NCBI RefSeq assembly: GCF_009755885.1
Contig: NZ_VYIX01000001.1
Coordinates: 186,001 to 250,000, forward strand
Source: Brachyspira sp. SAP_772
GTDB lineage: Bacteria > Spirochaetota > Brachyspiria > Brachyspirales > Brachyspiraceae
DNA: 64,000 nt
Reading direction: 5' to 3'
In this document: piece after piece, positions 1 through 64,000 of the stretch
Layout: each line of letters starts with the position of its first letter
Position numbering within the stretch: position 1 is the stretch's first letter
The notes under the pieces: model-generated
What the model saw: the letters and a program-made list of their open reading frames with translations, nothing else
What the model was told of the DNA's origin: nothing
Databases searched by the model: none
Made by a program: the position numbers and the translations under genes

Positions 1-1
1 A

Positions 2-106
2 AAGTTTAATGTGGATGTTGCTGAAATTAAGGCTTGGAACAAACTTACAAGTAATGTGCTTTCTATAGGAAGTGAAATATTTTTGAGAATACCTGTAGAT
101 AAATAA
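2..106 (+). CDS. C-terminal end of a LysM-domain protein (partial)
   Basis: An open frame enters from the left edge and stops at a TAA at 104-106, giving 34 residues. The visible part reads like the second half of a LysM peptidoglycan-binding motif: a valine-rich stretch, then EIKAWNKL, then SIGSEIFLRIP, matching the usual LysM pattern in which a helix with W-N is followed by a turn and a final L-x-I-P strand. LysM repeats bind N-acetylglucosamine in peptidoglycan, so the full protein is probably exported. The catalytic or other domains lie outside the window, so the function cannot be named. Confidence 0.7.
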   Translation, partial: KFNVDVAEIKAWNKLTSNVLSIGSEIFLRIPVDK

Positions 107-244
107 TTATTAATTTTAAAAAATCATTTATATTACAATCAACATTAAGATAAATACTAATATGTAATTTTTATATTGAATAAAAATAATAGCTAAAAAA
201 TATTTCTTTATTATGATATTCTTAATAATAAATTATATATTCTC

Positions 245-272
245 TTGACTATGGCTATATTTTTTGTATAAT
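245..272 (+). promoter_or_regulatory. Sigma-70-type promoter for trxA
   Basis: TTGACT at 245-250 and a perfect TATAAT at 267-272 are separated by 16 bp, and the ATG of trxA follows at 310. The rest of the 106-309 gap is plain AT-rich sequence with no other feature seen. Confidence 0.7.
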
Positions 273-309
273 ATAATCGTATAAAATATATTAATATAGG
301 AGTTTTATT

Positions 310-627
310 ATGGTAGAATTAGATAAAGATACTTTTGATGAGAAGGTTATTAATTCAAAAGAATTATGCCTAGTTGATTATTTCGGCGATACTTGTGAGC
401 CTTGTAAAGCATTAATGCCTCATGTTCATGAATTAGCTAAACAATATGAAGGCAAAGTACCTTTCTATTCTTTTAATACTTCTAAAGCAAGAAGATTAGC
501 TATTCGTGAAAAGATTTTAGGACTTCCTACTATTGCCATTTATAAAGACGGTGCTAAAGTAAAAGAAGTAACTAAAGAAGAAGCTACTATTGAAAATATT
601 AAAGCTATGGTTGATAGTATGCTATAA
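310..627 (+). CDS. trxA: Thioredoxin of the glycine-reductase type
   Basis: A 105-residue protein of thioredoxin length. The redox centre reads FGDTCEPC followed by K-A-L-M-P, so the usual W-C-G-P-C is replaced by T-C-E-P-C. A cis-proline loop (GLPTIAIY, about residues 76-83) and the C-terminal helix are present. C-E-P-C thioredoxins are known from amino-acid-fermenting clostridia, where thioredoxin supplies electrons to glycine, sarcosine or betaine reductase; that role here is inference because no grd gene lies in the window. GGAG 8 bp upstream of the ATG supports the start, and the gene has its own promoter and terminator, so it appears monocistronic. A general thiol-disulfide role is the alternative. 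Confidence 0.9.
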
Positions 628-647
628 TTTTTTTAGTTTGCTTAAAT

Positions 648-688
648 AAAAAAGGCTCTATTATTTTTAATAAAGCCTTTTTTGTTTT
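648..688 (+). terminator. Intrinsic terminator after trxA
   Basis: AAAGGCT at 651-657 pairs with AGCCTTT at 674-680, followed by a T-rich tail. An A-run on the left side means it could also serve the convergent yajQ transcript. Confidence 0.8.
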
Positions 689-707
689 AACGATTAAAAA
701 ATTATTA

Positions 708-1205
708 TTATCTAAAGTTTACAAATTGCAAAGGTATAGGATAATCTTTTCCCTTTAGCATAGTGATTACTGCTTGCAAATCATCTTTTTTAGCACCAGA
801 TACTCTTACTTGCTCATCTTGTATACTTGCCTGAACTTTTAATTTCATGTCTTTTATATCTTTTACTATTTCTTTGGCTAAATCTTTATCTATACCATTA
901 ACTATTTCATTTATCTCTCTTACAGCATCGCCGCTTGCTTTTTCTTTTTTCTTTTCTCTTAAACTTTTTTGATTTAAGCCCCTTTTAATAAACTTCTGAA
1001 ATAAAATATCTTTTACTTGATTAAGTACAAACTCTGCAGGTGCTGTTATGGTTACAGTTTTTTCACCTTTATTTAGTTCTATTGTGATGTTTTGACCTTT
1101 AAAATCGAATCTATTGCTTATTTCCTTTACAGCAACATTAACACAATCGTCCATAACCTGCATATCTACTACTGAAACTATATCAAAGCTTGGATCTTTT
1201 GGCAT
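708..1205 (-). CDS. yajQ: YajQ-family nucleotide-binding protein
   Basis: The 165-residue product has the full YajQ layout: start [11 protein letters not shown], the segment NRFDFKGQ near residues 31-38, KRGLNQKS around residue 75, and a C-terminal [10 protein letters not shown]-like motif (here [13 protein letters not shown]) ending in PLQFVNFR. YajQ proteins have two ferredoxin-like halves; members in some gamma-proteobacteria bind cyclic di-GMP and act with a transcription factor, but the role in spirochaetes is not established. A very strong ribosome site (AGGAGGGG) precedes the ATG. It is 18 bp downstream of glgA on the same strand, suggesting co-transcription. It is cytoplasmic, with no signal or membrane segment. 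Confidence 0.9.
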
Positions 1206-1223
1206 AAACCCCTCCTATAATTA

Positions 1224-2696
1224 TTATTTATTTTTTAAAACTTTATTATAAAGTTTTTTGTATTCTAAAGCAGTTTTTAAAAGCGAATAATCTTTTTTCA
1301 TAGCATTATCTACAAGATTATCGAAATGATTTTTATTATTATAATATAAATCGAACGCTAAGTCCATAGCTTCTACAAATGACTTTTGAGAGTATTCATT
1401 AAATGAAAAACCAGTTGCCTTTTTTATTGTCTTAGCTCCGTTGTAATTTATAACTGTATCTTTAAGCCCGCCTACAGAATGCACTATTGGGAGGCTTCCA
1501 TATTTCATGCTGTATATTTGATTAAGTCCGCAAGGTTCAAATTTACTAGGCATTAAATATATATCACTTGCTGCTGTTAGCTTATGTGCTAATGCTTCAT
1601 CAAATAAAAATAACACTCTTATATTTTTTGCTCTCTTTACTCTCGCTACAAAATCATTCTCAAAATCTTTAAAATAATTATTACTGCTAAATAAAAATAT
1701 AAAATTAGCATCATAAGTAGAAAGTTCAAAGAAAGATGAATATATTAAATCAAGCCCCTTTTGAGGGTCGAATCTTGATATCATGGTAACTAATGGATAA
1801 TTTTTTTCTTTTATTTTTAATTCTTTATATAAAGCATTTCTTATTAATTTCTTATTTTCTTTCGTGTTTATATCATAATTATGTTTTATATATTTATCTG
1901 TTTTTGGATTCCATTGAGTGTCATGCATTCCGTTTAATACGCCGAATAATTTTCCTTGTTCATTTTTGTTTAAAAGTAAATTGTTTAATCCGCATCCGAA
2001 CTCTTCTGTTTGTATCTCTTTGGCATAATTTGGGCTTACTGTTGTTACTACATCTGAAAGTATAATGCCTGCCTTTATAAAGCTTACATATCCATAAAAC
2101 TCTATTCTGCTTGGTATAAAATATTTCCAAGAGATATTGAGAAGTGAGTATATATCTGTATTAAAATTGCCTTGATAGGCTAGGTTATGAATAGTAAATA
2201 TTACTTTTGTGTTTTTAAAAGCTTCTTCGGTGTTGTATATTTCTTTTATATAGAGTGCCGCTAATGCACTTTGCCAATCATGTAAATGAACTATGTCTAA
2301 TTTAATATTTTCTTTTTTGTGTAGATACATTAATAATTCTATGGCACTCTTAGTAAAAGCTATAAATCTTTTTGCATTATCTTCATAATCTTTAGAGTCT
2401 TCTGAATATATACCGTTTCTTTTAAACAAAAAATCATTCTTTACAAAATAAACGTCAATATTATTATGTTTATGTTTAATAATTTCTGTTTGTATTGTTT
2501 CTGATCCAAGCTTTATATCAAATGTGGTATATATGTTATTGTTTATTAGTTTATAATTATCTTTATAAAGCGGTATGATTAAAGAACTATTAACATTTAC
2601 TTGTTTTAAAGCATGCGGAAGATTTCCTGCAATATCTCCTAAGCCTCCAGTTTTTGAAAATGGATAGGCTTCACTTGAAATCATAAATACATTCAT
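1224..2696 (-). CDS. glgA: Glycogen synthase
   Basis: A 490-residue GT5 glycosyltransferase, the normal size for bacterial GlgA. It transfers glucose from ADP-glucose to the non-reducing end of alpha-1,4-glucan. The N-terminal ADP-glucose-binding KTGGLGDIAGNLP lies at residues 16-28, HLHDWQSAL at about 138, TIHNLAYQG at about 168, and the C-terminal catalytic stretch FEPCGLNQIYSMKYG with the conserved Glu at about residue 387, followed by PIVHSVGGL. No other glycogen gene is adjacent; the downstream gene is yajQ. Its upstream 90 bp is AT-rich with no clear operator. Confidence 0.93.
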   Translation of the reverse strand: MNVFMISSEAYPFSKTGGLGDIAGNLPHALKQVNVNSSLIIPLYKDNYKLINNNIYTTFDIKLGSETIQTEIIKHKHNNIDVYFVKNDFLFKRNGIYSEDSKDYEDNAKRFIAFTKSAIELLMYLHKKENIKLDIVHLHDWQSALAALYIKEIYNTEEAFKNTKVIFTIHNLAYQGNFNTDIYSLLNISWKYFIPSRIEFYGYVSFIKAGIILSDVVTTVSPNYAKEIQTEEFGCGLNNLLLNKNEQGKLFGVLNGMHDTQWNPKTDKYIKHNYDINTKENKKLIRNALYKELKIKEKNYPLVTMISRFDPQKGLDLIYSSFFELSTYDANFIFLFSSNNYFKDFENDFVARVKRAKNIRVLFLFDEALAHKLTAASDIYLMPSKFEPCGLNQIYSMKYGSLPIVHSVGGLKDTVINYNGAKTIKKATGFSFNEYSQKSFVEAMDLAFDLYYNNKNHFDNLVDNAMKKDYSLLKTALEYKKLYNKVLKNK

Positions 2697-2792
2697 AAAT
2701 AATAATCTCTTTTAAAATATATTTATAATATATTTATATACCTTTTAACTCTAAAAATCAACTGTTAAAAATTACATATGTTGTTTTTTTTA

Positions 2793-3161
2793 TTATTCTA
2801 TTTTTAAAACTCTTTTTACAACATCAATATTTGTTATAATAAAACTTATAGAATTAAATATATAGTATGATGTAAATATTATAAAAAATATAAAAATAGC
2901 TCTTTTTATCATAGTTTTTGATTTGCTATCTTTATCTTCAGTCCAAAATAGTTCTATTATATCTTTTCTTTTTCTTCTTTTTATGTTTTTATTTTTTTGT
3001 ATTTGTTTTATATCTTCTTTTTTATTTTCTTCTTTCTTTTTAGGTGTTAATCTAAATATTAAAGATAATACTATATATATTAAACATACCAATATTATAA
3101 AATTAAATATTAAATAAAAAGTCATGATTTGTTCTATATTACTAAAGTTTAAAGTTTCCAT
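2793..3161 (-). CDS. Small membrane protein, unknown function
   Basis: A 122-residue protein not recognised as any family. It has two hydrophobic segments (about residues 13-38 and 87-112) separated by a very lysine-rich, highly charged stretch (about 40-85, with runs such as KKKEENKKED and KRRKRKD). The positive central loop predicts that it lies in the cytoplasm with both ends outside. A clear AAGGAG lies 7 bp before the ATG. The next gene upstream on the same strand (3187-3519) is 25 bp away, so the two are probably co-transcribed. Confidence 0.6.
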   Translation of the reverse strand: METLNFSNIEQIMTFYLIFNFIILVCLIYIVLSLIFRLTPKKKEENKKEDIKQIQKNKNIKRRKRKDIIELFWTEDKDSKSKTMIKRAIFIFFIIFTSYYIFNSISFIITNIDVVKRVLKIE

Positions 3162-3186
3162 TGTAAATCTCCTTATGTTATAGTTT

Positions 3187-3519
3187 TTAAAAAGGACATG
3201 CTATAGTTTGTTTATTTTTTATATCTGTATATTCTGCCTTCCAATAATGAGGGTCATTAATTTCTATATATTTTATATTATTATAATTCTTCACTATTTT
3301 AGTAATGAAAGTTTTATTTAGAAAAATATATAAATGTTTTTCATCTCCAAACCCGCCAACAGATATTTCTCTTATTTCATTTCCAGCTTTTAATTCATTA
3401 AACAATATTTTTTCTAATTCATTACTTAATTTAGATAATTTATTATTTTTTATAATTTCATTTAATTTAATAATTTGTTCTTTAATTGTTTTTTCATTAA
3501 CAATAACATGTTGTTCCAA
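3187..3519 (-). CDS. Hypothetical protein, TTG start
   Basis: A 110-residue soluble protein of unknown family, with no signal peptide or membrane segment. The N-terminal half is helical and rich in Lys, Asn and Leu. The C-terminal half looks beta-rich with the string EISVGGFGDEKHLYIF and an end that reads YWKAEYTDIKN before a single Cys. The start is a TTG preceded by GGAAT about 8 bp upstream; no ATG lies near. It sits directly upstream of the small membrane protein. A partner or immunity-type role is conceivable but nothing in the sequence shows it. Confidence 0.5.
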   Translation of the reverse strand: MEQHVIVNEKTIKEQIIKLNEIIKNNKLSKLSNELEKILFNELKAGNEIREISVGGFGDEKHLYIFLNKTFITKIVKNYNNIKYIEINDPHYWKAEYTDIKNKQTIACPF

Positions 3520-3570
3520 AATAATATTCCAAAATAAATATTTTACATTATTATATATTTATTTCTTATT

Positions 3571-3603
3571 TTGTAAAACGTTATATTATGTTATAATTTA
3601 CAA
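3571..3603 (+). promoter_or_regulatory. Promoter region of pepF with TTGTAAA / TTTACAA half-sites
   Basis: TATAAT at 3592-3597 is a good -10 box, and TTGTAAA (3571-3577) sits about where a -35 box would be. TTTACAA (3597-3603) overlaps the expected start of transcription and is the inverse of the upstream heptamer. The 13-mer TTTGTAAAACGTT here also occurs in the palindrome upstream of nrdB. Confidence 0.45.
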
Positions 3604-3653
3604 ATATCAGTTAAATATGTTTTTATAAAAAAATATTAAGGAGTGAATATTAT

Positions 3654-5474
3654 ATGAGTAGTGAAAATAAATCAAATACTTTAATAGAAAGAAAAGATGT
3701 AAAAATAGAAGATACTTGGGATTTAAGTTTATTATATAAAAATGATGAAGAGTTTGAAAAAGATTTTAAATCAATGGAAGATTTTTCAAAAGAGGTGAGT
3801 AAGTTTAAAGGAAATCTATCAAAATCAGCAGCCGAATTAAAAAACATATTAGACACTATAATGAAAGCTTCTATTGTTTTGGAAAAGTTAGGCTCTTATG
3901 CATTCTTAAAACAAACAGAAGATTTAACTAATAATGATTCTAATATAAAAGTTGCAAGATTTGCAAAACTTTCTTCAGAGATATCTGCTAACATGAGTTA
4001 TTTTGAGCCTGAACTTATGAGCATTGATGATGAAAAAATTAATGGCTTTTTGAAAGATGAAGTATTAAAAGATTATTTAATTTATTTAAGAAACATACTA
4101 AAATACAAGCCTCATACATTGTCAGAAAAAGAGGAGAGAATATTAGCTCTTCAAGGTGAATTATCTTCAACAGCTTCAAATGTGTTCGATACTTTAAATG
4201 ATGCTGATTTAGACTTTGGTGAATTAGAACATAATGGTAAAAAAACTCCTCTTACTCATGCAACATTCTCAAGTTTTCAAGAAAGCCAAGATAGAGAAAT
4301 AAGAAAAAACAGCTACAATCAATTTTATAAAGAATATGATAAACACAAAAATACATTAGCAGAACTTTATGCAAGCCAAATTAAGCAGGATATATTTGAC
4401 GCTAGAATAAGAAATTATAACAGCGTACGAGAGATGGAATTATTTGCTGATGATATACCTGTGAGTGTTTATGATAGTTTAATTGAAAGTGTTCATAATG
4501 CTTTGCCTGCACTTCATAGTTACTACGAATATTGTGCTAGTAAATTAGGTATTAACGACTTTAGGCAATATGACAAATATGCCCCAGTGGTAAAAGATGT
4601 TAAGTTATATCATACGTTTGATGAGGCAATAGATGTTTTAAATAAGGCCTTATCACCACTGGGTGAAGAATATATATCAACTCTCACAAAAGGTCTTAAT
4701 TCAAGATGGGTTGATAAATATGAGAATAAAGGAAAAACTAGCGGAGCATTTTCTGCGGGCTGTTACGTATCAGAGCCTTATATATTGATGAACTTCAGAG
4801 ATGAAAGTATTGAATCAGTATTTACTTTAGCTCATGAGGCAGGACATAGTATGCATAGCTATTACAGCAGAAAAAATAACCCTTTCCAGCATCATGATTA
4901 TACTATATTTGAAGCTGAAGTTGCCTCCACTTTCAATGAAAAACTTTTATTTAATTATCTTATGCAAAATGAAAGCAAAAAAGAAGTTAAGGCATTTTTA
5001 CTCAATAAAGATATAAACGGATTTGTTGCTACAGTGTTTAGACAGACAATGTTTGCAGAGTTTGAGCATATAATCCACAAAGAAGCAGAAGACGGCAACC
5101 CTACAACATTAGAGCTTATAAGAAATGTTTATAAAGATTTACTTAAAAAATATTTTGGAGAGAAATCTGTTCTTGAAGAGACAAGCGATTTAGAGGCTTT
5201 GAGAATACCTCATTTCTATCGTTCATTTTATGTTTATAAATATGCTACAGGTATGTCAGCTGCTGTTGCTTTATCTAATGGGATACTTGAAGGCAATGCC
5301 AAAGGCGACTACACAAACAGAGACAATTATTTGAAATTCCTAAGAAGCGGAGGAAGCAGGACCCCTATAGAGAATCTAAAAGTTGCAGGTGTTGATATGA
5401 CTAAGCCTGAGGTTGTAGAGAGTGCTTTAAAACTATTTGCTAAAGAGGTAGAAGAATTAAAGGCGTTAAATTGA
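3654..5474 (+). CDS. pepF: Oligoendopeptidase F, M3 metallopeptidase
   Basis: A 606-residue cytosolic zinc endopeptidase of the M3B (PepF) family, which cleaves short peptides. The zinc motif HEAGHSMHSYYS (H-E-x-x-H) lies at about residues 390-401, followed about 28 residues later by the third ligand in FEAEVASTFNEKLL. Conserved GCYVSEPYILMNF precedes it, and the C-terminal YATGMSAAVALS and LRSGGSRTPIE segments are typical of the family. The length is normal. The ATG is preceded by AAGGAG. It is followed by an intrinsic terminator at 5501-5536, so it is probably a single-gene unit. Peptide use fits the OppA-type binding protein elsewhere in the window. Confidence 0.93.
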   Translation: MSSENKSNTLIERKDVKIEDTWDLSLLYKNDEEFEKDFKSMEDFSKEVSKFKGNLSKSAAELKNILDTIMKASIVLEKLGSYAFLKQTEDLTNNDSNIKVARFAKLSSEISANMSYFEPELMSIDDEKINGFLKDEVLKDYLIYLRNILKYKPHTLSEKEERILALQGELSSTASNVFDTLNDADLDFGELEHNGKKTPLTHATFSSFQESQDREIRKNSYNQFYKEYDKHKNTLAELYASQIKQDIFDARIRNYNSVREMELFADDIPVSVYDSLIESVHNALPALHSYYEYCASKLGINDFRQYDKYAPVVKDVKLYHTFDEAIDVLNKALSPLGEEYISTLTKGLNSRWVDKYENKGKTSGAFSAGCYVSEPYILMNFRDESIESVFTLAHEAGHSMHSYYSRKNNPFQHHDYTIFEAEVASTFNEKLLFNYLMQNESKKEVKAFLLNKDINGFVATVFRQTMFAEFEHIIHKEAEDGNPTTLELIRNVYKDLLKKYFGEKSVLEETSDLEALRIPHFYRSFYVYKYATGMSAAVALSNGILEGNAKGDYTNRDNYLKFLRSGGSRTPIENLKVAGVDMTKPEVVESALKLFAKEVEELKALN

Positions 5475-5500
5475 TTTGATTTATTATTAGTTTTGATTTT

Positions 5501-5536
5501 AAGGCTGGCATTATTTTGTATGTCGGCCTTTTATTT
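5501..5536 (+). terminator. Intrinsic terminator after pepF
   Basis: AAGGCTGGCAT (5501-5511) pairs with ATGTCGGCCTT (5520-5530), allowing G-U pairs, and is followed by TTATTTTATT. Confidence 0.75.
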
Positions 5537-5581
5537 TATTGACAATATAATATAATATAAAGAATACATGTAAAACCTAAT

Positions 5582-6916
5582 ATGGATACAATAATGCTAA
5601 AAACTATAATCAAAAAATTTCAAGAAGATGAAAAAATCAAAACAGAATTATTCAAACATATCATATCAAAAAGAGAATCCATATTTAAGGAACTTGCTAA
5701 TAAGCCTCCTTATATAAACATATTTAACTTAATTTCAATAGAAGAGCAAGAAAAATTTAATTCTCAAATGTTGTATGATATATTGAAAGTAAATATCAAC
5801 AAAAATATTGACGAGTGTGATATAAAACTAAATTTCGCCAAACTGTTTATAGAATTTTTATTTAATAAATATAATGTAGAATATAAAAATAATATATTAG
5901 AGGAATGTAAATTTGAAGTAAAAAAAGAATTTCAAACGCAAAAGAATAAATTTATAGATTTGCTTATATGGGATAACAAAAAAAATTATGCTGTAATAAT
6001 AGAAAATAAAGTTAATAGCGGAGATAATGGGGAAAATCAAATTGCTGATTATTATAATGATATAAAAAATAGAAAGATAAAAAATATATATGTAGTTTAT
6101 CTAACAAGATATGGATACGAACCATCTGAAAATAGTTTAAATAATGAATTAAAAAATAATATAGGAAATAATCTTTTTTGTATACCTCATAGTTTTATAA
6201 CTTCATGGCTTGAAAGTATTTTAGAAAGTGATATGTTTACTAAATTAATAGAAAAAGAGAAAGACTATAAAGTATTAGAATCTGCTATGATTCAATTTAT
6301 TCAAAACGAAAATTATTTATCTGGAATAGAGCCTGACAATAAAGTAATTAATAATATTCTTCTTAATGATGAAAAGCTCAATGAATTATATGAAAGTATA
6401 GAAGATATTACAAAATATGATGAATATATAGAAATATATAATAATGCCGCAGATATTATAAGTGATAAAATAAGATATAAAAAATTAGAGATATTAAAAA
6501 GCAGAAAAGAAGAAGATATTAAATTTACAATATCATTGCAAGAGAAATTATTAAATAAATATAATGGAAAAATAGATGAAACAGATGAAGACACTATATA
6601 TGAACATTTGTTAAACTATAATAATAACTGGTCTAATTATAAATATTTTGATAAGATTAAGACAGAGTTGTATATATTAAATACTCATGATAATATAAAA
6701 TTATGTCTGTCTACATATGATGAAAATAATAAACAAAAATTATTAAAATTAGAAAATGAAATATTAGATAAAAAATTTAATAAAGATATAGAGCATAAGA
6801 AAAAACTTTTATATTCAAAAAATATAGAATTCAATAATGAAACTTTTAATGAGAAATTAGAAGAAATCTATAAAGATTATACAGAATTATATAATTTGCT
6901 TTTTAGAAGAAGATAA
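5582..6916 (+). CDS. PD-(D/E)XK nuclease-superfamily protein
   Basis: A 444-residue protein whose N-terminal half carries a PD-(D/E)XK core: NSQMLYDIL helix (about residues 60-68), then KFIDLLIWD (Asp of the first motif, about 123-131), then VIIENKV (the E-x-K motif, about 138-144), followed by QIADYYNDI and the strand NIYVVYLT. This matches the PDDEXK_4-like group of poorly characterised nuclease-fold proteins. The second half (about 240-444) is helical, charged and Asn/Lys-rich with no recognised domain. The ribosome site is weak; the ATG at 5594 in the same frame is an alternative start. A 193-residue gene follows 17 bp later. A role in DNA defence is possible but not shown. Confidence 0.75.
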   Translation: MDTIMLKTIIKKFQEDEKIKTELFKHIISKRESIFKELANKPPYINIFNLISIEEQEKFNSQMLYDILKVNINKNIDECDIKLNFAKLFIEFLFNKYNVEYKNNILEECKFEVKKEFQTQKNKFIDLLIWDNKKNYAVIIENKVNSGDNGENQIADYYNDIKNRKIKNIYVVYLTRYGYEPSENSLNNELKNNIGNNLFCIPHSFITSWLESILESDMFTKLIEKEKDYKVLESAMIQFIQNENYLSGIEPDNKVINNILLNDEKLNELYESIEDITKYDEYIEIYNNAADIISDKIRYKKLEILKSRKEEDIKFTISLQEKLLNKYNGKIDETDEDTIYEHLLNYNNNWSNYKYFDKIKTELYILNTHDNIKLCLSTYDENNKQKLLKLENEILDKKFNKDIEHKKKLLYSKNIEFNNETFNEKLEEIYKDYTELYNLLFRRR

Positions 6917-6933
6917 TTTTAAGGAGATTAAAA

Positions 6934-7515
6934 ATGACAAGAAATGAAATATTAAAAATAATAAATGAAGAAATAATGAATAAAGATGAAAATATAGATG
7001 TTGATAAGTTAGAGGAATATTTGCAATTATTTAATAGCGTGGCAGATGTTTTAAACATAAAAAAAATTGAATTAAAATTTAAAAATGAATTTCTTTTTAT
7101 AGAAAATATTAAGAGTATAATGAATAAAAATAATGATTTTGTATGTGGAGAAAAAGAAAGTATAATTAATGATATACAAAATCCAAAAGAAAATAAAAGC
7201 CATAGTATTTATAAACATTATAAAAAATTTGGGGAGCTATATAATATTTTAGAAGTTGGATACAATAATGAGGGTCAGTGGTTGTTATTTGGTATTTATT
7301 ATGATAATTCAGATGAAACACTTATTAGTAAAATAAAAAATAACAAATTTAGAAAAAAACTAATAGAAGAATTTCCTAATTTAGATTTACAAGAAGATTA
7401 TGAGCTATATTCATATTATTGGTATATAGATGCTGAAAGATGTAATGATAATGATTATGTAAAAGAAATTGCTGATAATATGTTAAAATTGGATAATATA
7501 TTAAACAGCCTATAA
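6934..7515 (+). CDS. Unknown protein paired with the PD-(D/E)XK gene
   Basis: A 193-residue acidic, soluble protein with no signal or membrane segment and no family recognised. The first 90 residues are helical. The second half contains aromatic-rich strands (NEGQWLLFGIYYD and ELYSYYWYIDAE), suggesting a compact alpha/beta domain. AAGGAG 7 bp before the ATG gives efficient initiation, and the 17-bp gap from the nuclease-fold gene means almost certain co-transcription. Base composition is as AT-rich as its partner. It could be a specificity or control subunit for the nuclease-fold protein, or part of a once-fused protein; both are inference. Confidence 0.6.
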   Translation: MTRNEILKIINEEIMNKDENIDVDKLEEYLQLFNSVADVLNIKKIELKFKNEFLFIENIKSIMNKNNDFVCGEKESIINDIQNPKENKSHSIYKHYKKFGELYNILEVGYNNEGQWLLFGIYYDNSDETLISKIKNNKFRKKLIEEFPNLDLQEDYELYSYYWYIDAERCNDNDYVKEIADNMLKLDNILNSL

Positions 7516-7569
7516 TTAAAAATAGTTTAAAATCTAATACTTCTAAACAAATTTATAAAAGTTAAATAA

Positions 7570-7597
7570 TTGACTATAAAACAAAATATGTTATAAT
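7570..7597 (+). promoter_or_regulatory. Promoter for the thrS-infC-rpmI-rplT cluster
   Basis: TTGACT (7570-7575) and TATAAT (7592-7597) with a 16-bp spacer, leaving a leader of about 50 nt before thrS. That leader is too short for a T-box or the E. coli-type operator fold. Confidence 0.7.
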
Positions 7598-7655
7598 ATT
7601 TCAAATTATTTGCATATTTGTAAATAATAAAGTATCAATTCAAAGAGGTGTTATA

Positions 7656-9587
7656 ATGTCAAAAATTAATTATTTAGGACAGTCTTATGACTTGTCTCAT
7701 GGAGAGTCTTTATTAGACTTCCTTAAACAAAACGCAAAAAAAGATTCAAAAGATGCAGTAGCAGCAAAGTTTAATGGAACACAAGTTGACCTTACATATA
7801 CGCCTGAAACAGATGGCGATTTAGAATTGATACTTAACACCACCGAAGAGGGTCTTGAAATATTAAGACACTCTACAAGCCACCTAATGGCTCAGGCAGT
7901 TAGAAGACTTTATCCTAATACTCAGGTTACTATAGGACCAGCTATTAAAGATGGTTTTTATTACGACTTTGATGCTGAGAAACCTTTTACTGAAGAGGAT
8001 TTGCCAAAAATAGAAGATGAAATGAAAAAAATTGTAAAAGAAAATATTCCTGTAGTAAGAAAAGTAATGAAAAAAGATGAAGCTATAGAATATTTTAAAA
8101 AGGCAAATGAACCATATAAAGTTGAAATTATAGAAGGCATAGATGCAGATACAGTATCATTCTATGAGCAAGGTGATTTTATAGACCTTTGCAGAGGACC
8201 GCATGTACCTTCAACAGGCTATATAAAATCTTATAAACTTATGTCTGTTGCAGGAAGCTATTGGAGAGGTGACTCAAACAATAAAATGCTTTCTCGTATA
8301 TATGGTACTGCTTTTGAAAGTAAAGAGGCATTAGATAAATACCTTAAAAAGCTTAAAGAGGCAAAAGAGAGAGACCATAGAAAATTAGGTAAAGAATTAA
8401 ACTTATTTAGTTTCCACGATGAAGGTCCCGGTTTTCCTTTCTGGCATCCTAATGGTATGATTATTTATAAGGCAGTTGAATCATATATAAGAAATGAGAA
8501 TGATAAACGCGGATATGTTGAAATTAAAACTCCTGCTATACTTAATGAAGAGTTATGGCATAGAAGCGGACACTGGGATAACTATAAAGAAAATATGTAT
8601 TTTACAGAAATTGACGAAACTAAATATGCTGTAAAACCTATGAACTGTCCGGGCGGTTTGATTGTTTATAATTCTAATATACATAGTTATAGAGATTTGC
8701 CTTTAAGAGTTGCTGAGTTGGGTTTTGTACATAGACATGAGCTTTCAGGAGCTTTGCATGGACTATTTAGAGTAAGAGCCTTCACTCAAGATGATGCTCA
8801 TATATTCTGTACAGAAGAGCAATTAGGCGATGAGATTATTAACACTATAGAATATTATTTATCTGTATATAAAGACTTTGGTTTTAAGGACTTTGAAATA
8901 TTTGTTTCTACAAGACCTGCAAAATCAATAGGAAGTGATGAGATTTGGGAGCTTGCTACTAAATCTTTAATGAATGCCTTAGATAAACTTGGCATAAGCT
9001 ATAAAGTTAATGAAGGCGATGGAGCTTTCTATGGTCCTAAAATAGACTTTAATATTAAAGATGTTCTTGACAGAAACTGGCAATGCGGTACTTTACAAGT
9101 TGACTTCTCACTTCCTATGAGATTCGAGATTAGTTATGAGGGTAAAGACGGTAAAAAACATACTCCTGTAATGCTTCACAGGGCTATACTAGGTTCGATG
9201 GAACGTTTTATAGGTATATTGGTAGAGCATTATAATGGTAAGTTCCCATTATGGTTATCTCCTATACAAGTGGCTGTTGTTAATGTTCTTAATGAAAAGC
9301 CTCAAATTGATAGAGTTCATGAAGTAGCTAAAAAGTTAAAAGAGGCTGGTTTCAGAGTAGAAATAGATGAAAGTAATGAAAATTTAGGTACTAAGATAAA
9401 AAAATATCGCTTGCAAAGAACTCCATATACAGTTATAATAGGAGCAGAGGAAGTATCTAGTGGAAAATTATCTATTAGAACACGTTCTTCACAAGAAATA
9501 AAAGATATGGATTTAACTGAGTTTATGGAAAAACTACAGCAAGAATCTAAGGAGAGAATGAATGATTCTATATTTACTACTAAATGA
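7656..9587 (+). CDS. thrS: Threonyl-tRNA synthetase
   Basis: A 643-residue class II synthetase with all four domains. The TGS domain is at about residues 1-65. The editing domain has HSTSHLMAQA (about 72-81) and the C-R-G-P-H-V zinc-type motif. The catalytic core has MNCPGG (zinc Cys), LSGALHGLFRVRAF-type motif 2, and MLHRAILGSMERF motif 3. The anticodon-binding domain follows from about 540. It charges tRNA-Thr with threonine. GAGGTG precedes the ATG. It begins the conserved bacterial order thrS-infC-rpmI-rplT, with only 12 bp to infC. Confidence 0.97.
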   Translation: MSKINYLGQSYDLSHGESLLDFLKQNAKKDSKDAVAAKFNGTQVDLTYTPETDGDLELILNTTEEGLEILRHSTSHLMAQAVRRLYPNTQVTIGPAIKDGFYYDFDAEKPFTEEDLPKIEDEMKKIVKENIPVVRKVMKKDEAIEYFKKANEPYKVEIIEGIDADTVSFYEQGDFIDLCRGPHVPSTGYIKSYKLMSVAGSYWRGDSNNKMLSRIYGTAFESKEALDKYLKKLKEAKERDHRKLGKELNLFSFHDEGPGFPFWHPNGMIIYKAVESYIRNENDKRGYVEIKTPAILNEELWHRSGHWDNYKENMYFTEIDETKYAVKPMNCPGGLIVYNSNIHSYRDLPLRVAELGFVHRHELSGALHGLFRVRAFTQDDAHIFCTEEQLGDEIINTIEYYLSVYKDFGFKDFEIFVSTRPAKSIGSDEIWELATKSLMNALDKLGISYKVNEGDGAFYGPKIDFNIKDVLDRNWQCGTLQVDFSLPMRFEISYEGKDGKKHTPVMLHRAILGSMERFIGILVEHYNGKFPLWLSPIQVAVVNVLNEKPQIDRVHEVAKKLKEAGFRVEIDESNENLGTKIKKYRLQRTPYTVIIGAEEVSSGKLSIRTRSSQEIKDMDLTEFMEKLQQESKERMNDSIFTTK

Positions 9588-9599
9588 GGTAGCTAAATA

Positions 9600-10187
9600 A
9601 TGGCAACAGTAAAAAAAGAAGGAGAGAGAATTAATCAGTTTATTACTGCACCAGAAGTTAGGGTAGTACATGATGAGAAAGGCAGCCTTGGTATTATGAG
9701 CATAAAAGAAGCTTTAGCATTGGCCAAGGAAGAGGGTTCAGATTTAGTAGAGATAGTTCCTACAGCAGAACCTCCTGTTTGTAAGATTATCAATTATGGT
9801 AAGTATAAATTTGATATTCAAAAGAAGAGTAAAGAAGCTAAGAAAAAACAGAAGTCAGTTCAGCTTAAAGAAATCAAGATGCGTCCGCAAATAAGCATAC
9901 ATGATTACAACTTTAAGATGAAACATATTCGTGAGTTCTTAGATGAAGGCAATAAGGTAAAAATTACAATAATGTTTAGAGGCCGTGAGATGGCTCATAC
10001 AGAGTTTGGTTATGACCTTATTAATAAAATTATACAGGATTTGGAAAATGAAGCTTCTACAGAAAAGCCTGCTAAATTAGAAGGTAAAAATCTTTCTGCA
10101 GTGCTTAATCCAATGAAAGTAAAAAAGACTTCTTCTGATTCTGAAGTAGCTTCTAAAAAAGAAGCTTCAGCTAATACTGAAGAGTAA
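9600..10187 (+). CDS. infC: Translation initiation factor IF-3
   Basis: A 195-residue IF-3. The N domain contains LVEIVPTAEPPVCKI-type sequence (about residues 47-61) and NYGKYKFD, the lysine-rich linker follows, and the C domain has KEIKMRP and FRGREMAH. IF-3 binds the 30S subunit and checks the start codon. The start codon here is an ordinary ATG, not the rare AUU-type codon used for autoregulation in enterobacteria. The Shine-Dalgarno (GAGGT) overlaps the thrS stop region, implying translational coupling. A low-complexity Ser/Glu/Lys tail of about 20 residues after NPMKVKK extends past the normal end. Confidence 0.96.
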   Translation: MATVKKEGERINQFITAPEVRVVHDEKGSLGIMSIKEALALAKEEGSDLVEIVPTAEPPVCKIINYGKYKFDIQKKSKEAKKKQKSVQLKEIKMRPQISIHDYNFKMKHIREFLDEGNKVKITIMFRGREMAHTEFGYDLINKIIQDLENEASTEKPAKLEGKNLSAVLNPMKVKKTSSDSEVASKKEASANTEE

Positions 10188-10286
10188 GTAAATATAATTA
10201 ATTTTTTAAGCCCACTAACTACTTTGTACTTATCATACGAGTAGATTGAGCATATAGTAAATATAATTTTTAAAGGATATTAGTTT
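10188..10286 (+). promoter_or_regulatory. infC-rpmI intercistronic leader, possible L20 control region
   Basis: A 99-nt gap separates infC from rpmI in an otherwise tightly packed cluster. It contains CTACT and AGTAG arms (about 10219-10239) that could form a small stem, and it ends with AAAGGA before the rpmI ATG. In other bacteria L20 represses this operon by binding RNA just here; whether this stretch does so is inference. Confidence 0.3.
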
Positions 10287-10490
10287 ATGAAACAAAAGTT
10301 AAAAACAAAAAGCGGTGCTAAAAAACGTTTTAGATTTTCTAAGACAGGTAAAGTAAAATTTGCTCATGCATTTGGTAGCCACAAATTCTTAAATAAAAGA
10401 CCTGACACTAAAAGAAAGTATCGTAAAGCAAAAATAGCTGATGATACTAATATGTTAGAGATGCCAAGATTAATGCCTTATGGCAGATAA
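10287..10490 (+). CDS. rpmI: 50S ribosomal protein L35
   Basis: A 67-residue, strongly basic protein with the L35 signature KTKSGAKKRFRFSKTGKVK at the N terminus and the family's C-terminal segment with R and K clusters. It sits in the expected order between infC and rplT; the ribosome site is AAAGGA. Confidence 0.96.
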   Translation: MKQKLKTKSGAKKRFRFSKTGKVKFAHAFGSHKFLNKRPDTKRKYRKAKIADDTNMLEMPRLMPYGR

Positions 10491-10505
10491 TAAAAGGAGA
10501 CTAAA

Positions 10506-10859
10506 ATGAGAGCAGTTAGCGGAATAGTAAGAAAGAAAAAAGTTAAAAAAATATTAAAAATGGCTAAGGGTTATTATGGTTCTCATAGCAAGCAAACAAA
10601 GCAGGCTAAAGAGGCTGTAATAAGAGGCTTAAAATATGCTTATCGTGATAGAAGACAGAAAAAGAGAATGATGAGAAGATTATGGACTCTTCGTATCAAT
10701 GCTGCATGCAGACCTTTAGGTATATCTTACAGTAAGTTTATTAATGGTCTTAAAAAAGCTAATGTTTTAATAGATAGAAAAGCTTTATCTAATTTAGCTA
10801 TTGATGATTATAAAGCGTTTGAGGCTGTTGTTGAAGTAGCTAAAAAAGCACTTGCTTAA
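10506..10859 (+). CDS. rplT: 50S ribosomal protein L20
   Basis: A 117-residue protein of exact family length. It has the basic N-terminal tail ([19 protein letters not shown]), the conserved RDRRQKKR block near residues 54-61, [11 protein letters not shown], and [12 protein letters not shown]20 is an early 23S rRNA-binding assembly protein and, in several bacteria, the repressor of its own operon. It starts 15 bp after rpmI with AAGGAG and is followed by a strong terminator. Confidence 0.97.
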
Positions 10860-10897
10860 AATAAAATAAAGAATTAAAAAATATTTACAATATGTAC

Positions 10898-10932
10898 CCG
10901 CTGTAATCTTTAATAGGTTGCAGCGGTTTTTT
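10898..10932 (+). terminator. Intrinsic terminator of the rplT operon
   Basis: CCGCTGTAA (10898-10906) pairs with TTGCAGCGG (10918-10926), followed by six T residues. Confidence 0.9.
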
Positions 10933-10957
10933 ATGTATTATAACTTATATACAAAAT

Positions 10958-10990
10958 AAAGCCCCATAATTATATTACAGGGCTTTTTTA
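10958..10990 (-). terminator. Terminator after nrdA (bidirectional)
   Basis: AAAGCCC (10958-10964) pairs with GGGCTTT (10980-10986). T-rich tails lie on both sides, so it can end nrdA on the minus strand and back up the rplT terminator on the plus strand. Confidence 0.8.
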
Positions 10991-11014
10991 TTAATTATTT
11001 TATTATCTTAATTA

Positions 11015-13330
11015 TTAAGTACAAGACTCACAAACTTCTTCAAGTTCAAAATTAGACTTAGGTGTTTTCATATAATAAAGTGTTTTAAGCCCCAAATCCA
11101 TAGCGTACTGAATATCGTCCCACAGCTCTTTTGCAGAATCTGGTTTTACATAATAGAGATTTAAAGATTGTGATTGATCTATATATCTTTGTCTTATGGC
11201 AGCAAGTTCTATTATAGTTTTTGCTGGTATATCCCAACATCTTTCATAATATTCTCTATTTTTCTTCAAATTTGGTGCTAGGCTAGGGAGAGTTTGTATA
11301 CCTTCTTCTACGAAAAATAAATCTACTATAGGCTCTATACTCTCTGTAGCAGATACACTTTTACCAGAAGTTGCAGTTGGTGCTATTGCTCCATGGAATG
11401 AAAACCTTACTCCATAATTTTTTATATTTTCTGCAAGTTTATCCCATTTCTCCATATCTATATCAAATTTCAAATTAGAGCTTTTACTTAAAAGTGAAAT
11501 ATGCACAGGAGTTTTTCCTTCTCTCCATTTAGATTCATTAAATGTTTTATAAGGTCCTCTTTCTTTTGCCAATATATTAGAAGCTTCATATATATGATAA
11601 TATAAATCTTCAAATATTTTATTTGTAAACTCCAATGCCTCTTTATCAGTATATCTTAATTTGTTTGATGCTAATAAATTGGCGTAATTAATAACTCCTA
11701 TACCAATGGGTCTATTTTTCTTGTTTGCAATCTCACCTTCTTTTACAGGATAAAACTGACTGTCTATAATATTATCGCATCCTCTTAAAAGAGTGTAGCA
11801 AAATGATTTTTTCTTCTCCGCACTAAAATTCACCCAAGACATTAAGTTTACAGATACCAAGTTACATATACCAATCTCACCGCTTTTCTTTCTCTGTACT
11901 ATCTCATAGCTTCCATCTTCATTAACAACATATTTCTCTTCTATTAATTTAGAAGGAAAAGAAGGAATTACTATCTCCTGACAAAGATTAGAAGCCCCTA
12001 CAAATTTATTAACCATATTCTGTTCGTTAATATTATCTACAAATGTGAGATATAAATTACCAGTTTCTTGTCTTACTTTTAATATTTGAAATAGTAAATC
12101 TTTTGCTTTAATTCTCTTTTTTCTAATAGAAGACTTACTTTCATAATATATATAAGCTACATCAAATTTTGCCCCAAACTCTTCATTAAGCAGCGGAGTC
12201 TCCTTAGGGTCAAATAATGTAATATATTCATCTTTATTAACACGTTCTCTTAATATATTACTTATTCTAATAGAGTAAACTAATTTTCTAGCCCTAGTAT
12301 CTTCTGTTCCACCCGCATCTTTAAGCATAATAAGGTCTAATACATCTAAATGCCACCAAGGGAAAGTGATAACACAAGCCCCTTTTCTTACTCCCCCCTG
12401 ATTGAATGAGGATATTGTCTGTTCTGTTCTTTTAATAAAAGGTACAGGCCCATCAGAACGCCCTCTATTGCTTTGTATAGTAGAGCCTGAAGCCCTTATA
12501 TATGATGCATCATAAGCTATACCACCAGAAAACTTTGAATATAATGCCATGTTTCCATCGGTTTGATTTAAACTCCAAGTATCATCGTCTGGAGTGTTTA
12601 ATATACAGCTTGCTAATTGTGCTCTTATAGACATGCTATTTGCTATTCTTGGTGTTGCAAATGTTACCTCATGTTTAGAGAGCATATCATAAGTTCTTTT
12701 TATATATTTTAATCTATCAGCTTTAGTTTTTTCAACTATATCTTTATTAGTTCCTTTATAGAAATCATCATAAAAAGAAAACATAGCAGCAACCATATAG
12801 GTTATCTGAGGAAGTTCTAACTTTTTGCTTCCTATATTTTTACAATACTTTCTATAAAATATAGCTAATCCTTTATATGTAAAGAGTAAATCTCTATCTG
12901 GAACTATCATAGAGTTAATTTTATCAAGCTCTTTATCTGAAAATAATGATACTATATTTTTATCGTATACTTTATGTTTAACGCCTTTTTTTAAGAAAGT
13001 TTTTATATGAGGGTAGCTCCCAGTCTTTTTTAATTTGCAGGTTTCTTTATATATCTTCATAAGATACAACTTCTCTGCTATAGTATCATAAGAAGGATAT
13101 AATGGACTTATTTTATTTACAGCTGTATTTATTAGCTCATCATATAGAACTTCTATTTTCATTCTATCGTTTATTTTTATGTTTAGTCCCTCTAACAATG
13201 CATTAGTAAAGCCTTCTTTTCCGTCTGTAGCCCAGTTAATAACTTTTTTTAATTTTTCCTCATTAAATGGTTCTTCTCTGCCGTCTCTTTTGATAATAAT
13301 ATGCTTTTTATCTTTGGTAAGTTCTATCAT
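11015..13330 (-). CDS. nrdA: Ribonucleotide reductase class I, large subunit
   Basis: A 771-residue alpha subunit that reduces ribonucleotides to deoxyribonucleotides. An ATP-cone allosteric domain opens the protein (IIIKRDGREEPFNEEKL, residues 11-27). The active-site set is visible: Cys in QLASCILNT, Asn/Cys/Glu in NLCQE, the second disulfide Cys in GICNLVSVNL, and the C-terminal redox pair C-E-S-C-T at the very end. The size matches NrdA rather than the shorter NrdE. It lies 26 bp downstream of nrdB and is followed by a terminator, forming a two-gene operon in the order nrdB-nrdA. The thioredoxin at 310-627 is one possible reductant. Confidence 0.95.
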   Translation of the reverse strand: MIELTKDKKHIIIKRDGREEPFNEEKLKKVINWATDGKEGFTNALLEGLNIKINDRMKIEVLYDELINTAVNKISPLYPSYDTIAEKLYLMKIYKETCKLKKTGSYPHIKTFLKKGVKHKVYDKNIVSLFSDKELDKINSMIVPDRDLLFTYKGLAIFYRKYCKNIGSKKLELPQITYMVAAMFSFYDDFYKGTNKDIVEKTKADRLKYIKRTYDMLSKHEVTFATPRIANSMSIRAQLASCILNTPDDDTWSLNQTDGNMALYSKFSGGIAYDASYIRASGSTIQSNRGRSDGPVPFIKRTEQTISSFNQGGVRKGACVITFPWWHLDVLDLIMLKDAGGTEDTRARKLVYSIRISNILRERVNKDEYITLFDPKETPLLNEEFGAKFDVAYIYYESKSSIRKKRIKAKDLLFQILKVRQETGNLYLTFVDNINEQNMVNKFVGASNLCQEIVIPSFPSKLIEEKYVVNEDGSYEIVQRKKSGEIGICNLVSVNLMSWVNFSAEKKKSFCYTLLRGCDNIIDSQFYPVKEGEIANKKNRPIGIGVINYANLLASNKLRYTDKEALEFTNKIFEDLYYHIYEASNILAKERGPYKTFNESKWREGKTPVHISLLSKSSNLKFDIDMEKWDKLAENIKNYGVRFSFHGAIAPTATSGKSVSATESIEPIVDLFFVEEGIQTLPSLAPNLKKNREYYERCWDIPAKTIIELAAIRQRYIDQSQSLNLYYVKPDSAKELWDDIQYAMDLGLKTLYYMKTPKSNFELEEVCESCT

Positions 13331-13356
13331 AGTAAATTAACCCTATTAACCTTATA

Positions 13357-14436
13357 TTATAAATCGTTTTTTAATGCACCTTTTTGATAAGAGGTGTTTG
13401 TTGTCTCTTGAAGTGCTGCATTTTGTTTGTTAATATCTCTATATGCATTAAACCAATCTATAATATCAGATTTAGGCTCTTTTAAATATTCCGTTTCTAC
13501 TCCCAAATCTTTTAATCTTACACCAGCCCAATATTTTATGAAATGTTCACTTACAGAAGAGTTTATACCAGCAACTTCTTTTCCATCAAATAGATATTTT
13601 GCCCATTTTATCTCTTCATTAACAGTAAACTCAGTCATTTCTTTAGCCATATCATTATACCAACCGCTGTCAAATAACTCTTTAAAGCCTTGATTAGCGT
13701 CTTTTCTTAATATGCTTATAACATTCTTACCAGTTGGTACATGAGTATTAAGTTCATCATGTGCTATTAATTTAATAGTTTTTGTAAAACCAGTAATTGC
13801 ATCGTTGTAGCTATTATTGATTGTAAATGTTACTAAAAATGAAAATGGAAATTTTACACTTTCAAGCAAATATATACCAGTTATAAGCTTTAATACAGCC
13901 TTTTTTTTCTCTTCAAGAGTAGCATTGCTATTTTCTATATTACATAAATCATCAACACAGGCAAAAAGCTCAACTTCTTTTTCCATTCTATGCTTTACAA
14001 ACTCATCATTATAAACTAAATCTAAAGTTTCAGTAGCTAAATGCCCAAAAACTTCAGAAAGTCCATAAGAATAGCTCTCAGCATGTATAACTTCTTCTAT
14101 TGCTATTCTAGAATAAAGAATAGACCATATAGAACTTGTAACTATTCTATTTAATATTGATGAAAAACCGCTTGTAACGCCGCTGTCCATTAGAGTTTGA
14201 TATGCTATATTAAGCTTAAAAGCCCTTTGAGCGTCTTCAGGAAGAGAAGAGAATCTTGTTTTGTCAGATTTATAGTCAACTTCCTTTGAAAACCATGTGT
14301 TTCCTTCACTAGCTTCTTTTAATTTTCTTGCTATTTCATGGCTTACAGAATCTATTCTTATATAGTGCCCAAAATCTCCAAAAAATATTCTTTCATTTTC
14401 AAGATTAGGTTTTTTTTCTATATCTATTACTTTCAT
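13357..14436 (-). CDS. nrdB: Ribonucleotide reductase class I, small subunit
   Basis: A 359-residue R2 protein that houses the diiron/tyrosyl radical cofactor. Ligands are visible in order: Asp in AYQTLMDSG, Glu-x-x-His in EEVIHAESY with the radical Tyr four residues after the His, Glu in YLLESVKFPF, and Glu/His in AHDELNTHV. The last pair is E-x-x-x-H instead of the common E-x-x-H. The C-terminal tail, which docks to NrdA, is present. A class I enzyme that needs oxygen for radical generation is notable in an anaerobe but agrees with oxygen-tolerant gut spirochaetes. Confidence 0.94.
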   Translation of the reverse strand: MKVIDIEKKPNLENERIFFGDFGHYIRIDSVSHEIARKLKEASEGNTWFSKEVDYKSDKTRFSSLPEDAQRAFKLNIAYQTLMDSGVTSGFSSILNRIVTSSIWSILYSRIAIEEVIHAESYSYGLSEVFGHLATETLDLVYNDEFVKHRMEKEVELFACVDDLCNIENSNATLEEKKKAVLKLITGIYLLESVKFPFSFLVTFTINNSYNDAITGFTKTIKLIAHDELNTHVPTGKNVISILRKDANQGFKELFDSGWYNDMAKEMTEFTVNEEIKWAKYLFDGKEVAGINSSVSEHFIKYWAGVRLKDLGVETEYLKEPKSDIIDWFNAYRDINKQNAALQETTNTSYQKGALKNDL

Positions 14437-14472
14437 TGATCTTATACCCCTCTTTATATTTGTTGTTGTCTT

Positions 14473-14500
14473 ATTATAATTTTACTTAAAAAATTGTCAA
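14473..14500 (-). promoter_or_regulatory. Promoter of nrdBA
   Basis: Read on the minus strand, TTGACA (14500-14495) and TATAAT (14478-14473) are 16 bp apart, and the nrdB ATG follows 37 bp after the -10 box. The rest of the 400-bp gap to 14837 is AT-rich with one palindrome (14683-14699) and no gene. Confidence 0.75.
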
Positions 14501-14682
14501 ATTTATTTTTTTATAAATTTATATGAAATTATGCTAAAAAAATGGAAGTTTATAAAAAAGAAAATTATTTTTTGTTATATTTATAATAATAGGCTATGTT
14601 TTTATATAACTTTTAGGCTATTTTTAAACTAAAAATATTAGCTTAAAAAATATAGTTTATATTTTGAAAAAAAATCACAAGT

Positions 14683-14699
14683 TTGTAAAACGTTTACAA
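14683..14699. promoter_or_regulatory. TTGTAAA-N3-TTTACAA palindrome upstream of nrdB
   Basis: A perfect 7-bp inverted repeat (TTGTAAA, ACG, TTTACAA) lies about 185 bp upstream of the nrdB -35 box. The same heptamer is arrayed at 38158-38244 and the 13-mer TTTGTAAAACGTT recurs at the pepF promoter. An operator or distal regulatory site is inferred; the sequence does not match the NrdR-box consensus as I know it. Confidence 0.4.
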
Positions 14700-14791
14700 C
14701 ATACTTTTAATAATATTATTAAAAGATTTTAAATTGTGTTTATTATAAATTTATAATTAATTAAAGTTTAGTAATTTAAAATATAAATAAT

Positions 14792-14825
14792 AATGAACTT
14801 AAATAAAATAATATTCAAGTCCATT
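14792..14825 (-). terminator. Weak terminator-like hairpin after the BASS-1 gene
   Basis: AATGAACTT (14792-14800) and AAGTCCATT (14817-14825) pair with one G-U, just beyond the stop of the minus-strand transporter gene. The tail on the minus strand is T-rich but not a clean run. Confidence 0.5.
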
Positions 14826-14837
14826 ATCATTTTTTAT

Positions 14838-15776
14838 TTAATCTTTTATTTTTGAAGCCATTATATTAGCTACAATAGAGCCTGATATATTATGCCATAC
14901 GCTAAATATTGCTCCCGGTACAGTTGCAAGTGCCATTGATGCAAAATGAGTTGCTGCTAAAGAAGTTGCAAGCCCTGAGTTTTGCATACCTACTTCTATT
15001 GATACAGCTTTACATTTAGCATTGTTAAGTCTAAATAGTTTAGCAAGTATATAACCAAGCAAATATCCCAAACAATTATGAAGCATAACTACTATTATAA
15101 CTAAATAACCAACTTGCATTAATCTTTGTGAATTTGCTGATACTACAGCAGCTACTATTGCTACAATTGCAAGTACTGATATTAAAGGAAGTATTTCTTT
15201 TATGTTGTTTGTAAACTTATAAAAGAATTTATTTATTATAAAACCTAAGAATATAGGAAGTATAACAACCTGCACTATTGATATAAACATGCTTACAGCA
15301 TTAACATCAACTTTTTGTCCAGCATATAGTAAAGTGAGCAGAGGAGTCGCAAAAGGAGCAAGTATTGTAGATACAGAAGTCATACCCACAGATAAAGCAA
15401 CATCACCTTTAGCCAAATATGTCATAACATTTGAGGAAGTACCACCCGGACAGGTACCTACAAGTATAACTCCTACAGCAAGTTCTGCAGGAAGCTTAAA
15501 AATAATAGAAAGTAAAAATGCAAGTAAAGGCATTATTGTGAATTGTGCTATTGCACCTATGATTATGTCTTTTGGTCTTGTGAACACCACTTTAAAATCT
15601 TCAAGTTTTAATGTAAGTCCCATACCAAACATTACTATCATCAAGAGATAATTAACATAACTTGTTTTTATAAAGCTTACTGTTTTTGGAAAGAACAATG
15701 ATACAGCCGCTACTATCAATACTATTATAGCCATATACTTACCAAAGAAATTACTGATTTGTTTTAATGTCTTCAT
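14838..15776 (-). CDS. BASS-family sodium-coupled transporter 1
   Basis: A 312-residue polytopic membrane protein of the bile acid:sodium symporter (BASS) family, with about nine or ten hydrophobic helices. Family hallmarks are FGMGLTLKLEDF (about residues 50-61), GTCPGGTSSNVMTYLAKGD (about 107-125, the first crossover motif) and EVGMQNSGLATSLA (about 261-274, the second). Bacterial members move pantoate/ketopantoate, 2-oxo acids or bile salts with sodium. It is 3 bp downstream of the Fe-ADH-family gene and is a close paralogue of the transporter at 16990-17928. The substrate is not determinable from sequence; the gene neighbours suggest an organic acid. Confidence 0.88.
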   Translation of the reverse strand: MKTLKQISNFFGKYMAIIVLIVAAVSLFFPKTVSFIKTSYVNYLLMIVMFGMGLTLKLEDFKVVFTRPKDIIIGAIAQFTIMPLLAFLLSIIFKLPAELAVGVILVGTCPGGTSSNVMTYLAKGDVALSVGMTSVSTILAPFATPLLTLLYAGQKVDVNAVSMFISIVQVVILPIFLGFIINKFFYKFTNNIKEILPLISVLAIVAIVAAVVSANSQRLMQVGYLVIIVVMLHNCLGYLLGYILAKLFRLNNAKCKAVSIEVGMQNSGLATSLAATHFASMALATVPGAIFSVWHNISGSIVANIMASKIKD

Positions 15777-15779
15777 TTT

Positions 15780-16883
15780 TTATCCTTTTTTTAAATATTG
15801 TTTATTATTGAACTCTTCTAAATCAATGATAGCTTTTAATATCATTTTTTTATCGACTTTGTATGGGCTTATATTTAAATCTTTACCCGTAAGAGCTGTA
15901 TCTAATGCCATATTAAGTTCTTCATCATCTAAACTTGCTTTATTTATACCTACGTCTTTTAAACATGTTGGAAGAGAAATAGATTTATTAAAATTAAAAA
16001 TATTTTCTCTTGCCTCATATTGCTTGTCCATTGTAAGAAGCAGTAATACACCATATGATACTAATTCACCATGAAGTAATTTTTCTCCTATTCTTTTTAT
16101 TTTTCTTAGTCCGCTATACATACCATGTGCTAAAGATATATGATAATCATCTTTTGCTATTACTGATGTTAATCCTGTTGTATATATTATATGAAGTATT
16201 ACTCTTTTTAAGGTATCTGTTAGTTTTTTATTTCTAAAATCGTTTATAGCTTCTGAATAATGTTTTAATATATCATTAGAACAGTTTTTTATTATTTCAA
16301 TGCCTAAGAAATTTCTGTAATTTAAACTTTCATTTCTTGTAGAAAATAATGCTTCATATTGTTTAGATAATGCATTTCCTATACCAGCTATAAAATAATT
16401 TTCGGGAGAGTTTAATATAATGTCAGTATTAATAAATGTATGCAAAGGAGGTCTTTTTTCATTAAACATTTTTTTAAAACTTCCATCATTATTATAAACA
16501 ACTGAAACTCCAGTTACAGCAGCACAATTTGAAGCTAATGTAGGGAATGTAAATATAGGCTTATTTATAGTATGTGCTAAAACTTTTGATGTGTCTAATG
16601 CCTTTCCTCCTCCTACTGCAAATATCATATCAGCTTCTATTACCGCTTTCTTATCTTTAAGTAAATCAATATTTTCAAAAGTTGATTTTTCTCCATAATG
16701 AAACATTCCTGTTATCTCTATGTCTTTTATATTATTTAATATTGATTCTATAGATGCTTGAATAGATTTTTTACCAGATATTATAACAGCTTTTTTCCCA
16801 TAATTTGAACATATATGATATACATCTTTATAAGCGTCACTTCCTATACTAAAGTTAGGCAGAAATAAATTTTCTAAACTCAT
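15780..16883 (-). CDS. Iron-containing alcohol dehydrogenase-family enzyme, glycerol/hydroxyacid dehydrogenase-like
   Basis: A 367-residue cytosolic NAD(P)-dependent enzyme of the Fe-ADH superfamily. The nucleotide loop reads AVGGGKALDTSK (about residues 89-100) and the substrate/cofactor segment TFPTLASNCAAVTGVSV follows. Two metal-ligand histidines are visible in SLAHGMYSGL and LLHGELVSYG. At the place where glycerol dehydrogenases have the metal-ligand Asp (G-x-G-D-A-L), this protein reads GIGNALSKQYEA, so Asp is replaced by Asn. Similarity in layout is closest to glycerol dehydrogenase and the YbdH/HcxA-type hydroxycarboxylate dehydrogenases. Being sandwiched between two BASS transporters suggests it acts on the transported acid. 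No exact substrate can be claimed. Confidence 0.82.
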   Translation of the reverse strand: MSLENLFLPNFSIGSDAYKDVYHICSNYGKKAVIISGKKSIQASIESILNNIKDIEITGMFHYGEKSTFENIDLLKDKKAVIEADMIFAVGGGKALDTSKVLAHTINKPIFTFPTLASNCAAVTGVSVVYNNDGSFKKMFNEKRPPLHTFINTDIILNSPENYFIAGIGNALSKQYEALFSTRNESLNYRNFLGIEIIKNCSNDILKHYSEAINDFRNKKLTDTLKRVILHIIYTTGLTSVIAKDDYHISLAHGMYSGLRKIKRIGEKLLHGELVSYGVLLLLTMDKQYEARENIFNFNKSISLPTCLKDVGINKASLDDEELNMALDTALTGKDLNISPYKVDKKMILKAIIDLEEFNNKQYLKKG

Positions 16884-16925
16884 TTTTTATCCTTTATTAT
16901 TATAAAATTATAAATAAATTATTTT

Positions 16926-16981
16926 TTAAGAGATAAAAAAGAATAAGTAATAAATTAAGTTATCTTTAGTTTATCTCTTAA
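16926..16981. repeat. Intercistronic 12-bp perfect inverted repeat
   Basis: TTAAGAGATAAA (16926-16937) and TTTATCTCTTAA (16970-16981) flank a 32-nt loop between BASS-2 and the dehydrogenase gene. No U-run follows on the transcribed strand, so it looks like an RNA-processing or stabilising hairpin that could uncouple the two genes, not a classic terminator. Confidence 0.55.
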
Positions 16982-16989
16982 TAACAATT

Positions 16990-17928
16990 TTACTCTTTTG
17001 TTCTTGCAGCCATTATATTAGCAACTATTGAACCTGATATACAATGCCATACACTTCCTATAGCACCGGGTACTGCTGCAAGTGCCATATAAGCAAAATG
17101 TGTTGAAGCAAGCGATGAAGCTAATCCTGCATTTTGCATGCCAACTTCTATAGATATGGTTTTGCATTTAGCATTATTAAACTTGCAAACCTTTCCTAGT
17201 AAATATCCAAGCATATATCCTAAAGTGTTATGTATTATTATAACTATAACTACTAAATGACCAACCTGCATAAGTCTTTGAGAGTTTGAAGATACTACAG
17301 CAGCTACTATTGCCACAACTGCCACTACTGATATTAAAGGTAGCACATCTTTGAAATGTTCAACAAATTTGTGAAAGAATTTATTTATAACGAATCCTAA
17401 TACTATAGGAGCTATTACAACTTGAAGTATTGATATAAACATGCTCATAGCATTAACATCTATTTTTTCTCCAGCATAGAGTAGGGTAAGAAGCGGAGTT
17501 GCTAATGGAGCAAGTATTGTTGATACGGAAGTCATACCTACAGACAAAGGCACATCTCCTTTAGCTAAATAGGTTATAACGTTAGAAGATATTCCCCCCG
17601 GGCAAGTACCTACAAGTATTACCCCTATTGCAAGTTCAGGAGGAAGTCTGAAAGCTAAAGAAAGTAAGAATGCAAGTAAAGGCATTATAGTAAATTGTGC
17701 TATTGCCCCTATCACTATATCTCTTGGTCTTGTAAATAACACTTTGAAATCTTCAAGTTTTAATGTTATACCCATACAGAACATTGAAGTCATAAGAAGG
17801 TAGTTAACATAACTAGTTTTTATGAAGCTTACAGATTTTGGGAAAAATAAAGCTAATGCAGCCACTACTAATACTATAACTGACATATGTTTACCGAAGA
17901 AATTACTTATTTGTTTTAATGTTTTCAT
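16990..17928 (-). CDS. BASS-family sodium-coupled transporter 2
   Basis: A 312-residue protein of the same length as BASS-1 and nearly superimposable on it, starting with the same MKTLKQISNFFGK. Shared motifs are GITLKLEDFKVLFTRP, GTCPGGISSNVITYLAKGD and EVGMQNAGLASSLASTH. Differences cluster in hydrophobic positions plus a few near the crossover motifs (T to I in CPGG-x-SSN, Y to H near the linker), so substrate preference may differ. It is the first gene of the bass2-dehydrogenase-bass1 unit. The 608-bp upstream gap holds a dispersed repeat and a tiny open frame. Confidence 0.88.
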   Translation of the reverse strand: MKTLKQISNFFGKHMSVIVLVVAALALFFPKSVSFIKTSYVNYLLMTSMFCMGITLKLEDFKVLFTRPRDIVIGAIAQFTIMPLLAFLLSLAFRLPPELAIGVILVGTCPGGISSNVITYLAKGDVPLSVGMTSVSTILAPLATPLLTLLYAGEKIDVNAMSMFISILQVVIAPIVLGFVINKFFHKFVEHFKDVLPLISVVAVVAIVAAVVSSNSQRLMQVGHLVVIVIIIHNTLGYMLGYLLGKVCKFNNAKCKTISIEVGMQNAGLASSLASTHFAYMALAAVPGAIGSVWHCISGSIVANIMAARTKE

Positions 17929-18032
17929 TTTAATATCCTTTTTTATTAGTTTTTGTTTTATTGTTTTTATATTAGATTTGTTTCAAAACTTATTAATATT
18001 GATTAAATAATATTTAATATATTTTAGTATTT

Positions 18033-18138
18033 AAAAATGCAGTTCTTTTGCTTCTTTTATACCAATAAAAGAAGTGGGGGTGTGTACCCTGCGGGCACGC
18101 TTCGCAGGGGGCAAAGCCACCACAAATAATAAAAACAT
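18033..18138 (+). repeat. Dispersed repeat copy A, module 2 (hairpin, no apex unit)
   Basis: Begins with AAAAATGCAGTTCTTTTG, then the hairpin CTTCTTTTA / TAAAAGAAG around TACCAA, then GTGGGGG, a G+C-rich hairpin (CCCTGCG / CGCAGGG), and a tail AAATAATAAAAACAT. Related copies are at 42492-42556, 44270-44394 and 57802-57907. The G+C-rich patch stands out sharply from the surrounding AT-rich DNA. Confidence 0.75.
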
Positions 18139-18148
18139 AAAAATTTAT

Positions 18149-18189
18149 TGTTCTTTTTCCCGCAGCAAAAAGAACCAAAAAGTGCAAAT
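18149..18189 (+). repeat. Dispersed repeat copy A, module 1 (hairpin)
   Basis: Perfect stem GTTCTTTTT / AAAAAGAAC around CCCGCAGC, followed by CAAAAAGTGCAAAT. It is identical in its stem to copy C (44144-44183) and related to copies B and D with compensatory arm changes. Confidence 0.75.
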
Positions 18190-18536
18190 TAAGAAAGTAA
18201 TACTAATTATATTTTATATACTAAATATCTAACTAAAAACAATATAAATATTTAATAATATAGTTTTACAATATCTTTAATCAATTATAAAACAAGTTTA
18301 TTACTTTATAAAATTAATTTCTAATAATCATATTTCTCTCCTTTTAAAAATTTTATTTAAAATAAATTTAGTCTAAGCTTATATCAGCTATAAACTAAAC
18401 AATTTTTATCCTGGCTTAAAAGATAGATATTCAAGCAGTCTGTAATTTTTTATAATGACTTTTAGATTTTTTAGTGCTTATTCGATGTTATAGGATTAAA
18501 TACCCATAACATCATTTTATTAAAAATTATTTTTAA
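18190..18536 (-). other. Intergenic region with orphan Shine-Dalgarno and a five-codon open frame
   Basis: Between ilvD and BASS-2. On the minus strand AAAAGGAGAGAAAT precedes an ATG at 18331 whose frame stops after five codons (to 18314). An imperfect hairpin (TTTAGT / ACTAAA with inner AGCT pairs) lies at 18367-18399. A perfect 8-bp repeat GATGTTAT / ATAACATC at 18484-18513 sits just after the ilvD stop but lacks a T-run on that strand. This is either a leader peptide for the transporter operon or the remnant of a lost gene. Confidence 0.35.
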
Positions 18537-20219
18537 TTATTTCAATACAGCACCAGTATTAGCAGACTGAACAAGTTTTCTATATCTTCCAAGCCAGCCT
18601 CTAATTTCCTCTAAAGGTTTAATGGCAATCTCTTTTCTTCTCTTTTCCATTTCTTCATCAGAGATTTCTAAATTGATTTTATGATTAGGAATGTCTATAC
18701 TAATGATGTCATTTTCTTTTATGAATGCTATTTCGCCTCCGCTAGCAGCTTCTGGTGAAACGTGACCTATAGAAGCACCTCTTGAAGCACCAGAGAATCT
18801 TCCGTCAGTGATTAATGCAACATCTTTATCAAGCTTCATACCAGCAAGAGCAGAAGTAGGGTTTAACATCTCACGCATACCGGGTCCGCCCTTAGGTCCT
18901 TCATATCTTATAACTACAACATCGCCTTTGTTTATTTTACCGGCATATATAGCAGATATTGCCTCTTCTTCGCTGTCAAACACTCTTGCAGGGCCTTTAT
19001 GTACAAGCATCTCATCAGCAACAGCAGAACGCTTAACAACGCATCCGTCTTTTGCTATATTTCCCCAAAGTATTGCTATACCGCCTGTTTTACTATAAGG
19101 GTTTTCTATATTTCTTAAAACATTATTATTTTTATTAACAGCATCTTTTATATTTTCGGCTATTGTTTTACCTGTAGCAGTGAGAAGAGAAGTATTTATA
19201 AATCCTCCCTTATCAAGCTCTTTCATAACAGCAGGTATTCCGCCGGCTTTATATAAATCTTCTATATAGTTGTGTCCAGCAGGTGCTAAATGGCAAAGAT
19301 TAGGAGTGCGGTCGCTTACTTCATTTATGATTTTTAAATCTAATTCTATTCCTGCCTCATTAGCTATAGCAAGCAAGTGAAGTACGCTATTTGTAGAACA
19401 GCCTAATGCCATGTCAACAGCAAGTGCATTTTTAAAAGATTCTGGAGTTATTATATCTAATGGTTTTATATCTTTTTTTAATAATTCCATAACCTGCATA
19501 CCAGCTTTTTTAGCAAGTAATGTTCTAGCAGAATAAACAGCAGGTATTGTGCCGTTTCCAGGAAGTGCTATACCTAATGCCTCAGAAAGACAGTTCATGC
19601 TATTAGCAGTATACATACCAGCACAAGAACCGCAGCTAGGGCATGTATGCTGAGCATATTCCTCTAATTCAGCATCATTTATAAGATTAGCCTTTTTTGC
19701 TCCAACAGCTTCAAATATATTTGATAAACTAACTTTACTGTCTCCATGCTCTCCCGGAAGCATAGCACCACCGCTTATCACTATTCCCGGTATATTCATT
19801 CTCAAAAGTCCCATTATCATGCCCGGAACTATTTTATCGCAGTTAGGTACAAGCACAACGCCGTCTAATCCATGTGCTATAACCATGCTTTCAACAGAAT
19901 CAGCTATTAACTCTCTTGAAGGAAGCGAATATCTCATTCCCAAGTGCCCCATAGCTATTCCATCACAAACACCTATAGAAGGTATAAGTATAGGTGTACC
20001 TCCGCCTATTAATACTCCAGCCTTAACAGCCTGAGAGAGTTTGTCAAGATGTATATGTCCAGGTACAATTTCACTATATGCAGAAATAATTCCAATCAGA
20101 GGTCTTTTTAATTCTTCATCAGTATAACCCATAGAGTAGAATAAAGATCTGTTTGGTGCTCTTTCATCACCCTTTAATACTCTGTCGCTTCTTAAAGAAC
20201 TATTTTCTCTGAAACTCAT
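18537..20219 (-). CDS. ilvD: Dihydroxy-acid dehydratase
   Basis: A 560-residue IlvD/Edd-family enzyme. It dehydrates 2,3-dihydroxy-isovalerate and -methylvalerate to the 2-oxo acids that precede valine, isoleucine, leucine and pantoate. Iron-sulfur cluster cysteines are visible in [11 protein letters not shown] (about residues 120-130) and [19 protein letters not shown] (about 191-209); the C-terminal half has [21 protein letters not shown]. The length is normal for bacterial IlvD. No other branched-chain synthesis gene is in the window. It is divergent from ferritin across 174 bp that contain a palindrome at 20270-20287. Confidence 0.95.
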
Positions 20220-20269
20220 AATTATTATTTCTCCATTTAATAAAATTGTTTTTAAAAAATATACTTATA

Positions 20270-20287
20270 CATTCTATTAGTAGAATG
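20270..20287. promoter_or_regulatory. Palindrome in the ilvD / ferritin divergent region
   Basis: CATTCTA-TTAG-TAGAATG is a perfect 7-bp inverted repeat with a 4-bp centre, 51 bp upstream of ilvD and about 107 bp upstream of the ferritin start. The size and position suit an operator, possibly for a metal or peroxide regulator, but it does not exactly match the Fur or PerR box. Confidence 0.4.
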
Positions 20288-20340
20288 ATAAAAAATCAAG
20301 CATTTTTTTATATTTTATGATATAAAAGTCTTGCAAAAAA

Positions 20341-20379
20341 TGTTAGAATACTCTAAAATAATATCTATAATTTCTAACA
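20341..20379 (+). promoter_or_regulatory. Hairpin in the ferritin leader
   Basis: TGTTAGAA (20341-20348) and TTCTAACA (20372-20379) form a perfect 8-bp stem that ends directly before the AAAGGAG ribosome site of the ferritin gene, so folding could affect ribosome access. Confidence 0.4.
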
Positions 20380-20393
20380 AAAAGGAGTCTACT

Positions 20394-20909
20394 ATGCCTA
20401 TAATCAAAGAAGAAACAGTAAAATTATTAAATGACCATCTAAACGAGGAGCATTATTCAGCAAATCTATACTTCAACATGGCTGGATGGTGCGAGAAACA
20501 AGGATTAAAAGGATGCAGCAGCTTCCTATATAATCACTCAGCAGAAGAGCATACACATTTAGAGAAGTTTAGAGAGTATATCAATAAAGCTGGCGGTCAG
20601 GCTATAATGGGAGAGATGAAAGCTCCTGAATGTAATTTTAATTCTGTAGCAGAGCTATTTGAAAAAATAATTAAGCATGAAGAGTATATTACTAATTGTA
20701 TTAATAAATTAGTAGGTAAGGCAATGGATGATAAAGATTATGTTACATTAAAGTTTTTGGAGTGGTTTGTTGAGGAGCAGCTTGAAGAAGAGGAATTATT
20801 TAATGACATTATTAAAAGAATAAAGATTTTAGGTGATTTGGAGGGAAGAAATCTTCATACTTTTGATAAGTTTGTAGGAAATTTAGATAAAGAAGAGCAT
20901 AATTCATAA
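20394..20909 (+). CDS. ftnA: Non-haem ferritin
   Basis: A 171-residue bacterial ferritin that oxidises and stores iron in a 24-mer shell. Ferroxidase-centre residues are in place: Glu in LNEEHYSANLYF (first helix), E-x-x-H in SAEEHTHLEKF (second helix), and the later Glu in VEEQLEEEELF. I take the ATG at 20394 because AAAGGAG lies 7 bp upstream and the family N terminus starts here (MPIIKEETVKLLNDHL); an in-frame upstream start at 20331 lacks a ribosome site. Terminator at 20930-20970. It is divergent from ilvD, so monocistronic. Confidence 0.93.
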   Translation: MPIIKEETVKLLNDHLNEEHYSANLYFNMAGWCEKQGLKGCSSFLYNHSAEEHTHLEKFREYINKAGGQAIMGEMKAPECNFNSVAELFEKIIKHEEYITNCINKLVGKAMDDKDYVTLKFLEWFVEEQLEEEELFNDIIKRIKILGDLEGRNLHTFDKFVGNLDKEEHNS

Positions 20910-20929
20910 AATATAGTTTTATAAGTTTT

Positions 20930-20970
20930 AGGGTAGCTATTGTTAAAAAAATAATAGCTGCTCTTTTTTT
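20930..20970 (+). terminator. Intrinsic terminator after ferritin
   Basis: AGGGTAGCTATT (20930-20941) pairs with AATAGCTGCTCT (20953-20964, with one G-U), followed by a run of Ts. Confidence 0.85.
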
Positions 20971-21060
20971 AAATAAAAAATACATTCATTAAATCTATTA
21001 TTAATATAAAAATAATTATTAGTTATTGCAAAAAAAAATTATTTATTATATTATAAGGAT

Positions 21061-21600
21061 ATGCCAAAAGATATTGCTGTACTTTATAAAAGTAAATATG
21101 GTTCTTCTAAAACATATTCTAAATGGATTTCAGATAAATTGCATGCTGATATATTTGAAATTGGGCATGTTTCTTTAAATACTTTAAATGATTATAACAA
21201 AATAATATTTGTAAGTGCATTATATGCTGGAAAGTTATCTGCTATAAAAACTATTAGAAAGCTTTATAATAGTTTACATAATAATAAAAAAATATATTGT
21301 GTTGTTATAGGTATAGGCGATCCTAATGACAAAGATATTTATAATGCTTCATTAGATAAAAATTTTAAACCTAATGAAAAAGAGAATATAAAGTTTTATT
21401 TCTTAAGAGGATGCATAGATTTTGATAAATTAAAAATACATCATGCTTTAATGATGCATATGCTAAAAACTATAATATCAAGCAAATCAGTAAAAACAGA
21501 AGATGAACAGATGCTTCTAAAAAATTACGGCAAAAAAATAGATTTTCTTAATAAAAACTCTATAGAAAATATAGTATCCGACATAAAAAAAGAAGAGTAA
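21061..21600 (+). CDS. Flavodoxin-domain protein
   Basis: A 179-residue protein with the flavodoxin phosphate-binding pattern near the N terminus (VLYKSKYGSSKTYSKWI, residues 7-23) and a second core strand IIFVSALYAGKLSA. It resembles the flavodoxin-like proteins that include HemG-type protoporphyrinogen oxidase, with a C-terminal helix (HHALMMHMLKTII). It probably binds FMN and acts as a small redox protein. AAGGAT lies immediately before the ATG. It lies 150 bp after ferritin, which has its own terminator, and 260 bp before the CrtI-like oxidoreductase; the AT-rich gap 21601-21860 shows nothing definite. Confidence 0.75.
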   Translation: MPKDIAVLYKSKYGSSKTYSKWISDKLHADIFEIGHVSLNTLNDYNKIIFVSALYAGKLSAIKTIRKLYNSLHNNKKIYCVVIGIGDPNDKDIYNASLDKNFKPNEKENIKFYFLRGCIDFDKLKIHHALMMHMLKTIISSKSVKTEDEQMLLKNYGKKIDFLNKNSIENIVSDIKKEE

Positions 21601-21860
21601 ATTACTTAATAAACTTAAAAATATTCACAAAAACAATACAATAATCCATAATTTTTAATAAAAATATCAAAACATCATAATATTTTACGCTACATTTTAT
21701 ACAAATACCTAAAAAGTTCATAAAATTTACTGAAATGCCACTTAGATATACGCATTTTCATAAAAAAACGCTTGTATTTTTATAATTTTATATTATCATT
21801 TGTATATAAGCAAAAATGATTAAAAATGCTTATAAAGATTCTTTTTATAAGGAGATAAAA

Positions 21861-23489
21861 ATGGAAAATAATAAATATGATATAGTAATTATAGGTTCTG
21901 GATTAGGAGGATTAACATCTGGAGCTTATTTAGCAAAACAAGGAAAAAAAGTATTGGTTTTAGAAAGCCATAATATAGTAGGCGGTTGTGCCACAGTATT
22001 TAAAAGAAAAAATGTTAAGTTTGAAGTTGGGCTTCATGAAATGGATATGGGCAAAAAAAGCAGAGATATGAAGCATGTAATATTCAATAAATTAGGTCTT
22101 TATGACAGAATTGATTTAGTAAAGCTTCCTCAAACTTGGAGAATAAAAAGTGAAGACACTGATTTAGTAATACCAGAAGGTTATGAAAATGTTATAAACA
22201 CTTTAGAAAAAGAGTTCCCAGAAGAAAAGCAAGGCATAAGAAAATATTTTGCTGGACTTTCAAGAATGATGTATATGATAAGAAGAGTGCCTTATGATTT
22301 GAAGTTCTTTGATTTCTTCTTTTACCCTATAACAACATTCCCTATGAACTTGTATCATCTATTTACACAAAAGAAATTAGGTGATGTGTTGGACTCTATG
22401 ATAAAAAGTGATAAATTAAAAAGAATATTAAACATTAATATTACTTATTATCATGATAACCCATATAAGTTTAGTTGGTATTATCATGCTTGTGCTCAGG
22501 GAGCTTATTATAATTCTGCTTGTTTTATTAAAGGCGGAAGTCAAAGCTTATCAAATGCTTTAGCTGATATAATAAGAGAAAATGGCGGCGAAGTAAAAGT
22601 TTCTTCTGAGGTAAAAAAGATAAATGTAAAAGGCAATATTGCTGAGGGAGTAACTTATTTTGATAAAAGAGCAAAAGAAGAAGTAACAGTATATGGTGAT
22701 TATATAATAGCAAATGCTGCTCCTAAAGTGGTTTATGATGAATTATTGCCAAAAGGATATGAAGACAAAAGAATAAATAAACTTAAAAACTCTGTATCAT
22801 TATACACAGTTTACATAATATTTAAGAAAAAGTTCTCAGAGCTCTACCCTAATAATGCCTACTCTACATTTATAACTACAGAGAAAACATTGAACACCAC
22901 ATTTAAAGAAGATGCTAAAGGACAAAGAGATATACCAGTAGAAGATAGAAACTTTGTATTTGTAGATTATTCAGCAATAGATAGCGGGCTTGTAGAAGAG
23001 GGAGATGAGCGTTCATTTGCTGTACTAACAGGCCCTTCATTCTTAGATGAGTGGAAAGATTTAAGCGATGAGGAATATAAAGCTAAAAAGAAAGAGTTAG
23101 CAGAAAAATTGATAGAGAGAGCAGAGAAACATTATCCGGGATTTAGAGAGAATATTGAATATTATGAAGTAGCTACACCAAAAACAATAAAGAGATATAT
23201 TAAAACTCCAGACGGTACAGCATATGGTTTTGCTCAAGATGGATATTTGAAAAAAAGCCGCAGTGTGAGAGTATCTCCTACAGTGAAAAATCTTCACTTT
23301 GCTAGTGCTTGGGGATTCCCGGGCGGAGGATTTACAGGAGCTTTATTAAGCGGATATTTGGCAGCAAGAAATATATTGTTCCCTATAAAGGCTTATGTGG
23401 TTTTAAGATTACTCCTTTGTACAGCATTCGGTACAGCTCTTGGAACAATACATCATTGGCTTCCTGCGATAATTAATCTTTTTAAGTAA
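21861..23489 (+). CDS. FAD-dependent oxidoreductase, phytoene desaturase / retinol saturase-like
   Basis: A 542-residue protein with a classical FAD dinucleotide fold at its start (IVIIGSGLGGLTSGAYLA, then VLVLESHNIVGGCA) and the C-terminal family motif WGFPGGGFTGALLSGYLAARN followed by a hydrophobic tail (about residues 515-540). This is the CrtI / carotenoid isomerase / all-trans-retinol 13,14-reductase group, which acts on lipophilic polyenes or other hydrophobic substrates at the membrane. The ATG at 21861 is chosen because AAGGAGAT lies 6 bp upstream and the FAD motif begins soon after; a frame-open start at 21816 has no such site. No carotenoid synthesis genes lie nearby, so the substrate is unknown. 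Confidence 0.85.
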   Translation: MENNKYDIVIIGSGLGGLTSGAYLAKQGKKVLVLESHNIVGGCATVFKRKNVKFEVGLHEMDMGKKSRDMKHVIFNKLGLYDRIDLVKLPQTWRIKSEDTDLVIPEGYENVINTLEKEFPEEKQGIRKYFAGLSRMMYMIRRVPYDLKFFDFFFYPITTFPMNLYHLFTQKKLGDVLDSMIKSDKLKRILNINITYYHDNPYKFSWYYHACAQGAYYNSACFIKGGSQSLSNALADIIRENGGEVKVSSEVKKINVKGNIAEGVTYFDKRAKEEVTVYGDYIIANAAPKVVYDELLPKGYEDKRINKLKNSVSLYTVYIIFKKKFSELYPNNAYSTFITTEKTLNTTFKEDAKGQRDIPVEDRNFVFVDYSAIDSGLVEEGDERSFAVLTGPSFLDEWKDLSDEEYKAKKKELAEKLIERAEKHYPGFRENIEYYEVATPKTIKRYIKTPDGTAYGFAQDGYLKKSRSVRVSPTVKNLHFASAWGFPGGGFTGALLSGYLAARNILFPIKAYVVLRLLLCTAFGTALGTIHHWLPAIINLFK

Positions 23490-23508
23490 TATAAATCTCA
23501 AAATAAAT

Positions 23509-23541
23509 ATCTTGTTGGTATTAAAATAATGCCAGCAAGAT
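23509..23541. repeat. Intercistronic hairpin
   Basis: ATCTTGTTGGTATT (23509-23522) pairs with AATGCCAGCAAGAT (23528-23541) with two G-U pairs. No T-run follows, so termination is uncertain; it may separate expression of the oxidoreductase from the exported protein downstream. Confidence 0.5.
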
Positions 23542-23569
23542 AATAAAAAACAAATTAAGGAGAGAAAAA

Positions 23570-24073
23570 ATGAAAAGGAATTTGATTATAAAAGTATTAG
23601 CTTTTACTATGTTATTTAATATAATAGCTTTAGCACAGAATGCTGATGATATAGTTGGTTTATGGTATAGTCATGCTGATGCCAAAAACAGAATTGCAGT
23701 TATAGAGATATTCAAAGAAAACAATAAATATTATGCTTATTCATTTGCTTATACTAATTCTAATGATGTTGTGTATGATGTTAATAATCCAAAGAAAGAA
23801 TTAAGAAACTTGCCATTAAAAGGATTAGTATATTTATATAACTTAGAGTTCAAAAGCGGAGAGTGGAAAAATGGTAAAGTCTACAATCCAGAGCAGGGAA
23901 AAGTGTATAATGCTAAAATAGATTTATCTGATAATAAGCAAGAGATAAAATTAAGAGCCAGTGTAGATGGCGGCGGGCTTTTTGGTAAGACACTTACTTG
24001 GAAAAAAGTGCCTGCTAATGAAGTTTCTAAATATACGCCATTAAATAAAAATGAGTTAAGAAGGTTAGACTAA
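23570..24073 (+). CDS. DUF2147-family exported protein
   Basis: A 167-residue protein with a Sec signal (hydrophobic residues 4-20, cleavage after ALA-Q region). The mature part opens with DIVGLWYS, the hallmark of DUF2147, and keeps the family pattern of a short lipocalin-like sheet with KGLVYLYNLE, WKNGKVYNPE-GKVYNAKI and L-x-G-L-F-G-K-x-x-x-W. It is periplasmic by prediction; its biochemical role is unknown. AAGGAG precedes the ATG. The next exported protein starts 44 bp after its stop and is probably co-transcribed. Confidence 0.8.
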   Translation: MKRNLIIKVLAFTMLFNIIALAQNADDIVGLWYSHADAKNRIAVIEIFKENNKYYAYSFAYTNSNDVVYDVNNPKKELRNLPLKGLVYLYNLEFKSGEWKNGKVYNPEQGKVYNAKIDLSDNKQEIKLRASVDGGGLFGKTLTWKKVPANEVSKYTPLNKNELRRLD

Positions 24074-24117
24074 GTATGATAAGAGAATATATTTTTATAG
24101 GTGATAAGGAAGGTTTT

Positions 24118-25023
24118 ATGAAAAAATTATTAATTATTATGCTTAGTTTAATTATGAGTTTGCCGTTAATAGCACAAGACAATGCAACGCCTCAAAGAGA
24201 TTTGACAGATACTTCTGATGAGGGCTGGTATTTTTCCAATCACTTCTTAGGAAGATGGAATCACTTTGGGGCATTGTATCAAGGTCAAGTGTTTTATAAA
24301 AAAGCTTTATTTAGAGAGAGAAACAACTTCTTCTTTGCTGATTCTTATCTGCTTGCCGGCATAGAACAGGAGTTCAGCAGCTTTTCAAGAACATCAGCCT
24401 ATGTTGAGTTTCAGCCTCTAATAGCATTAAAGTTTTTATTTAAGTTTACATATGAGGCAGGTTTAGCAGACCCCGGAAGACCTACTTTGGTAGATAGCAA
24501 CACAAAAGAGTTTAATCATGCACTTCCGCCATTTACAGGTCTTAATCCAATGACTAAAAAACCTCAGTATGTAGGCGGAAATACAATATATTTTCAAATG
24601 GCTCCTACACTTACAATGGGAGGACCAGCAGGACCGGGTTTATTAGCTTTAATATACACTCCATATATAAGCTATATAAGAGCATTTGGAGTTGATAAAG
24701 CTAATTTTGTATACTTGCCTAGAGAGGCTATAGTTGTAAAGGCAGAAGATTGGTACTTTAATCATGATATAAAATTAGGTTACAGCATGAGAGAGTGGGG
24801 TATGGCTTTTGCTATCAATAGCACAATAGAGCATATGATTTCAAGTAAAGATTTATTTAGAGTAGGGTTATTTGCAGCCTACAGCTATAAGAAACCTATA
24901 GAAAAAGTTCCTAGTCTTACTCCTTTTGCTAATGTGAAGTTGGGTACTTGGCTTGTAGAGAAACATATACAATATAAGTTTGCTATTCAAATGGATATAG
25001 GGCTTGAATGGAAGTTCTTATAA
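24118..25023 (+). CDS. Exported, probably outer-membrane beta-barrel protein
   Basis: A 301-residue protein with a signal peptide (MKKLLIIMLSLIMSLPLIAQ). The mature chain is aromatic- and glycine-rich with alternating strands (for example SAYVEFQPLIALKFLFKF and PYISYIRAFGVDKANFVYL), as in spirochaete outer-membrane proteins. I do not recognise a named family. The ATG at 24118 is preferred over an in-frame ATG at 24076 because AAGGAAGG lies upstream and the signal peptide begins there. It ends with LEWKFL, a terminal aromatic-rich strand typical of outer-membrane insertion signals. Confidence 0.65.
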   Translation: MKKLLIIMLSLIMSLPLIAQDNATPQRDLTDTSDEGWYFSNHFLGRWNHFGALYQGQVFYKKALFRERNNFFFADSYLLAGIEQEFSSFSRTSAYVEFQPLIALKFLFKFTYEAGLADPGRPTLVDSNTKEFNHALPPFTGLNPMTKKPQYVGGNTIYFQMAPTLTMGGPAGPGLLALIYTPYISYIRAFGVDKANFVYLPREAIVVKAEDWYFNHDIKLGYSMREWGMAFAINSTIEHMISSKDLFRVGLFAAYSYKKPIEKVPSLTPFANVKLGTWLVEKHIQYKFAIQMDIGLEWKFL

Positions 25024-25066
25024 TAATAATTTAGACAACACGAAGAATATATAAAAATACATTATT

Positions 25067-25097
25067 GGGCTTGTAAAAAATATATTTTTACAGGCCT
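25067..25097. terminator. Hairpin between convergent genes
   Basis: GGGCTTGTAAAAA (25067-25079) pairs with TTTTTACAGGCCT (25085-25097) with a G-U. It overlaps the stop codon of the minus-strand gene and can serve both directions. Confidence 0.6.
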
Positions 25098-26301
25098 ATC
25101 TTAATTTTATTATAATATCTACTCTTCTATTTTTTTGTCTTCCATCTGGATTATCATTTGAAGCTATAGGCTCTTTATCCCCAAAACCTCTATAAGACAA
25201 TTTATCATGGTCGAGTTTTGGCAAAATATAATCTGCTACAGTTTTTGCTCTTCTTTCTGATAGGGTTTGATTATAATTTGCTTCTCCTGTGTTATCAGTG
25301 TGTCCTTCAACTATAATTTCTCTGTCTGGATAAGTTTCTTTAATGGCATTTATAATATTATCAACAGTGTCTTTGGCATCTTCTCTAAGTGTATAAGAAT
25401 CCGTATCAAATAAAATCTCCCCAAGCCTAATTACCAACCCCTCGGGAACAGTATCAACTACAACATCATCATTAAGATTATCTTCTAACTTTTTTCTGTT
25501 TAATTCATTTTCTTCTTCTGTAAGAGTATTATAAATTTTATAAGTGCTTATAATATTCATCTTGTATTGCAAACTAAGAAAAGATAAGTTTTTGCCATAT
25601 CCAAATAATATCTGATATCTCTCAGTTTGTGATACAGGTATATTTTTATTCATATCCCACAAAAAAGTTCCATAATTAAAACCATATATTCTCTCAGGAT
25701 AACCATTTCTAGAAAGTCCTGCCTGAAGTAAATCTTTATCAGTCATGATATGATATTGTATAACAGCAAGAGGGTCATTATTTTCATTTGTTTCAATGTT
25801 GGCAAATAAATAATCGGAAGATAATGCCATAGCAAGATTAGGGGCATTATTAACTTTTACTATCTCCATAGCTTCACTATTCCAAGAATGAGTGAGAGGT
25901 ATTTCTTTGTCTGGGAATGTAGGAATATGTCTTACATTCGGCATAAAATAATTATAAGGCACTTCAAATGTACCATTAGTGTGTATTATAAAATCACTTG
26001 AATATTCTTCTTCCAAATGAAAAACACTATCTTTGTCATATAGCCTAAAGATTTTAAATACTCCACTTACTCTATATCCGCCCTTAGGAGCTATTGCTAT
26101 AACTGTTAAATCTACAATGTTTCTTTCTTTATAAGTTTTTTTTAATAAACCGTTTTCATAATATTCTACATCAGCAGTTTTTACAGATTCAATTCTCTCT
26201 CCAACTTTGAGATTCCAAAAGAATTTATGCGATATCGTTTGAGTATAAGAAATATTAAAAATAAATATCGTTAAAATTAATATAAATTTTATTTTACTCA
26301 T
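25096..26301 (-). CDS. Exported OmpA-C-terminal-domain protein
   Basis: A 401-residue protein with a Sec signal (residues 1-21). A unique N-terminal domain of about 260 residues lacks a recognised family. A C-terminal OmpA/MotB peptidoglycan-binding domain runs from about 290: LFDTDSYTLREDAKDTV, VEGHTDNTGEANYNQTLSERRA, and YRGFGDKEPIASN...NRRVDI. The Asp and Arg of the family that bind diaminopimelate are present in TDNTG and NRRV. It links an envelope component to peptidoglycan. It is one base pair from the end of the chemoreceptor gene and is the last gene of the minus-strand series. Confidence 0.87.
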   Translation of the reverse strand: MSKIKFILILTIFIFNISYTQTISHKFFWNLKVGERIESVKTADVEYYENGLLKKTYKERNIVDLTVIAIAPKGGYRVSGVFKIFRLYDKDSVFHLEEEYSSDFIIHTNGTFEVPYNYFMPNVRHIPTFPDKEIPLTHSWNSEAMEIVKVNNAPNLAMALSSDYLFANIETNENNDPLAVIQYHIMTDKDLLQAGLSRNGYPERIYGFNYGTFLWDMNKNIPVSQTERYQILFGYGKNLSFLSLQYKMNIISTYKIYNTLTEEENELNRKKLEDNLNDDVVVDTVPEGLVIRLGEILFDTDSYTLREDAKDTVDNIINAIKETYPDREIIVEGHTDNTGEANYNQTLSERRAKTVADYILPKLDHDKLSYRGFGDKEPIASNDNPDGRQKNRRVDIIIKLR

Positions 26302-26302
26302 A

Positions 26303-29125
26303 TTAACCTTTATTTCTCATTTTCTTTTTCTCTTCTTTCATTTTTTGTTTTTGAGCTCTCTGTTCTAGTTTTAACTTTAATTTATCCAAAGCCTTAGCTT
26401 CTTTCTGTAAATCTTCTTCAGTTTTTTCTGTCTTAAATGAAATAACAGATTTATATAATTGTAAGAATATATATTGTAATTCTTTTATTCTCTTATCCAT
26501 AGTCTCCATACTAGCACTGCTAGCATTAGACAACTCACTTACATTTTCTATAGAGTTAACAAGTCTTTTAATATCACTTTCAGTAGTATTTACAACATTA
26601 ACCACATCTTCAGCCAACTTATCAACGCTTGTTATATTCTGCCCAACAGTAGAACTCATCTGCATCTGTTTTATAGATAATTCCTGAATATATTCAGTAA
26701 TACTATTTAAGTTTGAAATATTAGCTAATATATCCCTTCTTCCAACATCAAGTTCATCATTAGCATTAGATATGTTAGCAATTAAATCAGCAATGGTGTT
26801 AGAACCTTCAAGTATCTTCTCCATAGATTCAGAACTCTTAAATGCTAAAGCTACAGTATGGTCAATAGCCTGTGTAGTCTCTTCAATAATATCATCAATT
26901 ATCTTAGAGTTTTCATCTGTATCTTCTGCCAATTTTCTAATCTTATCAGCAACAACTGTAAAACCTCTACCATGTTCACCCGCATGAGCAGCCTCAATAG
27001 CAGCATTCATTGCAAGTAGGTTAGTTTGTTCTGCTATGTTATGTATAACTTGAGTGATGTTTGTAATCTGTTTTGAATATTCTTTAATACTTTGAATAGA
27101 TTCTGTAACAGATTCTCCTATATTACTTCCATCTTGTGCTTCTGTATATAATACTTTTGCATAAGTATTTGCTTTATTTGCTCCTTGGCTCACTGTAACA
27201 ATATTTGCTATCATCTGCTGAACTGATGTACTTGTTCTTGATATTGCTTCAGATTGTGATTTTATTTTATCTGTAATGTCATTAATATTATCTAATAATA
27301 ATTGTATAGTTTCATTAACAGAGCTAAATTTAGTTCTTTGCATAAAACTCACTCTTGCAGCATTAGAAGAGGACGCTGATATTTTTGAAGAGTTTTCAAA
27401 TTCTTTTTCAAACTCTTTATATATTGTGTTAAAATCACTAATACTCATACTAATAGAAGCTCTCATATTTTGTATGTTTCCAGTCATAGTATAAGCATTG
27501 TTTTTAATTGTTACGATAATGTTTTGCATTTTATCTAAAAACTTATTAAATGAATGAACTAATTCACCAGTTTCATTATTATTAACTATAGGAAGTCTGA
27601 TTGTTAAATCACCAGAGCCTTCACTGAGTGATTCAGAAACGTTTTTAGCAGCAACTAAAGTTCTTCTTAAATTGTATATTAATAATATTATAGAAATTAA
27701 AAATATTAATAATCCTAGATATATAAATAAATTAGCAATAGATAATACCTCTCTAAAAGCAGGATCTGTTTGATATGCAGGCTGATAACTCCAACTATTT
27801 ATTACATATATATCATTGAATAATAAATATTTTACAAATAATAAATTTAATGCTTCATTATAGAATATTTTAGCATCTACAACACTATTTATTTTACTAT
27901 TGTTTTGTTCGTCTCTAATTTGAAGTGAGTTTCCAACATTTCCTAGTATGTTTTGCATATTTTGAAGTTCATTGAGATTATTAAAAGCATTAATATTATA
28001 ATCTCTATCTGTAATAAATATATTTAAATTATCTTTATATAAATTATTATTTAATAAATCTTCATATATTGAAGTTTTTACTTCTAATAAAATAAAACCT
28101 ATATTATTGTTATTATAAATAATGGGATTATAAACATAAAAACTATCATTATATCTTATAATGTCTACATAATAATTAGTTTCACTAGTTAGCAGATTCA
28201 ATTTAGTTCTATCTATGTTTGGAGTATAATTTGTATATACTCTAGTAACGCTATTATCTTTATAGCCAAAATCTACATATAAATTTCTTGCTGCAGTATC
28301 ATCTATATTCATTCCCATATTATCTAGGTTTGAGAAATATATAGCAAAAGATATTATATCAGGATCATTTATATATTGTTTTTTTATATAATTATTAATA
28401 ATATTAATATTATCATTAAAATTATTATTATTTCTAGGATAATTATTTATATAGTATGATAGGGCGGTAGTAACATTAATATATTTATCTATTCTTCTTG
28501 CAAACTCATTTACAAAATCATTAGCATATTCTCTTTTTTTAGATGCATTAGAAGCCCCATAGTGATAAGATTCAGCCCTATAATGCATACCATTAACTAA
28601 AGTGATTATAAATATAACTACCGATATCAATATAGGCACTAAACTATAACCCATAGGTAAATAATATTCTTTAGAGCCAGTTTTTCTATATAAGGGTCCC
28701 ACCAAAAAGTTAAAAGAAAGAGAAGCAAGCCCCATAGAAAAAGTTATAAGAAATATTACCATTATGAGTCTTATATTAATTATTTCAAAAATGCTAATAC
28801 TTCCTTCTATTAGGTAAATCGTATATGAAACTATAGCTACTAATACAACAGCAACACCTGTCTTTATAACATACAGCCTTCCAAGCATAACAGATTTTTT
28901 TCTCTCTGCTTTTATACAATCTAAAAATAAACTTATAGAAATTCCTAATGCTATTAATACAATAAATAAATATACATATCCTCTTAAAGAACTTCCCAAC
29001 TGATATATAGTTCTTAATAGTATTGAATATAATTCAACAGATACAACAGCAACTATTAAGAAATGTATTGGTATGTAGAACTTCAATTTATTTTTTCTAG
29101 AAATTTCTTTTTTATTTAATTGCAT
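26303..29125 (-). CDS. Methyl-accepting chemotaxis protein with multi-helix N terminus
   Basis: A 940-residue chemoreceptor. About five to six hydrophobic helices occupy residues 15-185, followed by a large extracytoplasmic sensor (about 190-475, Cache-like by layout), a transmembrane helix (about 480-503), a HAMP region and a long coiled coil. The signalling tip is canonical: [20 protein letters not shown] followed by [18 protein letters not shown] Lys/Glu/Gln-rich tail ends the protein, with no CheR pentapeptide. The extra N-terminal helices are more than the usual single anchor and recall the 7TM-type membrane domains of other sensors. It lies between atpD and an OmpA-domain gene. Confidence 0.92.
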
Positions 29126-29181
29126 ACAAACAACCTAAAGTATTATTATTGTTATAATTATCGGTAAGGGTGTATTAATAT

Positions 29182-30618
<1,437 letters not shown>

Positions 30619-30657
30619 TTAAAAAATATTGATATATATTTTATATCTATTGAAAAC

Positions 30658-31533
30658 TTATTCAAGTACTTTTATCATTTCTTTATGAATTTTTTTATTA
30701 CTTGCTACATATTGTTTTTTTGAAAATATGTCATATTCTTTCATGTTAATGTTTGTTACCATACCGCCAGCTTGCTTCAAAATCACAGTACCCGCACATA
30801 TATCCCAAGGTGATAATCCATATTCAAAAAATCCGTCAGCAATACCTTCTGCTACCATACATATATCTAATGCCGCAGAACCATCTCTTCTAACTGCCAA
30901 ACTTCTTTTAACCATATTAGCAAAATCTATCATTCTATTGTTTAGAAAATCATCATCAGTGCTAGTGTTATAATAAAAACCTGTAATTATTAAAGAGTCT
31001 ATTAATTTATTATTATTGCTTACACTAATTACTTTTTTGTTTTTATATGCTTTTGATTTTATATGTGCTTTATATACTGTGTCTGTTATAGGATTATAAA
31101 CAACACCAAGTATAGGTATATTTTTATATGCTAAACCGATAGATACACAGTAAAATGGATAACCATGTATAAAGTTAGTAGTTCCGTCTATAGGGTCTAC
31201 TATCCAGTTAAAATCTTTATCATTATCAGTTTGTCCAGATTCCTCTCCATAAAAACCAAATTTTGGATATTTTTTAGCTAAATATTCTCTTATCATTTTT
31301 TCATTTTTTACATCAATCTCTGTAAATAAATCTGTTTTACCCTTATGAGATATTTTCTTTGGAGAAGAAAAAAACTTAAGAGAATATTTTCCTGCTTTAA
31401 TTGCAATATATTCAGCATCTTTTATACATCTATTTAAGCTAGATTTTGATATTTTGTTTATCTTTGCCTCTATTTCTTTTTTCTCTCTTAGCTCTTGTTT
31501 TTGTTCATCACTTAATTTTTTAAATATAGGCAT
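30658..31533 (-). CDS. suhB: Inositol monophosphatase-family phosphatase
   Basis: A 291-residue magnesium-dependent phosphatase. Metal-binding motifs are FYGEESG (about residue 93-99), WIVDPIDGTTNFIHG (about 112-126) and LSPWDICAGTVIL (about 240-252). Substrates in this family include inositol phosphates, sugar phosphates and, in some, NADP or fructose bisphosphate. A charged, helical extension of about 30 residues precedes the usual start. It lies 27 bp after mlaD in the minus-strand series. The symbol is by family; a CysQ-like function cannot be excluded. Confidence 0.85.
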   Translation of the reverse strand: MPIFKKLSDEQKQELREKKEIEAKINKISKSSLNRCIKDAEYIAIKAGKYSLKFFSSPKKISHKGKTDLFTEIDVKNEKMIREYLAKKYPKFGFYGEESGQTDNDKDFNWIVDPIDGTTNFIHGYPFYCVSIGLAYKNIPILGVVYNPITDTVYKAHIKSKAYKNKKVISVSNNNKLIDSLIITGFYYNTSTDDDFLNNRMIDFANMVKRSLAVRRDGSAALDICMVAEGIADGFFEYGLSPWDICAGTVILKQAGGMVTNINMKEYDIFSKKQYVASNKKIHKEMIKVLE

Positions 31534-31560
31534 AATTAGATACTCCTTAAAAAAATTATA

Positions 31561-32343
31561 TTATCTATTAGTCCTAGTCTCTCTAAATAATAATGCAGAA
31601 GGATTATCTCTTAATTTCTCACTAAATACTTTCATATTATCAATAATAGCAGCTACATTTGTTTGCATATTTGTATCTTTCATAATGATTCCAGCTGTAC
31701 CTTTACCATTTTCTACATCATTAATTATGCTAGATAAATCTTTTGTAATAGAATTAATATGTGCTAAACTTTCATTAAAATTTGAAATTACATCTGTAAT
31801 AGTTTTCTCATTGGTACCTATGATTTGAGTTATACTTATAATAGTTTTTGATAAATTAGTAAATATTTCGGAAAATTGCTCAAAGTTTAAATCTTTACCA
31901 ATATCTCCTATAGAACCTAATGTGCTTTCCAAGCTAAAAGGCTCTACACCTTGCACAACAGATTCTGGCTCTATAGATTTAAGTCCTGATGTTGTAATTG
32001 TTGGAGGTGTAGCCATAATATATTTTTCACCAAGCCCCAAACCTACTGTTTGTATAGTAAATCTTGTGCCTTCTGGTAATATAACTTTTCTGTCTGTAAT
32101 AAATAAAGTTACTCTTATAGTTCCATCTGGATTAATACTAATATCTTCTATGAAACCAATATTAATACCTCCTCCTCTATATGATACTTTACCATTTACA
32201 AGCAAGTCTCCAATAAATACATAGTCTACATATATTCTATATCCATTACCTTTTAATTTAAACTTACCAAATACAGTTATAGCTCCAATTAATAGAACTA
32301 AAGTAACTATAAAAAATATTCCTAATTTTACCTTGTTTTTCAT
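31561..32343 (-). CDS. mlaD: MlaD-family (MCE-domain) lipid transport protein
   Basis: A 260-residue protein with one N-terminal membrane anchor (about residues 5-25) and an MCE domain: VSYRGGGINIGFIEDI (about 53-68) and GTRFTIQTVGLGLGEKYI. It is followed by a helical tail of about 120 residues. MCE proteins form hexameric rings that carry phospholipid across the periplasm and dock on an MlaFE-type ABC transporter. The ATPase gene mlaF is 16 bp upstream. No MlaE permease gene is adjacent, which is unusual. Confidence 0.87.
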   Translation of the reverse strand: MKNKVKLGIFFIVTLVLLIGAITVFGKFKLKGNGYRIYVDYVFIGDLLVNGKVSYRGGGINIGFIEDISINPDGTIRVTLFITDRKVILPEGTRFTIQTVGLGLGEKYIMATPPTITTSGLKSIEPESVVQGVEPFSLESTLGSIGDIGKDLNFEQFSEIFTNLSKTIISITQIIGTNEKTITDVISNFNESLAHINSITKDLSSIINDVENGKGTAGIIMKDTNMQTNVAAIIDNMKVFSEKLRDNPSALLFRETRTNR

Positions 32344-32359
32344 AAAACTTCCTTATAAA

Positions 32360-33136
32360 TTAATCTTTTGGTCTAATACTTTCTATATCTTCACCCTTCT
32401 TTGCTATACTGCTCATGAAAAAGAATTTTAAATGAGGGTTTTCTATTTCTTTTAAATGGTCAGGGTCTCCGCCTTCTATAATCTGCCCCTTATGCAGCAT
32501 AACAACTCTATCAGCCATTCTAAATACACTAGTCATATCATGCGTAATAACTATGCTTGTAACATTAAGTATATTTTGCATTTTTACTATTAAATCATCT
32601 ATTACCCTAGACATAACGGGGTCTAATCCAGTAGTAGGCTCATCATACAACAATATTTCAGGGTCCATTGCAATAGCACGAGCAAGCCCAACACGTTTTT
32701 TCATTCCTCCAGATAATTCTGAAGGCATTTTCTTTTCTATATTTGGCATACCTACCATATCTAATACTTCAGCTACTTTTACCTTTATTTTACTTTCTGA
32801 TATACCTTTTTTTATTCTTCTAAGCCCAAAACTTACATTCTCATAAACATTTAAAGAGTCAAATAAAGCAGCTCCCTGAAAAACCATAGCAAACTTTTTT
32901 CTCACCTCTGTAAGCTCATTATCTGATATTTGATTTATATCATTTCCATCTATTATAATGCTTCCAGAATCTGGCTGTAACAATCCTATTAAGTGTTTTA
33001 TAAGAACACTTTTACCGCAGCCGGAATTGCCTATAACTGCTAATGTTTCTCCTTTGTTAACTATAAGATTGACACCATTTAATACCTTTTGACTGCCAAA
33101 ACTCTTATGTACATCTTTTAATTCTATTATATTCAT
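32360..33136 (-). CDS. mlaF: MlaF-type ABC transporter ATPase
   Basis: A 258-residue ABC ATPase with Walker [17 protein letters not shown] (about residues 36-51), the Mla-like signature [16 protein letters not shown] (about 141-156), Walker [14 protein letters not shown] and switch His in VITHD. The K-K-R after the signature, in place of the usual Q-Q-R, is the MlaF/MkI type of lipid importer. Together with MlaD it should power phospholipid movement between the membranes. Manganese or amino-acid import is unlikely given the MCE partner. Confidence 0.9.
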
Positions 33137-33152
33137 AAAACTACAATTTTCC

Positions 33153-34127
33153 TTAAACCGTCACTCTTAATAATTTTATACCTTTTTCACTATTAATGCT
33201 ATACTTTCCAAGATATGCAGGTAAAAGAACAGTTTTTCCAGCTTCTAATTCAACACTATTTTCATCGCTTGCTATTGTTCCATTTCCTTCTATTACCAAT
33301 ATTATTTCAAATGTTTTATTATTTGTTTTAGAAGTATATTTATTTTTAATAATATATTCTTCTACTATAAAATATTCATTTGAAAATATATTATTTATTT
33401 CTATATTATCTTTTTTTAATAAATTTTCTTTCTTTGACTTTAATTGAAAAGCATCTATATCTTTAATAACATTAAAAGAATCTTCTATATGAAGTTCTCT
33501 TGAGTTTCCATTTTTATCTACTCTATTCCAATCATAAAGCCTATATGTAATATCGCTTGGCGTTTGTATTTCTGCTATTAAGATATCTCCTATTATAGCA
33601 TGTATGCATCCATTAGGTATATAAAAAGCATCTCCTTTTTTTACATCAAAATAATTAAACATATTTTCTATGTTTTCATTATTTTCTATAGCTTCTTTTA
33701 ATTTATTTTTATCAATACCTTTTTTTAACCCTATTAGAAGTTTAGCATTTTTATCCGCTTCCATAATATACCACATTTCATTTTTGCCATGCTTATTATG
33801 TTTTTTATTAGCATATTCTTCATCTGGGTGAACTTGTATTGACAATTTATCTCTTACATCTATTAATTTTATTAATAGTGGAAAGTCTTTATTATTTTTG
33901 CAATTAGTTCCTAAAAGTTTTTCTCCAAGCTGTTCTATGACAAATGATATATTTTTGTCTTTAAACTCACCGTTAGAAACAACATTTTTATCATTTTTTA
34001 AATCACATATTTCCCAACTTTCACCAATATTCTTATCTTTATCAAAAGGTTTAGAATAAGATTTAACTAATGTATTTCCGCCCCAAATAGACTCTTTTCC
34101 TATTTCTTTAAATTCAAATATATACAT
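33153..34127 (-). CDS. manA: Mannose-6-phosphate isomerase, class I
   Basis: A 324-residue cupin enzyme that interconverts mannose-6-phosphate and fructose-6-phosphate. Zinc-site motifs are [12 protein letters not shown] (Gln and His, about residues 96-107), KNEMWYI (Glu, about 116-122) and IPNGCIHAI (His, about 171-179); [10 protein letters not shown] follows. This is the short, Bacillus-type ManA. It is the first gene of the minus-strand series manA-mlaF-mlaD-suhB-atpD-mcp-ompA-like and starts close to a dispersed repeat at 34183. Confidence 0.92.
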
Positions 34128-34182
34128 AATTACATTATATAAAATAAAAAAAATAATTCAATACAATAAAATTTAATTATTT

Positions 34183-34386
34183 CAATACCGCACGTTAAAT
34201 TAAATGATAAATTAGGAATAATTTTTTATAAACATTTTCATTTATAAGCAGTGATTATCTAACCGTGCGTTGAATAGATTATTAATTTAAATAAAGCTTG
34301 GGTGGGCTTGCTAATTCTTATTAAACAATAAAAATAAATAAAATTAGAATTTCAAAATTAAACAATGAAAAATAAAGGGTGGGGTA
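34183..34386 (+). repeat. Second dispersed repeat family, copy 1
   Basis: Left arm CAATACCGCACG (34183-34194), about 69 bp of inner sequence, right arm CGTGCGTTGAATA (34264-34276), then the constant block AAAGCTTGGGTGGGC and, further on, AATAAAGGGTGGGG. The copy at 45513-45728 has the same constant block but the two arms in the opposite order. The remainder of the gap to 34474 shows nothing else. Confidence 0.65.
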
Positions 34387-34474
34387 TGTAATGTAAGCTA
34401 AATAGAAATTAGTAAAAATCTTATATACTAATATAATAGAAGTGTATATAAAAAATAATATGTTTATTTTAATA

Positions 34475-34502
34475 TTGACAAATATATTTTTATTAATATT
34501 AT
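34475..34502 (+). promoter_or_regulatory. Promoter of the SGNH hydrolase gene
   Basis: TTGACA (34475-34480) and TATTAT (34497-34502), 16 bp apart, with the start codon 38 bp downstream. Confidence 0.65.
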
Positions 34503-34539
34503 TAAGAACAAATATTAATTTTAATAGGAAATTAAGATT

Positions 34540-35181
34540 ATGCTAAATATACTATGCTATGGAGATAGTAATACATTTGGTTTAATACCAGTAGTTAATA
34601 AAAGATATTCTATAAATGAAAGATGGACAGGAATATTACAATATATTTTGGGGAATGATTATAGGATTATTGAGGAAGGTTTGAATGGCAGAACAACTGT
34701 ATTTGATGATCCATTTGAGTCTGGTAGAAATGGAATAGCATATATAGAAATAGCATTAGCAACACATAAACCATTAGATTTAATTATACTAGCTTTAGGT
34801 ACAAACGATGTTAAAGTGCATTTTTCTGCTACTTCTAACTTAATTACTAAGGGAATTAAAAGAATTATATTTAAAATTAGAAATAGTGAAGATTCAATGG
34901 GGTATAAAAAACCTGAAATTTTATTGCTTGCCCCTCCTCCTATAGGAGATAAAGTTGATATTGTTAATGACTTATCAGGGTTTAATCAAAATTCTGTAAA
35001 AATATCTAAAGAATTGCCTGAAAAATATAAATTGCTTGCAGAACAAGAAAAAGTTTATTTTTTTGATTTAGGAAGTATAGTGCAGTCTAGTGAAAAAGAT
35101 CAAATACATCTTGATAAAGAATCGCATAAAATAATAGCTGAAAATTTAGCTAGAGAAATAAAAAATATTTTTAATAAATAA
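34540..35181 (+). CDS. SGNH/GDSL-family hydrolase
   Basis: A 213-residue alpha/beta hydrolase of the SGNH type, with no signal peptide. Block I is CYGDSNTFGL (catalytic Ser, about residues 6-15), block II Gly in EEGLNGRTT, block III ALGTNDVK (Asn, about 85-92), and block V DQIHLDKESHK (Asp and His, about 187-197). The set G-D-S-N-T, G-L-N-G-R-T is close to arylesterase / acyl-CoA thioesterase I-like esterases. It probably de-esterifies small acyl esters in the cytoplasm. AGGAAA precedes the ATG. It converges with leuS across a perfect terminator hairpin. Confidence 0.88.
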   Translation: MLNILCYGDSNTFGLIPVVNKRYSINERWTGILQYILGNDYRIIEEGLNGRTTVFDDPFESGRNGIAYIEIALATHKPLDLIILALGTNDVKVHFSATSNLITKGIKRIIFKIRNSEDSMGYKKPEILLLAPPPIGDKVDIVNDLSGFNQNSVKISKELPEKYKLLAEQEKVYFFDLGSIVQSSEKDQIHLDKESHKIIAENLAREIKNIFNK

Positions 35182-35223
35182 TAATACTTATAATTTTTAA
35201 AAAAGTTATAAATTATAATAAAA

Positions 35224-35265
35224 AAGAAGAGTACAAATATAACTTTATACTCTTCTTTATTTTAT
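35224..35265. terminator. Bidirectional terminator between the hydrolase and leuS
   Basis: AAGAAGAGTA (35224-35233) and TACTCTTCTT (35248-35257) form a perfect 10-bp stem with T-rich sequence on the right and A-rich on the left. Confidence 0.85.
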
Positions 35266-35281
35266 TTGTGTAAAAAATATT

Positions 35282-37843
35282 TTATTTTACAACTATGTTT
35301 ACAAGCTTGCCTTTAACATAAACTACTTTAACAATGTTTTTGCCTTCTGTAAACTGTTTTACTTTCTCGCTTGATAATGCCTGATTTTTTGCATCATCTT
35401 CGCTTATATTAACATCAGCTTCTACTCTGTCTCTTATTTTACCATTAACTTGGAATACTAATTCAAATGTGTCGTCTTTGCAATATTCTTCATTATGTTC
35501 AACCCATCTCTCTTCAATTATCATTTTACCGAAGTTTAATATCTGATAAAGCTCTTCTGTGATATGCGGAGCTATAGGGTTAAGAAGAATTAAGTATCCT
35601 CTAATCACTTCTCTAAACATAGCATAATCATCATTGTTAGCTAATTTTATAGTAGACATGTCGTTTAAAAGCTCCATTAGTGAAGCAATGGCAGTATTAA
35701 AGTGGAATCTGTCTTTAATGTCTATTGTAACTTTCTTAATAGTTTTATTGTATTTTCTAAATAACTTTTGTCCGTCTTTTGAAAGATTATTATAGTCAAA
35801 TGATTTAGCATTTTTGAAAGCTTCTTCATCTTTGTATTTTAAGAATAAGTTCCAAATTCTGTTTAAGAATCTTGCAGAGCCCTTAACACCTTCATCAGAC
35901 CATTCTTTGTCTTTTTCTGGAGGTGCAACAAACATAACAAATATTCTAACAGCATCAGCACCGAAAAGCTCTATAATCTCAGCAGGATCAATTCCATTAG
36001 CTTTTGATTTTGACATCTTTTCCATTTTTACTATAATGTCTTCTTTTTTAATGCCGTCTTTTTCATATTCTTTATTGTTCATCTGCTCTTGAGTATAGAA
36101 TTTCTTCAATGATTTAGCCTCATAACTATTTGCTAAAACCATACCCTGAGTAAGAAGTCTATTGAAAGGCTCATCTCCTTTTATAAGTCCTATATCTCTC
36201 ATAAACTTGTACCAGAATCTTGAATATAAAAGGTGCATACAAGCATGTTCAATACCGCCTATATATTGGTCAACACCAAGCCAAGCATTAGCAGCAGCAG
36301 GGTCAAAAGGCATTTTGTCATTATGAGCATCTGTATATCTAGCATAATACCAAGAACTGCATGTAAATGTGTCCATAGTGTCAGTTTCTCTTTTAGCAGG
36401 GGCACCGCATTTTGGACATGTTGTATTAACAAATGAAGCAGATTTTTTAAGAGGATTCTCTCCAACTGTAAACTCTATATCCATAGGAAGTGTTATAGGA
36501 AGCTCACTTTCAGGTACAGGTACAACCCCGCATTTCTCACAATGTATAAAAGGAAGAGGATTTCCCCAATATCTCTGCCTTGATATAAGCCAATCTCTAA
36601 GTTTATACTGTACTTGCTCTCTTCCAAAACCTTTTTCTGCTGCATATTCTATTGCTCTTTTTATAGCATCTCTTGAAGAAAGCCCGTTTAATATATCAGA
36701 ATTAACAACTATTCCGTCTTCTACATAGGCTTCTGTCATACTTTCTGCTTTTATAGAATTGTCAGCATTTTGTATAACAACTTTTATAGGAATATTATAT
36801 TTTTTAGCAAATTCAAAGTCCCTCTGGTCATGAGCAGGAACAGCCATTACTGCACCGCTACCATATTCAGCTAAAACGAAATTAGCAGCATATAAAGGGG
36901 CTTTCTCTCCATTAAATGGATTAACTACATATCTTCCTGTAAATACACCTTCTTTTTCGTAGTCTGTTTTTTGGTCAATCTTAGCAGACTTTTTAATGAA
37001 CTCTTCTACAGCACTTCTTTGTTCGGCAGTACACATATCCAAAAGCCCGTCATAATTCCAAGCTATAGCCATATAAGTAACACCGTAAATAGTGTCAGGA
37101 CGAGTTGTAAATATAGGGAAGTCTTTACCGTCATCTAAATTAAAATTAATATATGCACCAACGCTTCTTCCTATCCAATTTTTTTGCATAGCTATAACAT
37201 TATCGGGCCAATAGCCTTCTAATAGTTTCAAATCTGCATCTAACTGCTCTGCATAATCAGTAACTTTTATATACCATTGTTCAAGCTTCTTTTTGGTAAC
37301 CTCTCCATCACATCTCCAGCAAGTACCTTCTGCAGTAACCTGTTCATTTGCCAACACTGTATTACAATGCTCGCACCAGTTAACATCTCCGCCTTTTCTA
37401 TATAAAAGCCCTTTCTCATACATTTTTAATATAAACCACTGTCCCCATTTATAATAATCAGGCAAACAAGTGGTAACTTCTCTATCCCAGTCGTATGAGT
37501 ATCCAAGCAAATTTAACTGCTCTTTCATATTGGCAATATTTTTTAAAGTCCATTCAGCAGGGTGGGTTTTATTGTCTATAGCAGCATTTTCAGCAGGCAT
37601 ACCAAAAGCGTCCCATCCCATTGGGTGTAAAATATCATAACCCAACAGTTTATAGTATCTAGCTATAGAGTCAGCTATAGTATAGTTTGAAACGTGTCCC
37701 ATATGCATTTTTCCAGATGGATAAGGAAACATCTCTAATACATAATATTTTTTGTCTGTAGGTTTAGAAACTGTTTTAAAAGATTGATTATCTTTCCAGT
37801 ACTTCTGCCACTTCTTTTCAATGGTAGTAAAATTATATTCCAT
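35282..37843 (-). CDS. leuS: Leucyl-tRNA synthetase
   Basis: An 853-residue class I synthetase with the HIGH-type motif PYPSGKMHMGH (about residues 37-47), a CP1 editing domain with TTRPDTIYG, zinc-type cysteines in WCEHCNTVLAN and CPKCG, and KMSKSKANG (about 616-624). It charges tRNA-Leu. The ATG at 37843 is chosen because GGAG lies 9 bp upstream; a GTG three codons earlier would abut that site. The upstream 420 bp show no T-box elements, so regulation is not by a leucine T-box. Confidence 0.96.
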   Translation of the reverse strand: MEYNFTTIEKKWQKYWKDNQSFKTVSKPTDKKYYVLEMFPYPSGKMHMGHVSNYTIADSIARYYKLLGYDILHPMGWDAFGMPAENAAIDNKTHPAEWTLKNIANMKEQLNLLGYSYDWDREVTTCLPDYYKWGQWFILKMYEKGLLYRKGGDVNWCEHCNTVLANEQVTAEGTCWRCDGEVTKKKLEQWYIKVTDYAEQLDADLKLLEGYWPDNVIAMQKNWIGRSVGAYINFNLDDGKDFPIFTTRPDTIYGVTYMAIAWNYDGLLDMCTAEQRSAVEEFIKKSAKIDQKTDYEKEGVFTGRYVVNPFNGEKAPLYAANFVLAEYGSGAVMAVPAHDQRDFEFAKKYNIPIKVVIQNADNSIKAESMTEAYVEDGIVVNSDILNGLSSRDAIKRAIEYAAEKGFGREQVQYKLRDWLISRQRYWGNPLPFIHCEKCGVVPVPESELPITLPMDIEFTVGENPLKKSASFVNTTCPKCGAPAKRETDTMDTFTCSSWYYARYTDAHNDKMPFDPAAANAWLGVDQYIGGIEHACMHLLYSRFWYKFMRDIGLIKGDEPFNRLLTQGMVLANSYEAKSLKKFYTQEQMNNKEYEKDGIKKEDIIVKMEKMSKSKANGIDPAEIIELFGADAVRIFVMFVAPPEKDKEWSDEGVKGSARFLNRIWNLFLKYKDEEAFKNAKSFDYNNLSKDGQKLFRKYNKTIKKVTIDIKDRFHFNTAIASLMELLNDMSTIKLANNDDYAMFREVIRGYLILLNPIAPHITEELYQILNFGKMIIEERWVEHNEEYCKDDTFELVFQVNGKIRDRVEADVNISEDDAKNQALSSEKVKQFTEGKNIVKVVYVKGKLVNIVVK

Positions 37844-38157
37844 GATTAACACTCCGTAGTTTGATACTATATTTATTAATAAAAAATTATTATTTTTTCA
37901 ATTATTATGTATATTTTGTAAAATCTTGCCTATTTTATTACTATATAAAGAATTAAAATAAGCAATATTAAAGCAAAATATATTTACTAAATATTTTTAC
38001 AAAAAAATTATATTGCAAAATGTTATATTTTTCAAGCATTTTTTGTGTATTTGAATATATTTAGCAGTATTGTAAAGACGAATATGTTGTTTATTACATA
38101 AAAGTTGTACATATTATGTGTTATATGTATTATATAGCATGTATAAAGTGTTAATAA

Positions 38158-38244
38158 TTGTAAATTTTTTGTAAATTATTTGTAAAATAATGTTGACAAA
38201 ACTCTATCTATGACTATAATTATAATTGTAAAGATAATTTACAA
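38158..38244 (+). promoter_or_regulatory. Promoter with 11-bp-phased TTGTAAA array and an operator-like palindrome
   Basis: Three TTGTAAA heptamers start at 38158, 38169 and 38180, exactly 11 bp apart, ending 6 bp before a perfect -35 box TTGACA (38193-38198). TATAAT at 38215-38220 is 16 bp downstream. A perfect inverted pair TTGTAAA (38226-38232) and TTTACAA (38238-38244) with a 5-bp centre covers the expected transcription start. The layout suggests one regulator binding upstream on one DNA face and also over the start site. The rest of 37844-38157 holds no gene. Confidence 0.6.
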
Positions 38245-38265
38245 ATAACAATATGGAGGTTAAAT

Positions 38266-38649
38266 ATGAATGCTAAATTACAATTCTCTATAAAAATAAC
38301 CCCTAGCAAACTTCCTGAAAATGCTAGAAAATTAATAGAATTTTACTTCCGTAATGCAAAAATAATATATATAGATAAAATTAATGATGAATATGAAGTA
38401 AAATTATCTAATGGAACTTATATTGATTTTGATAGAAATGGTAATTGGAATTATATTAGCAGCGATGAATATATATCAGATAATATATTGCCAAAACCTA
38501 TATCAAATAGTCTAAGAAATATTATAAAAAGATATGGAGATGTTCATATATACGAAATAAATAAAACAACAAATTTCTATAGAATAAAGTTAAGCAATTA
38601 TTTAGATTTGCGTATAAATTACAAAGGAGATTTTGTTAGTTTAAAATAG
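38266..38649 (+). CDS. PepSY-like (DUF2874-type) protein
   Basis: A 127-residue protein made of two similar halves, each with a helix followed by strands: first LPENARKLIEFYF...KIIYIDKINDEYEVKLSNGTYIDFDRNGNW, then SLRNIIKRYGDVHIYEI...FYRIKLSNYLDLRINYKGD. This is the BLIP-like / PepSY-like fold of DUF2874 proteins. Most relatives are exported, but no signal peptide is visible here, so it may be cytoplasmic. It has a strong GGAGG site and the most elaborate promoter in the window, implying tight control or high expression. Function unknown. Confidence 0.7.
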   Translation: MNAKLQFSIKITPSKLPENARKLIEFYFRNAKIIYIDKINDEYEVKLSNGTYIDFDRNGNWNYISSDEYISDNILPKPISNSLRNIIKRYGDVHIYEINKTTNFYRIKLSNYLDLRINYKGDFVSLK

Positions 38650-38715
38650 TTTATTAATATTGAGTATTAGTCTACGTTGCTATATAATAGTAGATATTAA
38701 TAAAAAGGTTATTAT

Positions 38716-39876
38716 ATGAAAAAGAAAATACTGCTTATATTAATAATTGCAATTTCCTCACTTTATTCCAAGAGCAATAATGAGAAAATAAATAGTTTAT
38801 CAATTACAAATGAAATAATAAAGCCAAGCGACGAATTATTAGCTTTATTAGAGAAGAATAAAAATAAAACAGGGGTTGCTGAAATAATTGAATTAATAAA
38901 TGAGGGCGGTGTAAATGCGGCTTTAAAAGGTACAATCATTATAGAAAATATAGTATACTACCCCAATTCAACATCTTTAATGATAGCATCATCATTTGGT
39001 CATTATGATATAGCAAAAGCCTTGATTGATAATGGGGCTTTGGTTAATTTAAGAGCAATCGATGGATTTAATGCTTTAATGGAAGCTGTAAGAGCTGATA
39101 ATATAGAGATAGCACAATTACTAATAAACAATAATTCTGATATAAATATAAAAAATGAATACGGCAAAACTATGATTATAATTGCATGCGAAAACGGCAA
39201 TGAAGAAATGTTTAATTTATTAGTAGAAAACAATGCTGATATAAATGCAAAATCATATTGGGGGGAGAGTGCACTTATTTATGCTTCTAAAAAAGGCAAT
39301 ATCAACATAATGAAATATTTAATAGATAATGGTATAGATGTTAATGGAAAAGAGGATTATAATGGGAGTACTCCATTATTTTGGGCTGTTTCTGGAGAGA
39401 ATCCTTATGAAGCTTCAAAACTTTTAATTGAAAATGGTGCAGATGTTAATGCTGTAAATGATAGCGAAGTTGCACCTGCTAGTATACTTGCATTATCTGT
39501 TCCTGAAGTAGTTAAACTTTTAAAAGATAATGGTGCCGATTTAGATACAAAATTTTTAGATAATTATCCTCCTATAGCAATTGCTGCAGGTGAGGGTAAT
39601 TTAGAAATAGTTAAGGCATTGGTTGAGAATGGGGCTGATGTGAACTATTATCCTAATGATATAAACTATACTGCGATATTTCATGCTATAGACCAACATA
39701 ATTATGAAGTTGCTGAATATTTATTTAAAAACGGTGTAGATTTAAATATAGTATTAAAACCTTCTGATATTTATAAAGATATACTAAAAGAAAGCTATAA
39801 TGTTTTAGAATATGCTGAGGCTATTCAAGATAAAAAAATGATTGACATAGTAAAAAAATATTATAATAAAAAATAA
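38716..39876 (+). CDS. Exported ankyrin-repeat protein 1
   Basis: A 386-residue protein with a signal-like N terminus (MKKKILLILIIAISSLYSKS) followed by a linker and eight ankyrin units of about 33 residues (about 85-350), for example GHYDIAKALIDNGALVNL and GNLEIVKALVENGADVNYY. Ankyrin stacks bind other proteins; here in the periplasm or at the surface. It is paralogous to the next gene over its whole length, with an almost identical stretch near the end (39595-39734). Only 66 bp separate it from the PepSY-like gene, so it may share that gene's promoter. The partner protein is unknown. Confidence 0.88.
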   Translation: MKKKILLILIIAISSLYSKSNNEKINSLSITNEIIKPSDELLALLEKNKNKTGVAEIIELINEGGVNAALKGTIIIENIVYYPNSTSLMIASSFGHYDIAKALIDNGALVNLRAIDGFNALMEAVRADNIEIAQLLINNNSDINIKNEYGKTMIIIACENGNEEMFNLLVENNADINAKSYWGESALIYASKKGNINIMKYLIDNGIDVNGKEDYNGSTPLFWAVSGENPYEASKLLIENGADVNAVNDSEVAPASILALSVPEVVKLLKDNGADLDTKFLDNYPPIAIAAGEGNLEIVKALVENGADVNYYPNDINYTAIFHAIDQHNYEVAEYLFKNGVDLNIVLKPSDIYKDILKESYNVLEYAEAIQDKKMIDIVKKYYNKK

Positions 39877-40009
39877 ATAGTTTCAAAAATAATATATATT
39901 TAGTTATTATTAAACCTAATTAAAATGTTATTTGAAACATTAAAATTATTATTCTCAATTCCATAGAATTATTATAATCAATTTTTATTCTTCATTAATG
40001 AAATTTTTA

Positions 40010-40039
40010 TTGACACAATATACCGCTACAATGTATAAT
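40010..40039 (+). promoter_or_regulatory. Promoter upstream of the gene remnant and ankyrin gene 2
   Basis: TTGACA (40010-40015) and TATAAT (40034-40039), 18 bp apart. It is a duplicated version of the promoter at 41414-41443. Confidence 0.65.
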
Positions 40040-40063
40040 CACAAATATGATTAAAAGAGGTTT

Positions 40064-40114
40064 ATGATGAAAGTATTATGGATTATTATAATTAGTTCCT
40101 ACATTGCTATATAA
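40064..40114 (+). pseudogene. 5' remnant of an ankyrin gene (signal peptide only)
   Basis: Behind GAGG, ATGATGAAAGTATTA opens a 16-codon frame (MMKVLWIIIISSYIAI) that stops at TAA. It matches the start of the gene at 41468 (MMKVLGIIIFIISSYIAYG) in DNA and promoter, then switches into the sequence found upstream of ankyrin gene 1. It marks the junction of a tandem duplication. Confidence 0.7.
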
Positions 40115-40138
40115 ATATATTAATAAAAAGGTTATTAT

Positions 40139-41302
40139 ATGAAAAAGAAAATACTGCTTATATTAATGATTGCAATTTCATCACTTTATTCCAAGAGCAA
40201 TAATGATAAAATAAATAGTTTAACCACTACTACAAATGAAATAATAAAGCCAAGCAATGAATTATTAAGTTTATTAGAAAAGAATAAAAATAAAACAGGG
40301 GTTGCTGAAATAATTGAATTAATAAATGAAGGTGGTATAAATGCTGCTTCAAAAGACGAAATTATTATAGGTGATGTTACTCACTATGCTAATACTACTC
40401 CTCTAATGATAGCTTCATCATATAATCATTATGATATAGCAAAAGCTTTGATTGATAATGGGGCTTTAGTTAATTTAAAAGCAAATGACGGATTTAATGC
40501 TTTGATGGAAGCTGTGAGGACTGGCAATATAGAGATAGCAAAATTACTAATAGAACATGACTCTGATATAAATATAAAAAACAAAGACGGTAAAACTATG
40601 ATTATAATTGCATGCGAAAAAGGCAATGAAGAGATATTTAATTTATTAGTAGAAAACAATGCTGATATAAATGCAAAATCATCTTGGGGAGCAAGTGCAC
40701 TTATTTATGCTTCTGAAAAGGGAAATATTAATATAATGAAATATTTGATAGACAATGGAATAGATGTTAATTTGAAAGCTTATGAGAATGGAGATACTCC
40801 GTTATTATGGGCAATTTCGGGAGAAAATCCTTATGAGGCTTCAAAACTTTTAATAGAAAATGGGGCTGATGTTAATGCTGTAAATAATAGCGGGGTTGCA
40901 CCTGCTACTATACTTGCAGCATCTACTCCTAAAGTGGTAAAACTCTTAAAAGATAATGGTGCTGATTTAGATACAAAATTTTTAGATTATTATCCTCCTA
41001 TAGCGATTGCTGCAGGTGCGGGTAATTTAGAAATAGTTAAGGCATTGGTTGAAAATGGGGCTGATGTGAACTATTATCCTAATGATATAAACTATACTGC
41101 GATATTTCATGCTATAGACCAACATAATTATGAAGTTGCTGAATATTTATTTAAAAACGGAGTGGATTTAAATATAAAAATGAAACCTGATAATGACTAT
41201 GGCAGAAGTATAAAAGAAAGCTACAATGTTTTAGAATATGCCGAGGCTATTAAGGATAAAAAAATGATTGATTTAGTAAAAAAATATTATAAGAAAAAAT
41301 AG
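40139..41302 (+). CDS. Exported ankyrin-repeat protein 2
   Basis: A 387-residue close paralogue of ankyrin protein 1, with the same signal peptide apart from one or two residues, the same linker and eight ankyrin units. Differences are spread through the first six units, while units seven and eight (41021-41160 in DNA) are virtually identical to copy 1. The upstream 25 bp (TATTAATAAAAAGGTTATTAT) are also shared with copy 1, including the AAAGG ribosome site. It likely arose by tandem duplication together with the promoter of gene 3. Confidence 0.88.
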   Translation: MKKKILLILMIAISSLYSKSNNDKINSLTTTTNEIIKPSNELLSLLEKNKNKTGVAEIIELINEGGINAASKDEIIIGDVTHYANTTPLMIASSYNHYDIAKALIDNGALVNLKANDGFNALMEAVRTGNIEIAKLLIEHDSDINIKNKDGKTMIIIACEKGNEEIFNLLVENNADINAKSSWGASALIYASEKGNINIMKYLIDNGIDVNLKAYENGDTPLLWAISGENPYEASKLLIENGADVNAVNNSGVAPATILAASTPKVVKLLKDNGADLDTKFLDYYPPIAIAAGAGNLEIVKALVENGADVNYYPNDINYTAIFHAIDQHNYEVAEYLFKNGVDLNIKMKPDNDYGRSIKESYNVLEYAEAIKDKKMIDLVKKYYKKK

Positions 41303-41413
41303 ATATTTTTAAAAATAATATATATTCAGTTGTTATTAAACCTAGTTTAAAAATGTTATTTGAAATATTAAAATTATTATAATCAATTTTATTCTTCATT
41401 AATGAAATTTTTA

Positions 41414-41443
41414 TTGACACAATATACTGCTACAATGTATAAT
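41414..41443 (+). promoter_or_regulatory. Promoter of ankyrin gene 3
   Basis: TTGACA (41414-41419) and TATAAT (41438-41443), 18 bp apart; nearly identical to the promoter at 40010-40039, with over 100 bp of shared flanking sequence upstream. Confidence 0.65.
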
Positions 41444-41467
41444 CAAAAATATGATTAAAAGAGGTTT

Positions 41468-42346
41468 ATGATGAAAGTATTAGGTATTATAATATTTATT
41501 ATTAGTTCGTACATTGCTTATGGTCAGGTAAGTGAAGATTTTAAAAATTTAGCGGCAACAAATAAAGAATCAGCATTATACAAATCAGTAATATCAGAAA
41601 ATATCGATGAGTTTAAATACATAATTGAAAATATTGAAAAAGAATATATAACTTACTCTATAACTAATAGTGAGACATGGTATAACTATATACCTAATTT
41701 AAGCACTAATAATTTCTCTAATTTCGTACAAGTTTTATTAGATAATGGAATGGATATTAATAAGAAAAATGAAGAGGGAAAAAGCCTTATACTTGATATA
41801 AGTAAGTCATATGATTCACATCATAAACCTAAATTTGGTAAAAGTGAAATTATAGGAGTTCCAGATAGCAAATATAAAATTGAAACACTTATAAATCTTG
41901 GAGCAAATATTAATATACAAGATAATGACGGAAATGGTATACTTCACTACATACTTTCTAGAGATAATATAGGAACAGAAGAATATGATATTATTGAAAT
42001 GCTTATAAAAAACGAAGTAAATATTAATTTACAAAATAATGATGGAGATACTGCACTTCATAAGATTTCATATAAAAAAAATAATAATCATAGAAATATT
42101 AATATGGAAAAAAAAGTTGCCTCTCTTTTGATAGAAAATAATGCAGATAAAAATATAAAAAACAATAATGGCAAAAAAGCGTATCCCGTAGTATTTATAT
42201 ATAATATAAAATTAATTTTTAATAAAATATTTAATATTTTATCAACTATTTTTACGATTGTACTTCTAATTGTAATTGCTATACCATCTTTAATATTACA
42301 TACAATAATAGGATTTATTGAGAACATATCTGATTTTTTTAGATAA
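41468..42346 (+). CDS. Exported ankyrin-repeat protein 3, with C-terminal membrane helix
   Basis: A 292-residue protein with a signal peptide (about residues 1-20), a divergent middle with about four ankyrin-type units (for example KIETLINLGANINIQDNDGNGILHYI in parts and IIEMLIKNEVNINLQNNDGDTALH), and a long hydrophobic C-terminal segment (about 250-285) that should anchor it. Only its upstream region and first codons resemble those of the neighbouring unit. GAGG precedes tandem ATGs at 41468 and 41471. Function unknown; a membrane-tethered protein-binding domain is likely. Confidence 0.8.
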   Translation: MMKVLGIIIFIISSYIAYGQVSEDFKNLAATNKESALYKSVISENIDEFKYIIENIEKEYITYSITNSETWYNYIPNLSTNNFSNFVQVLLDNGMDINKKNEEGKSLILDISKSYDSHHKPKFGKSEIIGVPDSKYKIETLINLGANINIQDNDGNGILHYILSRDNIGTEEYDIIEMLIKNEVNINLQNNDGDTALHKISYKKNNNHRNINMEKKVASLLIENNADKNIKNNNGKKAYPVVFIYNIKLIFNKIFNILSTIFTIVLLIVIAIPSLILHTIIGFIENISDFFR

Positions 42347-42409
42347 TTGATTTTTATATGGCTTAAAATATAAAAATAGTAAAACTATAATAAAGAATTA
42401 AGTTAATAA

Positions 42410-42448
42410 GTGCTTTTGCAACTTTTGCCACGGGAAAAGTTGCAAAAA
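42410..42448 (-). repeat. Dispersed repeat copy B, module 1 (first)
   Basis: On the minus strand: CAACTTTT / AAAAGTTG stem around CCCGTGGC, then CAAAAGCAC. The arms carry the CAAC/GTTG version, as in copy D. Confidence 0.7.
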
Positions 42449-42491
42449 CATATATTATGTAAAAAAATTATTTGTTTAAATTAAAATATTT

Positions 42492-42556
42492 GCAAGGCTT
42501 TGCCCCGCACCCCAGTTCTTTTATTGGTATAAAAGAACCAAAAGAACTGCATTTTA
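42492..42556 (-). repeat. Dispersed repeat copy B, module 2 (no apex unit)
   Basis: On the minus strand: TGCAGTTCTTTTG, hairpin GTTCTTTTA / TAAAAGAAC around TACCAA, then TGGGGTGCGGGGCAAAGCC. The outer base pair of the stem is G-C here and C-G in copies A and D. Confidence 0.75.
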
Positions 42557-42634
42557 TGAAATCTATCTTTTAGGTGTACGTTAAATTTTAGATATTATAT
42601 TACATCGAAGATATATTATAAAATATAAAGTTGT

Positions 42635-42700
42635 AGTATTTGCACTTTTTACAACTTTGACGAAGTCCGCACAGCGAAGGCGGGAAAAGTTGAACAAAAA
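42635..42700 (-). repeat. Dispersed repeat copy B, second module 1 with apex insertion
   Basis: On the minus strand: TTCAACTTTTCCCGC, an inserted 21-nt G+C-rich block (plus-strand 42659-42679), then AAAGTTGTAAAAAGTGCAAATAC. The insertion sits exactly at the loop of the module-1 hairpin. The rest of 42347-42736 is AT-rich and featureless. Confidence 0.65.
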
Positions 42701-42736
42701 ATTTACAAACTTAAAAATATTCATTATATTATAACT

Positions 42737-44080
42737 TCATTTCAAGCCATGTTCTTCTTTAAGACCTTGCATATTTCTAATTGCATATTCATTATTAGGA
42801 TCTAACTCTAAAGCTTTTTTATAATCTTTCAAAGCTTCTTTATATAATCCAGCATTTTTCTTAACCCAGCCTCTATCATTATATAAATAAGCAGTATTCG
42901 GTTCTAATTCTATAGCTTTATCATAATCTTCAATAGCTTCTTTATACTGTCCTAATTCATCTTTAGCACTTCCTCTGTTTTCATAAGCATCTGCATAATA
43001 AGGATTCAATTCTATAGCTTTATCATAATCTTTTATAGCTTCTTCATACAAGCCTAAATTATATTTAGCATTTCCTCTGCTGTTATATACATATAAATCT
43101 TTAGGTTTCCATTTTATAGCCTCATTATAATCATCAATAGCTTCTTTATATAATCCCAACTCTTGTTTTGAATTTGCTCTGTTATAGTAAGCATCTGCAA
43201 AATTAGGATTAATCTTTATAGCTTTGTTATAATCTTCAATAGCTTCTCTATAAAGTCCCAAATCATGCTTAGAATTGCCCCTATTACCATAAGCATAATA
43301 GTTATTAGTGTCCAACTCTATAATCTTATTAAAATCTTTTATAGCCTCTTTAAAAAGCTGTAAATAATTTTTGGAAACACCTCTATTATTATATGCATCT
43401 ATATTTTTATTGTCTAATTCTATAACCTTATCATAATCTTTAATAGCTTCCTTGTGTAAATTAGCATTATTTTTAGCAAGCCCTCTATTGTAATAAGCAT
43501 CTTTATAATTTTTACTTAATTCTATAGCTTTGTCATAATCTTTTATAGCTTTTTTAAAAAATCCTAAATTATTGTTAGCAAGTCCTCTATTATAATAAGA
43601 TAATGCATAATTATCAATTAACTCTATGGCTTTATTATAACACTCTATAGCTTTCTGATATGATCCTGAATTATTATAAACAACTCCATTAGTATTGTAA
43701 TCGAAGTATTCATCTAAAGTATGTAAATCATTGACATCTATTTCATTATCTTCATCATTAAACATAGTTTGATCATAATGAAAATAATCAATAAACTTAT
43801 TATAAGTATAAATTTCATCAGGCTCTTTTATATAAAATGTTTCAAGTATTCTGTTTAATTCATCATTAAAAGTTTCCGCCTTGCTATTAAAATCATCAAA
43901 ATCAGAATAATTTAATGCATCAATACCGTTTAAAAAATTGTTAGCATCAGCTAGAATTTTTTTTGCTTCTTTTTTAAAATCATCTTTTAAATCTTTAACT
44001 TCGCTTTTTTCAAATCCTCTTAATGATATTTTGCATTTTTCTATATGTTTGTTAAAAAGATAATTAGATATTTTTGCCAT
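42737..44080 (-). CDS. Tetratricopeptide-repeat protein
   Basis: A 447-residue protein with no signal peptide. After an N-terminal region of about 125 residues (helical, with an acidic stretch), nine to ten 34-residue TPR units follow, with the recurring pattern NRG-x-x-K-x-x-L-G-L-Y-K-E-A-I-x-D-Y-D-K-A-I-E-L-x-P. TPR arrays bind peptides or partner proteins. I start it at the ATG at 44080, which has AGGA 8 bp upstream; an in-frame ATG at 44107 has no good site. The units are nearly identical to each other, indicating recent internal duplication. It is flanked on both sides by dispersed repeats. Confidence 0.9.
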   Translation of the reverse strand: MAKISNYLFNKHIEKCKISLRGFEKSEVKDLKDDFKKEAKKILADANNFLNGIDALNYSDFDDFNSKAETFNDELNRILETFYIKEPDEIYTYNKFIDYFHYDQTMFNDEDNEIDVNDLHTLDEYFDYNTNGVVYNNSGSYQKAIECYNKAIELIDNYALSYYNRGLANNNLGFFKKAIKDYDKAIELSKNYKDAYYNRGLAKNNANLHKEAIKDYDKVIELDNKNIDAYNNRGVSKNYLQLFKEAIKDFNKIIELDTNNYYAYGNRGNSKHDLGLYREAIEDYNKAIKINPNFADAYYNRANSKQELGLYKEAIDDYNEAIKWKPKDLYVYNSRGNAKYNLGLYEEAIKDYDKAIELNPYYADAYENRGSAKDELGQYKEAIEDYDKAIELEPNTAYLYNDRGWVKKNAGLYKEALKDYKKALELDPNNEYAIRNMQGLKEEHGLK

Positions 44081-44143
44081 TTTTTCATTCCTATTTATTA
44101 TTTTCATATACTCAAAAAATTTAAGTTTGTCAATTTTTTTGTT

Positions 44144-44183
44144 GTTCTTTTTCCCGCAGCAAAAAGAACCAAAAAGTGCAAAT
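44144..44183 (+). repeat. Dispersed repeat copy C, module 1
   Basis: GTTCTTTTT / AAAAAGAAC stem around CCCGCAGC, then CAAAAAGTGCAAAT; the stem is identical to copy A. It starts 64 bp upstream of the TPR gene's start on the opposite strand. Confidence 0.75.
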
Positions 44184-44269
44184 ATAAAATAGTATTAAAT
44201 CCCACTAGTTTTTTTATATGTAATATATATACTTAAAATTTTTAAGTTTGTAAAAATTAATTTTTATAT

Positions 44270-44394
44270 TGTTATTATTTTCGGGTACTAGCCCACGAAC
44301 CCCCAGTTCTTTTACGACCAAAGGGAGTCCTTCAGAACGACCGTAGGAAGTGCCTTCGGTATTGGTATAAAATAACCAAAAAAACTGTATTTTA
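44270..44394 (-). repeat. Dispersed repeat copy C, module 2 with two apex units
   Basis: On the minus strand the module-2 hairpin is interrupted at its loop by two 23-nt units. The first (44337-44359) is identical to the single unit of copy D and the second (44314-44336) agrees with it at 15 of 23 positions. The flanking G+C-rich hairpin reads TTCGTGGGCTAGTACCCGAA. The rest of 44184-44611 is AT-rich; nothing else was seen. Confidence 0.75.
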
Positions 44395-44611
44395 AACTTA
44401 TATTTAGATATTATACTACATTTAATATAGATTTTTTAAATATGAAGTTCTATCAAATGTATAGTAAAAATTCAATCATTTCAATATATAACAATAATAA
44501 AAGTAAATTACCATCAATGTTCTATTTATCTCAAACCATATTGATTCTTTCTCCATACATAGCTTATTAATAACTAAATATTAAAACTTTTTATAATTTA
44601 TTTTATTAAAA

Positions 44612-45373
44612 TTAATTTCCAAATTTTATTCCTAAATTTAAAGCAATTTCTAAACTGCCAAATCCATACTTATTTATAAAAGTACTTAATAATGGAACTG
44701 CTAACTGACTGTCAATATAATTAATATCATAAAATATACCAAAATCATAAGTGATATTAACTCCAAATAAAAATGCAATATGTTCATTAAAATAAAAATA
44801 ATCATCTAATTGCAATTTTATATATGGTATAATAGGATAAGTAAAATTTTTATTTATATCATTGAATGAAAGTTTTTGATTTTCTCCTGTACTATCAATA
44901 TAACTTGCTGCATATCCTCCAAAAGGTATTTTCATTCCAAAACCGATACCTATACTCAATATAGTTTTTGTATTATAATTTGGATTTATAGATGCTAAAA
45001 AGTCTTTTAAATCTATATTTAATTTCGGCATTATTCCAACTAATAAAGTATCAAAAGCTAAAGTATCTTTAAACTCTATAGAAGAATAATGAAATGATGC
45101 TGAAAAAGTTTGTCTATAATATCCAAGCTCTGTTAAAAGGCTTATAGAGTATTTTCCATCATTTATAGAAAATTTATGTCCGAAATTTCCTATAACTCCT
45201 GCAGAAAAACTGCTGTTTCCTTCAAGATTATTTACAGTAACATTTTTAGTATCCAACATAGGAAATGTTAATGTAAAAGATAATGGTGCATATATACTAG
45301 CATCAAATTGTGAAAATAATGAATTTGTAAAGTATAATAAAAATGATAAAATTATAATAAATAGTTTTTTCAT
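44612..45373 (-). CDS. Exported outer-membrane-type protein
   Basis: A 253-residue protein with a Sec signal (residues 1-22, ending NSLFSQ). The mature part alternates short hydrophobic/aromatic strands with polar turns (SISLLTELGYY, TILSIGIGFGMKIPFGGY, AFLFGVNITYDFGIFYD), as expected of a small beta-barrel of about ten or more strands. No named family is recognised. GGAG precedes the ATG. The gene stands alone between dispersed repeats. Confidence 0.6.
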   Translation of the reverse strand: MKKLFIIILSFLLYFTNSLFSQFDASIYAPLSFTLTFPMLDTKNVTVNNLEGNSSFSAGVIGNFGHKFSINDGKYSISLLTELGYYRQTFSASFHYSSIEFKDTLAFDTLLVGIMPKLNIDLKDFLASINPNYNTKTILSIGIGFGMKIPFGGYAASYIDSTGENQKLSFNDINKNFTYPIIPYIKLQLDDYFYFNEHIAFLFGVNITYDFGIFYDINYIDSQLAVPLLSTFINKYGFGSLEIALNLGIKFGN

Positions 45374-45512
45374 TTTAATGCTCCTATTATTAAGTTATAA
45401 AACTACATATTCGCCATTTATTTTTCATTGCTTAATTAAAAATTATAACATCAATTATTTTACGCTTAATCAAAAAATGCATGCCTGCCAAAGCTTTTAT
45501 TAGATTAACAAT

Positions 45513-45728
45513 TTATTCAACGCATTATTCAACGCACGATAAGCTAAATTTTATATATGATTAAAATTAATATTAAAAATAAATTTATATTTTTAATATT
45601 ATTCTGCGTGCGGTATTGGGATTTAATATTGAAATAACGCTAGGGTGGGTATTAAAATAACAATAAAAGCTAAAAAAATAATATTGCAATAATGACAAAT
45701 TAACTTAACAAGAATAAAGGGTGGGGAA
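45513..45728 (+). repeat. Second dispersed repeat family, copy 2 (arms swapped)
   Basis: A duplicated TTATTCAACGCA leads into TTATTCAACGCACG (45525-45538), about 67 bp of inner sequence, then GCGTGCGGTATTG (45606-45618), the block ACGCTAGGGTGGGT and AATAAAGGGTGGGG. Compared with 34183-34386 the TTCAACGCACG and GTGCGGTATTG arms have exchanged places while the GGGTGGG blocks keep their orientation. It fills most of the gap 45374-45833. Confidence 0.65.
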
Positions 45729-45833
45729 TTAGAATAAAATTTTAAAATATAAATAAATTTTAAAAAAATCTTGACCCTAGAGTTTACTTCAATGATATAA
45801 TATAATTATAAAAATATGTAAGGAGATAAAAAA

Positions 45834-47066
45834 ATGAAAAAAGCTATATTAATAATGATGCTGTTATCTATTATATCATGCAACAATTCTTCTAATGCTC
45901 AAACACAAAATAACAATAATAAAATTAATAATCAAAACAGTTCTTCTAATGCAGTGTATAATCAAGAATTAAAAAAGGCCCCTATTAACATACAAACCAA
46001 TGCAGACGGAAGAATAAAATCAAGAGGATTCGCTGCAGTTTCTGCTAATATGGATTTTAAATATCATGAGTTTACAAGGCACTCTGTTGGAAGCAATGAT
46101 GTTTTAATAGAGATACTTTATGCTGGGATATGCCATAGCGATATACATATGGTTGAAGGTAAATCAAGCAATACGCCTTTAGTAGTTGGTCATGAAATAG
46201 CAGGAAGGGTTATACAGGTTGGAAGCTCAGTAACAAAATTTAAAGTTGGAGATTTCGCAGGAGTTGGATGCATGGTAAACTCTTGCGGGGAGTGTGAGAG
46301 TTGTTTAGATGATTTAGAGCAATACTGTTTAAATAGGGCTGTTTTTACTTATGGTTCAAGAGACAGATTCCATGATAATGAAATTACTCAAGGGGGATAT
46401 TCTGACAATATAGTAGTATCTGAAGATTTTGCAATACTCATACCAGACAATGCAGAGCTTGAAAAGATTGCTCCACTTCTTTGTGCGGGCATCACGACTT
46501 ATTCACCAATACAAGTTATGAATGTACAAAAAGGTGATAAAATAGGCATTGCTGGGTTTGGAGGGCTTGGCTCTATGGCTGTAAAATATGCTGTGAAGTT
46601 AGGGGCAGAAGTTACAGTATTTGACATTACAGAAGACAAAAGAGAGGACGCTTTAAATATGGGTGCTGTAAGATATGTTAATGTTAATAATCCAGATGAT
46701 TTAAAAAATCTTAACAACACTCTTAATTATGTGATAAGTACAATTCCCGCTTACTATGATGTTAATATGTATATGAGTATGCTAAAAAGAGGAGGTACTA
46801 TGTGTATATTAGGTCTTCCTCGCACATCAAAAATGCCTACACTTATAGCAATGGTAGGTCAGCATGGCAGTAAAAAATTATTTGGTTCACTTATAGGAGG
46901 CATAAAAGAAACTCAGGAAATGCTTAACTATTCTATAGAAAATAATATTTATCCTACTGTTGAAATAATAAAAGCAGATGCTCAAACTATATCAGATGCT
47001 TATAGAAAAGTGATAGATGGAAAAGTGAAGTTTAGATATGTGATAGACATGCGTACTATAGAATAA
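45834..47066 (+). CDS. Zinc-dependent alcohol dehydrogenase with lipoprotein signal
   Basis: A 410-residue MDR-superfamily dehydrogenase like the YahK / cinnamyl alcohol dehydrogenase group. Catalytic zinc ligands appear in ICHSDIH and GHEIAGRV, the four structural-zinc cysteines in GCMVNSCGECESCLDDLEQYC (C-x2-C-x2-C-x7-C), and the NADP-binding GFGGLGSMA at about residue 240. The odd part is the N terminus: MKKAILIMMLLSIISCNNSS, a textbook lipobox signal, then a 40-residue Asn/Gln/Ser linker. AAGGAG precedes this ATG. So it is predicted to be a periplasmic or surface lipoprotein, away from the cell's NAD(P)H. Confidence 0.85.
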   Translation: MKKAILIMMLLSIISCNNSSNAQTQNNNNKINNQNSSSNAVYNQELKKAPINIQTNADGRIKSRGFAAVSANMDFKYHEFTRHSVGSNDVLIEILYAGICHSDIHMVEGKSSNTPLVVGHEIAGRVIQVGSSVTKFKVGDFAGVGCMVNSCGECESCLDDLEQYCLNRAVFTYGSRDRFHDNEITQGGYSDNIVVSEDFAILIPDNAELEKIAPLLCAGITTYSPIQVMNVQKGDKIGIAGFGGLGSMAVKYAVKLGAEVTVFDITEDKREDALNMGAVRYVNVNNPDDLKNLNNTLNYVISTIPAYYDVNMYMSMLKRGGTMCILGLPRTSKMPTLIAMVGQHGSKKLFGSLIGGIKETQEMLNYSIENNIYPTVEIIKADAQTISDAYRKVIDGKVKFRYVIDMRTIE

Positions 47067-47088
47067 TTATTTGTAAAATTATAAATTC

Positions 47089-47130
47089 AATAGCAATATA
47101 GTTTATTTGATTATATTGCTATTTTTTATT
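47089..47130 (+). terminator. Intrinsic terminator after the zinc dehydrogenase gene
   Basis: AATAGCAATATA (47089-47100) and TATATTGCTATT (47112-47123) form a perfect 12-bp stem followed by a T-run. Confidence 0.85.
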
Positions 47131-47251
47131 TTAAAAATTTTTTTTAATATCAATAAAAACTATCCTCATAATTTTTTATTAATCAATTGATTTTTCATAA
47201 TTGATAATATAATATATTTTCTAATTATTTACAAAAAAAGGATATTGATTT

Positions 47252-48865
47252 ATGAAAAGTGCTATTAATTTATTTTTTATTTTTTTATTATCAATAGGCT
47301 TGATAATAACATCTTGTTCATCAAAAACTCAAAATCAAGATGAAGGTTTATTTATCAATGTGGGTCCAGAGCCTAAAACCATAGATCCGGCATTAAATAT
47401 AGCAGTAGATGCAGCTGTGTATATAGTGCATGCATTTGAAGGACTTACTACAAAAAATAAAGATGGAGTATTAGTAGGTGGAGCTGCTGAGAGTTGGGAT
47501 ATAAGTGAAGACGGCCTTACATATACATTTCATTTAAGAACTAACGGCAAATGGTCTGACGGAACAGCATTAACATCTAAAGATTTTGTATATGCTTGGA
47601 AAAGAGCGGTAGATCCTAAAACAGCAAGTGAATATAGTTATCAGTTTGAGCCTGTAAAAAATGCGATGGCTATTAATGCAAGTGAAATGGATTTAGATGC
47701 TTTAGGAGTGAAGGCTATTGATGATTATACTTTAGAAGTAAGATTAGAAAAGCCTACAGCATATTTTTTAGAATTAACAGCATTTCCTACATTCTTTCCT
47801 ATTCGTGAGGATATTATAGAAAAATATGGCAATTCTTGGACTATTAGCCCAGAGAGTTATATAGGGAATGGTTCTTATGTGATGATAGAGCGTAATATAG
47901 ATGATAATATAGTAATGGTAAAAAATACTAATTATTGGGATTATGAGAATTTAGTTCCAGAAAAAATAACATTTGTTTTAATGGATAATCCTACAGCTTC
48001 AGTTGCTGGCATAAAGGAAGGCTCTTTACATTTTTCTGACAGAGTTCCAGCACAGGATATTGATATTTTAAGGGAAGAAGGATTACTTCAAATGGTAAAA
48101 CGTCTTGGAACATACTATTATGCTGTAAATCTTACTAATGATATTTTAAAAGACGGCAGAGTTAGAAAGGCTTTATCATTGGCTATAGATAGAAATTACA
48201 TAGTTGATAATGTAGTAAAGGCTGGGGTACCTGCTGGAGCATTTGTACCGTTTGGAGCATCTGATGTTAATGGAGATTTCAGAGAGGTAGGCGGGGATTA
48301 TATAAGTGTTAAGCCTGAAGATTATCAAAAAAATGTAGAAAAAGCTAAAAAGTTAATGGAAGAAGCAGGTTATACAAATGGGGAAGGTTTGCCTGTAATT
48401 CAATTTTTAGTTGATTCAAATAGAGAAATACCTATATTTGAAGCAGTTCAGCAAATGTGGAAAGAACATTTAGGAGTAGACACAGCTATAAGTCAGCAGG
48501 AATGGGCAGTATTTTTACAAACATTATATACTGATAAGAATTATGTGATAGGAAGAAGCGGATGGACAGGTGATTATAATGATCCTATGACATTCTTAGG
48601 TATGTTTTTAAGTTATAGCCCTCAAAACCATGCTTTATTTACAAATAAAGAATATGATAATTTGCTTCAAACTGCTATGAGTACAATAGATCAAAATATT
48701 AGAATGGATGCTATGCATAAGGCTGAGAAAATATTTATGGACAATGATGTTATAATACCATTATACTATTATACTGTACCTACTTTAGTTAATCCTAAAT
48801 TGAAAGGTGTTGTATATGATACTTTAGCAAACCATAAATTTAGCTATGCTTATATAGAAAATTAA
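47252..48865 (+). CDS. oppA: Oligopeptide-binding lipoprotein, OppA type
   Basis: A 537-residue solute-binding protein of family SBP_bac_5, with a lipobox signal (LIITSC-SS, cysteine at about residue 22). Family motifs are GPEPKTIDPALNIA at the mature N terminus, GLTYTFHLRTNGKWSDGTALTSKDFVYAWKR in pieces, and NPTA/GSL signatures further on; the C-terminal lobe ends with YYYTVPTLVNPKLKG. It captures peptides for an Opp ABC importer whose permease genes are not in the window. AAAGGA precedes the ATG, and a strong terminator follows, so it is transcribed alone. The peptide class cannot be told. Confidence 0.92.
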   Translation: MKSAINLFFIFLLSIGLIITSCSSKTQNQDEGLFINVGPEPKTIDPALNIAVDAAVYIVHAFEGLTTKNKDGVLVGGAAESWDISEDGLTYTFHLRTNGKWSDGTALTSKDFVYAWKRAVDPKTASEYSYQFEPVKNAMAINASEMDLDALGVKAIDDYTLEVRLEKPTAYFLELTAFPTFFPIREDIIEKYGNSWTISPESYIGNGSYVMIERNIDDNIVMVKNTNYWDYENLVPEKITFVLMDNPTASVAGIKEGSLHFSDRVPAQDIDILREEGLLQMVKRLGTYYYAVNLTNDILKDGRVRKALSLAIDRNYIVDNVVKAGVPAGAFVPFGASDVNGDFREVGGDYISVKPEDYQKNVEKAKKLMEEAGYTNGEGLPVIQFLVDSNREIPIFEAVQQMWKEHLGVDTAISQQEWAVFLQTLYTDKNYVIGRSGWTGDYNDPMTFLGMFLSYSPQNHALFTNKEYDNLLQTAMSTIDQNIRMDAMHKAEKIFMDNDVIIPLYYYTVPTLVNPKLKGVVYDTLANHKFSYAYIEN

Positions 48866-48934
48866 TCATTAGTATATATATGATAATATTTATATAGATT
48901 TATTAGAGAATTAATTAAAGATTTAAAAATATTC

Positions 48935-48983
48935 AAGGTTGTATAATATATTTAATTATTAGATTTATTATACAGCCTTTTTT
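48935..48983 (+). terminator. Intrinsic terminator after oppA
   Basis: AAGGTTGTATAAT (48935-48947) pairs with ATTATACAGCCTT (48967-48979), one G-U, followed by Ts. Confidence 0.85.
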
Positions 48984-49121
48984 ATTTGAAATTTTTATTA
49001 TGTAGAAATATTTTTTATGTATATTCTAAAAATATATGATAAAATTATGGTTGCAATAAATATCAAAATTTATAAATTATAATATCACTTAATATTTTTT
49101 ATTAAAGCAGTAGGATATGTT

Positions 49122-50747
49122 ATGAAACTCAATGTAGAAAACTTGAATGATAAAAGTTTTTGGAAAAATGCGGGTATAAAAATACCTAAATATGATATAA
49201 ATAAAATTATAAAAAATACAGCTGAAAAACCAACATGGATTCATTTTGGAGCTGGAAACATATTTAGAGGTTTTATAGCAAGGATAGCTGACAGTCTTTT
49301 GAATGATAATATTATAGATACTGGTATAATAGCAGTAGATACTCATGCTTTTGGAAGAGATGATGATTATGAAATGATTAATAAAGTTTATAAGCCTTTT
49401 GATAATCTTACTCTTTTAGCTTCTATTAAAAGCGATGGAGAAATAGATAAAAAAGTTATAGGAAGTATAACTGATGTAATTCATGCTGATTTTATTAATA
49501 ATTACGATGCATTAAAAAAAATATTTATATCAAGTTCGCTTCAAATAGCAAGTTTTACAATTACAGAAAAAGGCTATTCAATAAAAGATTTGAATGGCAA
49601 TTATAACAGCATAGTTCAAGAAGATATTAATAATGAACCAAAAAAAGCAAAAAATATTATGAGTATTGCTGCTGCTATGCTTTTAGAAAGATATAAAAAT
49701 GGAGCTTATCCTATAGCTATACTTAGTGTAGATAATTGTTCTAATAATGGAGATAAATTAAAATCATCTATTGTTGAAATATCTAAAGAATGGGTAAAAA
49801 AAAGTTTTGCTGATGATGGATTTATAGAATATATTGAGGATAGTAAAAAAGTTTCTTTTCCTTTAAGTATGGTTGATAAAATCACTCCTAGACCTTCTGA
49901 TATTATAGCAAAAAAATTAGAAGAGATAGGGCTTGAAGATATGTCAGTATTTAAAGTAGGGGATAACAATATGGCTCCTTTTGTTAATGCTGAGGTTCCT
50001 GAATATTTAATAATTGAAGATTTATTTCCTAATGGAACGGTAGCGTTAGAAAAAGCTGGGGTATATTTAACAGATAGAACAACTGTTCAAATTGCAGAAA
50101 AAATGAAAGTTACAACTTGTTTAAATCCTCTTCATACAGCATTAGCAGTGTTTGGATGTTTGCTAAATTATAATTTTATATACGAAGAGATGAGAAATCA
50201 TGCATTAAAAAAATTAGTTGAAAAAATAGGATATGATGAAGGCATGAAAGTAGTTGTTGATCCTAAAATTTTGAACCCTAAAGATTTTATAAAAGAGGTA
50301 ATTGAAGAGCGTTTAGTAAATCCTTATATACCGGATTCTCCAAAAAGAATAGCAACAGACACTTCACAAAAAATTCCTATAAGATACGGAGAAACTTTAA
50401 AATCTTATATAGAAAAAAGATTTGATGCTTCTTCTTTAGTAGGCATACCTCTAACAATAGCAGCTTGGCTTAGGTATTTAATGTGTATTGATGATGAAGG
50501 AAAGCCTATGGAAATAAGCCCAGACCCAATGCTAGAAGAATTACAAAAACATATAAAAAATATTCAATTTAAAAATATAGAAAGTGTTGGAAATAATCTA
50601 AAACCTATACTATCAAACAAGACTATATTTGCTGTTGATTTATATGATGAAAAAATAAATTTAGCAGACAAAATAGAAAGTTATTTTAAAGAAATGATAA
50701 GTAAAGAGAATGCTGTAAAAGAATGCTTAGAAAAATATATAAAATAA
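49122..50747 (+). CDS. uxuB: Fructuronate reductase (mannitol dehydrogenase family)
   Basis: A 541-residue NAD-dependent long-chain polyol dehydrogenase. It reduces D-fructuronate to D-mannonate. The N-terminal nucleotide-binding region has HFGAGNIFRGFIAR (about residues 46-59) and the catalytic stretch contains VDKITPRPS and VNAEVPEYLIIED with the Lys/Asn residues of the family. AGGAT precedes the ATG. It opens the uronate operon; uxuA starts 19 bp after its stop. Tagaturonate reductase is the alternative, but the adjacent mannonate dehydratase favours fructuronate. Confidence 0.9.
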   Translation: MKLNVENLNDKSFWKNAGIKIPKYDINKIIKNTAEKPTWIHFGAGNIFRGFIARIADSLLNDNIIDTGIIAVDTHAFGRDDDYEMINKVYKPFDNLTLLASIKSDGEIDKKVIGSITDVIHADFINNYDALKKIFISSSLQIASFTITEKGYSIKDLNGNYNSIVQEDINNEPKKAKNIMSIAAAMLLERYKNGAYPIAILSVDNCSNNGDKLKSSIVEISKEWVKKSFADDGFIEYIEDSKKVSFPLSMVDKITPRPSDIIAKKLEEIGLEDMSVFKVGDNNMAPFVNAEVPEYLIIEDLFPNGTVALEKAGVYLTDRTTVQIAEKMKVTTCLNPLHTALAVFGCLLNYNFIYEEMRNHALKKLVEKIGYDEGMKVVVDPKILNPKDFIKEVIEERLVNPYIPDSPKRIATDTSQKIPIRYGETLKSYIEKRFDASSLVGIPLTIAAWLRYLMCIDDEGKPMEISPDPMLEELQKHIKNIQFKNIESVGNNLKPILSNKTIFAVDLYDEKINLADKIESYFKEMISKENAVKECLEKYIK

Positions 50748-50766
50748 TTAGGGAGAATTATTAATT

Positions 50767-51834
50767 ATGATAATGACTTTAAGATGGTTTGGAAAGAATT
50801 TTGATTCTGTAACTCTAAAACAAATTAGGCAAATACCCGGGGTGAAAGGAGTTATAACAACATTATATGATAGCAAAGTAGGAGAAGCTTGGAAAGATGA
50901 AGATATAAAAAATATAAAAAAAGAAGTGGAAGACTCAGGACTTAAAATATATGGTATAGAGAGTGTAAACATACATGACGATATAAAAATAGGACTTCCT
51001 AGCAGAAATAAATATATAGAAAATTATATAAAAACATTAGAAGTATTAGGCAAAAATGAAATTAATTTAGTATGCTACAATTTTATGCCTGTATTCGATT
51101 GGACTAGAAGTGATTTAGCAAAAGTAAGGCCTGATAGCTCTACAGTATTGTCTTATGACCAAGAGATAATAGATAAAATAGACCCACAAAAAATGTTTGA
51201 ACAAATTGATTCTAATTCTAATGGTTTTGTACTTCCCGGTTGGGAGCCTGATAGATTAAGCAGATTAAAAGAACTTTTTGAAATGTATAAAGATGTTGAT
51301 GATGAAAAGCTTTTTGAAAACTTAAAATATTTCTTAACAGCAATAATGCCTACATGTGAGAAATATAATATAAAAATGGCTATACACCCTGATGACCCTG
51401 CATGGCCTGTGTTTGGACTTCCTAGAATAATAATTAATAAAGAGAATATATTAAGAATGGTTAATAGTGTTAATAGCTATTGTAATGGAGTTACATTATG
51501 TGCTGGCTCTTTAGGGTCTAATCCTAAAAATGATATACCTGATATAATAAGAAGCTTAAAAGGAAAAATCTTCTTTGCACATGTGAGAAACTTAGAGCAT
51601 ATAGCACAGGGTAAATTCCAAGAAGCAGCTCACTTATCAAGCGATGGTTCAATGGATATGTTTGCTATAATGAAAGCATTTTATGATATAGGTTTTGAAG
51701 GACCATTTAGACCAGATCATGGAAGAGCTATTTGGGGTGAAGTGTCTATGCCCGGTTATGGACTTTATGATAGGGCATTGGGAGCTGTTTATTTGCAGGG
51801 GTTATGGGAAGCAATAGACAAAATGAGTAAATAA
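50767..51834 (+). CDS. uxuA: Mannonate dehydratase
   Basis: A 355-residue UxuA-family TIM-barrel enzyme that dehydrates D-mannonate to 2-keto-3-deoxygluconate. Family motifs are TLRWFGKNFDSVTL at the N terminus, MAIHPDDPAWPVFGLPRI (about residues 204-221, metal His), GVTLCAGSLGS (about 240) and PFRPDHGRAIWGE near the end. It is somewhat shorter than the E. coli enzyme but has all blocks. GGGAG precedes the ATG. It lies between uxuB and uxaC. Confidence 0.95.
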   Translation: MIMTLRWFGKNFDSVTLKQIRQIPGVKGVITTLYDSKVGEAWKDEDIKNIKKEVEDSGLKIYGIESVNIHDDIKIGLPSRNKYIENYIKTLEVLGKNEINLVCYNFMPVFDWTRSDLAKVRPDSSTVLSYDQEIIDKIDPQKMFEQIDSNSNGFVLPGWEPDRLSRLKELFEMYKDVDDEKLFENLKYFLTAIMPTCEKYNIKMAIHPDDPAWPVFGLPRIIINKENILRMVNSVNSYCNGVTLCAGSLGSNPKNDIPDIIRSLKGKIFFAHVRNLEHIAQGKFQEAAHLSSDGSMDMFAIMKAFYDIGFEGPFRPDHGRAIWGEVSMPGYGLYDRALGAVYLQGLWEAIDKMSK

Positions 51835-51908
51835 TTTAATTGTATATTTTTTAAAATTATAATTTATTACATTTATTTTATAACTTTATAAACAAAAGAG
51901 GTAATATA

Positions 51909-53315
51909 ATGAAAACTTTTATGGGTGAAGATTTTTTATTGTGTAGTGAAACAGCAAAAACGCTTTTTTATAATTATGCTAATAAATGTGCTATATTTGA
52001 TTATCATTGTCATTTGAATCCAAAAGAAATTGCTGAAAACAAGAAATTTAAAAATTTAACAGAAATTTGGCTTTATGGTGATCATTATAAATGGAGAATG
52101 ATGCGAGCTAATGGCGTAGAGGAAAAGTTTATAACAGGTGATGCTGATGATTATTATAAGTTTATGGCTTGGGTAAAAACAGTTCCTAATTTAATAGGAA
52201 ATCCTCTTTATCATTGGAGTCATTTAGAGCTTCAGAGATATTTTAATATTTATGAAGTTATTAATGAAGATAATGCTGATACAATATGGAAAAAAGCAAA
52301 TGAAAAATTAGATAATATGACTGTTAAAGATATTCTCAAAAAATTTAAAGTTCATACAATAGGTACAACTGATGACCCCATAGATAATTTAGAATATCAT
52401 AAATTAATAAATGAAGGCAAATCAAAAATAGGAAATATTGATACAAAAGTTGTCCCTTCTTTTAGACCTGATAAGGCTATAAATATAGAAATGTCTGATT
52501 TTAGTGATTATGTAAAAAAACTAGAAGAGGCAAGTAAAATAAATATTATAGACATAAAATCATTAATTGAAGCTTTATATAATAGAGTAGATTATTTTAA
52601 GAGTTTAGGCTGTGTGTCTAGTGATTGTTCATTATATGTAATTCCTTTTAATTTTGATAATGAAAAAATAATAGATGATATTTTTAAAAAAGCTATGAAT
52701 AAAGAAATACTGTCTAATGAAGAGATAGAAAAATACAAAACATACATGCTGCTAAAATTAATTAAAAAATATAGAGAATCAAACTTAGTTATGCAAATAC
52801 ATATTTCTGCTATGAGAAACAATAATGAAGTGATGTTCAAAAAAATAGGTGCTGATACAGGATTCGATTCTATAGGAGATTCTAATATTATAGAAAAATT
52901 ATCATTATTATTAAAAACTGCTAACAATGAAGGAGGGCTTCCAAAAATTATTTTTTATAGTTTAAACAAAAAAGATTATTATCCTCTTTTAACTCTTATG
53001 GGATGTTTTCAAGGTGAAGGTATAAAAGGAAAAATGCAGCTTGGTTCTGCTTGGTGGTTTTTAGACAATAAAGATGCAATTGAGGAACAGATTAAAATTC
53101 TTGCTAATACTGCTTCATTGGGTTTATTTGTTGGAATGCTTACAGACTCAAGAAGTTTTTTATCATATTCAAGACATGAATATTTTAGGAGAATATTATG
53201 TAATATTATAGGCGAGTGGGCAGAAAATGGAGAAGTGCCTAATGATATTAAATATTTAGGGAACATTATAGAGAATATATGCTTTAATAATACTAATATT
53301 TACTTTAACAGTTAA
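51909..53315 (+). CDS. uxaC: Glucuronate isomerase
   Basis: A 468-residue amidohydrolase-fold uronate isomerase. It converts D-glucuronate to D-fructuronate (and galacturonate to tagaturonate). Motifs are DYHCHLNPKEIA (metal His pair, about residues 28-39), TIGTTDDPIDNLEYH, and LSYSRHEYFRRILCNIIGEW near the C terminus. The length is normal. AGAGGT precedes the ATG. The 74-bp gap from uxuA is AT-rich and without a terminator, so it belongs to the same operon. Confidence 0.95.
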   Translation: MKTFMGEDFLLCSETAKTLFYNYANKCAIFDYHCHLNPKEIAENKKFKNLTEIWLYGDHYKWRMMRANGVEEKFITGDADDYYKFMAWVKTVPNLIGNPLYHWSHLELQRYFNIYEVINEDNADTIWKKANEKLDNMTVKDILKKFKVHTIGTTDDPIDNLEYHKLINEGKSKIGNIDTKVVPSFRPDKAINIEMSDFSDYVKKLEEASKINIIDIKSLIEALYNRVDYFKSLGCVSSDCSLYVIPFNFDNEKIIDDIFKKAMNKEILSNEEIEKYKTYMLLKLIKKYRESNLVMQIHISAMRNNNEVMFKKIGADTGFDSIGDSNIIEKLSLLLKTANNEGGLPKIIFYSLNKKDYYPLLTLMGCFQGEGIKGKMQLGSAWWFLDNKDAIEEQIKILANTASLGLFVGMLTDSRSFLSYSRHEYFRRILCNIIGEWAENGEVPNDIKYLGNIIENICFNNTNIYFNS

Positions 53316-53367
53316 GTATGGTAAATTAAATAGAATGCTAAATAAAAATAATTTTGATGGAATATAT

Positions 53368-54000
53368 ATGCTTAAAAAATATATACAAACTAAAATAATA
53401 CCAGTAGTGATTGTAGAAAATGAAGAAGAGACAAGAAAGATAGCGGAACTTTGTTTGGAGTTTCTTCCTTCTATAGAATTAACTTTAAGAACAGAATACG
53501 GATATAAAGCATTAGAAATATTAGCTAAAGATTATCCAACTATTCAAAGGTCTGCTGCTACAGTTTTAAATATAGAACAAGTTAACAGAGTAGTTGATTT
53601 AGGCACAAATATAATAATAAGTCCCGGTTTTCAGCCTACGATGCTTGAATATGCTAAGAATAAAAATTATTATTACATACCCGGTGCTGCAACTCCTTCT
53701 GAGGTTGAACAATGTTTAGCTTATGGGTATAAATATATAAAGTTTTTTCATGCTGGTCTTTATGGAGGAATTAATTGGATAAAAAGTATAGCACCTGTTT
53801 ATAAGCACACAGGAGTGAAATTTATGCCTTTGGGCGGTGTAAATATTGATAATGTAAAAGAATATCTTCAAAATGAATATGTATTTGCATGCGGAGGTAC
53901 TTGGCTATGCCCAAGAAATCTAATAGAAGAGAAAAATTGGAAAGAAATAAAAAGAAGATTTGAAGAGGCTAATAAATTAATAAAAGAACTTAAAAATTAA
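53368..54000 (+). CDS. eda: KDPG aldolase
   Basis: A 210-residue class I aldolase that splits 2-keto-3-deoxy-6-phosphogluconate into pyruvate and glyceraldehyde-3-phosphate. Motifs are ELTLRTEYG (Glu and Arg), FQPTMLEYA, PGAATPSE and KFFHAGLYGG with the Schiff-base Lys, then PLGGVN. I prefer the ATG at 53368 (weak GGA site, family-sized product); an in-frame ATG at 53335 has no ribosome site. It ends the uronate operon; KDG kinase, needed between uxuA and eda, is not in the window. Confidence 0.9.
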   Translation: MLKKYIQTKIIPVVIVENEEETRKIAELCLEFLPSIELTLRTEYGYKALEILAKDYPTIQRSAATVLNIEQVNRVVDLGTNIIISPGFQPTMLEYAKNKNYYYIPGAATPSEVEQCLAYGYKYIKFFHAGLYGGINWIKSIAPVYKHTGVKFMPLGGVNIDNVKEYLQNEYVFACGGTWLCPRNLIEEKNWKEIKRRFEEANKLIKELKN

Positions 54001-54013
54001 ATATTTATTTTGA

Positions 54014-54040
54014 AGTTTAATAACTTGGAAATATTAAACT
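54014..54040 (+). repeat. Hairpin after eda
   Basis: AGTTTAATA (54014-54022) and TATTAAACT (54032-54040) form a perfect 9-bp stem with no T-run; possibly the processed 3' end of the uronate operon. Confidence 0.45.
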
Positions 54041-54051
54041 AATATTCAATA

Positions 54052-54080
54052 TTGACATTATTATATTAACTTAATATAAT
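54052..54080 (+). promoter_or_regulatory. Promoter for the small membrane protein-mazG unit
   Basis: TTGACA (54052-54057) and TATAAT (54075-54080), 17 bp apart, 23 bp before the start codon. Confidence 0.7.
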
Positions 54081-54102
54081 AACTTTTATTAAGGAATGTT
54101 TT

Positions 54103-54588
54103 ATGGAATTAATTTTATATATAATAATAGGTATAATTTGGCTTATAGTGAGTCTAATACAAAAGGCAGCAAAAGGCGGTTCAAAAAAAGTTAGTAGACC
54201 AAAAACTATTAATAAAAAAGTTAACACTAACAATAGAAAATCTTATAATAATAATGATGATGAGATATATAGAAATCTTAGAAAAAGCATAAGTGAATTA
54301 AAAAATATAAATGAAAATAATGATGACTTTTATGATGATGAATATGAACCTGATAATGAAATATTAGAAGAGCAAAATAGATATGCTTCTAGAATAAGAG
54401 AATTAGAATCTCAAAAATCTAAAATTACAGAAGAAAGTCCAATATTTAATGTATCAAATCAAAATAGAAGACATGTTAATCATATGCTTACTTCTTTGGA
54501 TATAAAAAATGCTATTATATATAATGCTATACTAGAGCCTAAGAGAATAAACTATTATAGAAAAATAAAGAGAGAAACAAATAAATGA
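54103..54588 (+). CDS. Small membrane-anchored protein, unknown function
   Basis: A 161-residue protein with one N-terminal membrane helix (about residues 2-21) followed by a basic stretch (KGGSKKVSRPKTINKK), which predicts the long tail is cytoplasmic. The middle is Asn/Asp/Glu-rich and probably disordered or coiled (about 45-105). A conserved-looking C-terminal piece (HMLTSLDIKNAIIYNAILEP) may be a short interaction motif. It overlaps mazG by ATGA, so translation is coupled. No family recognised. Confidence 0.65.
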   Translation: MELILYIIIGIIWLIVSLIQKAAKGGSKKVSRPKTINKKVNTNNRKSYNNNDDEIYRNLRKSISELKNINENNDDFYDDEYEPDNEILEEQNRYASRIRELESQKSKITEESPIFNVSNQNRRHVNHMLTSLDIKNAIIYNAILEPKRINYYRKIKRETNK

Positions 54589-55370
54589 AATCTTTTGAAG
54601 AGTTGATATCTATAGTTAAAAAGCTTCGTGGAGAGAATGGATGTGCTTGGGATAGGGTTCAGACGTTTGATAGTTTGATACCTTGTTTTTTGGAAGAGGC
54701 TTATGAGGTAGTTGAGGCTATTAACAATAAAGATTATGAGAATATAAAAGAAGAGCTTGGAGATATTTTGCTTCATGTTGTATTTTTTTCTGAGCTTGCT
54801 AATGATGAAAATAAATTTAATATAGATGATGTTTGTAATAACATTAATGAAAAACTTGTACGAAGACATCCACATGTATTTGGAGAGAGCCAAGTAAAAG
54901 ATGTTAATGGCATATTAAAACAGTGGGAAGAGATAAAAAAAGAAGAGAAGAAAAACGATAATAGAAGCATACTAGACAGCATACCAAAATCTTTGCCTAT
55001 AATGGAAAAATCATACAAGTTAATGAAAAAAGCTGCTAGTGTTGGGTTTGAATATGAGCATATAGATGATTCTTTAGATAAGATAGAAGAAGAGCTTATA
55101 GAAGTTAAAGAGGCATATAACGAAAAAGATAAAGAGCATTTAGAAGAAGAGATAGGCGATTTAATAATGACTGTTTTGGATTTTGCTCGTATGAATAAAA
55201 TTAATCCTGTTAATTCACTATTAAGAGTAAATGAAAAGTTTAGAAGAAGATTTCAATATATAGAAGATATGGCAAAAAAAATGAATAGAAGCTTAGAGAG
55301 TATGAGCTTGGAAGAGATGGATAATCTTTGGAATGAATGTAAGGCTATAGAAAAAAATAATAATCAATAA
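54585..55370 (+). CDS. mazG: Nucleoside triphosphate pyrophosphohydrolase MazG
   Basis: A 261-residue protein with two MazG domains. It hydrolyses nucleoside triphosphates to monophosphates and pyrophosphate, as a house-cleaning and stress-response enzyme. First domain: CAWDRVQTF, EEAYEVVEAI, ELGDILLHVVF (E-E-x-x-E and E-x-x-D metal motifs). Second: EEELIEVKEAY and EEIGDLIMTVLDFAR, then VNEKFRRRF. The layout matches E. coli MazG. Its start overlaps the preceding gene's stop, with the ribosome site inside that gene. No mazEF genes lie nearby. Confidence 0.94.
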   Translation: MKSFEELISIVKKLRGENGCAWDRVQTFDSLIPCFLEEAYEVVEAINNKDYENIKEELGDILLHVVFFSELANDENKFNIDDVCNNINEKLVRRHPHVFGESQVKDVNGILKQWEEIKKEEKKNDNRSILDSIPKSLPIMEKSYKLMKKAASVGFEYEHIDDSLDKIEEELIEVKEAYNEKDKEHLEEEIGDLIMTVLDFARMNKINPVNSLLRVNEKFRRRFQYIEDMAKKMNRSLESMSLEEMDNLWNECKAIEKNNNQ

Positions 55371-55389
55371 AAAATATTTATTTACTTCT

Positions 55390-55417
55390 TTGACAATATT
55401 AAATAATATAATATAAT
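55390..55417 (+). promoter_or_regulatory. Promoter of the AI-2E-family gene
   Basis: TTGACA (55390-55395) and TATAAT (55412-55417), 16 bp apart; a second overlapping TATAAT lies 5 bp upstream of the first. Confidence 0.65.
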
Positions 55418-55449
55418 ACACTAGTATTTAAAATATATTAGGAATATAG

Positions 55450-56640
55450 ATGAACAAATATAATATAGGTCAAATATTTTTTATCACTTTTATCTTTTTA
55501 TCAATATTTATAATGTATCAGCTTTTAAGACCATTTGGTATGGTGATATTTTTTGCTTTGGTTTTTTATGTTGTTTTATCACCGTTATTTAAAAAGGCTA
55601 TAGGCAAAAGCTATGGTAAAGAAGATAAGATATCTATGATTAAAAGGCACACTTTGGCCTTATTATTTTCTTTAACATCTTTAATTATATTTTTAGTGCC
55701 AACTAGTTTGTTATTATATACTATAATAGTTCAGCTTATAGATATATCAAATATTAGTATAAAATATTTTATGAACTTAGATTTTAATTCTATTTTAAAT
55801 AATGATAGATTAAGAGAATTATTATCATTGCTTCCCGTAGAAATATCTGCTACAGAGATATTAAGAAGAATACAAGATAGTTTATTATCAAATTTAACTT
55901 CGGTAAGTTCTTATTTAACGCAAAATGTTGCAGGCATATTAAAAGGAACTGGTAAGTTTGTAAGTTCATTTATATTTATGATGTTTTCTTTATTTTTCTT
56001 TTTTGTAGATGGGGAGTATCTTAAAGAACAAGTAAGTTCATTAATACCAATAGAGAAAAAATATTTAGACAGATTATTTAAACAGGCTTCTGAGGGTATA
56101 AGAGGAATAATATTTGGAAATTTATTTACTGGTATATTTCAAGGTATTTGTGCTTTTATAGTTTATTCTATATTTGGCGTTTCTAATTCTTTAACTTTTG
56201 CACTTCTTACAATTATAGCTTCATTTATGCCTATTATTGGTACTACCATTATTTGGATACCTCTTGGAGTACTTTTTATAATTAATGGGGAAATTTTAAG
56301 AGCCATAATATTTTTAGTAGTCTCTTGGTTCTTTATCACTATACCAGACAACTTTGTTCGTCCTTTGCTTTTAGGAAATAGAATAGAGCTTCACCCATTA
56401 TTTATATTCTTTGCTATATTGGGCGGTGTTTTATTTTTCGGACTTTCTGGAATTATACTTGGTCCTTTAACTTTTATATTATTCTTTGAAATTATGAGAA
56501 TGTATAATGAAGAGAAATTGTTTTCTGATAAAGAAGAGAGAAAAAGAGCTGTAAATAATTTTGTTAATACTAGGATAAGAAGAATTAATAGCATTAAAAG
56601 ACATCGTGTACATAATAGAAAAAATAGAAACAATATTTAA
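55450..56640 (+). CDS. AI-2E family transporter
   Basis: A 396-residue polytopic membrane protein of the AI-2E/PerM/TqsA family with about eight helices. Landmarks are the N-terminal helix pair, the amphipathic middle region (about 100-200), IIFGNLFTGIFQGICAF (about 222-238), ITIPDNFVRPLLLGNRIELHPLF (in pieces, about 295-317) and LGGVLFFGLSGIILGPL, which are the family's most conserved parts. Members export quorum signals or sodium/protons; the substrate is unknown here. A basic tail ends the protein. GT9 follows 18 bp later. Confidence 0.88.
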   Translation: MNKYNIGQIFFITFIFLSIFIMYQLLRPFGMVIFFALVFYVVLSPLFKKAIGKSYGKEDKISMIKRHTLALLFSLTSLIIFLVPTSLLLYTIIVQLIDISNISIKYFMNLDFNSILNNDRLRELLSLLPVEISATEILRRIQDSLLSNLTSVSSYLTQNVAGILKGTGKFVSSFIFMMFSLFFFFVDGEYLKEQVSSLIPIEKKYLDRLFKQASEGIRGIIFGNLFTGIFQGICAFIVYSIFGVSNSLTFALLTIIASFMPIIGTTIIWIPLGVLFIINGEILRAIIFLVVSWFFITIPDNFVRPLLLGNRIELHPLFIFFAILGGVLFFGLSGIILGPLTFILFFEIMRMYNEEKLFSDKEERKRAVNNFVNTRIRRINSIKRHRVHNRKNRNNI

Positions 56641-56658
56641 AGGTTTAATTTTTTATCA

Positions 56659-57639
56659 ATGAAAATATTAATAATAGGAATGAACTATATTGGAGATACT
56701 ATATTTATTACTCCAATTATAAGGGCTATAAAAAAACATTATGCTGATAGTTGCACTATTGATGTAATAAATGGAAGTAGGGGAATTGATATATTAAAAG
56801 AAAATCCGTATATAGATAATATCATTATTAGAGATGAAAATAATTTAGAGTTTATAAAAAAAGAAAATTATGATATAGGTTTTGCTGTAAACACATCATT
56901 TGTTTCGGCATCTATTTTAAAAAAAGCTAATATACCAGTGAGAGTTGGTGTTAATAGTGAATGCAGAGGATTTTTGCTTACACATAAAACTCCTTGGAAA
57001 AAACACAGTAGACATATTGTTGATACTATACTTTCAATTTTAAAACCTTTAAATATAAAAGATGATGGTTTTCATACAGAATTATTTTTAAGCAAAGAAG
57101 AAGAGGCATTCGGTTATAACAAAATGAAAGATTATAAAAATGCCTTAGTTGTTCATGGCGGAGCTACACGCATAAGTAAAAGATATACTCATTTTGCAGA
57201 GTTAATTAAAGAGTTTAAAAAAGACTTTAATGATGTGCCAATAGTTATTATAGGCTCTAAAGATGATATCGCTTTTGCCAACACTATGAAAGAAAACATT
57301 AACGATATAATAGATTTTACTGATAAACTTACAATAAGAGAGCTTATATCTGTAATAAAATATTCATATTCTTTAATTGGAGGCGATAGTGCACCATTGC
57401 ATATTGCAAATGCACTTGGAATATATTCTATAGGCATATTTGGAGATACACTTCCTTTAATATACGGAGTTCGAGGAGATAAATCTTTTAATATAGAAGC
57501 GAGAGAAAAATATTGTAATAAGATAAAAAGCTTTCATTGCGAGTATATAAGAAGAGGCTGTAAGACTATAGATTGTTTAAATAAGTTAGATTATAGAGAT
57601 ATTTTGCCATATTTAGTATCTATTTATAAAAAATTATAA
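56659..57639 (+). CDS. Glycosyltransferase family 9 (heptosyltransferase-like)
   Basis: A 326-residue GT-B fold enzyme. The N-terminal ILIIGMNYIGDTIFITPIIRAIK and the C-terminal GGDSAPLHIANALGIYSIGIFGDT are the two GT9 signatures, with VVHGGATRISKRY in the donor-site region. GT9 enzymes add heptose or a related sugar to the core of lipooligosaccharide at the inner face of the membrane. It is probably co-transcribed with the AI-2E gene; the ribosome site is weak (AAGG 13 bp upstream). Four Cys residues cluster near the C terminus. Confidence 0.87.
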   Translation: MKILIIGMNYIGDTIFITPIIRAIKKHYADSCTIDVINGSRGIDILKENPYIDNIIIRDENNLEFIKKENYDIGFAVNTSFVSASILKKANIPVRVGVNSECRGFLLTHKTPWKKHSRHIVDTILSILKPLNIKDDGFHTELFLSKEEEAFGYNKMKDYKNALVVHGGATRISKRYTHFAELIKEFKKDFNDVPIVIIGSKDDIAFANTMKENINDIIDFTDKLTIRELISVIKYSYSLIGGDSAPLHIANALGIYSIGIFGDTLPLIYGVRGDKSFNIEAREKYCNKIKSFHCEYIRRGCKTIDCLNKLDYRDILPYLVSIYKKL

Positions 57640-57696
57640 AAAGTAATTTTCACTATATACATAAACAACTATATTTTATCATATAATTTTTTTATT

Positions 57697-57738
57697 CAAC
57701 TTTTTCCCGCCGCAAAAAGTTGCAAAAAGTGCAAGTAC
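57697..57738 (+). repeat. Dispersed repeat copy D, module 1
   Basis: CAACTTTTT / AAAAAGTTG stem around CCCGCCGC, then CAAAAAGTGCAAGTAC. The arms differ from copies A and C at four pairs, all with matching changes on the other side. Confidence 0.75.
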
Positions 57739-57801
57739 TTGAGATTTGTAGGTTTACAATATGTATTAGATAAAATATATAATAATATCTATATTTAAGC
57801 T

Positions 57802-57907
57802 AAAAATGCAGTTCTTTTGCTTCTTTTATACCAATACCGAAGGCACTTCCTACGGTCGTAAAAGAAGTGGGGGTACGGGGGCTAGTCCCCGTAAATAATG
57901 AAAACAT
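57802..57907 (+). repeat. Dispersed repeat copy D, module 2 with one apex unit
   Basis: AAAAATGCAGTTCTTTTG, hairpin arms CTTCTTTTA / AAAAGAAG with one 23-nt unit at the loop (57837-57859; itself a small hairpin CCGAAGG / CCTACGG), then GTGGGGG, the perfect stem TACGGGG / CCCCGTA, and AAATAATGAAAACAT. The rest of 57640-58002 is AT-rich without features. Confidence 0.75.
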
Positions 57908-58002
57908 CAAATTTAAAATTGATAAGTTAAAAAAAATTTTTAGTATATTTTTAACATACAAAGTTAAAACATTTATTAATACTTTTCAAACATCTCTAAA
58001 AA

Positions 58003-59154
58003 TCAATTTTTAGCCATTCTATTATTTGCTGTTTTTTTATCTAATACAAAAATATCTTTCACATTTTCGTTTGTAAGCGGTGAGTAAAAATTATTTATTA
58101 ATTGATAGCCTGATTTTATAGCATTAGTGTCATAAGCACTATAAACATAATTGCTTGATAGTGTAGGCATATTAATACTAGGGTTTTCTTTTATTGGCTT
58201 CATTACAAACTCAAAGCCATTATCTCTAAAAAATGCATAATATGTTGGAACATAAGAAAAACTGATTTCTCTGTTTTCATCAATTTCTAATGAAAGAATA
58301 GTTCCTACATCTAAATACGGATATCTTCCCTTATGATTAGCAATAAAATTACCTAAAGAATATATTATTATACCACTGTTGTTAGTGCCGTTATATACTT
58401 CTGCTGGTCTTGGTACATGCGGATGATGACCTATTATAATATCTACTCCATTTTCTATTAAAGCTCTTGCTGTTTCTATAGTGGTATCTTCTGGAGCGAT
58501 TGTATATTCATATCCAAAATGCAAAGATATTATTTTTATTTCATTGTTTGTTGCTAAAGACATATCACTTTTTACTTTTGCTATCAAATCATCTTTTTTT
58601 GGGTAGAAGTTCATAAAATAGAAATAACCGTCTTTATTTGTTTTGTGGCTTAAGGCATTATCAAGCATGGTGTATGCTGATATAAATATTGGTATGCCGT
58701 TTATATTTGTTATTATAGGGGATATATCTGATGAGTTTGTTGAGCCTCCTAATGTGAGTATGTTGTTTTGATGAAGTATAGATACAGTTTCTGCCTCTGC
58801 TTTAGCTCCTTGGTCATAAGCATGATTATTTGCTATAGAGAAAGTATTAAAATAATTAAAGAAATATTCTAAATACTCTTTAGAGCCGTTAAACTCTGGA
58901 TAAGGCATAGGAGGTTTATTGGTATTTACCACAAACTCCAAATTGGCAAATACAATATCACCTTGAAAATAATCTTTTAAATCTATTAGTATATCATTAC
59001 CTTCAAAAGCTTCTACAACTTTTGGATGAGTCATAATGTCGCCTGTAAAAACTAACTTTGCCTTTTTTATAGGTTCATTATTTTGTTTGTTTTCTTTTGA
59101 TTCGCATGAAAAAAGAAACATCAATATAAATAATATACTAATAAATTTTTTCAT
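58003..59154 (-). CDS. CapA-family lipoprotein (poly-gamma-glutamate capsule synthesis-like)
   Basis: A 383-residue protein with a lipobox signal (LFSC, cysteine at about residue 17) and a metallophosphatase-like CapA domain: FTGDIMTHPKV (about 34-44), FANLEFVVN, SIANNHAYDQGA, and IIGHHPHVPRPAEVYNG. In Bacillus CapA acts in poly-gamma-glutamate export; relatives without CapB/C, as here, have uncertain roles in the envelope. It abuts the CNNM gene with no gap, at the end of the cheX-amidase-CNNM-capA operon. Confidence 0.88.
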   Translation of the reverse strand: MKKFISILFILMFLFSCESKENKQNNEPIKKAKLVFTGDIMTHPKVVEAFEGNDILIDLKDYFQGDIVFANLEFVVNTNKPPMPYPEFNGSKEYLEYFFNYFNTFSIANNHAYDQGAKAEAETVSILHQNNILTLGGSTNSSDISPIITNINGIPIFISAYTMLDNALSHKTNKDGYFYFMNFYPKKDDLIAKVKSDMSLATNNEIKIISLHFGYEYTIAPEDTTIETARALIENGVDIIIGHHPHVPRPAEVYNGTNNSGIIIYSLGNFIANHKGRYPYLDVGTILSLEIDENREISFSYVPTYYAFFRDNGFEFVMKPIKENPSINMPTLSSNYVYSAYDTNAIKSGYQLINNFYSPLTNENVKDIFVLDKKTANNRMAKN

Positions 59155-60525
59155 TTATTCTTCTTCCTTATCTGTATTAACTTCAGTATTGTTTATATTA
59201 TTTACATCGGATATTCTAATGCTATTTATAGGAGTAAATTCCATCTCTATTATTCTTCTGTCTTCAACTTTCATTATCCTTACCCTATAATCATTCAATA
59301 TAAGCCTCTCATTTACATCAGGTATATGGTCTAATTTATCTAATACATATCCCGCTATAGTTTGATACTCTTCATGTTCTATATTTAAGTTCAATACTTC
59401 ATTAACATCTTCAATTGATGCTGTTCCATTTACTATGATTCTTTTTCCTTTTAACTTTATTAAATCTTTCTCTTTTTTATCGCTCTCATCTTCAATATCA
59501 CCCATAATCTCTTCAACAATGTCTTCCATAGTAACAAGTCCAGAAGTGCCGCCGTATTCATCTATTGTAATAGCCATCTGCAATTTTCTTTTTTGCATAT
59601 CTGTAAATAAACTGCTTATAGTTTTTGTTTCAGGTACAAAATACGGAAGCATAATATAATCTATTGCTTTCTTTTTCATTTTGCTTGCTTTGCCGTTATT
59701 TTTGATATAATCTTTAAATAAAGCCCTTGTGTGAAATATTCCTATAATGTGGTCAATAGTCTCTTCATAAACAGGAAATCTTGAAAGACCAGTATCCACC
59801 GTTAAACGCATAATTTCATCAATATCAGTATCAGCTTCTATGCATACCATGTCTACACGAGGCGTCATTATCTCTTCTGCTGTTTTGTTTCTAAAATCCA
59901 TTACACCAGTAAGCAAATCATGTGTATATCCTTTTATAATTCCAGCTTTATGCCCTAAATTAATTATTGTTGTGATGTCGTCTATACTTGATAATGCACT
60001 CTTTTTTTCTTTGTTTCTTAATTTCTTTGGTACAAAATAATTCATTATAAATGTTGTTATTTTATCCATTAAAAAAGTAATTGGTTTAAAAATAAAATGA
60101 CAAAGCTTCATAAAGTATAGCAAATATGGTATAGCTTTTTCAGCATTTACTCTCATAAGTACTTTTGGAAGTATTTCTCCAAATATAATAATAAGTATTG
60201 TGATTGTAGCTGTAGAAATTGTTACCATCATATTTTCAGAAATATTTGGTAGGGCAAGGGCTATTTTTATAGCAAATACAGTTATTATTGAGCTTGCTGT
60301 AATATTAACTATATTGTTTCCTACAAGAAGGGTAGGTATCATAGAATTATTTTTACCCCAATACTTTGTATCATCTTCTTTAATTTTCTTTTCTCTCACA
60401 AGACGCATTAATGTTACTTCATCTATGCTTGTGTATGCCGTTTCACTTCCAGAAAAAAGCCCTGATAGCATTATTAGTATTAATATGCTAAAAATTTCAA
60501 ATAAATAAATAAATATAACTTCCAT
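59155..60525 (-). CDS. CNNM/CorC-type membrane protein (hemolysin family)
   Basis: A 456-residue protein with a DUF21/CNNM membrane domain of about four helices (residues 5-185; SGLFSGSETAYTS at about 20-32 is the hallmark), a CBS pair (about 210-340; MTPRVDMVCIEADTD and IDEYGGTSGLVTMEDIVEEIMGDIEDE), and a C-terminal CorC_HlyC domain (about 360-440; AGYVLDKLDHIP). Members transport or sense magnesium and were once called hemolysins. The acidic-proline SGSETA loop that binds the ion is intact. It is 15 bp after the amidase gene. Confidence 0.92.
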   Translation of the reverse strand: MEVIFIYLFEIFSILILIMLSGLFSGSETAYTSIDEVTLMRLVREKKIKEDDTKYWGKNNSMIPTLLVGNNIVNITASSIITVFAIKIALALPNISENMMVTISTATITILIIIFGEILPKVLMRVNAEKAIPYLLYFMKLCHFIFKPITFLMDKITTFIMNYFVPKKLRNKEKKSALSSIDDITTIINLGHKAGIIKGYTHDLLTGVMDFRNKTAEEIMTPRVDMVCIEADTDIDEIMRLTVDTGLSRFPVYEETIDHIIGIFHTRALFKDYIKNNGKASKMKKKAIDYIMLPYFVPETKTISSLFTDMQKRKLQMAITIDEYGGTSGLVTMEDIVEEIMGDIEDESDKKEKDLIKLKGKRIIVNGTASIEDVNEVLNLNIEHEEYQTIAGYVLDKLDHIPDVNERLILNDYRVRIMKVEDRRIIEMEFTPINSIRISDVNNINNTEVNTDKEEE

Positions 60526-60540
60526 AATCGTAATAAAAAA

Positions 60541-61203
60541 TTAATGTATCCTTTGTTTTATTTCTTGCATAAAATCATATCCGGGGTCAGTTTTTATAGT
60601 GAATCTGTATGTGGGGTCTATTTCTCTAAAAAGATGATAATGAGCTGCGTTGGTGTCTCTATATTCATAATGCCCTATGACATATTTTATGCTTTTATAA
60701 TGATTTTTTAAATATTTAATTAGTTTAATATTTGAATTAAGCTGCTCTTTTGTAAGCTGACCAGCAAAACCTATATTTTCTATACCTATTGCTGTGTAAT
60801 TTAACCCTATAGTGTGCCTTGCCATATATTCTAAAGGAGTACTTGCATATATTGTACCGTTTGTATCAATTAAAAAATGCGTACCAACATTAACATCTCC
60901 TCCAGAATCTATATCCGCTCTTCCTATAAGAAAATCATTTTGAAAAACATTAAGAGCTATTTGTAAATTTTTTGTTTCGGTAGAGTGTACAACTATTATT
61001 TGAGGGTTCACCAAACTATAATTTGGATAACCATAATGTTTTTGGCTATATTCTGACATTAAACTTAATTTTAATGTACTTGGATATATTTTATATATAT
61101 TGTGTATTTCTATAGTATTATTTTCTTTATTAGATATAATCTTTTTACTGCTACTACATGATATTATAGTTATAAAAAAGAATAATATAACAATATTTTT
61201 CAT
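60541..61203 (-). CDS. N-acetylmuramoyl-L-alanine amidase, lipoprotein
   Basis: A 220-residue protein with a lipobox (TIISC, cysteine at about 16) and an Amidase_2 zinc domain: VVHSTET (first His), GTHFLIDTNGTIYASTPLEYMARHTIG (second His in pieces), AIGIENIGF (Glu) and VIGHYEYRDT (third His position) near residue 185. It cuts the bond between muramic acid and the stem peptide in peptidoglycan. A lipid anchor puts it in the periplasm facing the wall. It lies 23 bp after cheX in the same operon. Confidence 0.88.
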   Translation of the reverse strand: MKNIVILFFFITIISCSSSKKIISNKENNTIEIHNIYKIYPSTLKLSLMSEYSQKHYGYPNYSLVNPQIIVVHSTETKNLQIALNVFQNDFLIGRADIDSGGDVNVGTHFLIDTNGTIYASTPLEYMARHTIGLNYTAIGIENIGFAGQLTKEQLNSNIKLIKYLKNHYKSIKYVIGHYEYRDTNAAHYHLFREIDPTYRFTIKTDPGYDFMQEIKQRIH

Positions 61204-61226
61204 ACAGCAATTATATAATAAAATAT

Positions 61227-61727
61227 TTAAGCGTCCATAGCTATATTAACGCTAACAAAACCAATATTAGATTGAAAAGGTATTATGATAGTTTGTAAGT
61301 TTTTTGGGATAATTTGAATTTCTTTTCCATAGTATAGTATAGGAGGAGTAATATCGCAGCTTATACCTTCTTCAGATAATTTAGTGATAGCAAGTCCGCT
61401 TATAGTATTACCCATTTCATTTATAACGCTTCTCATCATATCTTCAAACTCATCTTCAGAGTCATAATCACTGCGTTTTTTATCGGTGAGGCTTTCTGTG
61501 AGAAGTTGAGAAAAATTTTCAGGGAATTCATACAAAACTTGCCCATTAACATCTCCAACTATTCCTATAGCAACACCATAACCTGAAAATAATTTACGTC
61601 CTTGTCCTTTTACCAAAGTTCCTTTTTCCATAGGAATACCAGCCATTTCTTTAAATATAGAAACCAGAGATACTATGAAAGGATTTATAAATCTAACATC
61701 CATGAATTTTATAGGAGTAGTAGCCAT
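61227..61727 (-). CDS. cheX: CheX-family chemotaxis phosphatase
   Basis: A 166-residue CheX/CheC-fold protein. CheX dephosphorylates CheY-P and is the main CheY phosphatase of spirochaetes. The catalytic segment E-x-x-N is seen in RSVINEMGNTISGLAITKLSE (Glu and Asn at about residues 107 and 110). The protein starts FMDVRFINPFIVSLVSIFKEM, as in the family. The ATG is preceded by GAGG. It is first in an operon with envelope genes instead of cheA-cheW-cheY, which is uncommon. Confidence 0.87.
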   Translation of the reverse strand: MATTPIKFMDVRFINPFIVSLVSIFKEMAGIPMEKGTLVKGQGRKLFSGYGVAIGIVGDVNGQVLYEFPENFSQLLTESLTDKKRSDYDSEDEFEDMMRSVINEMGNTISGLAITKLSEEGISCDITPPILYYGKEIQIIPKNLQTIIIPFQSNIGFVSVNIAMDA

Positions 61728-62026
61728 ATAATTTTCCTCTTAAAACATCAAATATTAATTACAATAGTTTTAGTATAGCATATATATATCTTTATTTCAA
61801 TAGTTTTTTGATTACTAAAACTTCTTATACATATAACTATAATATACTAAAAATTTTTATAATTTCATAAAAGTAGTTTTTTATTTCAATATTAGATTTA
61901 AATATTTGAACTAATTTTATAAATATATAATTATTGATTTTTGCTTTTATTTTGTTATAATGCTTTTAAAGAATAGTCAAAATAAAGTCAAAAAAATCAA
62001 AGTATAAACTATAAGGAAGAATATTG

Positions 62027-62431
62027 GTGAAAAAATTTATTATTTCAATTATTTTTATTAGTTTAATTATCTCTTGCAAAAGTGTTAATAATAATACTAT
62101 TGATACTGCTGCAACAAATTATAAAGAAATAGAAAGTAAAATCACATTAAAAGATAGGTCTGGATTATATAAATCTAAAAGCCCGTATTTTGTTTTAAAT
62201 ATTGACTTAAAAAATAGCGGTTATGCTTATGTAACTTTGAAAGGCTGGATGGTTTATAATGGTATGATTAAAGTTGGGGAGCCTAACTCTGAAGATAAAA
62301 TATTTAAATTACAAGTAGATAATATTACATATATAATATTAGAGTTTAATAATAATAATTTAGATAATGCTAAAGCTTCAATATTCTTAAAAGATGTTTT
62401 ACAGCAGGCATTGAATCTAAATAAGGCATAA
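62027..62431 (+). CDS. Small lipoprotein, unknown function
   Basis: A 134-residue protein with a lipobox signal (IISC, cysteine at about residue 17). The start is probably GTG at 62027, 8 bp after AAGGAA; a TTG one codon earlier is the alternative. The mature part has a Ser/Thr/Asn stretch, then a beta-rich domain (YFVLNIDLKNSGYAYVTLKGWM; NITYIILEFNN) and a C-terminal helix. No family recognised. Its stop is 3 bp from the stop of the convergent membrane protein and no terminator separates them. The AT-rich gap 61728-62026 shows nothing else. Confidence 0.65.
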   Translation: MKKFIISIIFISLIISCKSVNNNTIDTAATNYKEIESKITLKDRSGLYKSKSPYFVLNIDLKNSGYAYVTLKGWMVYNGMIKVGEPNSEDKIFKLQVDNITYIILEFNNNNLDNAKASIFLKDVLQQALNLNKA

Positions 62432-62434
62432 TTG

Positions 62435-63391
62435 TTATTCGGTTTCATTATTATTAATTAAATTAGCAAGCTCCATTATTGAAAACATTGATATTAATCT
62501 TAAAGAAAAGTTATTCATATCAAGTCCAGCCATAATAAGCAAACTAAAAGCTATAAGTTCTGGATAATACTTTTTTAAAAACAATGATGCCGTAAAAGAG
62601 CTAAACATAGCTATTAAAAATAAAATTATTATAATCATGTATATATATATAGGAAGGTATATTCCTATATTTAGAGCATTGTATAAAGAAATTGTAAAAA
62701 ATAAAAAACTTTCTCTAAATAAAAATGTTGCTGATGATATAACAATAAGCATTAATAATGCAGAAGACTTATTTATGTTTTTTATTATTATTTCATTCAT
62801 AAACACAACTATATACGCTGTCATCAACATTATAAAAGATATTGAAGACACTTTAGATAAATATATGGATAAATAAGAAGAGAAATAATGTAAAAAATCA
62901 AAATCTAATAATTTATTGATTGATATTATTATATAGTTTAGATTAGATGATACTAAAGTTAATAATATAAAAATATATACTCCTCTCGTTATTTCATATA
63001 TATCTTTTTTTATTATGATTGGAACTAATATATATATAGTAAGTACTAGAGTAGAAATAAAAAATAGTAATTCTATGATGTTATATGTATTTATATGAGT
63101 TATATATAGTTTTAATGTGCCTGTAATGAGGAATACTAATCCAATTATGGAATATGAAATTTGAGAATCAAACATGCAATTATAAAATTTATAGAAAAGC
63201 AGTAAAAAAAAAGTTATTAAAATAGCATAATTAAGTATAAAAGAAAGTAAGTAAAATACAGATTCATTATCAATAATAAAAACTCTAAAAAATATAAAAT
63301 TTAACAATACGGCAATAACAAAATAATTAGCCCAAATACGGTATGTATTTATAAAAGATACATTATTTATTTTTTTTGATAAGTATATCAT
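62435..63391 (-). CDS. Polytopic membrane protein, unknown function
   Basis: A 318-residue protein with about nine hydrophobic helices spread evenly over its length and short polar loops. It is rich in Ile, Leu, Ser and Tyr, with no soluble domain and no recognised motif. Positive residues cluster at SKKINN near the N terminus, giving an inside start. The minus-strand neighbour upstream is the YafK-type gene, 75 bp away, which may be in the same transcript. Confidence 0.6.
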   Translation of the reverse strand: MIYLSKKINNVSFINTYRIWANYFVIAVLLNFIFFRVFIIDNESVFYLLSFILNYAILITFFLLLFYKFYNCMFDSQISYSIIGLVFLITGTLKLYITHINTYNIIELLFFISTLVLTIYILVPIIIKKDIYEITRGVYIFILLTLVSSNLNYIIISINKLLDFDFLHYFSSYLSIYLSKVSSISFIMLMTAYIVVFMNEIIIKNINKSSALLMLIVISSATFLFRESFLFFTISLYNALNIGIYLPIYIYMIIIILFLIAMFSSFTASLFLKKYYPELIAFSLLIMAGLDMNNFSLRLISMFSIMELANLINNNETE

Positions 63392-63466
63392 TTGTTTATT
63401 TTTCCAGTATCATTAAATATTTTTTACTATTAATGATATTCTATTATATAAGATTTATATTGTTTT

Positions 63467-64000
63467 TCAATATTGATAATTTCCATTTTCATCTATTTTG
63501 TATATTATTTCTTTTTTACTATTTATAAATACATCATATCCTACTTTTATATTTTTCCAAAAGTTTATTAATTGTTGTGATTCTCTTCTATTTTTGATGT
63601 TTTCTTCTGTCATTTTGAATGGGAATATATACACAGGTATTTTTGATTGCCCATTATCTTTAGAGTATGCTGCATACAAATAGATTTCTTTTATTTTATC
63701 ATCTTTCATAGGTATGCATCCTATAGTAACATCAGAGCCATGTATAAATATATCTCCTCCTAATTTGTTTCTTTTTCCTTTTATCTGGTCAGATTTGTTA
63801 GGGTAATTAATGCCTAAAGATAAATAATAACTGCTTGCTGGGTTAAACCTATCTATATAATAAAAACCTTCTGGAACTTGCAAATCTCCTTCCATTCTTT
63901 TTGGGCCCAATACACCAGATTTTGATGCTATATTATACTGAACTATTTTTTTGTAGGTTTTATCGGTATTATTTTTTGCATATATTTCTAATATAGATTC
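63467..64000 (-). CDS. YafK-type L,D-transpeptidase-family protein (partial)
   Basis: The frame is open from the right edge to the stop at 63467, giving 177 visible residues; the N terminus lies outside. The YkuD-fold motifs of the YafK group are clear: GPKRMEGDLQVPEGFYYID, YYLSLGINYPN, GGDIFIHGSDVTIGCIPM with the catalytic H-G and the S/T-x-G-C cysteine, and KIKEIYLYA. Family members form or cut bonds of murein stem peptides or Braun-type lipoprotein links in the periplasm. An internal TTG at 63910 is not the true start because the upstream frame (ILEIYAKNN...KKIVQYNIASKSG) continues the domain. Confidence 0.85.
   Translation of the reverse strand, partial: ESILEIYAKNNTDKTYKKIVQYNIASKSGVLGPKRMEGDLQVPEGFYYIDRFNPASSYYLSLGINYPNKSDQIKGKRNKLGGDIFIHGSDVTIGCIPMKDDKIKEIYLYAAYSKDNGQSKIPVYIFPFKMTEENIKNRRESQQLINFWKNIKVGYDVFINSKKEIIYKIDENGNYQY

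Follow-up and report, generated by a model that had tools for sequence, protein, structure and literature searches.

Glucose-fructose oxidoreductase carries bound NADP. The Zymomonas enzyme and Caulobacter AAOR are oxidoreductases of the Gfo/Idh/MocA family that are described as bearing Tat signals (PMC4628093, excerpts). Flavodoxin_4 and DUF4405 proteins have already been proposed for extracytosolic electron transfer (PMC10979944, excerpts), and the AdhR/NmlR system of B. subtilis (adhA, yraC, yraA), which answers to methylglyoxal or formaldehyde, controls an alcohol dehydrogenase (ADH) and a CMD protein (PMC4776306, excerpts). The Brachyspira exoproteome contains an abundant 'alcohol dehydrogenase' group, the specific enzyme being unstated and the fraction rich in cytoplasmic proteins (PMC4955376, excerpts). 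Judging by titles and the starts of abstracts, searches of openly licensed PMC papers brought up no description of an exported MDR dehydrogenase group or of the combined gene cluster reported below; the main text of PMC10979944 has 0 occurrences of 'alcohol dehydrogenase', 'aldo', 'cupin' and 'carboxymuconolactone'.

Here, we analyzed a gene from Brachyspira sp. SAP_772 that lies in a stretch of 64,000 nucleotides (hereafter the window) and encodes a zinc ADH of the MDR type behind a lipoprotein-type leader. Like glucose-fructose oxidoreductase and AAOR, the window ADH has an export signal; unlike it, those enzymes are Gfo/Idh/MocA proteins that carry Tat signals, whereas TatC was found in 0/26 Brachyspira genomes (versus 11/14 control genomes in the same search). 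Elsewhere in the source genome, a cluster contains both the Flavodoxin_4 and the DUF4405 kind of protein. This cluster, which includes a CMD gene, opens with an NmlR-like MerR regulator gene, and in this it resembles the AdhR/NmlR regulon. It differs from that regulon in that several of its products have export signals, that the window ADH lies outside it, and that control by its regulator is putative. We propose that the window gene probably encodes a membrane-anchored lipoprotein, a catalytically intact NAD-type zinc alcohol/aldehyde oxidoreductase that would work outside the inner membrane.

Architecture of the window ADH

The features of the gene are collected in Table 1. Both halves of the core were recognized by Pfam (ADH_N, 7.1e-25, 87.7 bits, cut-off 23.5; ADH_zinc_N, 5.9e-18, 65.5 bits, cut-off 31.8), and the score against the NCBIfam model for aldehyde reductase Ahr (NF047908) was 232.3 bits, below the curated cut-off of 470. 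The roles given to the catalytic-zinc ligands (C100, H120, E121 and C217) and the structural-zinc cysteines (C151, C154, C157 and C165) are those known for the family. An AlphaFold model computed from a 35-row alignment reached a mean pLDDT of 86.6 and a pTM of 0.84, with pLDDT below 50 at residues 1-4 and 6-33. By sequence, H. pylori CAD (3TWO, deposited as 'mannitol dehydrogenase') and YahK (1UUF) match best among the solved structures. Both share the zinc MDR fold, and in VIA-align 3TWO ranked first (Z 48.1, rmsd 1.6, 52% identity over 343 residues; 1UUF, Z 44.5). The aligned chains of both structures begin where the core of the window ADH begins.

Table 1. Positions of features of the ADH lipoprotein gene within the window
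Feature	Position	Strand	Remark
ADH lipoprotein ORF	45834-47066 (45834-47063 also given)	+	410 aa
RBS AAGGAG	45820-45825	+	8 nt 5' of the leader ATG
Predicted lipoprotein signal peptide, residues 1-15	45834-45878	+	sequence; dN/dS 0.25 (residues 1-16, 15 orthologues)
Lipobox Cys C16, predicted lipidation and cleavage point	45879-45881	+	Cys in 15/18 complete orthologues
Asn/Gln/Ser-rich linker, residues 17-59	45882-46010	+	length differs among orthologues
Zinc MDR dehydrogenase core, residues 60-410, CAD/YahK branch	46011-47063	+	Pfam and structure matches
Catalytic-zinc ligand C100	46131-46133	+	invariant, 35/35 aligned rows
Other catalytic-zinc ligands	H120 46191-46193; E121 46194-46196; C217 46482-46484	+	invariant, 35/35 rows
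Structural-zinc cysteines C151, C154, C157, C165	46284-46328	+	invariant, 35/35 rows
D264, end of Rossmann beta-2, NAD-type	46623-46625	+	Asp in 41/41 exported versus 0/57 cytoplasmic rows

Two features set the main Brachyspira lineage apart from the other aligned rows: the loop at residues 106-118 (window 46149-46187) is shorter, and Val replaces Pro immediately before the GHE motif. Neither promoter-like motifs (10 versus a shuffle mean of 14.2) nor terminator-like motifs (0 versus 0.7) were in excess, and since the scans do not exceed the shuffles no promoter is claimed. Elsewhere in the window, positions 38716-39876 and 40139-41302 encode adjacent near-duplicate proteins that look ankyrin-repeat-like by eye and have signal-like N-termini.

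Evidence that the leader is used

The preliminary description had placed a lipoprotein signal on a zinc ADH, and this is what we found. The signal reads MKKAILIMMLLSIIS-C16 with the lipobox I13-I14-S15-C16, followed by the Asn/Gln/Ser-rich linker. Within it, MKKAILIMMLLSIISC combines a charged n-region, a hydrophobic stretch and the lipobox Cys, as expected of a bacterial lipoprotein, and there is no RR of the kind that marks a twin-arginine signal. Signal peptidase II (PF01252) was detected in 26/26 Brachyspira genomes, the source genome included, and the main orthologue in 19/26. The lipobox position could be read in 18 of the 19 rows labelled 'lipo', the remaining one (L040) being a contig fragment whose leader is not visible and which was labelled exported by orthology. 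The three complete orthologues that lack the Cys form one lineage (L023-L025, B. alvinipulli type) with Phe or Ser at this position; their N-terminus still resembles a signal and NAQT is kept, so they may be exported without lipidation.

It had also been claimed that the extension is translated. Over the 15 Cys-bearing orthologues, dN/dS was 0.25 for residues 1-16, 0.12 for the linker and 0.07 for the core, and in the orthologues inspected a purine-rich site, similar to the AAGGAG of the window gene, lies upstream of the leader ATG. No comparable ribosome-binding site was seen at that spacing upstream of the internal Met73 (in ANMDF). Translation start at Met73 was rejected on the grounds of leader constraint and the lack of such a site, and the orthologues, which keep the extension, do not begin there. 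That NAD(P)-dependent enzymes are normally cytoplasmic speaks for a leader that goes unused in practice, the ADH staying in the cytoplasm. We regard this as very improbable given the constraint on the leader, the position of the ribosome-binding site, and relatives whose export signals are of other types (Sec and Tat, see below). Export of the window ADH is, on sequence comparison, well supported; its substrate, cofactor use and cofactor source are inferred. Since TatC was found in 0/26 genomes, Tat export of the holoenzyme in Brachyspira is unlikely, and a tightly bound cofactor would thus hardly travel out within an ADH already folded for that route.

Exported relatives and the cofactor pocket

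By its named relatives, the window falls within Brachyspira, closest to B. pilosicoli. Among the best 80 of 572 relatives from named genomes, 12 (58-63% identity; Bacteroidota and one Akkermansiaceae MAG) have Sec-type signal peptides, a thirteenth such relative (L055, 58%) has a weak leader, and six from Campylobacter/Helicobacter (53-58%) have Tat signals of the form RRxFL. The source genome also encodes a paralogue (G000:C2:675209-676267) that is 56% identical and has the same zinc ligands; unlike the window ADH, it has no signal sequence and carries an NADP-type Ala-Arg in the pocket. A tree was built from 74 thinned rows after removal of the beta-2 loop; in it, the exported Brachyspira rows formed one group (100/99), as did the rows with Tat signals (100/99). 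A single clade of all exported rows was neither shown nor rejected (p-AU 0.492). A search of Spirochaetota with the core at 1e-60 gave matches in 24/247 genomes, namely 22 Brachyspira and two others, in a sample of 247 drawn from a larger group and with some of the Brachyspira matches due to the cytoplasmic paralogue alone. Plasmids were also considered and rejected: 3912 records match, all at below 60% identity.

An Asp at the end of the second beta-strand accompanies NAD preference in zinc ADHs. In the model of the window ADH, this strand spans residues 259-264 and ends in D264, and the small, NADP-permitting residue that CAD, Ahr and YahK enzymes have at this position is absent. By contrast, 3TWO, whose structure title names NADP(H), has Ala here, and 1UUF has Thr. 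The preliminary description of a complete MDR enzyme with both zinc sites and an NADP fold thus stands as regards the domains and zinc ligands, but not as regards the cofactor, the site being of the NAD type. Across the alignment, the position holds Asp in every row labelled exported (41/41) and Ala, Ser, Thr or Gly in every cytoplasmic row (57/57), in groups that were written down after the residues at this position had been seen, with leader classes assigned by eye and the weak leader of L055 among them. Two misaligned rows (L094 and L086) were omitted from this count and from the tree. Fisher values for residue against location were not counted as evidence, because of the kinship among the rows and because each change may be a single event. 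The pattern among exported ADHs may reflect only one or two events, as one exported clade is not rejected. A counter-case is L158, a distant YahK-like ADH from another spirochaete, which combines a Tat-like leader (RKKF) with an NADP-type Thr; export as such therefore does not force the pocket change. L157, the other distant match in Spirochaetota, has no leader and a Ser at the position.

An exported NAD enzyme might not have to draw on an external pool of cofactor. In a closed-cycle enzyme, similar to a dismutase or a nicotinoprotein, NAD would be acquired once, stay bound, and be recycled by alternating oxidation and reduction of two substrates, so no such pool would be needed. The NAD-type pocket of the window ADH agrees with this, as do mycobacterial SDRs with non-exchangeable NAD (PMC5264612, excerpts) and the glucose-fructose oxidoreductase, which couples two sugar substrates and has a Tat signal (PMC4628093, excerpts). 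However, the mycobacterial SDRs bury their NAD under an insertion (PMC5264612, excerpts), and the Rossmann part of the window ADH has none when compared with cytoplasmic relatives such as L088, though one loop exceeds its counterpart in the Brachyspira cytoplasmic paralogue by 5-6 residues. We consider a closed cycle possible but rather unlikely.

Partner genes and exported aldo/keto reductases

Gene neighborhoods were read for seven partner families (flavodoxin_4, aldo/keto reductase (AKR), CMD, cupin, alpha/beta hydrolase, cyclophilin-like and NmrA-like). Outside the main Brachyspira lineage, at least one of them was present at 15/22 exported loci, versus 4/53 cytoplasmic loci, in the stretches read; omission of the six loci that had supplied the seeds (L052 among them) left 9/16. 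Partners flagged as exported by a crude rule occurred at 13/22 exported loci (7/16 without the seed loci) versus 2/53 cytoplasmic loci, and L073 and L080 are cytoplasmic ADH loci with partners so flagged. Fisher values without the seed loci were 9e-5 and 3e-4, to be read with caution because the loci are related and each change is possibly one event. Outside Brachyspira, 14/19 exported loci have a gene for a flavodoxin, aldo/keto reductase, CMD, cupin or hydrolase nearby, and many of these genes carry signals. No partner genes were seen in the stretches read at the main-lineage Brachyspira loci (0/7, the window locus and six others) or at the paralogue loci L120 and L121. One Brachyspira paralogue, L119, lies within a cluster that holds genes for CMD, cupin, hydrolase and flavodoxin proteins; most of these proteins start with lipoprotein- or Sec-like leaders.

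The source genome holds such a cluster at G000:C2:838036-854399, away from the window gene. Its first gene encodes the NmlR/AdhR-like MerR regulator, which scores 148.7 bits against a cut-off of 175, has Cys52, and belongs to a locus other than that of the window gene. Among the further products are a cyclophilin-like lipoprotein and three AKRs, of which one has a Sec signal and one, at 838928, is cytoplasmic. The cluster also encodes flavodoxins, some with leaders and some without, a fusion of FGE with flavodoxin, two DUF4405 proteins, a lipoprotein cupin and CMD, and, by resemblance, an SDR-like protein. In the fusion (G000:C2:845054-846544; L134:13055-14545), a hydrophobic N-terminal segment is followed by an FGE-sulfatase domain joined to Flavodoxin_4. 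A cytoplasmic and a lipoprotein cupin that are closely related both occur in this one cluster (G000:C2:842919-843365 and 848997-849500), and the lipoprotein cupin scores 167.6 bits with the NCBIfam model for (R)-mandelonitrile lyase, whose cut-off of 140 it exceeds. Near exported ADHs, L048:6671-8167 is by Pfam a lipoprotein-type Flavodoxin_4-AKR fusion, and L053:7237-8796, likewise lipoprotein-type with an aldo/keto reductase domain, resembles it.

The exported AKRs show a parallel change of pocket. Sec-exported AKRs read IPG-S-x-x-x-x-H where cytoplasmic AKRs read IPK-S-x-x-x-x-R, at K/R positions that presumably contact the phosphate of NADP; the same two replacements were reportedly used to confer NADH activity on an AKR. 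G/H was found in 29/29 rows classed as exported and K/R in 22/23 cytoplasmic rows with letters (one K/H), export being classed by a crude rule, and both rows with Tat signals have the NADP-type K/R. These rows matched the exported AKR at 1e-20 and come from 39 loci, 30 of which were taken from a longer list, with three letterless stretches and the duplicate locus L168 set aside. The G/H rows cluster together in a tree (SH-aLRT 93), so the change from K/R to G/H may have been one event. G/H AKRs (G000:C2:840047-840967; L169-L194) are found in Brachyspira and other spirochaetes.

An earlier suggestion was that the exported protein had been recruited for another task, such as ligand or host binding. 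A predicted tether at the cell envelope would suit such a task, and the zinc ADH fold is able to host non-redox chemistry, as in flax hydroxynitrile lyase (PMC8892092, excerpts). Nevertheless, the zinc ligands are invariant in 35 rows, the core evolves at a dN/dS of 0.07 and relatives have redox neighbors. A role in binding thus finds no support in the invariant ligands and constrained core, and we consider a non-redox task improbable. The other possibility raised earlier, that the enzyme works outside, gains from the exported relatives in other phyla, intact active sites, and exported redox genes in the neighborhood of many relatives.

For a catalytically active lipoprotein, we envisage the following sequence of events. 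Sec would export the window ADH unfolded, since no TatC was found in the genus; the protein would then be lipidated and anchored, and its body would fold and load zinc and NAD outside the inner membrane. There it would interconvert reactive carbonyls and alcohols, a role suggested by the enzyme family, by the NmlR-like regulator encoded in the cluster, and by the AdhR regulon known from B. subtilis (PMC4776306, excerpts). The ADH would be one enzyme of an extracytoplasmic redox toolkit that also includes flavodoxins, an aldo/keto reductase, CMD, cupin and DUF4405 cytochrome-like proteins. In arriving at 'probable' for this proposal, we counted against it the isolation of the window gene, the loci L073 and L080, the few events that may underlie the Asp pattern, the labels written down with the residues already seen, the weak leader of L055, L158, the two Tat-signal AKRs with K/R, and the ambiguity of the exoproteome.

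A broader, tentative reading is that, in Brachyspira and in the relatives from other phyla, a redox economy based on NAD(H) operates beyond the inner membrane and would neutralize reactive carbonyls before they enter the cell; we see this as possible, though doubtful. Two unrelated folds, the zinc MDR and the aldo/keto reductase, would be Sec-exported with NAD-type instead of NADP-type pockets. Both enzymes would acquire their fold and their NAD outside, where hydride exchange would be linked to the exported flavodoxins and to a DUF4405 membrane cytochrome. Enzymes exported by Tat may keep NADP, because they are folded and can bring it along.

It is generally assumed that dehydrogenases with nicotinamide cofactors depend on the pool in the cytoplasm. 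The window ADH has exported kin with intact active sites and a changed pocket. Relatives in other phyla use other export signals and share the altered cofactor pocket of the spirochaete enzyme. Together with a spirochaete that appears to tether a whole alcohol/aldehyde dehydrogenase on the far side of its inner membrane, they hint at redox chemistry with nicotinamides beyond the cytoplasm. The exported ADH group makes the use of NAD(H) by bacteria outside the inner membrane directly testable, and the source of external NAD becomes testable in a spirochaete for which the search turned up no Tat system.
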